A DNA stretch of 64,000 nucleotides from Branchiostoma lanceolatum (taxonomy: Eukaryota > Chordata > Leptocardii > Amphioxiformes > Branchiostomatidae), in the NCBI RefSeq assembly GCF_035083965.1, contig NC_089724.1:19672974-19736973 (forward strand), read 5' to 3'. The position numbers and the translations under genes were made by a program. Of the stretch, positions 1 through 64,000 are shown piece by piece. Under the pieces are notes generated by a model. It ran no database searches. It saw only the letters and a list, made by a program, of their open reading frames with translations, and was not told the origin of the DNA. The stretch's first letter is position 1. Every line of letters starts with the position of its first letter.

Positions 1-461
1 TATTACATGTTTATCGGAAAAAGCTGGATAAAGATGTGCACTGTACATTATACATGCTTCTTGGGTACATATATGAATAATGAACAATTATGAAGTACAG
101 TCAACTGCATCCTGCAGAAATAATTCATGAGATCAAAAAAAAAAGTACATTGTGTATAAATTGCAAATGGCACTAAAAGGCACAAGGAACACAATGAGTC
201 ATTGAAGATGCAGTCACCAGTACCTTATGCAGTGACCCCAGACTTGTAAAGAAGATTTTCAGCACTTAATCTTTTTCACAAAGAATGGCTATTTCCTTTT
301 CTCAATATAAAGTTCATAAATGTCAAAAGGAGAGAAGTCTTGCACAGTGACACCAAAAAGGGACATAACAAAAGCATCATAGACATCTATCAAATATCAT
401 GACTGTCATACTGGAAATGTGGACTACTACTCCTGCAAAACGTTTCCAAAAGAAGTATGCT
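1..461 (-). other. NHP2 3' flank / 3' UTR
   Basis: This is the sequence immediately downstream of the NHP2 stop codon on the minus strand, so it should contain the 3' UTR. It is AT-rich. I see no further exon, no canonical AATAAA on the minus strand, and no repeat. Confidence 0.5.
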
Positions 462-3400
462 TTAGATTGGTCTAGGCAAGGTCGTCACATCTGTCAGGCA
501 CTCGTCATAGCTGGTCTGGTAACTTTCATTAGGCTTCAGTAGCACACAGCAGGTTGGGCGCTTGGACCCCGCTGCCTCTCCAAGATCCTGGAAAAACATC
601 AACAACAATATCAAACCTTTACTCTGCCTACTTCCAGAATTACCCAACATATTAGTTCATGACACGGATAACACTAGTAATGAACTGACCTTGTTTACTC
701 CTAGTTCACTATGCAAGCTTCACAAGGTAAAAGATATGATAGTGAAGTTTTTTTATAGCTCGATTGCACAGCAAGTTTTGTGACAGTGTTAACCTTGTTG
801 TGACACAACTGGGGCATTCAGCATCCTCCCCAAACATACCTGTTTGGCTGGCACATAGCAGTACGGAATCTTGGCATCTTCACACACAACAGGTAGATGG
901 CAGTACACTTCTATGGGCGTTGTGTCACCAGCAATCAGTACAATTCTGTAACACAGAATGCAAAGTTAAATGTATGGATACCAGTGTTCTCGCCAGCGCC
1001 CGTCCTCCCGTCATTTGACGGGTTTTTGTCGCTCATGACGGACAAAATTTTTGCCCAACCCGTCATTTTTAATGGACAAAAATTGGTGTGTGAAGATATT
1101 TAGACAGAGCTTAGAATTTTCAAAAACTCCAGAGGATCAGCGGAAGTTCGTGACGAGGGCAATCTAGATCATTTCTAATGCCCGCCGGCGACAACCCCAG
1201 CAACACACAGAGAGCGCCGTGGTGGTTGCTAGTAATATTTGGTGGCCGCCGAAAACTCGGTGTCATGCGCCGCCCTCCCCACTACAGTTTTGGCCGGTCG
1301 CATCAGGCTGACGTTTATTTCTGTTTTGTCCCTCTCGGTTCACCGTCAGTTATTGTCATCAAAGAAGCCTTAAAATTCAGAAATACTCCTATAGCTATCA
1401 GGCTTTCTGTAATCTGTGTAAACAGTATTAAAGTTCAAGCCGCGGCGGCTGAGTAACATGCTTTCCTCCCGCAAGAAATGGTAAACAGGCGTCAGATATT
1501 GTAATCCACCAATCACAGCGCACGTCTCCGTCGCATCAAGAAAAAACGACCAATGACATGCGAGTCTCGCTACTCGCGAGATTTCAGCTAAGCGTGAATT
1601 TGCGAGATGTTAGGGGAATGGCGGGAATCGCAGGGAATCGCAAGGATCGCACGACGAAGCGGCTGTTGGAAGGCTTGAATCGACAATTTTTGAACACATT
1701 CAGTGCAGTTACCGGAGAAATTAACCGTGGAAAACATGGTACAAAAAAATGGACGTCTTTATTGCGTTCTTTCTCAAAGTAGGGTGTCAAATTCCTCATT
1801 ATGTTCGATAATTACAGGGCGCATACGGAACAAGTGTTGAAAAGTTGTGTTTTATTTTTGCTGACTTATTCTGTGTGTATTTTTTGTAGGACGTAGCTGA
1901 TACGTAATAAAGTTTTGTTGTGCTAAATTTTATTTTCTTTGCCGATTGTATACAACATAGAAGTGCAGCTTGTGCGTGAAGTTGTGAACATTTGATATTT
2001 CCGCGATGACGGCACGCCTCCCCAAAAAATTAAGCCTGAAACCCTTGTGTAATTTTTCACCGAAAGAGATGTCATTAAACTAAGCTTATTTTACCAGGAA
2101 ATTTGCCCCTCAAAATGCAGGAAATAGCGTTTCAGAGGGTCTAGATCTCAAAATTTCCCGGGGGAGAATACCCCCAGACCCCCCTAGAATGGTCACGCCT
2201 TCGGCGCTCGATATGTTCTTCCCCGACGCAAAATTGGAATGACGGGTAAAAATTTCAGGCTGGCGAGAACACTGATGGATACACACAATAATCCAGTGTG
2301 CATATGCATTGCTGTTTCAGTTAGATAAAGGCAATCTACGAACATAAAGACAATAGATAAGTTGTCAACTCTAAGTCTTACCCTCTCTCTCCCTTCTTGA
2401 TGAATTTCTGTACATCCCTGATGCCCTTTCTGATGTTTTTCTCTTTTGAGGCTGAAAAAAAGTAAAGCACAAGTTCAGAAGACATCCTGCTGGCAATGAG
2501 TGCCCAGTAAAACCAGCATAACAAAATAATCGCACACAGCATACATTCCAATAATTGCTACTGATTCCAGGCTACATAACACTTATTTATGTCAGAGTCT
2601 AAAGCTAGTTATCCTGGGCAAGCTGCCAATTTGTCCAACATCCTTTTACAAAATGGTGTACTAGTATCTGCACTTGGTCCAGGGTTGCTGAGTAAATGCA
2701 TGATCACATTTTGAACTAGTCAGCAAAATCTAGTGATCAACGATAACATTGGATTTGCTATAAATGTAATGGCAGAATTGAAGTAAAGCTAAAAGGCACC
2801 AAAATTTCTTTTGTTTTTTTATTGCATACCGGTGAACCTGCTCATGGCATAACTATAACGCACCAAGTTTGTACTGTTTGTAGAGGTTGCATATCCTGAC
2901 CAATTATTTTTGATCCATTCACACCGGGAAGGACCCCTAGTCTTTTTGATAAGTGTTCTAACTTCTTACATGTACATGGCTCTACTTAACATCCTATCCA
3001 AGGGATGTGCCTAAGCTAGGTACTCAATTTTACATTGAAGTGAGAATGTTCACAAGGGCAGGGTATCACAAGGGCACATCCACAAGGTCAGGGGATTCGA
3101 ACCAAGGACCTCTGTCTTCTGGCCCGAACACCCTACCATCATGCCACCCAACGCCACAATCAGGATATAAAAAGCGGACCTGTGTTTATTTTCTTTTTTC
3201 TTTGCAATAATTTTTTTGCATATGTAACAAGGTATTGATCGTCCTTACCTCGTATCCGTGGGCTCTACAGAAGGTGGAACTTCGTGATGGATTATGTTGT
3301 CGAACTCGAACCTAACTATCGCTAAGCGTGCACGCTCTAAACTAACCTGAACTGTAACAACTTGCTTGAACTTGCCCCAACGCAACGCAACTAACTTCAA

Positions 3401-6400
3401 CATCCGGGGCCTCGATCAGGGCTGACCCCTGACCTCCTAAACCTGGTTACACTGTCCTCCCTCCTATGAAGACACGTCCTCGTGTCTTAGAACCCCAATC
3501 TATCCGGGGGTCTCCCCCGGCGTCGGGAGCGGGTTGTAGTGGGTGCTGGAGCGTCACACACATTTTGACTCTGGTCTTCGTTCATTGAGCAGTACCACTC
3601 TCCGTCTGGATCTATCTCAGCAGCTTCATGTGCTGTTATCCTTCTCCAGCTGTCACAGGAGTCACACTGCACCCAATCCTGCAGCGACTCTGCGTCTGAG
3701 TCCTCAGCTGGAGTCTCCTCGGCAGGTAACTCATCTGTCAAAGAATCTTCTGCTCTCGCTCCTGTTTCCTCTTCCGGCTCTTGCACATGGTACTCCTTGA
3801 GCCTGTTGAAGTGCACTACGACCCTCTGTCGTCCTCCCACTCGCTGGACTCTATAGGTAACATCTGACATCCGTGTCACCACTCTGTAGGGTCCTTTCCA
3901 TTTTGGGAAGAACTTCTTGCTCAATCCTCTCGGGACGGCTGGAATAGACAGCCAAACTTGGTCCCCCACGGAGAAGCCTCCTCCGTGGCATTTTCTGTCA
4001 TACACATCCTTTTGGCGCCTGTGGGCCGTTTCCATGTTCTGTCTAGCTCTTCTGTAAGCCATATCCAATTCTTCTCTCACTCCCTGTGCCTGAACGTCTA
4101 TCCCTCCAGCTGGCTCTGGCCTGTCCACAGGCCACATGACGTCGGCTGGTACCCTTGCTTCCTCACCATAGGTGAGAAAGAATGGAGTGTAGTCTGTGCT
4201 GGAGTGGACACTGGTACGGTAGGCGAACAAGGCTGACTGAAGGCGGGCATCCCAGTCAGTGTGAGAGTCATTCACATACATGGTAAGAATCTGACAGACC
4301 GTCCTATTAAATCGCTCGACCATGCCATCCCCTTCTGGGTGATATGCCGTAGTTCTCGTCTTCTTAATTCCCAGCTCCTGGCATAATGTGTGGACAATCT
4401 GTGAATCAAAGTCTCTCCCTTGGTCACTGTGCAGCTGGTAGGGCACACCGAACCTGGTGATCCATGTATCAATCAATGCTCGCACCACGGTCGTCGCCTT
4501 TTGATCTGGTAACGCTACAGCTTCCACCCATTTCGTCATAGAATCAGATATTACCAATATGTGTTTATTTCCCTTCGGGGTCTCTGGGAAGGGTCCCATA
4601 AAGTCCATGGCCACCCTCTCCCACCGGAATCCTGGGGATGAGGGAACTAATGGTGCCCTTCTTCGCCGGGACCCTGTCTTCCTCTTGGCACACTCTGAAC
4701 ATCCCTTCACATGTAGCTCGACATCGGTAGCCATCCCGTACCAAAAGAACCGTTCTCGCATTCTTAGAAGGGTTTTATCCACCCCTAGGTGCCCACTCAG
4801 AATACCTCCGTGGCATTCCCTGAGCACCTGTTCCCTCAGAGTCTTTGGGACGACGAGCTGGAGCCGATAGGAGGTGTCTGTGTTATCAGCATACAATCTC
4901 CGGTACAACACCCCCTCCTTGACCTCCATCCTCCCTCGGTCGTTCCAATAGCGCAAGCCTTCCTTCCCGAGTGGAGCGGGTTGTTCAGTCTCGTCTCTGC
5001 TCTCCAACGCTAACAGCACTGGGCTTATCTCAGGATCGTCGACCTGCTGGTGCTTGATATCCTGACCGGCTGCAAAAGGTACAAGTAACTCAGGGGGGTC
5101 TGAAGCAACCTGGACTGACATCACGCCATCAGTCGGTGCATCTTCTAGGCCGCACTGTCTGCATGGGATCCTAGACAATCCGTCAGCATTGCCATGCTTC
5201 TTCCCAGCTCTGTGCTGAACCGTGAATGAGAATGACGCTAACGTCTCCAGCCAACGTGCTACTTGATTCTCAGGCTCCTTAAATGTCATCAGCCATTTTA
5301 GGGCGTGGTGGTCGGTACGAACAGTAAACTTGCAACCTAACAAATAGTGTCTGAAATGCCATACAGAGTTAACGAGAGCAAGCAGCTCTTTCCTGGTGGT
5401 GCAATACTTCCGTTCAGCTTTGCTCAGCGTACGACTGTGGTAGGCTATAGGGTGTTCACAACCGTTGACTTCTTGAGACAGTACAGCTCCCAGTCCCCGA
5501 TCTGACGCATCTGTGTCTAAGATGAATCTCTTGTGAAAATCGGGGAAGGCTAGGACCGGGGCTGTGGTGAGTTCTCTTTGTAACTGCCTGAAAACCTCCT
5601 TTTCCTCCTCTCCGAACTCAAAGTTCCCCTCTCGGTCGTTGGCCAGCTGGTATAGCGGTGCCGCGATACCTGAAAAGTTTCTCACAAACCTCCTGTAGTA
5701 AGAGCAAAAGCCCAAGAACGATCGGAGCTCTCCCCTGTTACTTGGGATCGGCCAGGTTTTGACGGCCTCTACTTTCTTTGGTTCTGTCTCTACCCCCTGT
5801 TCACTCACTACATGTCCCAGGAAAGACACCTTCTCTCTCAGCAGTTGACACTTGGTAGTCTTGACCTTCAGCCCCGCATCTTGTAGGCGCTGCAAGACAG
5901 CCTCAAGTCGATCCCAATGCTCTTCAAACGTACGGCCAAAGACTATAATATCATCGAGGTACACAAGACAGGAGGACCAGCAGAGTCCAGCCAAGACTAA
6001 GTCCATAAGCCGTTCAAATGTCGCGGGAGAGTTGCAAAGGCCCATGGGAAGGGTGTTGAACTCCCACAATCCTAGAGGTGTAGTGAACGCTGTCTTCTCT
6101 TTGCTACTTTCCTCTACTTCTACTTGGTGGTAACCGCTCACCAAATCAAGGGTACTGAAGAATTTTGCTCCACCCAAAGCGTCCAGGGCGTCGTCTATCC
6201 TAGGTAGGGGATATGCATCCTTCAGTGTACAGTCATTGAGCTTTCTGTAGTCCACACAGAATCGGGTTGACCCATCAGGTTTCTTTACCAAGACTACAGG
6301 AGCTCCCCAGGGAGAATGTGACTCCCTGATGATGCCTATCTCTCGCATGCCCTGGAGGCAGCGCGCCATCTCTTCTCGCTGGTGGGGTGAGTACCGTCTA

Positions 6401-9179
6401 GGTGCAAGTTTCACTGGCCTGGCACTACCGGTGTCAATCTTGTGTTTGACCTTGTCAGTTCTTCCCAAGTCCAGCGGTCCACGTGAGAACACATGTTGAA
6501 ATCGATCAACTGTCCTATACACACGCCGCCGCTGGTCTGTGCTCAAGTCCTTCCTGTCCAGACCAAGGTCTGACAGGATGCGATCCACCTCTCCTGCCTC
6601 TGGAGTAGAACTCTTGGTGGTCAGACCCCTCAGCGTCAACACTTGCTGTGCCCTTGTGCGTCTCTTGGTTCTACCTTTGCCCGCTGGCGGCAGTACAACT
6701 TCCTCAGCCTCCCCTCCATCTATAGGAGTCAGCTGTCCGACCTTGGAACCACGCCGTAATGTCACTGGCTCTGGCGACGTGTTGACCAGCCTTACTGGTA
6801 CGGACCCCTCGGTCGGCGTCACCACGGTTCTGGCACACACGACTTTGTCTTTCCCTTCCAAACTGTTGGGTTCGAACACAGCAGACAGAAAACCTCCCCA
6901 TCCAGGGTTTGCATCTTGTATGCATCCAGGTACGACGACTTCATGACGTCCCGGGAGGGTAACATCTTCCGCTAAACTCACCCTGCAGACATTGGGGCGA
7001 ATGGACATGACTTGCAAGGGGCATGGTCTGCCTCGGACAGAGATGGTCTCTCCTACGGTGTCAACTACGGCTCTAACTGACCTCATAAAGTCCATTCCCA
7101 GGATACATCTCTCCTGCAAGCCGTGAACGACATAGACCTTCCTCTTGATCTCCGCACCATGCACCCTTATCCTCACCTCCAGGGAACCGAGCACTTTAAG
7201 TACACCACCTCCCGCTGCTACGAAACTCTGCCAGCAATTCTTTAAGGGCACTTTACCACCCTTTTCCCAAACTGAGCTATCAACACAAGATGGCCCCACA
7301 CCTGAATCTACCAATGCATTCAAATTTTGATTCCACATGTCCAGATTTAAATATAACAGTTGCTTGATTTCCCTGGCTTCACAATCTTCATGATCATTGT
7401 CTTCACAATCCTCATTATCGTTGGCACAATCAGAAGAATCATTCAACTTACTGTTCTGGGGTGACTCCTTAATATGCGCTAGTGTGTCACCCCCCACCCC
7501 AGCGCCCCCTAGTTTGACGACTTCTTCGGGCTGGGGCAGTTCCTTGCCATGTGCGCACGGCCACCACAGTTGAAACAGATGTAGTCCCTACCACCAGCCT
7601 TGTTTCCGTTGTTGTTGTTGTTGTCATTTCCCGGGTTGCTTGGGGTACGAACTCCGGCGTCGCTCTTCGTTACTGCGTCTTCAATTCGGGTCAGGCAACC
7701 CGCCATGCCCTCTACTCGGCTCTCCAGCCGGGCCACCCTTTCTTCTAGCTCCTCCTCCCTGCTAGTGCTAGCGACCATGTGCACCGTAGTGCTCTCCGTA
7801 CCCTCCAGCTGTGCTGCGGCACGGCGGATGTCTCTCAGGTTATTCGGCCGAGGGAAAATGTCGCCCAACCTCTCTGCCAGCCTAGAGGGCTGCAGACCGG
7901 TAATGAAATAATTGACCCCCATCTTCTCCCTCTCCGCTACATCTGTTTTGGGGTGCCCGTACTGCAACAATGACCTCAGTCGCATTTCATAGTCGAGTAG
8001 TGTCTCTCCTACCTTCCTGTGGAAGTTCAGTAGCTCGTCGAGCGAGGTTTGCTTCCTTTCCCCGGCCCCAAACCTGTCTGATAACACCGTGTGCAAATTT
8101 TCCACGTCATTTGTCAACTTGTCACCCAAACTCTCGGCGTACTCTAGAGCCGGACCCTCCAAATGTAGCATGAGGTACATTGGGTAACTTTCTACTTTCC
8201 ATTGTTGCAATCTGGCCAGGCGAGCAAACTGCCTATACCACGAGCCGAAATTTAGGTTACGGCCTGAGAACTTGGCGAGTTTGATCTCTGCACGTGTCGC
8301 CGCCATTTTGAGTTTCTTTGTTCTTTGTCCGACGCGCGTTCCAACGTCTTCTGTTCACTTCTGACACCAATGTAACAAGGTATTGATCGTCCTTACCTCG
8401 TATCCGTGGGCTCTACAGAAGGTGGAACTTCGTGATGGATTATGTTGTCGAACTCGAACCTAACTATCGCTAAGCGTGCACGCTCTAAACTAACCTGAAC
8501 TGTAACAACTTGCTTGAACTTGCCCCAACGCAACGCAACTAACTTCAACATCCGGGGCCTCGATCAGGGCTGACCCCTGACCTCCTAAACCTGGTTACAC
8601 TTATAACGTTAACTGTTCAGTCTTGGTTGAAACAAAAGTCATGACGTTGATTAGATAATTTTCCAAATCGGTATCATAGCTACCTTGAGGATAAGACGAT
8701 AAGAGTGCATTACAATTTTTCTGAGAAAAAGTCTTCAAGGAATAGGAGCGAATATGTGTCAGTGGGAGGGGGGCGCAAAACACTTCTCACGAAATTTTGT
8801 TGCAAAGGAAACAAAAGTAACGGAGACGAACGTGAAGACTCTGGAATCAGACTAAATTTTCGAAAAAGTTGGTATCAAATTTATAGGCGCGTCTCCTTTA
8901 ACCAAGGACATTATACATTGTCCTTGCTTTTACATGATAAAGTGAAGTTGCCAGCACGTGCTTGCATAAACCAAAATGTCTGCCAAGCCGACCAGTCCTA
9001 CCTTTTTTCACGGTCTTGTACAACCTTTTCGTGAGTTTCCTGGCCGCTAAAGGACTGGCTATGGGGTTAACCCGTGTAGCCAGAACTTCGTAGGCTCTCT
9101 CCCTGTCCTCCTTGTTCCCCCCTGACTCCTCCTGATCCTCCTTTTCTTCGGTCTTGTCTTTCTTCGGAGTCTTCGCCAT
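462..9179 (-). CDS. NHP2: H/ACA ribonucleoprotein subunit 2 (NHP2), 4 coding exons
   Basis: NHP2 is the L7Ae-family core protein of H/ACA snoRNPs. It binds guide RNA in the nucleolus and Cajal bodies and supports rRNA pseudouridylation and telomerase RNP assembly. Coding exons on the minus strand are 9179-9002, 2451-2382, 945-840 and 587-462. All borders are GT..AG and phases join (1, 2, 0), giving 159 residues against about 153 in human. Visible signatures: a Lys/Glu-rich N-terminus, [30 protein letters not shown], the L7Ae core [15 protein letters not shown], and the C-terminal AAGSKRPTC followed by YDECL, which closely match the family. The start is the ATG at 9179, which gives the family's usual length. 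Introns 1 (6.55 kb) and 2 (1.44 kb) are swollen by transposons. The gene is divergent from ATG101, with starts 530 bases apart. Confidence 0.95.
982..2274. mobile_element. Non-autonomous hAT-type DNA transposon in NHP2 intron 2
   Basis: The ends are a perfect 16-base terminal inverted repeat, CAGTGTTCTCGCCAGC and its complement. They are flanked by a perfect 8-base duplication ATGGATAC (974-981 and 2275-2282), the hAT hallmark. The 1293-base interior has no transposase-like frame. Near the right end is a short run (about 2115-2200) ending in C-rich CCCCCAGACCCCCCTAG, which I believe recurs in hAT 3' regions. Inside the left end, the palindrome CCCGTCATTTGACGGG is shared with the element at 28325-29240. 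It fills nearly all of NHP2 intron 2: removing it plus one duplication copy would leave about 135 bases. Confidence 0.88.
3223..3451 (-). repeat. 3' LTR of the Ty3/gypsy element
   Basis: A 229-base direct repeat of 8371-8599 with no difference that I could find by eye. It begins TGTAACCAGG and ends TTGTTACA on the minus strand, i.e. the usual TG..CA ends. I see no AATAAA signal in it. Confidence 0.93.
3452..3465 (-). other. Polypurine tract of the LTR element
   Basis: On the minus strand the 14 bases just upstream of the 3' LTR read AGGAGGGAGGACAG. This is the expected position and composition for the plus-strand DNA synthesis primer of an LTR retroelement. Confidence 0.75.
3487..7497 (-). 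CDS. Pol polyprotein with C-terminal CW-type zinc finger
   Basis: Frame of 1336 residues counted from a GTG at 7497, but the frame is open upstream into gag, so it is probably made as a Gag-Pol product. Domains: aspartic protease (DSG at 64-66, ILGMDF near 132-137); reverse transcriptase (about 360-560, YLDD at 513-516); RNase H (about 650-780, DTDASD near 661); integrase with His/Cys zinc module (H896, H903, C933, C936) and catalytic D965, D1025 and E1061; GPY/F module (KGPYRV near 1201). After an acidic linker comes W1275-V-Q-C1278-x2-C1281-x2-W1284-R-R, then WYC1303-S-M-N and C1314. This is the CW zinc-finger pattern known from histone H3K4 methyl-lysine readers. A basic tail follows. No stop or frameshift interrupts the frame, so the element may be competent. 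Confidence 0.93.
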   Translation of the reverse strand: MGGDTLAHIKESPQNSKLNDSSDCANDNEDCEDNDHEDCEAREIKQLLYLNLDMWNQNLNALVDSGVGPSCVDSSVWEKGGKVPLKNCWQSFVAAGGGVLKVLGSLEVRIRVHGAEIKRKVYVVHGLQERCILGMDFMRSVRAVVDTVGETISVRGRPCPLQVMSIRPNVCRVSLAEDVTLPGRHEVVVPGCIQDANPGWGGFLSAVFEPNSLEGKDKVVCARTVVTPTEGSVPVRLVNTSPEPVTLRRGSKVGQLTPIDGGEAEEVVLPPAGKGRTKRRTRAQQVLTLRGLTTKSSTPEAGEVDRILSDLGLDRKDLSTDQRRRVYRTVDRFQHVFSRGPLDLGRTDKVKHKIDTGSARPVKLAPRRYSPHQREEMARCLQGMREIGIIRESHSPWGAPVVLVKKPDGSTRFCVDYRKLNDCTLKDAYPLPRIDDALDALGGAKFFSTLDLVSGYHQVEVEESSKEKTAFTTPLGLWEFNTLPMGLCNSPATFERLMDLVLAGLCWSSCLVYLDDIIVFGRTFEEHWDRLEAVLQRLQDAGLKVKTTKCQLLREKVSFLGHVVSEQGVETEPKKVEAVKTWPIPSNRGELRSFLGFCSYYRRFVRNFSGIAAPLYQLANDREGNFEFGEEEKEVFRQLQRELTTAPVLAFPDFHKRFILDTDASDRGLGAVLSQEVNGCEHPIAYHSRTLSKAERKYCTTRKELLALVNSVWHFRHYLLGCKFTVRTDHHALKWLMTFKEPENQVARWLETLASFSFTVQHRAGKKHGNADGLSRIPCRQCGLEDAPTDGVMSVQVASDPPELLVPFAAGQDIKHQQVDDPEISPVLLALESRDETEQPAPLGKEGLRYWNDRGRMEVKEGVLYRRLYADNTDTSYRLQLVVPKTLREQVLRECHGGILSGHLGVDKTLLRMRERFFWYGMATDVELHVKGCSECAKRKTGSRRRRAPLVPSSPGFRWERVAMDFMGPFPETPKGNKHILVISDSMTKWVEAVALPDQKATTVVRALIDTWITRFGVPYQLHSDQGRDFDSQIVHTLCQELGIKKTRTTAYHPEGDGMVERFNRTVCQILTMYVNDSHTDWDARLQSALFAYRTSVHSSTDYTPFFLTYGEEARVPADVMWPVDRPEPAGGIDVQAQGVREELDMAYRRARQNMETAHRRQKDVYDRKCHGGGFSVGDQVWLSIPAVPRGLSKKFFPKWKGPYRVVTRMSDVTYRVQRVGGRQRVVVHFNRLKEYHVQEPEEETGARAEDSLTDELPAEETPAEDSDAESLQDWVQCDSCDSWRRITAHEAAEIDPDGEWYCSMNEDQSQNVCDAPAPTTTRSRRRGRPPDRLGF
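7509..8306 (-). CDS. Gag protein of the Ty3/gypsy element
   Basis: 265-residue nucleocapsid/capsid precursor that packages element RNA. The N-terminal two-thirds is a helical capsid-like region beginning [15 protein letters not shown], with F-W-Q residues typical of retrotransposon Gag. A predicted coiled segment rich in Glu/Arg lies near residues 180-210 and an Asn-rich linker near 225-235. A single CCHC zinc knuckle (C244, C247, H252, C257; spacing C-x2-C-x4-H-x4-C) sits at the end. The ATG at 8306 is the first in frame after the primer-binding site. Gag stops at 7509. Pol lies in the -1 frame relative to gag and is open across this stop. Confidence 0.9.
   Translation of the reverse strand: MAATRAEIKLAKFSGRNLNFGSWYRQFARLARLQQWKVESYPMYLMLHLEGPALEYAESLGDKLTNDVENLHTVLSDRFGAGERKQTSLDELLNFHRKVGETLLDYEMRLRSLLQYGHPKTDVAEREKMGVNYFITGLQPSRLAERLGDIFPRPNNLRDIRRAAAQLEGTESTTVHMVASTSREEELEERVARLESRVEGMAGCLTRIEDAVTKSDAGVRTPSNPGNDNNNNNGNKAGGRDYICFNCGGRAHMARNCPSPKKSSN
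8356..8369 (-). other. tRNA primer-binding site
   Basis: One base inside the 5' LTR the minus strand reads TGGTGTCAGAAGTG. This is complementary to the 3' end of animal tRNA-Leu of the CAA anticodon type (CACTTCTGACACCA), so tRNA-Leu is the likely reverse-transcription primer. The tRNA match is from memory of that tRNA family. Confidence 0.7.
8371..8599 (-). repeat. 5' LTR of the Ty3/gypsy element
   Basis: Upstream copy of the 229-base LTR in element orientation, apparently identical to 3223-3451. It should hold the element promoter. I see no clear TATA box in it. Confidence 0.93.
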
Positions 9180-9709
9180 GCTGCTCTGCTGCTCTGTTGG
9201 ACGCTGGACGGAACCAAACTAGCTTATAGGGTAAATATTTTAGGAAATTGTAATTTCTTAGATATGATAAGCTAAATAAACAAAATGATTTAACGAAAAG
9301 TTGTTTAACATATATGTTAGTTCTATGTTTGCTAATAATCTTGCTAATGCAGACTTCCTTGAAAAAATATGTTAATCATATATTCTATGTAACCCCTCCA
9401 CGAGTAGTAGTGGAGTCAAAATACTCCAAACATTTTAGAGGGGCCAAATGGTCAAAAGTAAGATTATGAATGGCTTATGTACGAGGAAACAACACGAAAT
9501 TATCATCTTTCGACATTACAAACAAAAAATCTTATAGAGCTTTTTTGTGGTCTCTAAGTTTCTACTGTTTCGCAATTATCTTAGTTTAATATACTATCAC
9601 CCTCTCTGATTGGATTTATGGTAGACTCCAAAATCAAGATGGCCGAGGTGCTTCCAAAACACATCTGATCTCATCGACGGAAGGAAAATTTTAGGCAAAG
9701 ATATTGAAG
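9180..9709. promoter_or_regulatory. Shared divergent promoter region, NHP2 / ATG101
   Basis: 530 bases separate the two divergent start codons. On the ATG101 side, 9636-9649 reads CAAGATGGCCGAGG, close to the YY1 initiator-type motif, preceded by a CTGATTGGAT inverted CCAAT box at about 9606. The motif contains an ATG (9640) that would open a nine-codon upstream frame ending TGA at 9667-9669 if transcription starts before it. No TATA box is evident on either strand, as expected for housekeeping promoters. Confidence 0.6.
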
Positions 9710-10844
9710 ATGAACGCGAGAACGCAGACATTTGAACTGTCCTGTGAGGGTCGGCAGATCGAAGAGGTCCTGTTGGGAATCTTCCACACCATTCTTTTCC
9801 ATAGAACGACTGGAAAATTCCACTACAAAAAGGAGGGTACCTACTCCATAGGGACAGTAGGTGTTGTTGACGCTGACTGCGACTTTGTTGACTTCACTTA
9901 CGTTCGCTGTGACTCCGACGAGCTCGATCGTAGCCTGAAGCGTGAAGTAGCGTCGTTCAAGGATGCCCTGAGGAAGGTCGAGGGCCCCTGTGAGGGACAA
10001 ATCTCCTTGGAGTTTTTCCAGAAGAAGCGTAGTCGGTGGCCATTTCCTGCAGAGAGTATCCCTTGGGAGGTATGACGTCATCTTTAGACATAATTTTGGA
10101 TTTGTACTGAATATCGTCGATCCTAACTTTTGGATTTGATCAAATCACAACACTCGGGGTGGTTTGTTCCTCATTTCATGCATTATCCTCATTATCATTC
10201 ATCATCACCGTCTTGTGGACAAAAGATTAAGTTCAATAATTATTGTGTTTCTATTCTTACTCAATCTTAGATTAAGACAAGTGCATGCATGGTTTGATTT
10301 TATGAATATGTAAAGCTGTGGCCTGTAATGCTATGACTAGTATTCAATGTATTTATTTTTTTTACATTTGCAGTGAAATATATTCAAGAATGCATCACCT
10401 AGCTTGGCACATGAAAAAACTGTGCACAAGAATATGCAACTAAGGTCATCCACAGGGACAGGTTTTGTCTGACAATTGATTTAAGTTTATACATTTACAT
10501 TTGTTTGAATTCTGCCATTCATGTTAACCACTGCTTTTCCATATTAGGTGTGGACACTGAAGCTGAATGTCATAGACCTGAGCAGTGAGAGTGAGCGCCA
10601 GATCTGCCGGGAGAAGGTGGGTGAGAAGCTCGCAGAGAAAGTCATCTGCATTGCAGAAGCGATGAATCGACATGAGTTCCTCCCAAAGAACCCAAACGAG
10701 CCGGACTTGGACAACGTGTTTGACACCAGCTTCCCAGACGTGCAGCCCTATCTCCACAAGATCACCTTTGAGACTGGGAGCTCCAGCGGGGCAAACGTGG
10801 GCCTGACTGTCAGGAGACTCTTCAGAGACACTCTTGCCATATGA
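9710..10844 (+). CDS. ATG101: Autophagy-related protein 101 (ATG101), 2 coding exons
   Basis: ATG101 is the HORMA-fold partner of ATG13 in the ULK1 autophagy-initiation complex; it stabilises ATG13 and recruits downstream factors at the phagophore. Exons 9710-10069 and 10548-10844 join in phase 0 and give 218 residues, the human length. Conserved stretches include [15 protein letters not shown] [65 protein letters not shown] and VDNVFDT-like LDNVFDTSF. The WF finger falls at W110 and F112, exactly as in human. An in-frame ATG lies two codons upstream (9704), but the start at 9710 (MNART) matches the family N-terminus and length. Single intron of 478 bases. Confidence 0.95.
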
Positions 10845-13274
10845 GAAGTAATTGTACTAAGAGTAAAGGGAATCAATTGATGTTGAAGATAACTGTTAAA
10901 AAGATAAAGTACTAACTCTGACAGAAGTAAGTTATTAGCCAAAGATGTTTTGGGTTTCGCTTCCTCATACAATGTGTCCATGTTCCTACAGTAAGTTTTT
11001 CTCACTGGCCCGTAGTGTTATAAGTGCAGTAGCAGAAGTATAGTCCAGACCTGGACGGTTGGACATGATCCTTGGGACCTGGATCCGACCTGAATTTTTG
11101 TGCAGGTTCCTAGAGTAAGCTAACTGCAATGTTACTAAAATGACAATGTTGTGTTGAAGAGGACAGTAGATAGGAGCAAAATGAAAGTATCCATCCAAAT
11201 ATCAGGTGACTAGATTACTGGCTAAGACTGTATGCTGTTTTCAATGATGTAACCTAAAAACTATTGAACTCTCTTACCAACTGAAGTCATTACTAGAGGT
11301 CTAAAATGGATGGATCCTGCTAAAGACACCTGATGGGCCAGATATTGCATGTTTAGCATATGTACACTAATAGTATTGGTACTAGTCCAGTACTGGATGT
11401 CGTATTCACAGTTAAGATGTACCATATGTGTCAATACAGCAACTTTATTGTGAACTTCACATTTTAACTATGAGAGAGAAAGACAGGTGTCTATATTCTC
11501 AATGTTGAATGATCTGTGTTGAGGTGATAAGAAAAAGAAAGAAAGGAAGACAGCTGGAATAGAGAGCTTTGTGGTTGTTTTTTTAACAAGAAGTGATATT
11601 TATTTGTTTTGCTTTTGCTGTATTTGCCCACCAGGAATGTGTTTGAATATACCAATATCGTCTATTTATGATCATCTTGTGGCTACCTATTCATCATTGA
11701 TTTTTGTAATTATCAAAGTAAATATTGCAAGGCATGCTCCAATGTAGTTTAAATGTACATGTATTAAAAGCCAACACCTTTTTTCAATGTTAATGTTGAA
11801 GTATATTTTACAAGAATGTGTTTGGAATAATATAAAATTTGTAATTTGTTACACAAAAGAAGTGTGAGTCTGCTTATGCAGAGATTGCTTTATACCTATT
11901 CATGTGTCCATGGGTATTGATGTAGTGGTGAATATGGACAGCAAGCAGCAGAAGTAAAGAAAAACGTATCAAAGCTTTTATACATGTATTCAAGAGGAGG
12001 CATTTGTAACATGATGTGGGACTCTACTCGACATGATAAAGTTTCCATTTGTTATTGTTAAGCTACAAATTGCACGCAAATGTATATGGCAAAGTGCTTT
12101 TGCATTTTCACACATGGAAAAGCTTTGATTAATGAGAGCTGGTGGGTGAAGATTTTCCCCAAACAGAGTGGTAAAATGGAACATCCCAAGGGTGAAGTGT
12201 GTAGAGTTCCAAACAACTGTTAACTAGTATGTGCTAAAAAAAACTGCTCATAGTCTTCCAGTTATTGTTCAACAGTTACTGCACGTTCCTAAACAACACT
12301 TTGTACCCAACTAGATAAATTCAGTACGACCAAGCCAACGGTGCAGGTGAGTATTAACAACTCAGCAAATGCAAACAAGGCTAATTATAGTTTACAGTTA
12401 TCCAGACACTCAGACAAAATAACCATTCACCATCATAGCTTTGTCATTTGCTGTTCATATTTTGTGTTAATCACATAGGTTAGGGACACACGAAGAGATG
12501 GGTGAATACATGTAACATTTATGCTAATCATGCCACAAACAACCACTTCCGAGAACATAACCTTGGCAAATGTAATTATTGTTCATAACACACCTGAAGG
12601 TCTTCGGGTCGTAGGAAGGATGTAACAAGGACTATTTTGATGATATATTTGATAAATTTCGAACAAAGACAAGCTCCACCCCGGGTGACTTTTCATTTGC
12701 CCTTGCACCTGAGGCGATGTCATTTTTCCCCGCGAAACAATAACAAATCCATGCCCCATTACCAGCAGACTGAACCAAATCCAACCTTTGCCTCAGCGCA
12801 CACACAACTTTCTAAAATTCTTGCAGGTTGAGCCAACGCTATGTCATTCAACGTGATATATAAAGGTATACTTATTCTTATAGAGTACACATACACTAGA
12901 TACGCGGTTGCCAAAGGGGAAATCAACTCCAAGAACAGTTGTTCTGTTTCTTCAGATAGTATTCTTGAAATGAATTGTATTGGCAACTTGACTTTGGGTC
13001 TGGACAAAGCAGCAGTTGCATCATCCATCAACAATATTCTGATAACCCTTCGAGTACGATGCAGACACATGTACATGTATCATTCCATTTTCTCACGAAA
13101 CTGGGGTAATCATAAGAAATGTTTAATCTTGGGGTGATCTCAAGAATTATTGTTCCAGTATGTTTCATGATGGATACTTGTTTATCAATTTATAGCCTTA
13201 GCAACTTCATTACCGTTTCCAAGAACGTGACTTACGGCTGAGTTTGTGACTGTTTTTGTTTATTGGATAAAGGG
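10845..13274 (+). other. ATG101 3' UTR and downstream spacer
   Basis: AT-rich sequence after the ATG101 stop. A possible polyadenylation hexamer ATTAAA is at 11763-11768, followed by T-rich sequence. I recognise no exon, RNA gene or named repeat in the rest of this stretch. Confidence 0.5.
11763..11768 (+). terminator. Candidate ATG101 polyadenylation signal
   Basis: ATTAAA hexamer about 920 bases after the ATG101 stop, with downstream T/G-rich sequence. It is the best variant signal I saw in this flank. Confidence 0.3.
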
Positions 13275-13283
13275 CCTCCTAAC

Positions 13284-13393
13284 TAGCCTGGGTGCCATCC
13301 TATTTCTACCGGGGCTCCTACACTCGCTTCCCTCAATTTTTTGAGGGAAGCGAGTGTAGGAGCCCCGGTAGAAATAGGATGGCACCCAGGCTA
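13284..13393. mobile_element. Perfect 110-base foldback element, TAGCCTGG-end family
   Basis: Two 53-base arms (13284-13336 and 13341-13393) are exact reverse complements around a TTTT loop. The ends are TAGCCTGGGTGCCATCC and complement. The element is flanked by a perfect 9-base duplication CCTCCTAAC (13275-13283, 13394-13402). A 9-base duplication suggests a Mutator- or Merlin-like transposase. The lack of any arm mismatch suggests a very recent insertion. Confidence 0.9.
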
Positions 13394-13750
13394 CCTCCTA
13401 ACGGCTTTCTATGGTACTTCAGCAAAACTTCAGGTTCTGATACCTCTTCTTCTGGACATGCTATGGTCGTGATTTGTGACACGTCAGGCCAGTCGTAAAG
13501 GCTAATTTGGCGACGGTATGAGGTCGTGCCACTTGCTTTGACCAAGAATTGACGTTGATTTCTGGCAATCATCTCATTGACACCCACGCGTAAGATTCTA
13601 ATAAAGTTCCCTCAGAAAAGTAGGGGAGATCTTAAGAAATCTATGGGTGATCTGGAATATAATTCATGTTGCGTGTGCGTAAATAGTTCACCAATTTAGG
13701 CAAAATAATTGGCTTGGATTTTATTAGGACCTTGTCTGAATTGCGATCGT

Positions 13751-13828
13751 GGCTCCCATACTCTCCCCTGGCTAACTTGGAGCCCCGGTAAACTATATAG
13801 AAATTGAACTAGGATGGCATCCAGGCTA
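13751..13828. repeat. Degenerate relative of the 13284 foldback element
   Basis: Carries AGCCCCGGTA, then an interrupted GAAATTGAACTAGGATGGCA and CCAGGCTA, i.e. the outer right arm of the 13284 element with an insertion. The opposite arm is missing or unrecognisable. The following GTTAGGACC resembles ATTAGGACC at 13723-13731, possibly an aged 9-base duplication. Confidence 0.45.
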
Positions 13829-14179
13829 GTTAGGACCCCTCCTTAATTACCAAGAAGGGTATGTGGGCAATCGGAGGTCCTTGGTGGTATAGGGTACCCT
13901 GGGATAGAGTTCCTGATCACCCGGCCTTTTGCAATCATTCAAACCGAGGGTCAAGTGCCATCTCATTATGCGGTCTTGTCAATACATAAGTTGTTATTGA
14001 TTGTATCAATAGTTAGAATCAATAACTATTGATTATAGCAATATTTGTCGTTTTGCTGTCTACATACTTTAATGGTCTTTAATGGCATCCGAAATCGCCT
14101 TAGCAGCAAGCTCATATGCAAAAAGGCTATCTTTAATATTTACTGTTATCGTATGTTCTAGACACTCTGTTCACAATTG

Positions 14180-14310
14180 ACCATCCACGCAGTAAATGTC
14201 GTGGCGTTGTCTTGGCAGTTCTTATTGTGTGCGTTGAGAACACCGGAAGAGAGAAGGTCTCCAGGTCAACGGAAGGGTGGGGCCAATTAGCCTGTTCCAT
14301 ATCTATGTGA
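14180..14310. repeat. Dispersed repeat pair, copy 1
   Basis: Shares with 15273-15437 the ordered blocks ACCATCCACGCA, ACACCGGAAG, GGTCA(A/C)CGGAA(A)GGGTG and CCAATTAGCC(T/G)GTTC, with spacer differences. Origin unknown. There is no conserved reading frame between the copies. Confidence 0.45.
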
Positions 14311-15272
14311 GGTAAAGTCACTGAGCAGGACTTATCTTAACTAATCTTAGACAGTACAAACGTAACTTAGATCCTTGGTATTTTAATGATCATTTAATTT
14401 TCATATTACACAATTGGTTGTTGTAAACAGTAAGGTAATTTTGCGGTGACGTCGCAGAGTTTATTTCGAACAAAGACCCGCGCCGCCCCCAAGCTACTTT
14501 GGAGTTGTCCTACTGCCCCAACCGCGATCATTTGTTTCATGACACTTGCGGCAACAGCGGATACGTTTACGTGTAATTTTCCCATGAAATCGAGACACGC
14601 GCAATTAAGCCTTTAAGATATTACACGTACGATGTCAGCAAATGTCACCTTTGCATGAGCTCACCCTTGGATATATTTTCCATAGATTGGGATAACTCTT
14701 GAACAACGCCACGTAGTCCTTCAAAAGCATACACACTACGCATGTTAACAGTCGAATATACGCTATTTTGCGCGTTTTGAGACTGTTCTTCCAATAATGT
14801 CATTGGTTCTTCTTAGTACATAGGTAAGGTGAGTAGTGAAGAAAGCCTGAGTATATACCTTTTTTATAAGGAACACAAACAACACTTCTACACGGGAGTT
14901 CGTGGGGAGTTCACGTGATCCATCATTCGGTATCCGTCTGTACCTGAAGGGCTGTTCCATTATGACAACCTGGGTGTCGCGAAAAGGTAATGACTTAGAA
15001 CAACTTCACACAGGGAACATTTCAAGAAAAGCGAAGGGTCGAACCTTTTCCTAATCACCCTGCTGAAATGATAAAATGGAAGCCAGCACCCTTCTCACCC
15101 ATGTTGTATGTAGTACAACTGATAGTAGTACATGTGAATATTGCACAAGATTATGTGCAAACAAAGCTATTAACAAATTTACGGTATCTTGGATATTCAT
15201 TTGAATTCAGGCAGTGATCCAAGTGTGCGCGGGTGACAGCCTAACTGATTTCTTGCTATGTTATGTACAATA

Positions 15273-15437
15273 AACCATCCACGCAAGATATACCTGTCGG
15301 AAGCTTTCTTCGTTAGAGTACACTACATTGGGAACGCGGTATGTTTTTTTTTGTTTGGGGACACCGGAAGTAAGTGGGCCCTTGGGTCACCGGAAAGGGT
15401 GCGACCAATTAGCCGGTTCTATTTCTTTTTGAGATAC
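15273..15437. repeat. Dispersed repeat pair, copy 2
   Basis: Second copy of the segment at 14180-14310, about 1.1 kb away in the same orientation. It is longer because of an insertion of about 30 bases in the left half. No terminal repeats were found. Confidence 0.45.
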
Positions 15438-16343
15438 AATCGAAGTAGCAGAGGATTTTATAAGCCTGAAATGCCTTTAGATTATTGCTGTTCTGACATT
15501 TTGTAATTTGAAGATATACACTAGATGTTTGTAACAACACGATTATAATTCTAAGGAGCTTTTGAGCTGTTGCCAGAAAATAGAATTGCACGGACCCTAC
15601 CCGAAGTGACTTTGCGATGGCCCAGACGCAACGGATCGTAACCATAACATTGACGGACACCTGACGAACTTTGTTCTCCTACAGATTCGTGTCTTCGAGA
15701 GAAAGTTGATTCCCGCCAAACGATGACTAATTTGACCACGCACAATTGTGTCTTAGTTATTCAATAATTGTTACTAGAGTTATGTCAAGAATTCCACCTT
15801 CGCCTCGACAGACACCTACGTACTTGATACATAATTATGTGCGGATCGGTTGGACAAATACTTATGTCAGGATAGGACAATGGTATAATGACAACCAAGT
15901 TATCGGGTTGTTGTTCTCAGTGAGGCATCTTGGCAACTGCAGAGGTGGTGGACTTAAGACCGTCTACTCATTTCCTACTGTTCCTGGAAGTGATCTTGGT
16001 GACAATTTCCCCGTATTTTGAGCTTATGTTTGCAGGGTTACTTCCTACCTCGTGGCGCTCATATCTCCACGTGTCTGTATTCATATAACTCCGGCGTAAC
16101 ACACCGGCTCCGTGCTTATCGTGCAATACGGCGTTTACTTCGCTCTATGGCTCACTTTGGGGAAACCGCGACAGCCAGGAAAATCGTTAACAGGTTGGTA
16201 ATGGCTACGTAGTTTTCTTTGCATGACCACTACGGGTCTTGTCGTATTTTGGAGGGAACGGGATAGCAGAGCCAGGGGAGGGGCCTCCGTTCCTGTTTTC
16301 CCGTTCTCTACTACCCAGTGATCGTGCCTTCGTGAAAATTCAA

Positions 16344-16417
16344 GTTCGTGTGTTCGTGTGTTCGTGTGTTCGTGTGTTCGTGTGTTCGTGTGTTCGTGTG
16401 TGTGTGTGTGTGCGTGC

Positions 16418-16448
<31 letters not shown>

Positions 16449-16457
16449 TGTGTGTGT
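16344..16457. repeat. Compound microsatellite
   Basis: About six and a half copies of an 8-base unit GTTCGTGT pass into (TG)n, then (CG)n, then (TG)n again. The alternating purine-pyrimidine run from about 16392 is a candidate for left-handed Z-DNA. Confidence 0.9.
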
Positions 16458-17288
16458 TTCTATTAAGGTTCTGGACAAGTGAAAACTGGAAAGTATTGCT
16501 GGGTCAAACTTAACGTTATAATGATTCGTAGTGCTCATACCCAAGGTAGTCCCAAAACATGACATTAAGTTTGCCCTTTGCTCCAGTGAGCGGCTGGTAT
16601 ATCACTATGGTATGCGTTACTCTCCAAGCAGAGGTTGGCGGGGAAGATTGTGATCATTTATCCTGTGCCCCGTTTTCTGTCGGCTCTCCCCACCAATTGA
16701 GTTAGCCTCCACCAGGCCCTCCTACGGGCGTATGAATTCGGTAGAAAAGGGAATAATTAGCCAGTAGAGTCAGTCCACGGTGAAGATCACATTTCGCCCG
16801 CAAATGACACCCTGGCAAATATTCTCCCTATAGCCAGCGTAGTTTGTCTGGTAGAGACTACAATTGAGTAGCATGCGTCCCTAAGTGGAGAGGGGGCGGG
16901 GAAATGTGACCCTCCCCTGTTCTTTTATAATCAATCCACTAAACCGCCCCCTTTTTATAGTTTATGGTACTTTTCCACCACGTGCAAGTGCCAACCCCAC
17001 CCCATCCGCGAATTTCCAATCTAGACATCGCTCCACTAGTCTTGAAGCAGTTGTTGACGTTCTCACTGGCGTTCTTGATAAACAGATGGGTGGGAGTGGA
17101 GTTTACCCTAGATTCCTCAAACTTGGCATTCTCAAGATTCTCTCAACATAGATATCTTGAACTCATTTTAGATTATATCATTGTCTATCTGCAAAATCAA
17201 TAACATGATATAATCAATGCCATGTGGAAGTCCTAACATGTCAGACTATGTCAAAATGGCATTTGTATAGACACGATTAGGGTGTACG

Positions 17289-17355
17289 TAGCCTGGTATC
17301 CAAACATATCATAGCTGCCAAGTCTCTTGTCAAACATAATAGGATTACCAGGCTA
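17289..17355. mobile_element. 67-base MITE, TAGCCTGG-end family
   Basis: Ends are TAGCCTGGTATCC and GGATTACCAGGCTA (one extra base). It is flanked by 9-base GGGTGTACG on the left and GGGTGTACA on the right, an 8/9 target duplication. It shares ends and duplication length with the hairpin at 13284-13393. Confidence 0.75.
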
Positions 17356-19755
17356 GGGTGTACAAGAATGTGAGAAGAAATTTATTAACTTTTTAAGAAG
17401 ACCACGCATGTCTCTAAACAATAGTAAGGCATGCAGACGGGCGCACCTCCAGGTTTACCTTAGTCATCAAGTCACCTGTAACGTTATACCTAACTTTGTG
17501 ATAACACCTGTAGGCGTTAATTCGGACTTCCGGTGAAGAAAGACCTATCTCCTCCTTAAAGGGGGGAGTGTCAGTCCCTAGCTGTCACATTCTCACAAGC
17601 CGGACGGTAACACCAGCCGCAAAAAAGTTCAGCAGTCTCGCCTAAAAGTTCAAAGCAGCAAATGTGAGCAGTGGGATATATTACCCCGACGGTTGAACTA
17701 TCCGTGTCAGGTTTCATGTCGTGAGCCTCAGTTGTTTTCTCCAGATAAAGGTAAGTCTCGCTGAGCGTCGGCAGACTTGACGATCTTGTGGGCCCCAAAA
17801 AATGCTTGTCAGCTGTCTAATCTATAATGGGTAGAAAAATATCATGATTGACAACACTGTGAATTATATGCTGTTAGACGTGTACATGCCCATGGTTAGC
17901 CCAAAGGTATTGATTTCAGGCAGGATATATCCACGCATTTTGTGGGCGGGGCTGCAGGTTTTGTCAGTGAGCACGTGTATGGGCTGTGTAAAAAATGCAT
18001 GCCATTTATAAAGTATGTAATTGAATCATGCATCTTATTCCATCTTATGCCAATCGAGTTCGCTCAAGTAATAATGTCGGATTGAGCACCTATCTGAATA
18101 TGTGATTTGCACCCATGTGCGACATACAATGTATATGCTAGGCAACTTGCGCTGTCTTGAACATGGCCGCCATTTTATTTCAAATGGCACAAACACTTGT
18201 TCATGTACAACACTCGGTAGCGATTACTAATCTATATTGAAGTTGTGCGCTGTAGACGACATCATGTTTATAGCATTTGTTGGATTGGTCCGCGTGACTT
18301 TCAGATCGTTTTTTGTTTAGCGTGTGTGTGGGGTGGGAGGAGGGGGGGTGGGGGTGAAGTCGATCTGAATCATCTGGGGTAATACAAAAAGCTAAAATCA
18401 CTGGGTTCCACGTGTGGGACGAAGCAATCCTTTGGACACGATTGCCAAGCCGAGCTGCCGGACGAAAATCCACGACTTGCAATTAAGGGGTAGTTTCATG
18501 ACCGCCTCACCACCACGTTTTTCTTTTGTCGCAATCACACTAATCTTTCAAAGAAGTATAAACAGGGGATTTTGTGAGGACATGCCGTGTTTGCCACTGA
18601 CCGTATATGAATACTGCCGGACAGAGGTCGAATTGTATATTTCCATGGCAGCGCCCAAATTTTCTACAACCCACGCACCTGTTCCGAAGGCGCTTTGCCA
18701 TTTCTTTCCCCCAAAATATCTTTCAGTTGCCACAAAAAACGAGAAAGACTTTTAGTAATACACGAGTACATTTAGTTTTCATATATCTTTGTTGAATCTA
18801 TTTTAGATTTCGTGAGTGACATAAACGTCTGAACCAGATATCAACAGCATGATATAATCAATGTACGTGAGAGTCCTTTCTTCGCATTCAGAGTATGTTA
18901 AAATGGTTTTGTGTAAAGACATATGGTGAGCAACAGGAACATTTGGTTGCGAAATAATGTGTATGTTGATCCGTGTATACTTTTATCAGGTTAGAAAATC
19001 ACTGGATGACAAAGTTATCAAAACACTATATAGGCTGATAAGTGGGTGAAAATATATATAACTCACACAAAGAAGACGTTACATGGTGTGGTAGGACAGG
19101 GGGTGTTTTCCCATGCGCTTTATCGTCTTCCTGAGTGTATCTACTAGTCTTCTTGGCCGGCTCTACCGTAGTTGGTCTTTTTTGGCTTAAAATATATATT
19201 TTATGGCATATCAGTTCTAATTGTGTCGGCGTGAGCCCCCGAAACGCCCAACTCGTGGAGCCTTCTAGAGGCTAATATTTTACTGTTGTTCAGAAAAGCA
19301 GTGCAAGTAGGACAGTGTTACCACTAAGTCCTGGATGTGCTGCTACATTTTCCTCTCCATCGTGCTATACTAATCTGAAGCAAAAGTACCAAAACTTGAC
19401 TGCCGGTCGACCCCAGACTCAAACTGTGAAGAAAATGGCTTCAGACCAAAACAAGACCAGACTGCAAATATCTTATCCATATCAGTACTGGAGCGTATTG
19501 ACAATCTGAACTAAAACGAAATAAACGCAGGGTTATGACATATAAAAAGAGGAAAATAACAGACATAAAGAATTTAAAAAAAAACATCCGCCCTCCACCA
19601 TGTCATGTGTGTGTTGGAACGACACCTGTACCTTTCACATGCCTTTTTAGTTTGGTCGCTTGTTGAAACACCTGTGGCATAATCTACAATACTACCGTGG
19701 GCATTTGCAGGAAACGTTATTTTGGACCGCGCTGTGCAGCAGCACGGCCGGTACC

Positions 19756-19847
19756 ATGCCCACTGTAACCGACCGGGACTTCGCGGGACAGACGGTTCAA
19801 TTTTGTATCCTACTGGCTCTCTAAGTCCTGATCGACTGCGGTGACTT
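19756..19847 (+). repeat. R-family repeat, copy A
   Basis: Best-preserved copy of a ~92-base repeat found about eight times between 19.7 and 26.1 kb. Order: GCCCACTGT, CGGGACTTCGCGGG, CAGACGGTTC, ATCCTACTGGCTCTCTAAG, TCCTGATCGACTGCGGTGAC. The segment CCGGGACTT near the start pairs with AAGTCCTGATCG near the end, giving a 10-12 base-pair stem with G-U pairs. Confidence 0.8.
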
Positions 19848-20370
19848 GTCGGAGCCGTGTACACATCTGTAAAAACGCCCGTGACAACGTCAGTTAGATC
19901 TCCTTGACACTGTTAGGCGGAGAATGTTTCCGTGAAGTGCCAGAAAAGCGTCACGACACAGCCGAATTTGAGTTGAGTCACCACTGTCGGTCACGAATTA
20001 CTGATGTCAAGAAAGTTCCCTGAAGCTAGTTTCCACCCAAGTATCCGTGTTGTTAGCACAGGCAGGGGAATATTATGACTATCCTGCAAGACCAGCGTCG
20101 TCAGCAGAAGTAGAAGACGTGTCTCACTCATAGCATGACGATTCAAACAGTGCAGACTAAACGGCTTCATCATCGGTTCTGTTGCAATTCCTTCCACTGT
20201 AACCTCACCGATACTGGTGCGGATTAGCTTACTTGAATCTAACTCCTTTAGAAAAAGAGGAAAGTAACGTGTTAATGTAAAGCGGAGAAAGAAATCGCCG
20301 GTCAAACATAAAAAAACAAAAACATTTCCTGTCACCAAATAAGAACGAGAGTGTAACTGTAAGACATGCT

Positions 20371-20440
20371 CCCACAGTTTGCACACCTGCTTAGTCACCA
20401 CGTCCTGGGCTGTGATTTTTGTGGAATCAACATGATAACA
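20371..20440. repeat. K-family repeat, copy 1
   Basis: Contains CTTAGTCACCACGTCCTG and GAATCAACATGATAACA. Related copies are at 21589-21660, 21691-21756 and 22079-22140. It sits about 50 bases before R copy B; the K copy at 22079 has the same relation to R copy C. Confidence 0.6.
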
Positions 20441-20491
20441 GAAAACTACTGTGTGTTTGGGTCTGCCAATCCACCCGCCAGCAGCACCACT

Positions 20492-20583
20492 ATGCCCGCT
20501 GTAGCCGGCCGGGACTTCGCGGATCAGACGGTTCTTTGTCGTGTCCTATACTGGCTCGCCAAGTCCTAGTCGACAGCTGTGAG
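20492..20583 (+). repeat. R-family repeat, copy B
   Basis: Same block order as copy A: ATGCCCGCTGTAGCC, GGGACTTCGCGG, CAGACGGTTC, ACTGGCTCGCCAAGTCCTAG. Substitutions differ between copies and stops occur in all frames, so it does not look coding. Confidence 0.75.
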
Positions 20584-20765
20584 AAACACCTGTCACAAGA
20601 CAGTTGTCTTTTTTTTATGCTCCAGCAAATGTGTGATTGTCTTTCTTGACTTGAAATTTTGGGAATAACACGATACAAATCACAGCAGGCACGCATATAG
20701 TACAGGAGCCAATTCCTGAAAGAGGCCTAGAAATGTGATTTAATAAGGTATGTAATATAGCGGCA

Positions 20766-20793
20766 GGGTAGGGTAGGGCAGGGCAGGGGAGGG
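20766..20793 (+). repeat. G-tract, quadruplex candidate
   Basis: Six runs of three or four G separated by TA or CA. It can form an intramolecular G-quadruplex. It is not a TTAGGG telomere array. Confidence 0.6.
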
Positions 20794-21588
20794 TAAAAAA
20801 TGAACTGCACAAAACAATACTACATGTGGGACAGTGCTTAGTATTTGCCATGGGGGCGTTTCTGTTTTCCTTGAGTGTGCTATTTGACAGGAAACAGCCA
20901 CGAACCCCACGTCAACTTCATCATTTCCACGTTTTATCTTCCACACAAACTTAGTCATAGCGATAATTCGAACGTCCGACTACAACGACGACAATTTGGC
21001 AGCGCAGCAATATCAACGATAACGACTCTAACATGCTGCTGTCAAGCTTTTAAGCTTGGGTAGGAGAAAAGTGTTTTGTCTAGTTTCAACATTCTTTAAT
21101 GCATATCATGAGTATGTGTACTATATACCAATGCGCTGTCGGTACTAACAATACTTGAAATTGTCCAGAGAACTTCTACTTTTAAGTAGAAGGTAGAAAC
21201 TTACTAGACACGTTTCGTCTACCCCCTCTGTTTTAGACACTATTAGCAGTGCTTACTTTTTCTCTTGCAATTAGCTACTGGGCACAAATTTGCCAGTGTC
21301 CAGGTTAGCATATACATGGGGTTCTTTTACTATCCCTCTACATCTCGCTGAAATAATGGAACCAAACCGAGTAACAGTAAGTGTTTGACTCGTAAAATGA
21401 CTGTCGACCAAGGCGTCAGAATTTATAACGTTAACTGGCCAATACTGGATGTGTGGTGCCTCGAAACACAAGATTAACACACAGAGTCTGAGAAGAAATA
21501 CGACAGAGAAAAATGTTGGCAAATAAAGATAAGTACACTGTATTTACCATAAATCCGCTGGTATTCACATGGCATACACGACAGCACT

Positions 21589-21830
21589 CCCACGGCTTCC
21601 ACATCTCCTTAGTCACCGCGTCCTGTGATACACTTTTCGAAGAAGCAACATGATGATCACACATCAACTACAATCCTCGCACTGTACTACAGTTTTCACA
21701 GCTCTTTAGTCACCACGTCCTGTTCTCCACTTTTCGAAGAAGCAACATGATGATTACAAAACAATCACAATAATCGCACAGTACTAGTTTCCACCTCTCC
21801 TTCACCTATATCACTGAACCTGCGGTACGT
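21589..21830. repeat. K-family repeat, tandem copies 2, 3 and partial
   Basis: Two units of about 104 bases (from 21589 and 21691) share CTTAGTCACC(G/A)CGTCCTG and CACTTTTCGAAGAAGCAAC. They are linked by ATC(A/C)TCGCAC(T/A)GTACTA-type spacer. A third, decayed start is at about 21786. The minus strand reads partly open but frames break between copies. Confidence 0.6.
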
Positions 21831-22078
21831 TGGCGACCTCGCTGCGTCCTAAATTGGATTTGTGTTATCCTTGACTTCATAATGGAAATGTTAAACGTAC
21901 AAGTATGACTAAAAAGACGTCAAAAATCAATGTTTTATCGATGAAATCCGCCTGAGCGCTCAGTCAAATCGCACTGTCACATTGAGGTCGCCAACGTGCT
22001 GCGTCCTGTGCTGCACATTTCTTACAACTAAGTTGAACTAACGTTATGACAAAATCAGGTGCAATGGTACCGTGGACC

Positions 22079-22140
22079 AGCTTCCACACCTCTTGAGTCG
22101 CCGTGTCCGGTATGCTGCGCTGTTCATAGAATCAACTGAC
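22079..22140. repeat. K-family repeat, copy 4
   Basis: AGCTTCCACACCTCTTGAGTC, then GTGTCCGG and AGAATCAACTGAC, a diverged version of the K block about 60 bases before R copy C. This K-then-R order repeats that at 20371-20583, suggesting a larger composite unit. Confidence 0.5.
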
Positions 22141-22202
22141 AAATAAAAAAGTAAAAGCAAAACACAGGAACGGGACCGACGGCCAGTTTTTAGCTTAACC
22201 GC

Positions 22203-22293
22203 TGCCCACTGTAGCCATTCGGGACTTGGCGAGTCAGGCGGTTCTACATCGTATCCAACTGGCTCTCTAAGTCCTGACCGGCTGCGGTGACTC
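22203..22293 (+). repeat. R-family repeat, copy C
   Basis: TGCCCACTGTAGCC, CGGGACTTGGCG, CAGGCGGTTCTA, ACTGGCTCTCTAAGTCCTGA, GCTGCGGTGACTC in the family order. Confidence 0.75.
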
Positions 22294-22576
22294 TCATCAG
22301 AGCTCGGTGCCTTCTTAAGAAAGGTGAGCCTGGAAAGTTACATAGTACGGTTTCGACAATTTGACTTTCTGGACATTTCTAACTTCGCTGAAAGACAACC
22401 TAGTCTCTCTCGCACGGAATACATATACAATCATTGAATGTAGTGTATTGAGGATAACTGTAAAGCATAGGGGACATACACCAAGTATTTCTAAACTAGA
22501 AAAATTATGGTATTGAGACCAATCTGTCAAATGAATAGAGGTATGATAAGTCAGTAGATTTTCACACCCTCCTTGT

Positions 22577-22650
22577 TGTCCATCCGGGATATAGAGGTGC
22601 AGTCGGCGTTTTAACTATCCCACTGGCCCTCTACGTCTTGGATGGCGTGC
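22577..22650 (+). repeat. R-family repeat, degenerate copy H
   Basis: CATCCGGGA, CAGTCGGCG, ACTATCCCACTGGCCCTCTA, then TCTTGGATGGCGTGC. The order fits the R family but only about half the positions agree. Confidence 0.4.
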
Positions 22651-23123
22651 AAAATGATTCCGCCATTATTCCATGTGTACAGTGTGAAGACATGAACACC
22701 CTTTTCTTTCCACTGGCGAAGCTCTCAAGAGTTTTATAGTGCTCATAAAAAGTCTAGTGACGCTTGGTCTGCAGCACAGCTTCATTTTCAAATCATGTTT
22801 TCAAGAATCATTTTTCCATACGATTCTAATCGAATTTAGAAGTAGGTCTCCTTCCTCGTGAAAGTTTTTTTTTTTTCAGAATGTTCCACCCGGTAGACTT
22901 GTGGGTCACATCAACCCCATGACTTGTAGTACAAGTAATCAAGCTTTTGCCAAACGAAAATTTTGTCACGAAACGCTTACCACAATCTGCGACCAAACGT
23001 CGAGCCTGAGAAAGTAGCAACTCGTACAGACAACAGAAAGATATCCGGGAAGAGGTGGCATACTATTCCTGTATTAACAGCGGAAACTTATGCGTGTAGT
23101 TACCATGAACATCTGTACGTTAG

Positions 23124-23366
23124 CCAGTATTTGTCGGTGAGAAGACATGGCGACAGCCAAGAAAGGAAGTGCCTAGATTTTGGATATGCGTTGAAATACA
23201 TTTCAAACACGGTTGATATACAATAAGATTTGTATACTTGTTGTCTGATCAAAAATATACAATAGAACGGCCATGCATCCTGACAGTATTTGTCGGTCAG
23301 AAGACATGGCGACAGCCAGCAAACGAGTGCATGGATTCCGGATGTGGGTTGAACTTGAAATACATA
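23124..23366 (+). repeat. Tandem duplication, ~158-base period
   Basis: 23124-23205 and 23283-23366 share CAGTATTTGTCGGT, AGAAGACATGGCGACAGCCA, GATTCCGGATGTG-like and TTGAAATACAT blocks. Each is followed by ACAGAACGGC-type sequence. No reading frame is conserved. Confidence 0.65.
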
Positions 23367-23693
23367 TTTTAAAAATAGTTACGCCAGGCTGGCTTCCGAC
23401 ATCGATAAACAACAGAACGGCGATCTTTGATTAATACAATCACTCATACAAATATGAACAACATTTTTTTAATCTCAAGAAGATACATGCATTTATCTTT
23501 GTGCCAAAACGCAACCAATTCTATTAAAAGAGCGAGCCTATGTGCTGTGATAAAAAGGCATTACGTTTTGACTAGATATCGTATGAAGAATGGATTTTAG
23601 TGAACTACGTGGGAGGATGAGTGATACAGCTTTGCATTTTTATGTAGGAAGTAAGGAATTCACTTTATGATGCTTTAACGAAACCACCGATGC

Positions 23694-23799
23694 ATGCCCA
23701 GCATTGCTCACTGTTGCCGGTCCGGACTTTGTGGGTCAGACGGTTCTATATCATGTCCTACTGGCTCTGAAAGTCCTGGTCAGCTGCGGTGCATGACTT
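23694..23799 (+). repeat. R-family repeat, copy D
   Basis: ATGCCCAGCATTGCTCACTG (a small internal insertion), CCGGACTTTGTGGG, CAGACGGTTCTATATC, CCTACTGGCTCTGAAAGTCC and CAGCTGCGGTGCATGACTT in family order. Confidence 0.7.
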
Positions 23800-24060
23800 A
23801 CACATGTTCCCATTTATTTATAGAGTTATATGGAATACTTACGACTGTACTTGTTCTGTGCACATTGTCAATATTTCAAAATGATCAATGGAAAGAAACA
23901 GCATAACATCGCACATGAGAGTCGTTAAAGCTCTCGCAAAGAGTTTCAAAAGCTTTAACAGCATTCTCATCGTGAAAGTATCAGAATCATAAACACCCTT
24001 ACGGATGCTGACATCTGGAGGTAAACACCGTTCAGAGCTAGCTGGCGACAATGCCGCATG

Positions 24061-24152
24061 ATGCCCACTGTGGTCAGTCTGGACCTCGTGGGACAGTCGG
24101 TTTGTACCAGATCCTACTGGCCCGCCAAGTCCTGATCGACTGTAGTGACTTA
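24061..24152 (+). repeat. R-family repeat, copy E
   Basis: ATGCCCACTGTGGTCAGTC, GGACCTCGTGGG, CAGTCGGTTTG, ATCCTACTGGCCCGCCAAG, TCCTGATCGACTGTAGTGAC. Several stem positions are mismatched here, so pairing is not strictly maintained. Confidence 0.7.
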
Positions 24153-24749
24153 CACTAAGTTACAGTGACCATTTCCCTCATTTTTTTATGGGGAGTGAGG
24201 GATGCCGAATGCTGAAGACGATTAAACATTGTATGATTTTGATATCATTCTGCAGCAACTAGTCAAATAGTTTGATAGCTTAGAGATATTTCAAGTACAC
24301 TTTGAATATAATTCCTTTACCTGTACTCTGTAACAAATATGCGTATAAATAGATATGTTTGTACCTGGAGCGAAGCAACATCGGTTAAGAAAGACTGTGT
24401 TGTTGGTAATTTTCACACTAGTAAGAGGACTAAAACATCATCTGAGAATCATTGGTCACAATGTGTAGTTTTATGAACGCTCCTCAATGATATGTCTTCC
24501 AATCCTTTACCTTCTGGTGTTCGTGGAGATACTGTCAAGAAACAGCAAGATATGGTCACGCGCGGAACAGCAGACAACGGATATGTACTTACCAATAACT
24601 CCCGCTTAACCAGAATATGCGTACATTCAAAACATGTTCTTTGTCAAATTCACAACTAATAGAGCATCTGTGCCCGGTCATTCCGGCGGTGTATAAACCA
24701 AGTTGGATGAAGACACATGTCGGTGCTGTAGTAGTGGCAGTGCCGAATC

Positions 24750-24805
24750 ATGCCTACTGTCAGTCGGTGGTAAGTCGGGACTTCGCCGGTCAGACGGTTC
24801 AGTCA
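24750..24805 (+). repeat. R-family repeat, truncated copy F
   Basis: Only the left half is present: ATGCCTACTGTCAGTCGG, GTCGGGACTTCGCCGG, CAGACGGTTCAGTC. The sequence after this is unrelated. Confidence 0.55.
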
Positions 24806-26930
24806 AAATGATTGCCATACCTCCCTGTTTTGTAATGAAAGTGCTGTCGCAAGTCGACACACTCCTTTTCCCAATCCCGACAGATTTGCGGCATTTCCCC
24901 ACCCCCACCCTCATCCGATCGCCACTCCCTCCTTAGAACATGTCGTCATTTCCTTTGGCCGCAGGTGCGATGCTTACGATTGGGGATCAATAATAAGTTC
25001 TCGGCCTCACTCAGAAATAAGGTGCACAATTCAAATTTATTTCAAGGCATAATTATATTCATTTTGTAATATGAAGCCTTTTACCAATATCGACCGGATT
25101 TCAAATCATTGATTCTCTTACTAGTGATTTCATTTTCAGTTAGACGTGTGTTAGCCCATTAATTCACCAGTAAGATGTTAGAAAAGGTTATCTACTAGCG
25201 ACTTTGGCAATTGTTAGCACAGGTAGATGTGCTTAACACGTGTATTGAATAAAATACTTTCTGAACTACTTTCCTGTCGATGTCCTTCTAAAGATAATTT
25301 AGGCAAATACTGGCGACAATAAACAACAAACATGAACTGTGATCAGAGCTGTTTGTGTTCCCCGTGCCACGAAATCCACGAAGACATTGTCAAAATTAGA
25401 TGTTTGATGAGAATTCCCTTCTATAAAGAACGTTCAGCAGAGCAAGTTGACCCGCACACTGGTCTCAGGTCGCAGTTTAATATGGTACAATTGTTTTTTT
25501 TCCTTCTCTCTCACCTAACGTTATTGGATATCGCCTGCAGAGTAATGGTCACAATGATTTGAATTTTGGTAAATGCTTCATGCCCCGATCGAGTTATGCA
25601 CCTTGTTTCTGGGTGAGCCGGGTGAGGCCAAGAACTTGCACGGCATGAACAAGTGATAGGCGCCTGTTTAACAATGGCCCTGTAATGTCTACTCTATAGA
25701 TGTTGAGCAGACACCAGCTGAAGCGAAAAGCTATTCGGACACACCTTATATGTCAACGTTGAAGAGACCGCGGAACTTTCACAACTTATTGACTGCGTCA
25801 TTTTCAAACACGTGCTCGTTCATTTTGAATCCAACCGTTGCGGATTAGTCAGCAATTCAAGTCTTTATTTACCCTATTCTCTAGCCGAGTTCTTCAACTC
25901 ATCATACTGTACATGATCCTATGCACAGCTGAATTTACCTGTGCTCTAGACAAGTCCCGTGCGATAGCTTAGCGATGCAGACGTCGGGTAAAGTACATGC
26001 TCACTTGTGAACAGCGGCTTGCGGGTCCAGTCGGTAGAAAGAGATTTCCTACTGGCCTGCCAAGTCGGTGCTCACATGAGCAGCTCGCATCCATATACAT
26101 GTATACGGCTCATCTAGATGAAAAATCATTATTGAAGAGACAGTTCTCATGAGTGCCTTTCAGCTGTAGGGAAAGGGATATCAATATCAAGCTCTTTTAT
26201 TGAAAATCAGTATGATGGTGTCTTTCAGTAATAATAAGTTGAATTTCAATCATGTGACAGAAGGTCACAGAACAATGGAATACAAAAATGCTTATTTCAA
26301 GAAATTGAAATTATTATAACGTTACAAGATTTCTTACTAGACAAGATAGAAATGTGTCAGCTGAAAGTAAACGAAAAGAACGGTCTGGACAGGAGAGAAA
26401 AGCTGTGCTCAGTTGTCAGTAGGAACTTAGAAAAGCAGTTGGCAGTGTATATTTCCCCAACTGGCTTTCTTTGTTTTTGTTGGAATGAGTGACTTGCATC
26501 GCTTTCATCATAGTCAGATTCCGACAAATAACGCGCCGTCCGAATGTCACAGTGAATGCATCCGATTCATACTGATTTGTAACAAATCAAACGACTTTAA
26601 AGAAGCGCTGGTTGTGATATAGCGCTTTGCATGTGCTTCTCTTTTATATCCAAAATAAGGAAGATAGCCGAAGATCCTTGCTCAGACATCTTCAGTACAT
26701 GAATATAAACTGATAGAGGGCGCTTTTCAGTTTACTAACATCTGTTTGAATCCGTATGATTTGAAATCTTTGAAATCTTTATCATACATACCACGCTCGC
26801 AGACTCTAGATGATAGAGTCTGAATTAAAATGGTATTTACATATGTAAAACATTGAGTACTTGTATTTTTTTAACTTTGCTCATATAACGTTATATAAGC
26901 GAATATAGCCAACTAGTCTAATTATACTCT
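24806..26930. other. Gene-free spacer upstream of PUF60
   Basis: AT-rich, with no exon or protein I recognise. Apart from R copy G, I see no repeat structure. Confidence 0.5.
26021..26075 (+). repeat. R-family repeat, right-half copy G
   Basis: GCGGGTCCAGTCGGTAG, then TTTCCTACTGGCCTGCCAAG and TCGGTGCTCACATGAG, matching the right part of the family. The left part is lost. Confidence 0.45.
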
Positions 26931-26937
26931 ATATACT

Positions 26938-26970
26938 CAAGGAGGTTATATAGACTCTGTAACCTCCTTG
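26938..26970. mobile_element. 33-base micro-palindrome with 7-base target duplication, copy 1
   Basis: Arms CAAGGAGGTTA and TAACCTCCTTG enclose an 11-base centre beginning TATAGA. The adjoining 7 bases on both sides are identical, ATATACT (26931-26937, 26971-26977). Shares arms and TATATAGA core with 41229-41260. Its size, ends and perfect duplication indicate insertion as a unit. It is too short to code for anything. Confidence 0.8.
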
Positions 26971-26977
26971 ATATACT

Positions 26978-27208
26978 GAAGGCGCTTCCTTGGCTTGATA
27001 GTGCTATAAATATCACAATAACAATATAACTTAAACTTCTTTCGATGTAAACTCCGTAACAAAGTTTAACGATATCAATATTGGATTTATAGTTATTAGT
27101 ATACTACTGTTTTGGGCTCTCCCCAGCTTGGTGACCGCTTGTAACCTCAAACATCCGGGTACTTCGGTGCCAGTTCCACGTGATCAAACTGCGGTGCAGG
27201 AAGCTGAG
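26978..27208 (+). promoter_or_regulatory. Proximal promoter / 5' UTR of PUF60
   Basis: 231 bases up to the PUF60 ATG. The last 90 bases are GC-richer than the AT-rich spacer before. No clear TATA or CCAAT box is placed with confidence. Confidence 0.35.
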
Positions 27209-30200
27209 ATGGCAGCCACTATGGACGCGAGCTCTCAGCTACCAAACGGCGATGTTAAACAGGTAAAAATGAACCATGATCTCTCAGAGTCTGCATAAAT
27301 ACACGTAGCAGGTATTCGTTGTCGTTATGAGTGCACGCTCGACTTATTTCGATGAAAAATCGTGGAATGTTTCAACTGTTCCCTCGTCTTCAGGACTGCG
27401 TGTCCGCCATTTTTTCTTTGACTAATGATTCGCGAGAACCTTCCAAATTATTTGCAGAAAACATTTCTGCACAATTTCACAACTACCATCCTTTTTATCT
27501 GAGCACGAATTCCTCAAGAATCTTAGGTATCCCGTGACAGATTGCAGTAATGAGTGGATCACGCAGGAAGAAAGGATAGATATTTTTGGCACGATAAATT
27601 TCTCGGCGTCGCAGTAAACGGCGGCACCATTCCAAGCCGGACTGCCGAAAATGGCCACGCATCAGGCATGCGAAATGTGGACGTGAGTTATGTGAAGAAC
27701 GTGTTGTTCAACACCGTAACTCCTCCTACGTGCCTGGAAATCTTAACGTTTACAGTTTATTTGCGAAGTGCCATGTTTGAGTTTCTGTGTGGTAACGGTT
27801 TACACATGTAACGTTATTTTGCTGTGCATGTGCCTCACAAAGGATATTTGTGAGGGAATGGAGGGGTGGGGGTTCGCGATGCCGAGTATTAAAGTAAATA
27901 ATGTCCTTGGTCGTTCTATCTGTGAAGATGTTCCCTTTAATCCACATTTTTGGACAAGGTTATCTTATTTTACATGGTACCTGATCCAAAAGTCCCTAGC
28001 ATATATAATTCAGTGCATGCATGATTATTCCTCAAGATATAGCAAGTATAACGCTAAGACTTTGGACTAAATGTAAAATTCATATATTAAGACATAACGT
28101 TAGACTGTAAAGAACATGGATTAGTCAAAATTATATTTTGATTACAATTTTTATCATCTTATTGATTAGAATTATTGATAAATTATGAACCTTTACTGTA
28201 AAATATGAGAGGGTAAGAAAATGCAGTGTTGAGCAAGGTCTGACTCTGAACTTGACTGAAGACAGGAGAGACTAGGATAGTGATTATGATGACAACTAGA
28301 AGCCCAAAGGAAAATTCATTGGATCAGTGTTTCCGCCAGACCGCGACTGAGAGGCCGTCCACTTGGGGAGGGCCCTACCGCGAAAATAAAGTGACCGTAC
28401 CGCGAAAATTAACTGACCGTACCGCGAAAATTAATTGACCGTACCGCGAAAATTAATTAACTAGGAAAAGTAACTGAATGTTGTGATCCGAAAAGACTTT
28501 GTTAATTTTTCCAAATCAATTTGTTACGAAGGTCGCTATAATACTGCTTCAATCGTCACAAAATGCGATCTATATTGACCAGAAACTTCTGAAGTGTAAA
28601 GGGGATCTCCCGCCATGTGACATCATGCCGTCAACCAATCAGAGCACAGGTTTTGTGACGCAGACCAATCAGCGCTCAGAACCTTGCATATCAATGAGCT
28701 TAAAAACATGGCGGACGGCCCAGGACTCGAGCGAGCGTCATGACTTATGTGAATTCATAGCGAAAATACGATTTATCTACGGTGCATACGGAGAATTTTC
28801 ACGGAAAAATATTCAAAGGAATATATATTGTGTCGAATACGGCCAGAAATGAAGGCGAACCGCGGCAAATCACGACGTAGAGGCTGAAATGCACGGGCGA
28901 AATTCTTGTTTTCTTCGATGACTTTCTTAGATTGAGTCTTGAAAAACGGGTTTTTAATGAGATCACCGTATGCCAAAGGCACCGACACCGATTCTTCGCA
29001 AGCATAACAATAGCAACAAACAAAAGAGTGTGAATGTCCAACGATATAGAGCGTCCCCACGCCCGCAGTAACAAAGAAAAACAAAGAAATTATGCCGACC
29101 TCTCGTATTTTTTCCCCCGATTTCTCGGCATTTAGTTTGTCTTTTTTTAAAAAGAGGACGGCCTCTGTCTAAGTTCAGGCCGTCCAAAGCGACACAAGGC
29201 CGTCATTTGACGGGAAGACGCCCCTCTGGCGGAAACACTGCATTGGATCATTGTGAGAATTCACTGCTTGTATTTAGCCCTTCTTTAGATTGTGGTTAGT
29301 GTAATGCTGAAAATTCACTTTTGTTTAAAAAATAATAATACCACCTATTAATTTAATGTTACTAGTATTTTGTCAGAAATAAGACATTCACATACGTAGG
29401 TTCAAGCTAACTAACAAGTGACTTTGAAAAGAAGTAGACTTTGCCATTTGGTTAACTTTGCACTTTCATCATCCCACAGAATGGAGATGGTGAGCCCCTG
29501 TCAAAGAAGATCAAGACAGAAGATATAAAAGGTAAAGCTGTCTTGCTGTGTAATGTTTTTACTTACACAATGCTTCTTATCTTGGCCATGCATGTCTTGC
29601 GCTCAATGCACCAAGTCTGTACCAGTGCTAACCAAGTAGAGATACCATTGTATATGCTAGACCAGATAAGGAAGGGAGGACATCAACCAAAAGATTTAAA
29701 CCTTTTTGCCAGGATTAGGTGAACTTTCTTCTATGTCAATATTTTGGCTTTTCCCAACCAAAATGTTCCATGCTTTATCTTCTCTCCTTATAAGGTTTTT
29801 TACAGGAGGAACATGAACAACTTTAAACCTGAAGAGGGAAAGCCATTGAAACCTGAAGGATTTGTCAGGTTGTTCGCAGGTTTGGTTGTTGACCCATTTT
29901 GGCTTGTTGGAAGTCCTTGTTCCAACCTCAGCAGCGGGCTCATGTTTCTTGGAATGTGTGAAATGGGATGACTGGCTGTAGCATACCTAACTCACTTCAC
30001 AAGGTAGTGTGTGGATCTCCTCTGTGTTGGCAGTTCGTAGCAGCTTGTTTGCACTGTTTCTATTTGTGACCTCTATCCATGGTCTGCTGTGTCATCTTAT
30101 CAATGTGGATACATCTTGCTCGGAGATTTTTTTTCTCTGTTTTTGAGTTTCTGTAGAGCGTACGGTCGGAGCCATGTTGTCGTGGGGTTTTCCGACACCA

Positions 30201-33200
30201 AGGCTTCTCGAAGACTTGCTGAAAGGTAACAGTAGTGAACTGTAATAGAGCATGTGTGCCTCCAAAAGTGATTACATCATAATGCTGTGAAGAAACTGTC
30301 ATGGTGTCATGGCTATGCCAGGGGTTTTGTGTGGTTCACTCCAGAACCCATAGGGTAGAGCCCTTATTGTGTTAGGCCATGACAGTTTCTCCTATATTGG
30401 ATAGTCTAAATAGTGCTAACTGCTTTAGGACAGTGCAACTTATGCTCGTTAAGCCAGTGCCCAATAGAATGGCCCACACACTTAGTTATAGATGGGGCCC
30501 TGGCTTCTCGAGTGTAAGCAGGGTGGTATAGAGTACTGTCTAGGTTGTGCAGTTTTTATGTTTTCCAGGTTATATGCACTAAGGGTACTTAGGTATCTCC
30601 ATGTACTAACCATGTTTTTCTTCTTTCCAGTTCTTTCTTGTTTCTCCTGCAGGTGCATGCACAACTCAAGGAATTCTAGGTTCCTCAGTTGTCAGAGTCA
30701 GCAAGCATAGTACCTGGGACAAGTTTATGGTTGATGCTATATAGCATCTCTGCTTATATTAGTATTCTTCCTTACTGTGTTGATACTATACTATAGGCTA
30801 AAGTGCTGTTGTTGGGTGAATGCTGTCAGTGCTTGAGTGATTGTTGTTTGGTTCCAAGAAACATGAAGCTGAAGCTTGCAGGTCCTCCCTTCCACAGGAT
30901 TGTTAGTAGTGGGCAGTCAGCCTGCATGAACCTGCCATGTTAACAGGGCTTTTTTGTTTCTCTTTCTTCTTTTTCTCTTGTTTGTTGCCACAAAGATCAG
31001 ATGGTAGAACGAACGCGAGGTTTGACGTATGACGTTGGGTGACGCCCGCCAATGCGGCGAACAGCGGGCAACACAACAGCTCCAATCCACCGCCATGCCA
31101 CTCCACATCTTAGGTTCCCTGTCATCGCCATTTTCAGACTGTAGTCCATTTTTATCGTTACCTAGCACTGTTCGTGTCTAGACAAACCATAACTGTTGAC
31201 AGGGATAAAAGATATGTTCTGTTTTTATTGAGTCCTAAAGCTGAGGCCACTATAGATGCGTTATTTGCTTGTCATTTTAAATTATGGGAGCCATCATTTC
31301 AAGTAAGGGCGAAGAATTGATAAGTCCATCTACAGCAAACCCCAACCCGTGATTCGTGCTCAACTTGTTAGATATTTGGGGAGGGGCAGTACTTTTCTTT
31401 GGGGAGTGAAGAAGTCTCAAAATAGAAGTTTGCATGTCTATGTGGAATCAAGGGCTCGCTTGAAATCTGCCATACTATGAATAGCTGTGACATGGCTTAT
31501 TTGTGTAAATGTTGAGGGAAGTGGGAGGTGGCATAGAGCCCTTTGCGACCACTAACTGATGCATTTTGTCTCCCCTTCCTGTCTTTTTCTCTTGTGTATT
31601 TTTGTATGATGTAGTAATAACCCAGCAGGAGTGACACCATGTGGACCGGATGGCGCGCTCATGCTTCATATGGCGCATCCGCCCTTTATGTTGGCCGCTA
31701 TGGCCGCCGGGACCGCGATGGGTAACACAACGGAGAAGAAGGTTTTGTGTTAGCTCTTCCCAGTGTCAAAGTGTCTCTTGTCCTCTACATACAGCATATT
31801 CCACACACACATTGCCAGGCAAAGTAAACTAAATAAAACCATCTGAAATCAATTTCTCATAGGCAAAGCTTTTCATTCTTGAGCTCTCTTCTATCTCCGA
31901 CTTTGTTTTTTTGTTGCCTTTTAAAGATTTTGTGGAAGTTTGACTCAGCTTCACATTTCTTTAACTTCAATATTAAAGGTTAACTCTGAAGAGAGTAATA
32001 GACTGTTTGTGTTCAAATCTCCAATTACACAAAATAATGGGGACACGCACACGTTCAAACACATAGATCTGTGTCTGCCAATCAAAATAACACTCTCTCC
32101 CTGTACTTGAAAAGGCAGACACATTTAGGTGGTAATTTAAGGAACTAAGGAGACTTATTCATGGTTTCAGGAGATGAAGGAAAGGGAAAGGCCCCTGGGC
32201 TACCACCACTGACCAAAGACCAACAAGAGGCAGTGACAAAGGCAAAGAAATATGCTATGGAGCAGAGCATCAAAAGTGTGCTAGTGAAACAGACCATCGC
32301 ACACCAGCAGCAGGTATAGTAACATCTCTGTTGTTCAGAGAGTGGTGGTGAAATGGTGCATTTTGTTTTCAGTTGATTAAAGACAAGTAGATTATAGAGT
32401 AAGGTCATTTGTTAGGTTCTTAAGTCAATGTAGATGTATGCAACAGGCATTGAAAGAATCATGATCATGCTGTTCTAACAATGATATGTCGACACCAGTC
32501 TTTACATATGCAGTCTGAGTCAGTGTTTTCCACTACAACCCATATACCTTTATATTCTAATCATACAAATGTACCATTTGTTTCTGGAGACTTTTGCCTG
32601 TTGTTTGTATAGATGCACATTTGGTCTTTTCTTAATTTCTAGTCTTTATTGTTCTTCAGCAAATGACCAACTTACAGATTGCAGCCCAGAGACAAAGAGC
32701 CTTGGCCCTTATGTGCAGGTCAGTACATGGGTTGAACAGGTCTGAAAAGACTCTCATTGTTCATGACATTTGTCAGTGTTTCATTGTCTGTTATATTTTG
32801 TCACAATCTGAAGACTATCTTTTCCACTCCACATGTCTAATTGTGTTCAACCTAACATGTTCTTATAGAATCTATGTTGGATCCATCTACTACGAGTTGC
32901 GGGAGGATACTCTGAAGCAGGCCTTTAGCCCATTTGGTCCCATCAAGAACATAGACCTGTCGTGGGACCCACTGACCATGAAGCACAAGGGCTATGCCTT
33001 CATTGAGTACGAGATCCCTGAAGCTGCCCAGCTGGCTCTGGAGCAGATGAATGGGGTGATGTTAGGTGGCAGAAATATCAAGGTATGGGGTTGACCCTGG
33101 TAAACAAGTTCATCAACAGATTTGCCCAGCGTCACTGAAGAAGGGCAGTGGATGCTACCTGAAATGTCTTGACTGTTTCCAACATCTATCCAGCTTGAGT

Positions 33201-36200
33201 AACTATCATCTTGCATATGTTATTACCTGGATGTCTAACCTTCAACAACGGAAAGTGGCAAATACTGTCTGTCAAATTCCATTTGTTTGGGATAATTGTC
33301 AGCAACATTGGAGCGGCAATCAAAGATTTTTTTCCTGACTTGTCAGTTTTGTCTTCAATTGTCTTGTGTAGTACAGATTTAAGTAATGAAACCAAAACAG
33401 CCAGATTCAATGATGATTCTTATTTTGCATTTGGCATCAGCATCTTTGGTACTATTTTTTTGTCTAAAGGACTGGAAGGGTTGCAAAGCTGTAAGGGCTG
33501 AAGTCATTGCATAGACAATATACAATATTAAATGAGAAAAAGATTTTTCCATACTAAATGATGCTTTGTAGCATAGATGACACTTTTTTGATAACATTGA
33601 TAATGTTTAATGCCTGACAGTTTTCCTTCTCCATTTTCAGCTGAAAACATCTAAACCTATATCACAAGTATTAAGTTTTTGAAGCGTGGATAGTGTTTGG
33701 CCTACTACGGTAGTATTTTCCCCATGTCAAGCAGACTGACGGTTCTCCCCAGATGTTGAGTGCTGTGCAAGAATTGTTGTGAATTATCGGCTAAGAAGAC
33801 ACTACAAGTTGTAGTCCTTGTGAAACAGCAGCACTTGGCAGCGCATCTTGCAGTGGCCTGCAGACATTTGGCACCCCATCCAAATTATTTGGAAGATGAG
33901 CACAGAAATTACCTTGACAGCACCAGCACCAAGCTGATATGTCCAGCTACAAACCTCTGCTAACATATCTGACGGGCTTTGCCACGGCAAACTGTGCCCT
34001 GCCCCCTCCTCCCCATGACAAGGCTAGTTACTGAGTGGTTGTGGAATGGACCTCCATACCTAGCGGGACTCAATGTTTGCCGTTCTTCAGGTGGGTCGCC
34101 CCAGCAACATGCCTCAGGCACAGCCTATAGTCGAGCAGTTGACTGAGGAGGCGAAGCACCACAACCGCATCTATGTTTCCTCGGTCCACCCTGACTTGTC
34201 GGCTGACGACATAAAGAGGTCAGCATTGCTGCACTTAGTCGTGTTAAACCCCATTTGTCATGTCTCCTTCTGCAGGTTGGTCGCCCTAGCAACATGGCGT
34301 CGGCTCAGCCAATAGTAGATCAGCTTGTAGAGGAGGCCAAGCATTACAACCGCATATACGTTTCCTCAGTGCACCCCGACCTTGCGGCTGATGACATAAA
34401 GAGGTCAGGGTTTTCACATAATGGAGTGCCCAAGGAAGATAATCAACCCAGACCCTCTCACCAATGTGTAGCTAAGACTGTCCACCTTAGCTAAGCTCAC
34501 AGATAGCTATCACTGCTGTGGTACTTCATATGTCACCATGACAGTATCACGACATGTAATAACTGCAGTAGTCTTTTCTTTCTTTCCTAAAGGGGAAGTC
34601 GTCATCTGTACAATGTTGTATGTAGATAATGAGCGGGAAAATAATGATTTGTTCCCCAGGAGAAGTTAAAACTGTCTTCTCTCTGATGGATACAAGATAA
34701 TATTTTAGAGGGATATTTTTTTTGTATGTAAATCGTAAGGCTGGAAATTAGCTTAAGGACTCTAAGCATGCATTTGTAAGTTCCACTGTGATTTTGTGCA
34801 CTTTCATAACCAAAGTTAGAGAATGTAAAACTTGTGATGTGTTATAGTAGAAGCATTGTAATGAGATGAATCACCTCTTGTGTTGATATTTGATTGATGT
34901 GATTATTTGTAGAAGTTATAATATGATCATGTATGACTTATATGAAAAGTTACAGTAACAATGGCAATTTCCACATTTTGCAGTGTGTTTGAGGCATTTG
35001 GGAAGATAAAGTCTTGTGAGCTGGCACCAGATGCAGTCACTGGAAAACATAAGTAAGTCTTTGTCAGCTTTCCTAACATGTGAATTGAGATGTAACCCAG
35101 ATACATGTACTTGATCAAACAGATGTCAAGAATTGTTACAAACATTTTCACTGTTTGGATGTACTGTCTTATCCAAGTTTGCCTTGTAATAATTCCTGTG
35201 AGAACATGATTACATTGGTTTATTTTTCCTTTCACAGAGGTTATGGGTTTCTAGAGTACGAAAAGCCACAGTCTGCACAGGATGCCATTGCATCAATGAA
35301 CCTATTTGACCTTGGAGGACAGTACCTTAGAGTAGGAAAGGCTGTCACACCTCCCAAACACGTAAGTACCTGACATTTTTTTATTAGTATGCTCTTCTTG
35401 CCAGGGTTTGTCACAATACTAATTTTTCATAAAATGAGGTATTAGTCACATTTTACAACCGTTCCTCTGCTGAATTGTCTACAATAACTACTCCCCTGCA
35501 GGCGCTGAATCCACAGTTACAGATCTCGTCCCCAGCAGGCCCAGGTGGGCTCCCACCAGCTGCTGCTGTCGCAGCTGCAGCCGCCACTGCCAAGATCACT
35601 GCCCTGGAAGCTGTGGCCAGTACGGCTGCTGTCGTATCAGGCGTGCAGCCAGGGGTGAGTACGATCAGCTCGACGTCACAGGTAAATATGATCTAAGTAG
35701 CCAAGAGCACTATTGAGTGATTGAATTATCGGGTATTGTCATACATACTTGAGTCAAGGCTGTTGAAGAATTGTTCTAATGTTGTAACATATTTTCGTAT
35801 TGGGCACCCAAGGTCTGATTGTGAAAAGTTAGGTCTAGTTGTAGCTGACTGTTTCCCCGTCACAAGATATAAAAAGTGTTTGTGGCAGTTTAATGAGTTT
35901 TAAATGTATTACTGTCCATTGTAAAAAAAAAACAACTTCAATGTAGAAACTGTTTGCCACAGTTAAAAAGGAAAAAAATTAGATGTCTTTTCTCTGTACC
36001 TGAGTGTGTAATGACTACCTGTCCATTTCTGTTTTGTTTGTTTCATTGATTTGTTGCTGTCGTGCTGTCTTTCTGTCAAATTCGCTTTTTATTTTTTGAA
36101 ATGTGTTTTGAAAGTGTGAATTTCTTATTATCTACAGCTCCTCTCCCAATCGATGCCAGGTCAGCCTGGCCTGTCCATTCCTGCCCCAGGGCTAGTGCAA

Positions 36201-37497
36201 CTTCCTCAGCCAGTCATGGCATCATCTGCACCTGGCCTCATCACAGGTGGGTCAAATAGCTCAGCCTTGTTTTTACCATGAATGATGATATTTGTTTTTT
36301 CTGTATTTGACGAAATGTTTTTAGGAATTTTGGCTGTATGCTCATTCAGTCAACAAATTTATATTGCGGTGTGTAAGCACATCGACTGATGATGAAGATG
36401 ACATTGAAATCACATATTGTAGCGTACCATTGTCAAAGTGTTCCTCTTCTTCCTCAGGTGTCACACCAATGAAGCCAGCCGTGACCACCACATCCTCAGC
36501 AGGGCCAGCTAATGAGGAGCAGAGAAAAAAGGTTGAAGATGACCTGCCACAGACGCTGGGTCAGCAGGAAAACCTCTCCATCTCAGGCAGCAATGCCCGC
36601 CACATGGTCATGCAGAAGCTGCTCAGAAAATCAGAAGTAAGTTCACAGGCTAAACAAATGTTTAAGCTGATGAGGAAGTCCATGGCTCAATACCAATTCA
36701 AAGAATTGAGAAACTCATAATTCCGTTGGATGCTTGTTAATAACATTGTTAATGTATTGAAAGGAAGACGTAAGTTTCAGTGACTGATTTTAATGTTGTA
36801 AGACATACCTCAATTCAGCCATTACAGCAGCTATGGTGTTGAATGTGATCTTATTGAATAAATAAACCAAGAAAAGACATCTGTAGGCTTTGTTGGTATG
36901 TTGGAAAAATGAGATATTTTCCAAGTGAAAATCTTAACCATATCTCTTTTTTTCCAGTCTAATGTGATGATCCTAAGAAACATGGTAGGGATTGAGGACC
37001 TGGATGATGAGCTGGAAGGGGAAGTGACAGACGAGTGTGGCAAGTATGGCCAAGTCAACAGGGTCATCATCTACCAGGAGAGACAAGGGGAGGAGGAAAA
37101 TGCAGACGTCATTGTTAAAATATTTGTGGAGTTCTCTGAATCATTCGGTGAGTAGTGAGGAAGTAGATACAGTGTGCAGGTGTCTGTTACATTTTCACTA
37201 GTGATAACAGAAAGTGCTGTGTATGTAAATTTATTCCCTATCATGTTGTGTTATGTTAAATCTTGAAAGTCAGTTATCTTACTACTGTAGGTTGGTCCTA
37301 CCTAAAGTTGTTTTCTCAGGGTACCTCTCCTATAAAAGTTTGTTTTTAGGATATTATTCTTAACAATTATCTTCTTTCCCCTTACAGAGGCAGAACGAGG
37401 TGTCCAAGCCCTGAATGGCCGGTGGTTTGGAGGCAGAAAAGTCTCAGCAGAGTCATATGATCAGTTGAAGTTCGACTCACAGGATCTATCAGGGTAG
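27209..37497 (+). CDS. PUF60: Poly(U)-binding splicing factor PUF60, 13 coding exon positions
   Basis: PUF60 binds pyrimidine-rich RNA with U2AF and helps the U2 snRNP choose 3' splice sites in the nucleus. Exons: 27209-27262, 29480-29531, 32171-32313, 32660-32718, 32869-33082, then 34091-34218 or 34276-34403, 34984-35052, 35238-35361, 35502-35681, 36138-36246, 36458-36636, 36958-37147, 37388-37497. All phases join, giving 536 residues (human about 559 or 542). RRM1: RNP2 IYVGSI at 104-109, RNP1 KGYAFIEY at 143-150. RRM2: IYVSSV at 201-206, KGYGFLEY at 240-247. An Ala-rich linker [16 protein letters not shown] follows, then a C-terminal UHM domain with the ligand-binding R512-W513-F514 motif. 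Exon 9 has a second in-frame donor at 35654 (GGG then GTGAGT), which would drop 9 residues. Start: first ATG of a short N-terminus, [10 protein letters not shown]. Confidence 0.95.
28325..29240. mobile_element. Non-autonomous hAT-type transposon in PUF60 intron 1
   Basis: Perfect 16-base terminal inverted repeat CAGTGTTTCCGCCAGA with perfect 8-base duplication CATTGGAT (28317-28324, 29241-29248). 916 bases, no transposase. A 22-base tandem repeat lies near the left end. The core from about 28515 to 29060 is homologous, in inverted orientation, to 43815-44350. That core contains two CCAAT boxes (CCAATCAGAGC, CCAATCAGCGC) and ACATGGCGGACGG, so it looks like a captured promoter. The right end shares CCGTCATTTGACGGG with the element at 982-2274. 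Confidence 0.9.
28377..28461. repeat. 22-base tandem repeat inside the hAT element
   Basis: About 3.7 copies of ACCGCGAAAATTAACTGACC plus GT, with small substitutions; the first copy reads AATAAAGT in place of AATTAACT. Confidence 0.8.
30157..30225 (+). CDS. Possible PUF60 cassette exon, 69 bases
   Basis: A long pyrimidine tract and CTGTAG acceptor precede a segment open in the PUF60 frame and ending AAAG before GTAACA. It enters and leaves in phase 1, so it would fit between exons 2 and 3 without changing frame and add 23 residues starting [11 protein letters not shown]. It is GC-richer than the surrounding intron. Alternatively, the ATG at 30174 could make it an alternative first exon. No homolog is recognised. 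Confidence 0.4.
31626..31721 (+). CDS. Possible PUF60 cassette exon, 96 or 93 bases
   Basis: A CCCAGCAG tandem acceptor (NAGNAG; exon start 31626 or 31629) leads a GC-rich segment open in the PUF60 frame. It ends ATGG before GTAACA, phase 1 in and phase 1 out. It would insert 32 or 31 residues that are rich in Met, Ala and Pro (contains [19 protein letters not shown]). The pyrimidine tract lies about 30 bases upstream of the AG, which is somewhat far. Not seen in the vertebrate protein as I know it. Confidence 0.35.
33131..33250 (+). repeat. Dispersed repeat in PUF60 intron 5, copy 1
   Basis: GTCACTGAAGAAGGGCAGTG, GGATGCTACCTGAAATGTC, TATCCAG then TTGAGTAACTATC and TTACCTGGATGTCTAACC. Same order as 44952-45080. 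The ACTGAAGAAG...GGATGC...GAAA(C/T)GTC signature resembles repeats common in animal genomes, probably retroelement-derived. Confidence 0.65.
34091..34218 (+). CDS. PUF60: PUF60 exon 6a, one of two mutually exclusive exons
   Basis: 128 bases, phase 0 in, phase 2 out. Encodes the end of the RRM1-RRM2 linker and the first strand and helix of RRM2 ([17 protein letters not shown] up to [16 protein letters not shown]). Acceptor TTCTTCAG, donor GTCAGC. Exon 6b follows after only 57 bases and encodes almost the same peptide. Confidence 0.9.
34276..34403 (+). CDS. PUF60: PUF60 exon 6b, duplicate of 6a
   Basis: Also 128 bases with the same phases, acceptor TTCTGCAG and donor GTCAGG. The peptide differs from 6a at a few positions: MPQ to MAS, VEQLT to VDQLV, HH to HY, DLS to DLA. 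Since 128 is not a multiple of 3, including both would shift the frame and reach TAG within 6b, so productive mRNAs must use exactly one. Confidence 0.9.
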
Positions 37498-38536
37498 CTA
37501 TAAGCCCATTTCGGACAGATATTATAGATAAGGCACTGTTGACATTACAGTATCTCAAAGCTATTGAGAATAGGCTGACATATCCCAATATTTCTGGTTG
37601 TAACTTGAACAGATCATGTAGTGGTTTTTAATTTTACTTGTCTCAGTCTTTGACCAAGTGTGCAATTAATGAGGACTCCAACAAAGCATATAAACATATA
37701 CTATGCATATATACTCTTGCCAGTGGCTGCTGTCAAGATGACGGTGAACTCGTTCTTCTGTATATCATGTAACTTGCACCCGGCAATTTTCCACAGTAAC
37801 TGAGAAGGCTTAGGTTGTTAGTGTAGCCTTTCACATTGGTCACTGTGCTGTACAGTGTAGTGACGATATACATTATAGTGATTCCCTCACCTCAGTAGAA
37901 ATATAATCCGATGTATATCTCTACCCCTCCTGTGCAGCTGTGAACTTAATATGAAACACCAAATAATGAAATAATATACTTAGCGCCTAGGACTGTGAGA
38001 AAATGACGTTTCTTCTTCCAAATGGGATCCTCATAGTATGTGTAGACTGTAGTAAGTATACCTTGATTGGTTTCAATGACCAACTTTCCATGTTGAAAGC
38101 AACAGAATGTGTTTGAATAGCCTTTGTGTTACACAGTTTTACGTCCAAACTTTGCTCGAGGGAAAGCATTACATGTGAAATGTCATTGAACAACCGCTTT
38201 ACTGACAGAGCATTGTAGAAGTTAACTCTGGACAGAAATCAGTCCTCATTTTTTCCTGTCATTTCCTTAGGATGGAAGAGTTAGCAATAGCTGAACATGT
38301 TTAGAACTTTGTCTTTGTATCCTCAAATGGTATGTTACATTTGTGTTACATGCCATTCAAAAAATAACTCATAAAACGTTTCATGAAATTTTTGTTGTCT
38401 CATACTGAATGGCACTGTCAAAAACAGAATAATGAAAGATGCCAGTGTAGTACTAAAGCTAAGGAAAATCCCCTCTGTTGCATTTAGAAAGTGTGTTTGG
38501 ATTTGTTCGCAGAAAAGGGTTATGAGATGGAAAAGC

Positions 38537-38596
38537 AAACCTGCTGCTCAGCCAATCAGTGCTCAGAATTGGTTCAGCCAGTCGAACAGCAGGTTT
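38537..38596. repeat. Short stem-loop sequence
   Basis: AAACCTGCTG and CAGCAGGTTT bound a 60-base segment that also holds AGCCAATCAG and ATTGGTT. Might be a tiny foldback element; no target duplication was found. Confidence 0.35.
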
Positions 38597-38717
38597 TTTA
38601 AGGTTAATATGATAGTGTACAAAATAGATGTTACATGTTTGGTACATGTGGAGAGATGGAGAGTTTATGTGGTCAAGTGCCTTCAAAAATGTGTGATGTA
38701 CAGTCTCCAGGTTGGCA

Positions 38718-38723
38718 AATAAA
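38718..38723 (+). terminator. Candidate PUF60 polyadenylation signal
   Basis: AATAAA with a T/G-rich tract (CCTTTTGTACAGAGATTGT) shortly after, 1.2 kb from the stop codon. Confidence 0.4.
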
Positions 38724-39549
38724 GGATTCCTTTTGTACAGAGATTGTATCTACTTGTGACTCATTGACTACTGTTTCACCTACTTCTTCATGCCTTTTGT
38801 TAACAAAGGACAAATACTGTTGTTTTAACCACCTGAAATTTTTGTACTGGTACATACATATTGCTTTCTAATCATTCAGGATAGGTTACAGTGTGGACAG
38901 TTTTGTGCCATGATTCATTTGACAAAGGTCTATTCATATATACACCTGAAATATTCTGTCAGCAGGTAAGCATATTTAACAGTGCCAAACATGCAGCAAT
39001 AGATAGGGAAAAAGATAAGTTTGGCATTTTGTGTATGACATAAGGAAGGCATCTTTACTTCTAAAAACAACTATCTTTGAAACCCAAGGAATCCAGGAGC
39101 ATCCGTATAGAATTAAACACTATGCCACATAAGAATGATTCAATATTAGTTTTGTCAGCATATGCATAAACTAGTAAACGGGTTGGAATTCAATTCGGGC
39201 AGCTAGATGTTAACGTTTTAGGAGAGTTGTCCAAAGTACCAATACATGCTTCCTTGAAAGATCACATTTTCAAGTTTACCAGGCAGAATATCTAATGTTT
39301 TCCCATCACCAAAGTTCAATCTGTCAAAATTATCATCTGTCAAAATGTGTGCCAAAAACGCACTGCGGATTTGGTTGCTGTTAAAGTGTATAAGACACCA
39401 ATGGCATCAAAATTAAAAATATCCTGAAATTACATATACTATAATCATATTGTTTGATTAGGACTGTTCAGCCATCAGAGGGCCTGCCCTTCCCACTAAT
39501 CCTCGACGACGGGGAATGAGCCAGAGATTGTTTGACAACGTAGACATTT

Positions 39550-40003
39550 GCACAAAACATACATCCTTCGGATGTTATTGAACATTAAATCATCATAGAG
39601 CTACTTCCAGCTTTTGATTCTTCCCACCAGGTAATTACATTAATCAGTGATTTTACTCTCCTGATGACGTCACAGTGAACATGGCAATCAGTTTGGAACT
39701 TTGCAGTGCGGCTCGGAAAGAATGTTCTTTTGGGAAGCAAACAAACTACTAGTAGATATAAGGTCTTTTAATTGAATGTAATCACAATAATTGAGCACTG
39801 TTTGCTCATCAAATAATGTTTTTCACAAGCCGTGGTGCAAGGTTCTGAACTAGCTGCCATGTTCATTGTGACGTCATCGGGAGAGTTAAGTCACTGATTA
39901 ATGTAATTACCTGGTGGGAAGATCAGAGAGAAATCAAAAGCTGGAAGTATAGTTTTTTATGGTTCAATGTTAGATAACATCAGAAGGGTGTGTATTTGTT
40001 ATA
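39550..40003. mobile_element. Foldback element with ~150-base arms
   Basis: Arms about 39550-39708 and 39835-40003 are inverted copies. They share CTTCCAGCTTTTGAT, CCCACCAGGTAATTACATTA, ATCAGTGA, GATGACGTCAC and GAACATGGCA. The right arm has a roughly 8-base insertion. Each arm carries a TGACGTCA (CRE-type) palindrome. Arms differ at scattered sites, so the copy is old. Exact ends and target duplication not resolved. Confidence 0.7.
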
Positions 40004-40822
40004 AACATTTAGTCTATTCATTGATACTATTCCTATTACAGATGATAAGAAAATGTTGTATTTTCGTGTCATAAACACTTTAAATTATTATTGCTATAAT
40101 GTTCAACTATATTAACAATTTTATGATCTGATGGAATAATTCAATCAAATGCGTTTTCTATCCATATTTGTTCCTTTTCCCAAGGAGTTTATAAAAAAGA
40201 CCTTGTTTTAAAAAGAGCATTTTGCATATACTGTGAATATATTTTTCTAGTTAGATAACGAGTCACTGAAATAAAGCGGGACATGACAATAAGCAACACC
40301 CATTGAAGTGAGGGATGATCTGATGTCTGATGACAGACAAGAGGAACCAGTCTTCAGAGTTCAGACCAACAATGACCTCATTCATCAGACCCTACCACTA
40401 TGATATGGTGATCCCGCAATGGTTTGATTTAGACGTACAAAATGCACCTCTTTCTCAAAACACATTGACACTAGCTTTTCTCTCTCTAAGATTGCAGGTT
40501 AAACATTTAACTAAAGTACATTAGATAAAATTCGATTTATTTCGAGGCCCCTTTTCCCCTGTTTGGATGGTTTCGCCCTATAACCCCAGATCGACCCTGT
40601 TGACGTATCTTTGTGAGACGTGTTGGTGCTCGTCAGAGCAGGTTGCCTGTGTTTTCATCAGCACCACAATAGATTTCCCCTTAATTTTCCACAACAAAGT
40701 CGTTACCAAGTGTACCAGTGGCAGATATAGGGATTCGAGAAGCACACAGACCTGGTTTGGCGCATCCATAGACCCGCAGACACCTAGGCTGCGCGCCCTG
40801 CGCCTTCATCTGACGAACGAAC

Positions 40823-40972
40823 ATGGCGGACGCAGTTTTAGTGTTGACGGTCATCGGTGTCTTCTTCCTCCCGGTTCTGGGTTTTGCATTGCTGATTCTC
40901 ATCCCTGCTGCTGTTGGGGTTTCACTGGGAATTCGGAAACTCTACCTGAAGGTCCTCATTCGTGTATTTGAG
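40823..40972 (+). CDS. GPAT4: GPAT first coding exon 1a
   Basis: 50 codons, phase 0 out, starting MADAVLVLTVIG, with one long hydrophobic segment (about residues 4-33) and then SLGIRKLYLKVLIRVFE. This matches the GPAT4 N-terminal membrane/lipid-droplet hairpin region (human has GIRKLYMK). The ATGGCGGACGC context is a good start. Confidence 0.88.
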
Positions 40973-43900
40973 GTAAACGGGGATTCTAGTCGTCTAGATT
41001 CTAGGGATTCTGGGTGGACAGATAACGTAGATACTAGTAGTAAATGCCCCCCTCCCATCTATGCCCAAGAGACTGTAGGAAGCTGTCTCATGGATGGCAC
41101 ATAGTGGACATGTTGAACTTGAAAGTGCCATTTTAAATATGGGCTTTCGCAGAGTACAATTTTATTATGGTGTCTGTAGGACTTCTGACCTACATTCAAG
41201 GACCTGTTTATCATCAAGTGACTCTCACCAAGGAGGTTTTATATAGATAAAACCTCCTTGCTCTCACTGGACCAGTTCGCATTTACCGTACATGGACACA
41301 GATATTTTATGATGTCACGTTGGGGTCAAAAAGCCAACCTGGTGTAGTTGTCTTTAATTGGACTTCATAGACATTTTGGTAGACCTGAGACTGGCAAACA
41401 ATTTGTAAACCTTGAATTAACCTTGAATTGTCAAGTGTCGCTGTCCTGGCATTTGCCCAGTGGTTGTTGCTTTCCATTTCCAAATTTTCATTCTTGACGT
41501 TGTCTTGGCAGCCTTCTCTCCATGCTTATGAGTGCTACCCAACACTAAGTCTTCGTACCATTATCCAGTACGATACTGCGGAAATCTTTGAAGTACAGGT
41601 CCAAAATGTTGATGTATCTGCATTTTGACAGAATAAAATTACACTCAAGTACAGTAACGTAAAGTAACCAGTTTACGTGCAGGAGCAGTTCACCGTCAGT
41701 TATTGGTATGCGCAGACTTCGAGGTGAACTGCGAAAAAGAAAACTAGGAAAGAAGTGTCCATTACTTGTTATCATTGTGCATGTATATTTATTCAGTGCA
41801 TTTGAATAAGTTTGCATCCGGCAAAACAGTGAATTATCCAACAAAACTGTCCATTATGCATAACATTGTAATGGATGGCCCAATTCCATGGTATTTCCAA
41901 ACTGCGATTATTGTCCCTTTTTTAAAATATCCTACCAACGCTAAATAACTTGCAACATCATCTGACACTGAACCTTGAGTCATTATCTCAACAATCCATC
42001 TTGATCTTATGTATGATCTTCCAAAGAGCTCTCCAAAACTGCATGTTATTGAGTGACTATCATCGCCGAAGGCCGTGTTATGGAATGCCATTTTGCATCA
42101 CATGATTCTGCCGATAACGTTTATACATGGAGGGCAAGGAAAAGTCGCAAAGGGGCGCTGTTTTAGTCCAACTTATATGGGGAGGGCACACAGCGTGGCA
42201 CTTGCATACTGAATGCGCTTCAAGGCTTATACCAATCTATGACCCCGTTCATACTAAATCGCGTAAATCGCGAAATCGCGTAAATCGCGATAATGTGGCT
42301 TAGTATGAACGCTCCAAATCGCATTTGAAATCGCCCGAAATCGCTTTCCACGAAACCACCTCCGGAGGTGGTTTACTCGCGATTTGCCTGCATTGCGACT
42401 TAGTATGAACGCTCGAAATCGCCTTGATGCGCGTTGGGCGCTTTACTTTGCATATTGACCCGGTCATGGGTCAAGGGGTCATCTGCAAATTCAGTCTTTC
42501 CGCTCATTATACGATGTTCATCTACCTCCTAGCTTGTTGGAATATTACGCCGAATGCGGCGGAAATATGTCAGAATCGGGCAGCGATTTTGGCGTATGGA
42601 ATGACGAAAACGCATGTACTGATGGCCATCTTCGGGGATGTGGGGATTTAGAAGAAACTCAAGGGATCCCACCGAAACCAGAACGTGTACGCTGAAGTGG
42701 CGACTGCCTGAGTTGGCCAAATACGCGAAAACATGGAAGTAATGCCGCACTATTAAAGGTAAAAAAACTCAAGATGAAGTACAAGAAGGTCATTGAACAC
42801 AACAGTAAGAGTGGTGACAATCGAATAACGCGTCCGCCGTTGATCAAGCTGTCGGACGCGATTTTACAACTCGCGCTCGTTCGACCCCTGGTGTGAAAGA
42901 ATGCGACTCAAGGCGATTTCGCGATTTGCGCGATTTAGTATGAACGGGGTCTATGCAAGTCATAACAACCTCTAAATGCGTCTTTATTGCCATTAGTATG
43001 ATTGTGCAAGTTGTGGAACAGCATGGTGCTATGAGTGGCGTTCTGTTGGGGGTAGATTCCTTATCGGTATGTTTAGCGGCGCTACAAAGCTGCAAAGTGC
43101 ACGCTATGTCATCGATATGGAAACAATTATTCATCATGCTTTGTTAGTAGATTACTTCGGGCACTTTTTGTGGGAAATTATCAGATACATGTCCTTTCGA
43201 AAAATAATTCAGGGAGAAACACACAACTGAACATAAACTGGTCACCCTGAAAGAATTCTTGACTACAGACTTGTTTTTTCAAGAAGCTCACAGGGCGATA
43301 TATGCAACAGAAGAAATATGATGCCATTCAGACCTTGATACAGACCGACTAAGATTTCTTCGGAAAGGAAAAATATTTACTTCTGCAAGTGCGTTTTCCA
43401 TGAAACGGCGTTGTTAACAAAACGACCGTTAACTGGTCACCTTACGTTATAACTTACTGTAAGTCTACTTAGATCCTCGGTATAATTAGATTCGCGGAAT
43501 CCGCGGCGACCTCTGCGCCGCGAATCAATTTCCCCGCGGATATGTTTATCGTACTTTTGCCCCCCTCCCCACATTTACGAGTGAGCTTGACTTCAGGGAA
43601 AAGCGACACATAAACAATGCACACGATTGTGTAAAACATGATGAACTTTTACACAGTACATACGTGTAAACAAGTGATATTACATATGATTCGCAGAAGT
43701 TTGGCCGAGCGGCGTCGCTACTCCCGACCGCTACACATGCAGTAGTAATTTACCGAGAAATCAAAAAATAATTATCGAGATACACGCCACAATTTGGGCT
43801 TTGCATTGTTCTTACAGGCTTGGGGACGCCGTCTGCCGTTGTACAATCACACTCTTTTGTTTCTTGCTATTATTATGCTTGCAAACAATCGATATCGGTG

Positions 43901-46900
43901 CCTCTGACATACGTTGATCTCATTAAAAACCTGTTTTTCAAGAAAGCGAGCAAAAATACGTAAAGAAAAACAAGATTTTCACCCGAGCATTTGAGTCCCT
44001 ACGCTGTGATTTGCCGCCATTTGTGGTCATATTCGGTGGAGAATCTATTCCTTTAATTTTTTTCCAGTGAAAATTCTGCTTACGTAGCGTAGATGACTTG
44101 TATTTTACGCCGTGATTTTACTTCAGAATACGGCGCGCTAGCGGCAGGGCCGGGCTGGGCCGCCATCTTTGTTTACTCATGTTTACCGCTTGTTCTAAGC
44201 GTCAGAAAAACTGTGCTCTAATTGGTTGACTGCAAGATTTCACGTGATCACAAGGCGGGAATTCCCCGTCACAGTTTCGGCGTAGACCGCATTTTGTGAC
44301 GATTTTGAAGCAGTTTTGTAGCGACCTTCGTAACATTTTTTATTTCTAAAAATTGAACAAGCATTTTCTGATGGCAGTATTCAGTTTTTTTTTTTTTCTA
44401 CTCATCGCCCAGCGCGAATTTTAGAACCACCGCGGATTTTCCATTTGCCCGAAACCGCGGATTTTAGGCCCCGCGGATCTAAGTAGACTTACAGTATATG
44501 CTTATTTATCCTTTCATAAAAGATGACAAGCATTGAAATCAGCGTCATCTTTGAATTGAGAGTAGGTTCTTTGCATAAGACACCAAAAGTCATTATTGAA
44601 GACCAAACTTTGCAGGTTCGGACTCATACTTGAAGTGTACCAGATGTTACTTTAAATATGCAGCCGTACTTGATCCCAGATTTGTGCTTTCCTCTTTGTG
44701 CTTGCTGTTAGCATTACATAGACTGAGTTCCAGCCTTTTTAGCTTTTACTTTTTTAGTCAACTTTTTCAGTCTTACAGGACCGACTGAGAGGCTAAAAGC
44801 TAAAAAGTCTGGCACCCAGGCTAGCTGGTATGATGGGATGAGTGTTAAGAATGTTATACCCTTGTACTTGTAGGGGGCATTGTTGTTGTTCGTCTGGGGG
44901 TGGTGGTCAGTGCATTATCCCAAGTGCCTGAAAGTTTCCCAGTCCTATCGTTAGTCACTGACAAAAGACAGCGGATGCTGTCTGAAACGTCTGACTGTTT
45001 CAAAATTTTATCCAGTTGCTTGAGTAACTATTTTTGGCATATCTTAGTACTACCTGGATGTCTAACCTTCATCAACGTGTCCAAGATTATGTTTGGACTT
45101 TGCCTTACTGTTGACTTACTGTCAATTATTAATTTAGTATAGCTATGTTTAGTTCATGTTTATTAATCTAGTGTAGCTATGTTTAGTTTATGGTCTCCTG
45201 CTGAGGCTAAAACAATGTTATCAGACTGCAGTAAGTCAATGGGCTAAAATATAGCTGCTCATATAAAGTATCCTTGAATGTTGAATTTTGCCAGAGGGTA
45301 TGGTAGTATTTTTCATGTTCAAAGGCCTCCTATCTACTACTTTTTATATATTTTTTACATTAGATGTTAGTTTGTTGAATGTTTGTTGAAAAATTAAGAC
45401 ACATAATTCTATGCTGAAATCATGAACATACATCTTGACTTCTAGAAACAGGTCATGCTAGTTTTTGTTTTCTTTATCTTGTTTTCCTTTAGCTCAGACA
45501 CTTATCTCATTGAATATGATAATGATGGTATGATATTTGCGGCTGATATAAATGAAAAGTGGAGCTTTAGACTTTACTTCATTTAATGTTAATGTCACAA
45601 CTTTATGACATACATTTTGTATATACTATGTAAACTCTCCAAAGCAGGTAGTAAAACTACTAGTAATCAATCTTGCTGCACAAATAACTACATGTATGTA
45701 GATAAAAAAGTCTAGAGAAGCACATACATATTGTAATACTTGATATCAAGCATGTTCCAGTATAGACCCTAAGTAATCTCCAAGCAGATGTAAGGATCTG
45801 GATCAGCCTTAGTGTTTTGTGCATATTTTGCAATATTTAGTTGTGCACCTTCAACTCTTCACTGAGTCTGAGCCAGATCCTTACATCTGCTTGGAGATTA
45901 GGCCCTAAGGTCCCCTGTGAGCATTGCAGTACTTATGGGCCCATGTTAGCATATGCAAATGTCCTATGTATAGATACGTGTACCTGGCATGGTGCATGTG
46001 CCTTCCAAAGTGTACCACCCTGGCATGTTAGCCTTCTGTCTCAGCCACAATAGACTAATGAAATGTCCACGTGCTGTCTGGCACAGAAAGGGCATTAACC
46101 CCACCAGGTCTTTTCAGACTTCCACAAGATTGCATCATCATATGTGCTTACAGCCAGGGGGCTCTATTACATCAACTTCCTCTGCCGTGTTCAGTAGAGT
46201 TAGTGCTGCATGCAGTACTTGCTGCCAGGAGAATGGCAATCCTTATCAATTCAGCAGTTTTTCTGTGGGGATTTTCTGTTTTCCCCTTTATTGTTTCATT
46301 CACTACAGTCATCATTCCTGCCTTGAGTTCGTTGGGGCTATGTAAGGTATATATTGACTGTCTAGAGTGGGCTTTTGAGGTAAGATGACTTTTATATGGT
46401 CACTGTATTCATTGTGGTCATGACAACAGTCACAGATTTTATTCTATTCATTGCTACTTTGAAGGAACTGGCACCTTTTTCCTAAAACACAATATGTACC
46501 AGCTATTTAGTTGTCTTTGCTGTCTGAAATATGTCAATGAAGAAGAATACAGACATTTTTGCCAGTAGTTCTGTTCTTGCCCCACGAAATGCTGCTTCAT
46601 TGCTCCTTGGGGACATGTACAGACAAGGAAAGATTGAATGGGTAATAGCAAAGAACCTCCTTAAAGTGAGAAAAAATTAAAAAGAATAACTTAAAAATTT
46701 GTATAAATTTTATTCCCATATGTGTACACAAGCTGACGATCCTCCCTTGACTGTCCCTTGTTTTATTTCCAGTTTGCTACAAACAGAATACAGCAGCATG
46801 ACAGTCGACAGGACCTGAATGGAAACAGAGGGGAGCAGTTACCCGACAACAATATAGATGCACTAAAGGATAAGAACAGTAAGTACAAAAGCTGATGATA

Positions 46901-49900
46901 AAAAAGTATAGCACTAGTAGTCATGTATATGTAGGCCATGTAAAAACTATTCCATGCAAGAGCAGCCGACCAACCGACCGACCGACCGTGATGCATATAG
47001 TATTAATGTTGTGGAAGTGGTATTCTATGACTTTTATTTTAGAGCAATATCCTTACATGAAAGTCTGATAATAGACGTGCTGGTACATGTATGTCCTCAG
47101 GTGTTGCCATGATTCAAGAAGAAGAGAGGACAACGCTGAAGAAAGTCAGATCATTTGGAACACTGAGAAGAGAGTTTGAATTGTCTGATTGTTACCACTT
47201 CTGCAGACAAGGCATTGAGGTTGGTGCTTAGTTTGCAGATTTAAGGATGTGGACTTTATACGTCTGTGTTTACTCTTCTACTATAACTAGGTCAAACAAT
47301 TCTAAGGATGTACATACTAGTAGTTCTTTTCTGTCAACTTTCTTCTTCGAATCAATTTTTAATATCCTACCTGCTCCTTAGAGACTTGCATCATAGTGAA
47401 TTCTAAGATGAAGAAACTAGTTTTCATTGTTAAATTCATTTTCATGGTGATTTATCCGTCTTATCACCCTTGCCCTTGAGTAAACATTGTCTGCCAGCAA
47501 GTGCCCATATCAAACTTATTTCTCCACCATCACGTAGTGAAGGCATTGACTTTGGACAAGGTCTTTATGATCTACCCGGTAGACTCCAAACAAAGGTCTA
47601 TTTTGAACTTAATCAGTTTTAACAATCAATGATTATTTTGCAGGCAATTGCAGACGACAGTGTAACAAAATGCTTTTCAGCTGCAGGTGAGCCATGTCTA
47701 TCTGTATGTTAATTTTTTCAGCCTTATTTGTAACGTGTGAAGATTGTCATCTTGTTTGAACTTTCCTGAATGGACATTCTTTGAGTTCGGAACTAACTTT
47801 CTCAATTTTTCTGTAGAGTTGCCATCATGGAATCTTTTGACAAGAACAAATACACATTATGAGTTTGTAAGGTAAGACTTTCTTTCCATCAAGTGTAATA
47901 AATCAAATTGCTATGATTCCAGATTGAACTTTCTTTATTTATTCTACTCCTGTTTGATAAACCACGAGACTTAACAAGAGACAACAAAATAGTGATACAG
48001 CAGAAAAACTGAAATTCATGCTATACCTGATGATTGATAATGATAATGATTTAAGAATCTTTTGTATAATATGTAATAATTTGAGTTACATTTATGGTAA
48101 CGTTACCCATCTGGTTATTGTCTAGTTGAGAGTATTCATCTGTCGTTGGTAGGGATATCACAATACTACATTTGAGGTAGAGTATTGTAGCATTATAATT
48201 ATTATGAAAACTCATGATATTGTTGTGCTTATACTTTTTATAGCATGCGGCTCACAATTCTGTGGGTGATAGGGTTCCTCTTCAGGTACTGCTGTCTACT
48301 GCCCATGAGGTAAGTGCTGTGCTGTGCAGATGACATTGGTCTGCTTAACTCACATATTTGATCATGTATTTGCTTGCCCTAAATTCACATTCCTGTGTTT
48401 TAAAGATTAAAAAATAAGGCATTTGTGTTATTGTTATGAATAAAAGCTCTTGTTCTGCATGCTTTTTTAAATCTTGATGATGGTGTGTGTATGGCAGTAT
48501 GCTTAAATTCCTGGCTGCTGTTAAGATGGAAGGTGAATGTGCTTACCTCTTGTTACATACCCAAGTCAACCCAAGACATTTTTAAACTGAATTGTTGATT
48601 TCAAACATCACAATTAAAGAATTTACAAAGAAAAGTAATTAAACTGCAAACAAATTTGAATGCAAGTCTTCCTAATTCTCTGATTTCATCTCTGATTCTG
48701 AATGATATTGAGATATCTGTTTGATAATGTTAACGGGAGGGCTCGTAATTCCGACATACCCCTAAATCGGAACTAGTTTGGAAAACAAATGTTACTGCGC
48801 TGTGCATAAGTGCATGTATATGATAAGGACCAGTAACAATGGACTAAGTTTGTATCTTAAAAACACCTGTGAACCTAGCCTTCAACTCGGCTGAATTACT
48901 TGGAGTGTAGAGCGCGGAATATTCCAGAACGACACCGCATATACAAGTAATGTTTATTGAAATCTACAAAAACCCACACCTGTGTCTTGGTAGTGTCTTT
49001 ATTCTTGGATAGTTTGAACTGAAACGATGTGCGTTGTTTACAGCGTCTCTGCATTCCGCAATATTCATCAATCACGTGATTCGATTTCAATGTGACCACT
49101 AACGTGAAATGCAAGAAGGCGTAGACAGAACCTGCTATGTTGTAAACACAGTTCCGATCGGCGAAATGAAAAGAGTTTGTGACAGAAAAACAGTAACTGT
49201 TGTACTTTGTCCAGCAATCACCTTGTATTTTCATAGTTTTGAGGGCATACCTTTTGTGATGGAACATTCCTTACGCACAAGTACAAAAATACAACTGTCG
49301 CTTCTGCGTGCCGTAACTCTTGTACGCAAAGCGCTAGAAATAGTATAAATACAAATCTGTGAAGCTTAAATTCCAGTTATAAGTATATTTCAAGGTCGAA
49401 GCTCATGTTTCATACATTAAGTGTCACACACACCTTTACAAAAGGACTGTGCGTTTCCTTAGAACGTATGTCGGAATATGGAGCCCCCCCCCCATTATGC
49501 TGATATAAATAAAGCACAAAATATTATTTTACAGGACTCATGAAAAAAACCTTTGTCACAGGATAATATAAAAAGTGAATCATTGACTTTAACTTTGGTA
49601 TGCACAATCAACTTGTATGTTTTTTTTCTATTTCTACATCTGTCCAGATTCATTCTTTTTGTTGTGAGCGTGAACATTTTTCTAATGACAACTGCTGCTA
49701 TAGGCTTGATGCCTAATTCTCGGTAAGTCTTCCCTGGTATTGTTTTTTATCTGTCACAATGGAGAAGTGTCTGCTTTCCGTCAGAATTAGGACGACAAAG
49801 GTTTGATTTGCCGGTAAACACAGACATTCATGATCATTGATAGAAATGTGGCTCTGCCACAAACTCCTCTCTCTGATACTGTTCAGTAACCCATTGTTGT

Positions 49901-52900
49901 ACTTTGGAGAGAATTATTGAGGAGGAAACTGACACGTCTCCATAGGGCAATGCACTGTGATTGTAATGATGGGTGGATGGAAGAATGTCATGTACTGGGT
50001 GATGTCAATCTCTGAGGTTGATTATGTCTCCTTGACATCTCTCAGGGAGATGGAAGGTTAAGGAGGACACCTCACCCTTGTGGTATTCCGTTCACCCATC
50101 ATTTGATAATGTGATCGGAAAGTTAATTGAATCAATGATCATATTACAGATTGCTGCTGGCTACAGTCAGTGTCGGTATCTTCATGGTCGCCACGGCAAC
50201 CCTTAGTATCTTATCTAAAACTAGGTAACATCATAACACTGTGTGATGTCCACTTTTGCACCTCAATTTTTGTTTTTCTGCTCTTAACTGTTGTTAAGTT
50301 AACTGTTGTTAAGTTTATCTGTAAAATGTGGGGTGTCATGACTCATGTACCAGAGATTTTATCCAGCAATTTCCTTTTTGTGATGAGATATAATCATGAT
50401 GATCAAACCCTGAAGGGATGCATGTAGATACACTATTTTTGCACTAAATCTATTTTCATTGTTGCACAAGAGGCTAAAGGGCCTATGACAACTTAAGCAT
50501 GCACAGTTTTGTTCCTGGAGACATTAGTCATTCTCCTAGTCCTATGCCTTTGCCTCATTTGTGGCCTGTACAGTATATACATTTGGGCATGTTGGGAGGC
50601 TTTGTTGAATTGGGCTGAGGTTTCGACTTTTGTGTGCGTGGCCTCTAACCAGTTGTCAGCCAGTCAGAGAATCGCCTAAATGTAGGTAAAGCCAATTCTC
50701 TGATTGACTGACAGATAGTTAGAGGCCACGCACAAAAGTGCCAATCTCAGCCTGGTTTAGCAGAGCCTCCCCTAGGTATATTGTATAGGGCGACGTTCTG
50801 CATAGGAGAATGACATCATTTCTATGCTAGAAGCTACCTGTAAGTTTTGAACCTCTGTCAACACTTATCTGTTTACCAGTTACAAGAGACATGTCAGCAA
50901 GTATGTCAGCCTGATGTGTTACCGTATCCTGGCCAGAGCCTTTTCTGCTGTGGTCACCTACCATAACAAGTGAGTACATCTTCTGATTTTGTGACATCAC
51001 AGCAGTTCTTTATCACATAGATGTACAAATGTAATTGATGTTTGCTCTAGCCTGTGTTTACACAATCCCTCTCTGGCTGAGATTAATGACCCCCCTCTAG
51101 GGGGCAGTAACCTTCAAGCGGCCGCCAGGAGTGCGATATTTGTTCCATGGATATAAAATGGACGGTGGAAAGGAAGGGTGTCCAACATGTATTATAATAA
51201 TGTTGCGTCTTTCCCCATAGAGAGAATCGCGCCAAGGGAGGAGGCATCTGTGTGGCAAATCACACCTCGCCCATTGACGTCATCATCTTGGCTTGTGATG
51301 CCTGCTATGCCATGGTGAGGTCACTGCTAAGAAACTGGGCTCATCAAGATTTGAATAACAGAAAATCCTTCTGAATTTCAGTACATGTATTTGCATGATC
51401 TGGTTTTGACGTTCCATTTCTAATTGCTCTACTTGCACCTGTTGACCCACAGGTTGGTCAGGTCCATGGTGGGTTCACAGGGATGATCCAGCGGGCCATG
51501 TCAAGGTCAGAGGCCCACATCTGGTTCCAGAGGTCAGAGGTCAAGGACAGACAGGCTGTCAGCAACAGGTGATCTAATTTCTGGGCATCTTATATAATCA
51601 TTTATGAGGATTACAAGCTTTGTATTCTGTTTTCTGTATACCAACTTCCTTCTTCCCCAGCTTGACCCTTTGGAATTCTGTGCCCTTGCTATACATGTAT
51701 GACACTGTGCTGCGTAACTGGAATAAATAGCTTATGATTTCAGCAGGCAGTGGCGGTTGGTCTCGGTACTCTTCATATTCAAGTAGTTTTTTTGTCAGTT
51801 ACTGATTGATATGTCCCTACCAACCATATTTAGTTGCCAATAATCTAAAATAGCTGGCCTAGCCCAACATTTTCTCATGCTGCTCAGGTTTGAAATAACT
51901 ATGAAGCTCTCAAGATTAAGATTGAAAAGTAAAACCATATTCTGCTCATTGCAGGTTGAAAGAACACGTTTCAGATCCTGACAAGCTGCCCATTTTGATT
52001 TTCCCGGAAGGTGAGCTGTTAGGTTTGTTACCGGCACAAGGATTTTGTAATCATCTCAGAAGAAGAAAATAAAGATGTGAAATAAGTAGCTGTTCTGAAT
52101 TACTTTTATCTGCTTTGCTGTGTTTCTTATGGTAGAAAAAAATTGACTGAGCTGTGTGATCATCTTACAGGAACTTGCATTAATAACACATCAGTCATGA
52201 TGTTCAAAAAAGGAAGTTTTGAGGTGGGCGGTGCCATCTACCCTGTTGCTATCAAGGTAAGCACACCAGTCTTTGTATGAGCAAGCTTCAACCACTTAAC
52301 AAAATGGCAGTCCATTCTTAATTGTGTAGCTTTCTTCTGGTTTTATCAGTTTTGATCAAGTCAATGATCATGTACAATTGGTTCTATTAAAGCAACCTTT
52401 TTGTGGGTTTTGTGTAGTAAAAGCTGGTTAACCAAGGTTTTATTGAAATGCTTCTTGCATTCAGTTTGATATTATTATTATGCTATTTGCAGTATGATGC
52501 CAGATTTGGTGATGCGTTCTGGAACAGCAGCAAGTACAACATGATCCAGTATCTTCTCCTCATGATGACGTCCTGGGCCATCGTGTGTGATGTCTGGTAC
52601 CTGCCGCCCATGCACAGAAAAGTGGGTAGTTTTCATCAGTACCCAGCCTGGGTGCCATCCTTTGATGTTCCACTCCACATGTCTGTGGTACAGGTAGTAA
52701 GTGTAGGCAGAGATGTGATCACTAGAAGGGGGTGACTTTAGGATCCTGTGTTGAGAGAGTTAAAAATTCAGTATGCTTCTTTTTGTTGATGATATCATAC
52801 CCTGAACTGTTTTACTTGTTGGTTATCCTGACCATGATGTGTGAGCTTCATATTTTAAAAGAACTTCAGAATCAAATTAAGGGCATCTATCCAGACATAA

Positions 52901-54570
52901 AGTTAAGTGTCTCCCCAGTTCAGTTTACGTATCTTATCATATATGCTTTGCATGGTGCAGGGCTCGAAGTTAACTATGTCCCTATGTCCCGGGGCCACCA
53001 AAATTTGACCTGGGACAACTCAATAATCAATTCGGGACATATTTGGGACAATCAGGGCTCCTGAGAGCCACTGTGCTCCTCCCTTGTGAAACTGTATACT
53101 GGTCCCACCCACTGTTTTTGGTGTGGTACTAGTCTTCTCAAAATCAATCATCATTTATCACTCAGCATAGTGAAAGGAAAGCCTGTCCCAGCTAGGCTGT
53201 GGCACATGTCTGCTCCCCTGACAGGGGGTCAGCAGAGGGATGGTCACACCTCAATTACTTGATTAAGGTTGGCCCTGCAAGATTAGAAATCAAACATTTT
53301 CGGATTTGTTCTACCTCCCCAAGAGCCACCGCATCAATGAAGTCTTTAAACTCTGCAGAATTAGGCTTTTTCTTTTATAACCTATTAAAATGCATTATTT
53401 CAGGAACAATATTTCTGGTTGTTAACTTTGTTGAAACTTGTGTTTACTACTGAGTGTATATACCTTTGTATGTATTATATTTTTCAAATTTCATGCAATT
53501 TTCTATTTTACAATACACAATTTTGTATATAACTAAAAAAAAATATTCTAACACAGATTGGCTTGGGCTCAGGTCCTGACTTGAGTATAGGTCCAAACCT
53601 GAACATGAACCTCTGGAACTGAATGCAGACCCGACACTAAGTTCACATCTTTGGCCCTGGTTGGGACACTTCAGGACACTTTCGGGACAGTTGAAATCCA
53701 CTTTTGGGACAATGTTGGGACAGTAGGGGAAAAAGTTAATTTCGAGGCCTGATGGTGTTTCCAGTGGTGGTTGATTCTGTGGTATTATGCTTGTATGTAT
53801 CATGGTACAATGTACATGAAAAATACTTATTGTTTCCATACTGCACAGGAGGGGGAGGCGGCTGTGGAGTTTGCCAACAGAGTGAAGCATGAGATAGCAC
53901 AGAAGGGCGGGCTGGTGGACTTGTTATGGTAGGTTTCTTCATTGTGCAGTCTTCCTTGATAGTCTTTTGCAACAAATTGAAGCAAAAGCTTCTTGGAGTT
54001 TCTTAAACAAGTCTTAACGATGAGTCTCAAAAATGTTTTATGTAAAGGCAAAGAGCTTTAAAAAAACCTCCATTATAAGATGAACAGGAGCACCTTATTA
54101 TAATGACAATGACAATGAACTTTATTGCATATTCATGCCCAACTTGGGCTTAATGCATATATAGATAACATGAAGTAAAAGAAAAGGAACATTGTGCTAT
54201 ATTCCATCTAAATCTACAGAGTCTCTTCTCTCTTCTTGAAACATTTGTACACAAATTCACATAGTTTTTCAATCATATCGTAGTTTCTAGAAGACATGAA
54301 ACATGTGAATAACTCGTTATTTGTAAGATGCGCATATTTCTTGTCTAGTTGTATGGAACTTACAAGGGGCCTGTGCATGTCTGACTATAGTGAGTATAAT
54401 GATCCTACAATTTACCAATGGGAAATGTTAGCTGGACAGAATTGATTGTTTAGTCTAACAAATCTGTCTCTCCCATAATCAGGGATGGACAGCTGAAAAG
54501 GATGACAGTGAAGGAGGACTTCAAGAAGGAACAACAGAAAGAGTACAGCAAGCTTCTCAAGGTGGAGTAA
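40823..54570 (+). CDS. GPAT4: Glycerol-3-phosphate acyltransferase 3/4 (ER membrane)
   Basis: Transfers an acyl group from acyl-CoA to the sn-1 position of glycerol 3-phosphate, the first step of glycerolipid synthesis, at the ER and lipid droplets. Exons: 40823-40972 (or alternative 46233-46379), 46773-46878, 47101-47219, 47644-47686, 47817-47871, 48244-48309, 49648-49722 (and/or 50150-50224), 50880-50969, 51221-51314, 51453-51568, 51955-52010, 52171-52256, 52493-52621, 53849-53928, 54483-54570. Phases join, giving 450 residues (human GPAT4 456, GPAT3 434). The catalytic NHTSPID motif is at 248-254, GQVHGG and WFQRSEVKDR follow, FPEGTCINN starts at 321, then YPVAIKYDARFGDAFWNSSKYN and MMTSWAIVCDVWYLPPM. 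It appears equally related to vertebrate GPAT3 and GPAT4, so it is probably the single pre-duplication gene. Introns host many transposons. Confidence 0.93.
41229..41260. mobile_element. 32-base micro-palindrome with 7-base target duplication, copy 2
   Basis: Arms CAAGGAGGTTTTAT and ATAAAACCTCCTTG are perfectly complementary around ATAG. Identical 7-mers CTCTCAC flank it (41222-41228, 41261-41267). Same arms and core as 26938-26970 but a different target, so both copies inserted independently. Confidence 0.82.
42241..42951. mobile_element. 711-base TIR element in GPAT intron 1
   Basis: Terminal inverted repeat GACCCCGTTCATACTAAATC(GCG) is perfect over 23 bases. Flanked by TAT on both sides (42238-42240, 42952-42954). 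Subterminal repeats of TTAGTATGAACGCTC and many CGATTT/AATCGC words occur inside. No transposase frame. The superfamily is unclear; a 3-base duplication would suit PIF/Harbinger although TAT is not its usual TWA. Confidence 0.75.
43457..44494. mobile_element. 1038-base TIR element with TA duplication in GPAT intron 1
   Basis: Ends CTGTAAGTCTACTTAGATCC and complement, flanked by TA (43455-43456, 44495-44496), the Tc1/mariner-type target. No transposase. About 43815-44350 is homologous in inverted orientation to the core of the hAT element at 28325-29240. It contains GCCGCCATCTTTG (a YY1 motif on the minus strand) and a CCAAT box (AATTGG). Confidence 0.8.
44717..44823. mobile_element. MITE, TAGCCTGG-end family
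   Basis: Imperfect ~30-base inverted ends: TAGACTGAGTTCCAGCC then TTTTTAGCTTTTA on the left; TAAAAGCTAAAAA then CTGGCACCCAGGCTA on the right. The outer CTGGCACCCAGGCTA is close to the end of the 13284 hairpin. No clear target duplication. Confidence 0.6.
44952..45080 (+). repeat. Dispersed repeat, copy 2
   Basis: Same ordered blocks as 33131-33250: GTCACTGAC, GCGGATGCTGTCTGAAACGTC, TATCCAGTTGCTTGAGTAAC, TACCTGGATGTCTAACCTTC. This copy is the better preserved of the two. Confidence 0.65.
45774..45900. mobile_element. 127-base MITE upstream of alternative GPAT exon 1b
   Basis: 33-base inverted ends with one mismatch: TAATCTCCAAGCAGATGTAA and continuing GGATCTGG(A/C)TCAG. TA at each outer edge would suit a Tc1/mariner-type target. 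Lies about 330 bases before exon 1b, so it may be part of that promoter region. Confidence 0.8.
46233..46379 (+). CDS. GPAT4: Alternative GPAT first coding exon 1b
   Basis: Open frame of 49 codons from an ATG at 46233 to GAG before GTAAGA, phase 0 out, just like exon 1a. The peptide (MAILINSAVFLWGFS, then VIIPALSSLGL and VYIDCLEWAFE) has the same plan as exon 1a: hydrophobic stretch, I(I/L)IPA, SLG, (R)K(V/L)Y, FE end. LEWA recalls GPAT3. An internal-exon reading from the acceptor near 46309 meets a stop in the required phase, so it should be a separate first exon with its own promoter. Confidence 0.7.
48733..49494. mobile_element. Harbinger-like non-autonomous element in a GPAT intron
   Basis: Left end ACGGGAGGGCTCGTAATTCC, then GACATAC; right end GTATGTC, then GGAATATGGAGCCCCCCCCC and CA. 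The inverted ATTCCGACATAC block is exact apart from one position. TTA lies at both edges (48730-48732, 49495-49497), the PIF/Harbinger target. No transposase frame. Confidence 0.6.
49648..49722 (+). CDS. GPAT4: GPAT transmembrane exon 7a
   Basis: 75 bases, phase 2 in and out. Encodes a hydrophobic segment (FVVSVNIFLMTTAAIGLMPN) that joins to SRYKRHVSK, matching the human order ending GYLPNGRFKEFMSK. This is the exon that best matches vertebrate GPAT3/4. Confidence 0.9.
50150..50224 (+). CDS. GPAT4: GPAT transmembrane exon 7b, duplicate of 7a
   Basis: Also exactly 75 bases with the same phases, 427 bases downstream. Encodes LLLATVSVGIFMVATATLSI then LSKT; VSVxIF and TA positions are shared with 7a. 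Acceptor ATTACAG, donor GTAACA. Used instead of 7a it would swap one membrane span. Used with 7a it keeps frame but adds a span, so exclusive use seems more likely. Confidence 0.75.
50594..50771. mobile_element. Foldback element in a GPAT intron
   Basis: Arms of about 80 bases: GGGAGGCTTTGTTGAATTGG on the left against CCTGGTTTAGCAGAGCCTCC on the right, with TTTTGTGTGCGTGGCCTCTA matching TAGAGGCCACGCACAAAAG. Moderately diverged; no sure target duplication. Confidence 0.7.
52958..53751. mobile_element. 794-base hAT-like TIR element in GPAT intron 14
   Basis: Left end CAGGGCTCGAAGTTAACT; right end AGTTAATTTCGAGGCCTG, inverted with few mismatches. ATGGTG directly flanks both sides (52952-52957, 53752-53757), a 6-base duplication. 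Interior is dotted with GGGACA words near both ends. CAGxGCTCGAAATTAA is an end type I associate with hAT elements, though hAT duplications are normally 8 bases. Confidence 0.65.
54100..54180 (-). repeat. Possible retroelement 3' tail
   Basis: On the minus strand it reads CAATAAAGTTCATTGTCATT, then GTC, a tail type I associate with LINE or SINE 3' ends in invertebrates. Only this short piece is recognisable. Confidence 0.35.
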
Positions 54571-57291
54571 CAGACAATTGGAGTGGGCCAAACACTTGCA
54601 CGCTAAGTTTTATCAGTGAAGAAAAATGAAAGAAACTGGCTAATGCTGTGCAGTGTGCTTTGCTAATATCCAGCAGCCACAGCATCTAATTGAAACATGA
54701 ACAGCTTTCAAATGAAATTCCAAGGTCCTTTGATAAGCATATACTTAAAATAAAACTGATTTACATTGTACATGTACTGTACTTTAATATTAAAAGTTAA
54801 TGGTAAACTTTTACTTGATGTAATGGCAAAGAGCATTAACATGGATGGAAATTTTTTTTGTAGTTTTAAATACAGTCATTCCTATATTGTGTGAAATGCA
54901 AAAACTACTGAAAAGGACTTGGATTCTTGATACGTACCACATTTACTTAAAATCCTGAAGATGGAGCAAATTTGGAGGAGGAAACTTGAGCAATTGATAT
55001 CAATAACTGATGACTAAGAATATAGCCGGTGAAGTGTAAAAGCTGTCAGAATTAATATCAGTATCATGTGTGGTTAAAAAAAATTAATGAGATTAAAATG
55101 ACGTTTTCCTGTGATATTCTAGTAATTATGCATGAAAACAGTTCGTACATGTCCAGCATGTTGACACGTCTTTGTGAAAAAGTGTAATTAAATGTGGTGG
55201 TTGAAACATGTACATGTATATTCCCTGGTAAAGGCTCTGAGCTTTATGATATTACTCTTGATACATTCTGTGATTGCTTATTGAAATTCATTGTATATAT
55301 TATTGTAACTGTAGATATGAAAATGTTGCTTACAATGAAGTTTTGTTGATTATGAGCCATCTGGAAGTCTATTATTCAATGTTTGGTGATATACTTGTTA
55401 GTAATTATATATATAGAACCAGGACTGTCCCCAGCTTACATTTTTTCATTGAAAAAGAGAGTGAGTCGATATCAAAGATAATTCGTAGGTTTGTGAAACT
55501 TTCAATCATGATAAAGAGCCAACAGTGCTATTGATCAATGTATCTCTGAATGATTGTGAATAATAAGTAGAATTTCAAAATTCTATGGTTGCAATTTGTA
55601 TGTCTTTTGTACCCATTCTGTGGTCAATGATTCTGACAGTAGAAAATGGCACTGGAATGGCAAAAATAAAGCACATTTTTCTCATGTGCCTTTGTACAAA
55701 AAAGAGGTTTGAGGTCCAATTTAAAAATACTTGTAGTGCCAATAATAGATAAGAAAGATACATTGCAACCCCAGGTGTCAAATGTCAAAGCTATACTCAC
55801 TGCTGTGTTGTGCTGTTTGTGTACTTGTCCTGTGGAAAAAAAGGTATAGGGAGGAACCAAACATAAAAACTTAAGATCTTAGGTACATTTAGTCTAGGCT
55901 GGACCAGCTGACTTAACTGTCGACATGTGATACTATGTGAATCTTTGTTGAAACAATGCTGAAAAGAAATGTTACAAAATCAATAACTTACATAGCTGGC
56001 AGCATTGTTTTTAACTACTGGAAACACAAGTAACATTCCATAGATAGTCAGATAAGCTGTAGATGGTCAGTGCAGCATTAGGGTTAGTCCTACTTACACT
56101 GTGTTGTGTGAACTTATATAAAGACGATTCAAACTCTACAACTGGCTAAAATTCGGAGATTTAATTCCGGACGTTTCCGGAAGTGTGTGAACTGCACTGT
56201 GAAGTACAATGGAATTGCTTTTCTAATATCATGATTCTGTGACATGTCATCTGTAGAATGGGAAGTTTGTGCTTACCTCAAATCATACTGTTATGAATGC
56301 TTCTGAGCTAATCAAGGGGATGATTTTGCAAATACATGTACTGGATACTACTACAGTACTAATACTACTTCTATGGATGAGGCATTCTCACATTTTAATT
56401 TTAAGTATGTCAGAGAATTCTTTAATGCTGGAAACCTAGCATTTTTCTAGAAACTCATGTCAATTATACAGTGCTGCATTTGATTCAAGCTTCATCTAGT
56501 TCATTTAAAGATCTGTACAATTTCAGAATTGAAACACACCTATTGTGTAGTGTTTCTCAATTTCTCCCTAGCATCTAAACCTCGAGTATTTACCCCACTG
56601 CAAGAAATTGAAATGGGTTCAAGCAAAATTGGAGGTACATGATGTCGCATGAGAACAGCTAAGATACAAACTGTAGTTTTGAAAGTGTGGGTGTTCCTGT
56701 TATTATTTTTACAGCTTATCCACCTTTCCATTTTGGCCCTGACAATAGGTACTTTAACCCTAGCCTCCTTCACAGACCTTCTGGTGCTGACTTGTGATTT
56801 TCCACATAGGCCAGACTCTCTATTGAAGGCCAGGGGAGATCCTTTCCCCATGGCTAGAGGCCTGTGTTTAAAATTGCGAATCAGCACTCCTTAAACAAAT
56901 TAATGGCTTCACCTCAGTCTGTGAAAGAGGCTACTTTAACCCCTTTTATCTCAGCTACACGTAGAATGTGTGGGATATGCCAGTGACTGGGACAAATGGG
57001 GTTGTGTACAGGTATTGTGTACACAAAACTAAAAGAACAAGCTGAAACACTTTGTGAGAGCAAACCTTTAATCAAGATGTTTAACTAATGAAACATTCTA
57101 CTATCAATCTACCTGTGAAACAAGTCCTGTGACTGGACTGCCAAAGAGAAGAGAAACAAGTCAAGGAAAAATAAAGATGTTGAACAGAAACTTAAATATT
57201 TCTGTTGCATGCCATCAACACGTTAATAACGTGAATTTGTAGAGAATAATGGCACATTCACGTTCAGTTCTGCCTTCATTACCTCCAGGTT
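54571..57291. other. GPAT 3' UTR and spacer to the MLH1 3' end
   Basis: Convergent-gene spacer. AATAAA at 54749-54754 is the first strong GPAT signal. On the MLH1 side, a minus-strand ATTAAA lies at 57067-57072. I see no exon between and no strong repeat. Confidence 0.55.
54749..54754 (+). terminator. GPAT polyadenylation signal
   Basis: Canonical AATAAA 179 bases after the stop codon, followed by T/G-rich sequence. Confidence 0.55.
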
Positions 57292-60052
57292 CTAGCATCT
57301 CTCAAACACCTTGTACAGGTCCGGCAGGTTGGCGATCTGCAGGACACTTCTGTCTTCTGCAAATGTCTTGGGAGGCAGCAGGGAGGAACGGAAGGCAGGA
57401 AACAATGCATGCTCAACTGTCCACTTCCAGGACTTTGAATCCTCACTGGTTGAGGAAACACTAGAACTGATGGCATAGAAGAGCCCACACTCTCTGGCAA
57501 AGGTCTGGAAGCAATCCCTCTCACTGTCCCAGTCAACTTCTGTTGCTAGTCTCAGCACAAACATTGGCAGACCTTCTAATGGTGGGATGTAGTTTTCCAA
57601 AAGCAAAGGCAGGGTGCAGAGGTTTCCTTCTGAGTCGATTTGTAAAGAAAAGTAGTCTAGAAGCATTGGTGCTTTCTGCTGCAAGAAGGTCACAATGTAC
57701 TGTGCCAGCTCTTCCTTAGACCCATCCTCTTCAGTCCAACCACTCTCTTCACTATCTAAAGCTAACATGGCCAGCTCATGGATTGGCGCTGGCTCTGACA
57801 GACGAAGCATGCCAAAGTTTCCAAAGTCAAACAGAGCCAACTGGTAGAACAGCTCCTGGCTCAAACGGCGTGTGCTGACAAGGTAGAGCTTGGTTTGGTG
57901 CTGGACAAGAGCTCGTGTTGGATCCACACAGCCCACAAACTTCAGCTGTGTCACCATCTCCCTCAGCCCTGTGTGCATGGTGTCTTTGATCTCCTGATGA
58001 AGGGCCAGGACACTGGTTAGAGTGATGGGACGCCGTTGTGTAGATTTATTTCCTTCACCTCTGCTCTCTTCTTCTGCAAAGGACATTAAAAAATACAGGC
58101 AAAGTCACAAGAAGCCAGGTAATGACGTAGTTAAGGACAAGAAGCTGTTTCCAACAACATTTGACTACAAGTCTATAAGAAAAATGTACAAAAACATACC
58201 GCCAATTATTGTTTCCTCAGATTCCTCCTCTACCCCTTCCTCTCGTGGACGCTTTCTCTGATTTTGGTGCTCATCTGTTGCCATGGGCACATCAGCAGTG
58301 TCAGCATCTGTCATCTTGGATGTGGTTGGTACAGCAAGATCAACTTCTGCAACTGATGTTTTTGTAGAAACACTGGGAGAAGAGATGATAGGATCTTCTG
58401 GTTTCTTCAGGAATGCTTCAAGTTTCTGGTCCCTGTGATCTGTTCTGACTAGCTGATGGGCATACGTCTTGGAGGATATGCTTGAAGAAGTTTCGCTGCT
58501 AGTAACCTCTGTTACAGGTACTACAACTCCAGGTAGGAGAGCCTGTGGAAAGGAGACAACTTGTCATCACAAAAATTAAAAGTCACACTGACATCAATTC
58601 AGACGATCATCTAAAGTGCTTCATAGCTCTAGCGTACAGTATTTCTTTGTTTCAGAGGCAATTTTAAAGTGTTCTTTTCCTATTCTGTTCTCTGAGCTTT
58701 AATAGCGGTTATCTAAGCTGGTCGGAAGATCTCTACATATCTTTAAACTCTTGTGCTATTATTCATGGATATGTGAATCATATTACTGTAAATATTGACC
58801 CCGAAATGGCGGTGATAACGTAACATGAATAGGCTCCAAATAACACCAACACATGTACTGACCTGAGTAAAGAATGTGCGAGATGAGTTACATCCCAGCA
58901 AACTTGTCTCCACTTGCTTCTGTATTGCCTCAATAATCACATCCTCATGAAGGAAGTGCACCTCATGTTTGGTGGGGTGGACGTTCACATCAACATGGGA
59001 CGGCATGATCTCCACACTCATGTAAACAAATGGATGCATGTTTTTGGGAAGGTAGGCAGAGTACACGGCCTCCAGGGCTTTTCGCAAGGCGGTGGAGTCT
59101 ACCAGGCGATGGTTGATGAAGAGAAGAAAGATGAACTTCTTGGTGGAATAGTTTGCATTGGAGATGTGACCTTTCATTGAAAAAGCCAGCCTGCTGTCGT
59201 TGCACTTGACCTCGATCAGCTCCCGTGCGACTGCGGGGCCGTACACTGTGCGGATGTTATCTATGGTGGAGGAAGTAGGGGAGGTTCGCAGCTCTGCCAT
59301 GCTCTCTCCCTGCTTCTTCAGCGTGAATCCCACACCAGCATTATGGATGGCATACCGGCTCATGACCTCGGCGACCTTTGCATGCTCCTCTCCTGGGCTC
59401 CTCATGGCCTTGCGTCGTGATGGAACATTATAGAACAAGTCCTCTACAGTAATTTGTGTGCCTTGGTTCCCAGCACATGGTTTTGGGGTTGCCAGCGGCT
59501 TACCATCTGAGTAGCCAGCTTTGTATGCACATTTAGAATCGGCTGTTCTTGTCACTATTGTAACGTGGGCCACGTGGCTGATACTGGCAAGCGCTTCTCC
59601 TCGGAAACCATAGGTGGCGATGGATGTCAAGTCTTCGAACTTCTGCAGCTTGCTGGTGGTGAAGCGCTCACACACAATGTCCATGTCTTCACGCCTGATA
59701 CCTGTTCCATTGTCCTGGATCTGTAACAGCTTCAGACCACCTGACTTCACAACAACCTGTAGGAACATTCAACAGAACAGTGTCTTATCTTACTAACATG
59801 ACAGAGCACATAGAAATAAATAGAAAGAAGGAAATGGCTTCTCACAAGAAAATTTGCTTCTCATGTGAACACCAACATCAATGACACAAAATGAATTTGA
59901 ACTTCTGTGCGGTTTACCTGAATGGCAGATGATTTAGCATCCAGACAGTTCTCGAGCATCTCCTTCACAGCGTTGGCTGGTCTGACTATGACTTCTCCTG
60001 CTGCAATACGGTTCACAACCGTCTCCTCCAACCGGCGAATTGTTCCTGCCAT
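57292..60052 (-). CDS. MLH1: DNA mismatch repair protein MLH1, 4 coding exons
   Basis: MLH1 is the MutL-homolog ATPase that pairs with PMS2, MLH3 or PMS1 to couple mismatch recognition to strand cutting and in meiotic crossing over. Exons on the minus strand: 60052-59918, 59756-58863, 58542-58200, 58073-57292. Phases join (0, 0, 1), giving 717 residues (human 756). GHKL ATPase motifs: ENCLDA at 34-39, DNGTGI at 60-65, YGFRGEAL at 94-101, then [15 protein letters not shown]. The variable linker in exon 3 keeps [18 protein letters not shown] and a basic RKRPRE. The C-terminal dimerisation domain ends in the invariant KVFERC. The N-terminus lacks the SFV residues of human (starts [20 protein letters not shown]). 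The whole region of human exons 2-11 or so is one 894-base exon here. Confidence 0.96.
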
Positions 60053-60816
60053 GGCTCAGGATGTTATTCCTTACTTCCTGTGGAAACAAATAACAGTAAG
60101 GTCCCTACTTCTTAATGCATTATGCCCTACCTAGATATTTCATGAGTCTCAGAGTAAAACGTTCTTCCATCAAAGTTAACTATTCCTTTCATTTGCTGTT
60201 GCTAAAAATAAACCGCCTTGCCCATATTATCTATGTAACATACATTTGTATTACAAAAGAAGGGCTTATATTGTTGCCCCCCTCCCCAAAAGCTAGCAGC
60301 ACTTTGTTGTAGACATATTTCGATTCTACAAGGACTTCCAGCTGTCTTGAGATGACAAATGATAAATCTACCTCTTCTCTTAATCATTCGTCGCATCTGT
60401 CGGCTACAGCAGTTGTCATGGCGATCCTCTTTCACACCATGCGCATGTAATATCAAGAATCGAAAGGTTGGAAAGTTTGGCGGGAACTCGAGGTCACAGA
60501 TGCTGATGAGGTCAAGCAGGCTGCCCACCCCTGTTGTGGTATTGGACTGGTCCAGTTTACTAGCTCCATTGACGTCATGAGGTACACAGGTAGCCGTGAC
60601 GTTTACACGCTCGGGCTGATTTTTCCGTCTGCGGGCGGGAAGCTCCGTTGTCTAATCGCGCTTTCCTGCCTCCAGATCATGAAGATCTGCTCTTTTCGTG
60701 GAATCTAAGCCGAGGACAGAAGGAGAGGAACCCGCCCTATCCACAGACCGTTGCGGTTTTACGTTGAGCAGTCGGGAGCGCTCGTGGTCGGCGCCAAAGT
60801 TGGGGAGTTGTTCGCC
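60053..60816. promoter_or_regulatory. Divergent promoter region, MLH1 / INPP5A
   Basis: 764 bases between the two start codons. The INPP5A-proximal 250 bases are GC- and CpG-rich (GTGACGTTTACACGCTCGGG, TCTGCGGGCGGGAAGCTCCG). A CCCGCC/GGGCGGG Sp1-like box is at about 60635. No TATA box is apparent. Confidence 0.5.
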
Positions 60817-63800
60817 ATGGGGGATGCCGAGCGGAACATGGGGCCTGGGATGTTACTCGTCTCTGCTAATGTGGGCTCCATATTTGAAGATGTGAGTATC
60901 TGATGTTGCTGTCTGTCTATTTTGTTATTGTGGCTTTAATCCAGTTTCCCCAGGATCGAATGGGAAGGTGCAAAGTGATCTCGATCGCCCGCAGTTGCTG
61001 TTTTGGTCCGGTCATTTGTTTTGTTGACGTTTTCACACGCCATGTGAACAAGCGAACTGTTTATATCCGGTCAGGTTTACATTTCTCCCAATGCTATATT
61101 TTAGACACATCTCTTATCTCCCGTATTTTCTCTTGCAGCCGGATAACATGCTACCGGTGTGGTTGAAGGAATTCCTTTCGGTGAGTACCGCTCTTTTCGC
61201 GTACGGAAATTACTCGCCGTGTTTAAACAACCCTTTCAATTCCACTCACCTCGTTTGTCGACTGTGTGTACATATGGAACAAAAGTTTTGTTTTGTTATA
61301 TAGCTGCTAGGGAGAGTCTGACCTTTCCTACAATACAACCATTCCCCGTAGATACGTAACCCACCCCATTTTAAAGGTACACATCAGTTATTCATTCCAT
61401 AATATAAGATACCCCCTGGCTGCAGGTAGGATAAAACCGACCTGTTACCCCAGTGGGCGTTCCTGGGACGCACAAATAAATAGGTGGAGCCTTGTTGCTA
61501 GGCACCTGGTCAATTTCACAAGTAGTTGTGCTGATGTCTCCAGTCATTTAGTAAACATATTAAAGGTGTAAAATGTTCCATGGTGGATTGTGGGATATGG
61601 GATACTTTTCTTTACTACTTTCATACACTTGAAGTCAATCATTAGTAAATTGTCATTATAAGTGTCTCTCTTTCAGTCATTTTAGGCAAGGATGGCAAAA
61701 ATTATATCAATATTTTTAGAGATGTCACAGTGATCATTTCTGTTTCTGTAAGTTATACCTAAGAGTTAACAGAGTACAGGGGAGAGAGAGGTGTCCTGGA
61801 CTGTGGCAGAGTAACAGAGATTAAAACAAGTCCTAGACTGTCTTATTTAAACCTATATTACTAGTATATTGTTCAAGACTGATATGAAGAGAACTTGTAT
61901 TCGGTGACAAGTTTCATTTGAACTTTTGCTATGAATTTGAAAACTGGATACCTCTCTCTCCCTCTCCAATTTTACGTCTTTTATTCCCCATCATATGGGA
62001 GTTGGACATGCTTGCACATGGATGGGGGAGCCCCAGAACTCCTCATCAAGTGCAAGTCTTTTTTGTAGCAAGAGTTTTTACGGCTGGATGCCCTTCTTAA
62101 CGCCAACCCTAACCCTACTACCTGTACTTTAAAATAGAGAAAGGTACGAGCAGTATGTTTTAGACAAGCTTTCATCCAGAAACACAAAGGCTAAGTCGTC
62201 TACATATAGGGGGTAATATGATAACAATGTCAATAAAGTTTATTGATATTGGGAGTACATATATAATGAAAACGTTAGAGTCAGATAACAGGAAGCAACA
62301 GATAAATTTGGTATTACATTTCATTCCAGATTTTATTGCTATGCTGCATGTTTCATGAGAGAGTCTCTGTTGTATTATTCAACAGGTGATAGTATGTGTA
62401 TCATACATATCTATTAAAAGATAAGATCTTCCTTTTGTTTCTATCATACTCTTGTTGAAGGTGTAATAAAGTAAGTGCTAGTGTATTGTAAGTTCCTGAA
62501 GAACTTATAAATATGTGAAAGTTGGTGCCCTGATACATGCATTATTGCACCTTCAAATGTCAACACTTCATCCAAGTTAGACTTTACGATTCTGTTTCAC
62601 AAGGTCTTCTGTCAAAACTCGAGATATGAGAGAAATCTCAAGCTGAGATGAACATTTCTTTACCCACTTAATGAATGAGAACATTGTGGAAGAACCACTA
62701 CTAACTAATGGCTTTATTGATTCTATTAATACTTCTCTACTTGACGAAAATGGAAATGCTACTCTCAAATAATGAATGTTGGAACAATTGGCAACTTTAG
62801 TTCAGCAAAGTAAGACATGAAAAATGAGTAAAGATTGGATGGTGATAGGTTGATGTTGATTTCCTACTTGTCTGACATTACAATTATGATTATTCCAAGT
62901 CGATTTTCTAAAAATGACAGGTAGGGAAGTCGAGTAAGGTTTGCTATATGCATGTGCACTCATGTGCCCAACTTCAACAGAGAGAGGCTCTCCAAACTCT
63001 ATTTGAGTTCAGCTTGTTACTCATTTTTATGGAGCTACCTTTCACTCACAACAAGTGTGCACCACTTAAAGCTTTCATGTAGATGATCAAGGAGTGGACA
63101 TCCCCCCCTCCCAGAAATACTGACTGTAGTGGCACAAAGACCCAGGTCATACCAGGATTCCCGGATCAGGATTTACCCAGGCACGGACGAGTTTGATCCC
63201 GATATGTGATTCTGGTGTGAACCATCCAATCCAGACTCTAAGGGGGGGTTAATTCTGATCTGGAGGTGGATTCATCAGATCAAACCGGGATCAATCCCGT
63301 GTCTGGGTGAATCCTGATTCCTGAATCCTGGTTTAAACAGGATGAAAGAAAGTCTGCTGACAAATTTCTATCGCAATGTCTACCTTGTCCCCCCAACGAC
63401 CAGGTCAGGTGAAGGTACTGGTGGGTAGGTGGATGGTTGCTTTAGTTAACCAGGGCTACATCATTATACCTTTTATACTTATAGGTAGTACATGCTTCTA
63501 ATTATAATATAAGTGTCCCCTCCAAAAGGTTTCTGCTTGTTAGTCGCCATCAGCCGTTTTTGTAATTTTTTTTTGCTCTGGGTTGTTTGACAACATTCTG
63601 CAATAGGATGAAGATATTTTGATCCCACCTTGTGAATTGTACTACCTGTTTTATGTCAACTGTGAGACAATGTATTACCCTCTAGGCAATGAGTACATGG
63701 ACCCACCAAGTGTGTGATGTATGCAGATCATTAACAGATCTTGGTATGATGCAAATACCCCAATAACTTAGTGAATAAGTCTGTAAATGATGCCAATATC

Positions 63801-64000
63801 TACTTCCAGTGACTGTGCACCCAAGGTTATAGAATTCAAAGAACTAGAGAAGTCCTGTGAATTTTTTTGGGAGAATAAGTTATGACTTTGAAGTAAATAG
63901 ATTTGTCACCCCTTTCTCTGGCAGGAAAGCTAATTGACAACTGTTGCTTTGTTGTGGGTGTGTTAACAGGCAGTCGTGCAAACATGGGCTTTTATGTTCT
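60817..64000 (+). CDS. INPP5A: Type I inositol polyphosphate 5-phosphatase INPP5A, 5' exons only
   Basis: INPP5A removes the 5-phosphate of Ins(1,4,5)P3 and Ins(1,3,4,5)P4 at the membrane and ends calcium signalling. Two coding exons are clear: 60817-60891 (MGDAERNMGPGMLLVSANVG, then SIFED) and 61139-61180 (PDNMLPVWLKEFLS), both phase 0, with GTGAGT donors. They match the human opening VLLVTANVGSLFDD-PENLQKNWLREF. The catalytic domain lies beyond the window. The remaining 2.8 kb is intron 2, possibly ending at 63969 (see rejected items). Confidence 0.8.
61181..63969. other. INPP5A intron 2 sequence
   Basis: AT-rich, with one MITE (63151-63332) and a repeat-like fragment near 62075-62110 (TTTTACGGCTGGATGCCCTT). 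No exon matching the INPP5A catalytic domain is visible. Confidence 0.5.
63151..63332. mobile_element. MITE in INPP5A intron 2
   Basis: Inverted ends: ACCAGGATTCCCGGATCAGG then ATTTACCCAG on the left; GGGTGAATCCTGATTCCTGA then ATCCTGGT on the right. Inner GATCCCG/CGGGATC blocks also pair. Many GGATC words. Target duplication not resolved. Confidence 0.65.

What the first reader, a model, noticed from the sequence alone, without database searches (positions are those of the whole stretch)
3487..3810. Ty3/gypsy integrase carrying a C-terminal CW-type zinc finger
After the GPY/F module and an acidic linker, the pol frame ends in W-V-Q-C-x2-C-x2-W-R-R ... W-Y-C-x2-N ... C (residues 1275-1314) plus a basic tail. 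The four Cys and the two pocket tryptophans of CW domains, known H3K4 methyl-lysine readers (ZCWPW1, MORC and ASHH2 families), are present. Chromoviruses use a chromodomain in the same place to steer insertion to H3K9-methylated chromatin. A CW reader would instead point to H3K4-marked promoters or enhancers. The copy sits in an intron of an active housekeeping gene, about 600 bases from its start codon. I know of no described CW-bearing retrotransposon lineage, but have not searched.
Basis: partly seen in the sequence, partly recalled or inferred. Interest (0 to 1): 0.88.

Follow-up and report, generated by a model that had tools for sequence, protein, structure and literature searches.

The report
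Jumping gene with histone-reader tail
A lancelet (amphioxus) retrotransposon carries, fused to the end of its integrase, a CW zinc finger of the kind that host proteins use to read methyl marks on active chromatin, which would be a natural way of steering where it inserts, though the steering itself is untested.

Summary
The intact pol ORF of a young-looking Ty3/gypsy element (identical 229-bp LTRs; window 3223-8599, minus strand) ends in a genuine zf-CW domain (Pfam PF07496, E = 1.8e-12, 47.5 bits against a cut-off of 27.5; best PDB kin ZCWPW2 and ASHH2). All four zinc cysteines and both pocket tryptophans (W1275, W1284) are present, with the W-W-W spacing of Arabidopsis ASHH2. The domain lies in the linker between the GPY/F module and a C-terminal PPxRL-type motif that 36 of 101 CW-less relatives also carry, so it looks inserted there. 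A second, slightly different copy (or allele) in Branchiostoma lanceolatum has the identical domain. No other CW-bearing pol was seen: of 2428 integrase relatives 120 were listed, and only that one has it. The H3K4 interpretation is plausible, not shown: the C-terminal third side of the methyl-lysine cage is not recognisable, the methyl state cannot be predicted, the structure models are weak, and one insertion (NHP2 intron 1, 580 bp from the ATG) cannot show targeting. My searches of an open-access library listed nothing on CW-bearing retrotransposons. Verdict: new variant of a known kind, a chromovirus-like modular integrase with a different reader.

The parts
3223..8599 (-). Ty3/gypsy LTR retrotransposon, 5377 bp, inside NHP2 intron 1 in the gene's orientation
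   Evidence: LTR pair, gag and pol ORFs, Pfam domains
8371..8599 (-). 5' LTR, 229 bp, TG...CA
   Evidence: identical to 3' LTR over 229 of 229 bp
3223..3451 (-). 3' LTR, 229 bp, TG...CA
8352..8369 (-). putative primer binding site, TGGTGTCAGAAGTGAACA, one base after the 5' LTR; tRNA not identified
   Evidence: sequence; assignment is inference
3452..3465 (-). putative polypurine tract AGGAGGGAGGACAG before the 3' LTR
   Evidence: sequence; assignment is inference
7509..8306 (-). gag ORF, 265 aa: PNMA-like capsid match (just under its cut-off) and CCHC zinc knuckle
   Evidence: Pfam PF14893 E 1.6e-5, 24.8 bits against 25; PF00098 E 3e-4, 21.2 against 20.8
3487..7497 (-). pol ORF, 1336 aa plus stop, in the -1 frame relative to gag, its frame open upstream to 7587 so that it overlaps gag
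7060..7362 (-). aspartic protease, residues 46-146, DSG at 64
   Evidence: Pfam PF09668 E 3.1e-6; motif
5809..6288 (-). reverse transcriptase, residues 404-563, YLDD at 513
   Evidence: Pfam PF00078 E 1.6e-32
5230..5613 (-). RNase H, residues 629-756
   Evidence: Pfam PF17919 and PF17917
4675..4851 (-). integrase H2C2 zinc domain, residues 883-941
   Evidence: Pfam PF17921 E 2.9e-20
4315..4617 (-). integrase core, residues 961-1061, D965 ... D-35-E1061
   Evidence: Pfam PF00665 E 1.1e-12, 961-1054; motif
3796..3894 (-). GPY/F (Integrase_p58_C), residues 1202-1234
   Evidence: Pfam PF22938 E 2e-14
3679..3795 (-). acidic linker, residues 1235-1273
   Evidence: composition (counted on 1233-1273)
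3547..3675 (-). CW-type zinc finger, residues 1275-1317: zinc Cys 1278, 1281, 1303, 1314; pocket Trp 1275 and 1284; core Trp 1301
   Evidence: Pfam PF07496 E 1.8e-12; PDB phmmer; positions
3490..3546 (-). basic C-terminal tail, residues 1318-1336, with PPDRL, a motif of the kind shared with CW-less relatives
2452..9001 (-). NHP2 intron 1 (GT...AG), which holds the element; NHP2 ATG at 9179
   Evidence: splice signals and translation; NHP2 exon 3 matches H/ACA RNP subunit 2, E 1.3e-13

Best explanation
This is a recently active Ty3/gypsy retrotransposon of amphioxus (most likely Branchiostoma lanceolatum) whose integrase gained a host-type CW domain inside the flexible linker between the GPY/F module and an older basic tail. 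The domain most likely folds around zinc, holds the N-terminal tail of histone H3 along its first strand and puts methylated (perhaps also unmodified) lysine 4 between W1275 and W1284, thus tethering the pre-integration complex to H3K4-methylated chromatin near active promoters or enhancers, in the way that chromodomains tether chromovirus integrases to H3K9-methylated chromatin. Shown here: the domain, its residues, its reading frame, its place, a second copy (or allele), absence in the listed relatives. Inferred: zinc binding, H3 binding, methyl state, targeting.
For: Pfam zf-CW E 1.8e-12. The best PDB kin, ZCWPW2 and ASHH2, belong to CW proteins solved as histone readers; the 21 CW rows also include MORC2, which reads no histone. 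Both pocket Trp present: MORC2, with Thr496 for the floor Trp, does not bind H3K4me3 (PMC5811534 passages), and W410/W419 of MORC3 cage a lysine (PMC10612106 passages). W spacing 1275/1284/1301 equals ASHH2 865/874/891 (PMC9043364 passages). Foldseek of the model: the five best of 61 matches are CW domains, ASHH2/SDG8 first, though weak. The element looks recent: identical LTRs, intact gag and pol, intact DSG, YLDD, HHCC and D,D-35-E. P0001, with 14 substitutions over about 1160 comparable pol residues outside 873-912, is unchanged over residues 1271-1336, hence the CW. Precedent for the mechanism: fusing the H3K4me3-binding ING2 PHD finger to the LEDGF integrase-binding domain redirected HIV-1 integration towards start sites and expressed genes (PMC8149907 passages); the MAGGY chromodomain binds H3K9me2/3 (PMC3350952 passages). 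The copy lies 580 bp inside NHP2, whose start faces that of ATG101.
Against: No cage-closing residues recognisable after C1314. Models have mean pLDDT 52.5 and 54.2 and Foldseek gives no match with E up to 1e-3. Only two sequences of the family seen, possibly alleles, so selection on the domain cannot be tested: 14 changes over about 1160 residues predict about 0.5 in a 43-residue domain. P0001 differs almost throughout residues 873-912 of the H2C2 region, so it may be a broken copy or a wrong gene model. One insertion is no test of targeting. CW domains can do other things: the MORC4 CW binds DNA and the MORC2 CW binds no histone peptide tested. The protease might cut the CW off the integrase; not tested.
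Confidence: 0.55

Rival explanations
1. The CW domain is real and used, but not as an H3K4me tether: it binds DNA (as in MORC4), another host protein or the element's own integrase, and acts in intasome stability, nuclear entry or regulation.
For: The MORC4 CW binds DNA through a basic patch opposite the histone site, and the MORC2 CW contacts an Arg-rich surface of its own protein (PMC7596504 and PMC5811534 passages). The tail after the CW is basic. The third side of the cage is not recognisable.
Against: Both cage Trp are kept, while the CW of MORC2, which does not read histones, has lost the floor Trp. MORC4 keeps both and binds DNA and H3K4me3, so the Trp do not exclude DNA binding.
Confidence: 0.22
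2. The CW domain helps the element evade or exploit host silencing, for example by occupying H3K4-marked chromatin or competing with host CW proteins of the MORC kind, with no effect on target choice.
For: MORC1 silences transposons at H3K4me3-marked start sites and MORC2 is a HUSH effector (statements in PMC5811534 passages). Inference otherwise.
Against: The domain sits on the integrase, the protein that meets the target DNA, not in gag or a separate ORF.
Confidence: 0.08
3. A passenger: a captured host coding segment carried along by one young, small family, with no function.
For: Seen only in one species and two sequences; the family hangs on a long branch and its two nearest rows in the tree have no CW.
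Against: All zinc and pocket residues are intact in both sequences although P0001 differs elsewhere; the PPDRL tail is kept downstream in frame. With two close sequences this is weak.
Confidence: 0.13
4. Chance or mis-assembly: the match is spurious or the reading frame joins two unrelated sequences.
For: No clear target-site duplication: CATA/CTTA match 3 of 4, GCATA/CTTAT 0 of 5, TGCATA/CTTATA 3 of 6.
Against: Pfam E 1.8e-12; the same fusion stands in the separately annotated B. lanceolatum protein P0001, 99% identical over the last 162 residues.
Confidence: 0.02

Closest known systems
Chromoviruses (Ty3/gypsy with a C-terminal integrase chromodomain, e.g. MAGGY)
   Same: Ty3/gypsy pol; a small domain of a histone methyl-lysine reader class at the end of integrase
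   Different: A CW zinc finger, not a chromodomain; expected mark H3K4 instead of H3K9; no chromodomain match by Pfam
Other Ty3/gypsy pols with an Integrase_p58_C end (e.g. P0012, P0019, P0009)
   Same: 49-52% identical RT-RH-IN in the eleven best-scoring rows other than P0001; same pol domains; PPxRL-type tail in 36 of 101 examined
   Different: None of the 119 other rows listed has PF07496 in its Pfam list
CW domains of ASHH2/SDG8, ZCWPW2, ZCWPW1, MORC3, MORC4
   Same: Four Cys, two pocket Trp, core Trp; ASHH2 with the same W spacing
   Different: No recognisable counterpart of the cage-closing residues C-terminal to the last Cys; carried by a mobile element
Gammaretroviral integrase tail (MLV) that binds BET ET domains; artificial LEDGF-IBD/ING2-PHD fusions
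   Same: Integrase steered to active start regions, by a C-terminal tail or by an H3K4me3 reader (PMC8149907 passages)
   Different: There the chromatin reader is a host or an engineered protein; here it would be part of the integrase itself

Membership tests
CW-type zinc finger (PF07496) | Profile match above the curated cut-off | tested here: met
   47.5 bits against 27.5
CW-type zinc finger (PF07496) | Four zinc-binding Cys | tested here: met
   C1278, C1281, C1303, C1314; zinc binding itself not tested
CW-type zinc finger (PF07496) | CW fold | tested here: inconclusive
   pLDDT 52.5 and 54.2; Foldseek top five of 61 are CW domains, but the best E is 0.031
H3K4 methyl-lysine reader | Floor and right-wall Trp of the cage | tested here: met
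   W1275 and W1284 (roles)
H3K4 methyl-lysine reader | C-terminal residues that close the cage (E301/T302/W303 of ZCWPW1; I915/L919/I921/Q923 of ASHH2) | tested here: not met
   [10 protein letters not shown] follows the last Cys; no counterpart by inspection; these residues differ between CW types, so this lowers but does not exclude reading
H3K4 methyl-lysine reader | Binding to H3K4me peptides | not testable with these tools
   needs an assay
Ty3/gypsy (Metaviridae) | LTRs and gag, PR-RT-RH-IN order | tested here: met
Ty3/gypsy (Metaviridae) | Short target-site duplication around the copy (a feature of fresh insertions, from recall) | tested here: not met
   no 4-6 bp repeat without mismatch; does not bear on the family of the protein
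Chromovirus | Chromodomain at the end of integrase | tested here: not met
   no chromodomain in the Pfam scan up to E 0.1

The most novel reading that the evidence does not exclude
A previously undescribed kind of LTR retrotransposon that reads H3K4 methylation with its own integrase and inserts into active promoter or enhancer chromatin: the euchromatic mirror image of the chromoviruses.
Probability: 0.4. Interest if true: 0.85.

Novelty: new variant of a known kind. Interest (0 to 1): 0.7.

Why it matters
Chromodomains are the standard example of a histone reader captured by a retrotransposon integrase. A CW reader on another integrase would show that capture of chromatin readers has happened with an unrelated fold and, if it works, towards the opposite (active) mark. 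It also predicts a cost to the host, since such insertions would fall in promoters and first introns of active genes.

Tried and rejected
Other copies and the host genome: not held. Viral contigs and prokaryote genome contigs: 2 and 19 pattern matches, none encoding a relative; plasmids: no match. No second copy or fragment in the window. GC at third codon positions of the CW (0.48) lies within the range of the 27 other pol segments (0.39 to 0.68), so it says nothing about a recent capture. Donor gene: the best PDB kin are ZCWPW2 and ASHH2, but amphioxus CW proteins were not obtained, so the donor is open. Structure prediction, twice: low confidence. A slippery heptamer in the gag-pol overlap: none of the simple X-XXY-YYZ type with A or T in the second triplet. 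tRNA for the primer site: no tRNA in the window to compare with.

Literature: 10 of 10 searches. Those that bear on retrotransposons: 0 papers, 20 of 3,572 listed, none of the 20 with 'zinc finger CW', one plant SUV-gene paper, 20 of 174 listed, one with 'CW-type zinc finger' (a serum proteomics paper), 3 papers, 4 papers. No listed title describes a CW domain in a retrotransposon. Papers opened: passages of PMC12440569, PMC5811534, PMC7596504, PMC7314539, PMC10612106, PMC9043364, PMC8149907, PMC3350952; part 1 of 4 of PMC6338049; all others as listings. Most subscription journals and Repbase are not in the library, so this is no proof of absence.

Full report
What is there. On the minus strand, window 3223-8599 holds an LTR retrotransposon of 5377 bp. 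Its LTRs are 229 bp, start with TG and end with CA, and are identical at 229 of 229 positions. A putative primer site follows the 5' LTR after one base and a purine-rich tract precedes the 3' LTR. Gag (265 aa) has a CCHC knuckle and a PNMA-like capsid match just under its cut-off; pol (1336 aa) has protease, RT, RNase H, H2C2, integrase core and GPY/F in the Ty3/gypsy order. DSG, YLDD, HHCC and D,D-35-E are intact. Pol is in the -1 frame relative to gag and its open frame overlaps gag; no simple slippery heptamer was seen in the overlap. Flanking bases show no clear target-site duplication (3 of 4 for four bases, 0 of 5 for five, 3 of 6 for six), so the copy may have been altered by recombination or deletion after insertion, or the ends may be off.

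The domain. Pfam places zf-CW at residues 1275-1317, E = 1.8e-12, 47.5 bits against a cut-off of 27.5. phmmer of the last 107 residues against the PDB lists 31 sequences up to E = 1; the first 21 are CW domains: ZCWPW2, ASHH2, MORC3, ZCWPW1, MORC2, MORC4. Residues: W1275, C1278, C1281, W1284, W1301, C1303, C1314. The distances W1275-W1284-W1301 (9 and 17) equal those of ASHH2 W865-W874-W891 (numbers from passages of PMC9043364). Two AlphaFold2 runs with six-row alignments gave mean pLDDT 52.5 and 54.2, with two short strands, as in the two-stranded sheet described for the MORC3 CW (passage). Foldseek with the second model gave 61 matches up to E = 10, none up to 1e-3; the first five are CW domains (E 0.031 to 0.20), the first three ASHH2/SDG8. 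A weak model, but consistent.

The pocket. In MORC2 the 'floor' Trp is Thr496 and H3K4me3 is not bound, while Trp505 is the 'right wall' (PMC5811534 passages). In MORC3 W410 and W419 cage the lysine (PMC10612106 passages). The element has both Trp. ZCWPW1 needs W256, E301, T302 and W303 (PMC7314539 passages), and ASHH2 closes the cage with a C-terminal helix (I915, L919) and I921, Q923. After its last Cys the element reads [10 protein letters not shown], with no counterpart that I can recognise (by inspection). So the floor and one wall are there, the third side is unknown, and whether me1, me2, me3 or unmodified K4 would be preferred cannot be said. The ASHH2-like spacing makes H3K4me1 as fair a guess as H3K4me3.

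Relatives. A search with residues 1175-1336 gave 8 proteins up to E = 1e-3 of 766 candidates: P0001 (Branchiostoma lanceolatum, 'RTL1', 1417 aa, 99% identical over the whole query region, zf-CW in its Pfam list), four pols without CW, and three other CW proteins. The CW region alone (1266-1336) gave 5 of 53 candidates up to E = 10; P0001 is the only pol. These searches take only proteins of 735 to 2338 residues that share exact words, so shorter or distant cases are missed. The integrase region gave 2428 proteins up to 1e-20, of which 120 were listed; only P0001 has PF07496, and the others are at most 49% identical over that region. The 2308 not listed were not seen. The host is therefore most likely B. 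lanceolatum (inference). P0001 is a second copy or allele. Its gene model starts within gag and skips pol 1-134; residues 873-912 differ almost throughout (gene model or copy defect, not resolved); over the remaining about 1160 residues pol differs at 14 positions, and gag residues 43-265 at 5 plus one gap. The CW is unchanged and the nearest change is E1270G. That is too little to show selection.

Where it was inserted. I looked at tails after the [12 protein letters not shown] anchor in 127 rows (126 database proteins and the window); 24 had no anchor by my pattern (4 of these are the CW proteins that are not pols), and two of the other 103 are the window and P0001. The remaining 101, all without the CW pattern, have tails of median 90 residues. 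In 36 of 101 the last 40 residues hold PPxR[LYF] (x from a set of seven residues); shuffled tails give 0.68 on average, 4 at most. Two looser patterns give 52 of 101 against 7.8 (17 at most) and 71 of 101 against 32.0 (43 at most). The element ends [14 protein letters not shown] and has all three. So the CW domain stands between GPY/F and an older tail and was probably inserted into the linker rather than added at the end (inference). A FastTree of RT-RH-IN pieces (104 of the 121 relatives with a BLAST hit, P0001 left out, plus the window) puts the window on a long end branch (0.72, median 0.31), next to P0036 and P0087 (local support 94, under the program's 95 mark), neither with CW. A single gain in this lineage is the simplest reading; its date is open.

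Genomic place. The element sits in intron 1 (2452-9001) of NHP2 in sense orientation; the 5' LTR end (8599) is 580 bp from the ATG (9179). ATG101 starts at 9710 on the other strand, so this is a head-to-head pair with a likely shared promoter (inference). That is the kind of place an H3K4 reader would choose, but it is one site.

How it most likely works. The CW tethers the integrase to the H3 tail on H3K4-methylated nucleosomes. Precedents: MAGGY chromodomain with H3K9me2/3 (PMC3350952 passages), and LEDGF-IBD fusions with the ING2 PHD finger that moved HIV-1 integration towards start sites and expressed genes (PMC8149907 passages). Shown: domain, residues, frame, place, second sequence. Inferred: fold, zinc, binding, targeting. 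I put 0.55 on the tether reading.

Known or new. Accessory domains of LTR retrotransposons named as well known in PMC6338049 (part 1 of 4 read) are the chromodomain and a DnaQ-like exonuclease. My searches list no paper on CW in a retrotransposon. The P0001 record shows that the fusion stands in public databases under the name RTL1; I saw no discussion of it. I rate it a new variant of a known kind: modular integrase with a histone reader, different reader.

Noticed in passing
974-2282: A 1.3-kb segment in NHP2 intron 2 with inverted 15-bp ends (CAGTGTTCTCGCCAG at 982, its complement at 2260-2274) flanked by an 8-bp duplication ATGGATAC (974, 2275): looks like a non-autonomous hAT-type DNA transposon (the hAT label is recalled).
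   Followed up: partly
3223-8599: Identical LTRs but no clear target-site duplication.
   Followed up: partly
9179 and 9710: NHP2 and ATG101 are head to head, about 530 bp between start codons.
   Followed up: no
57292-59768: Minus-strand coding stretches of MLH1 (PDB Mlh1 E 7.6e-153 for 58743-59765; MutL match far under its cut-off for 57295-58086).
   Followed up: no
relatives P0036 and P0087: The nearest relatives in the tree have long C-terminal extensions that look like envelope proteins by eye; Pfam names nothing there up to E 0.01.
   Followed up: no
relative P0111, residues 860-921: Weak Macro domain match (E 8.8e-4, under its cut-off) between RNase H and the integrase H2C2 domain.
   Followed up: no
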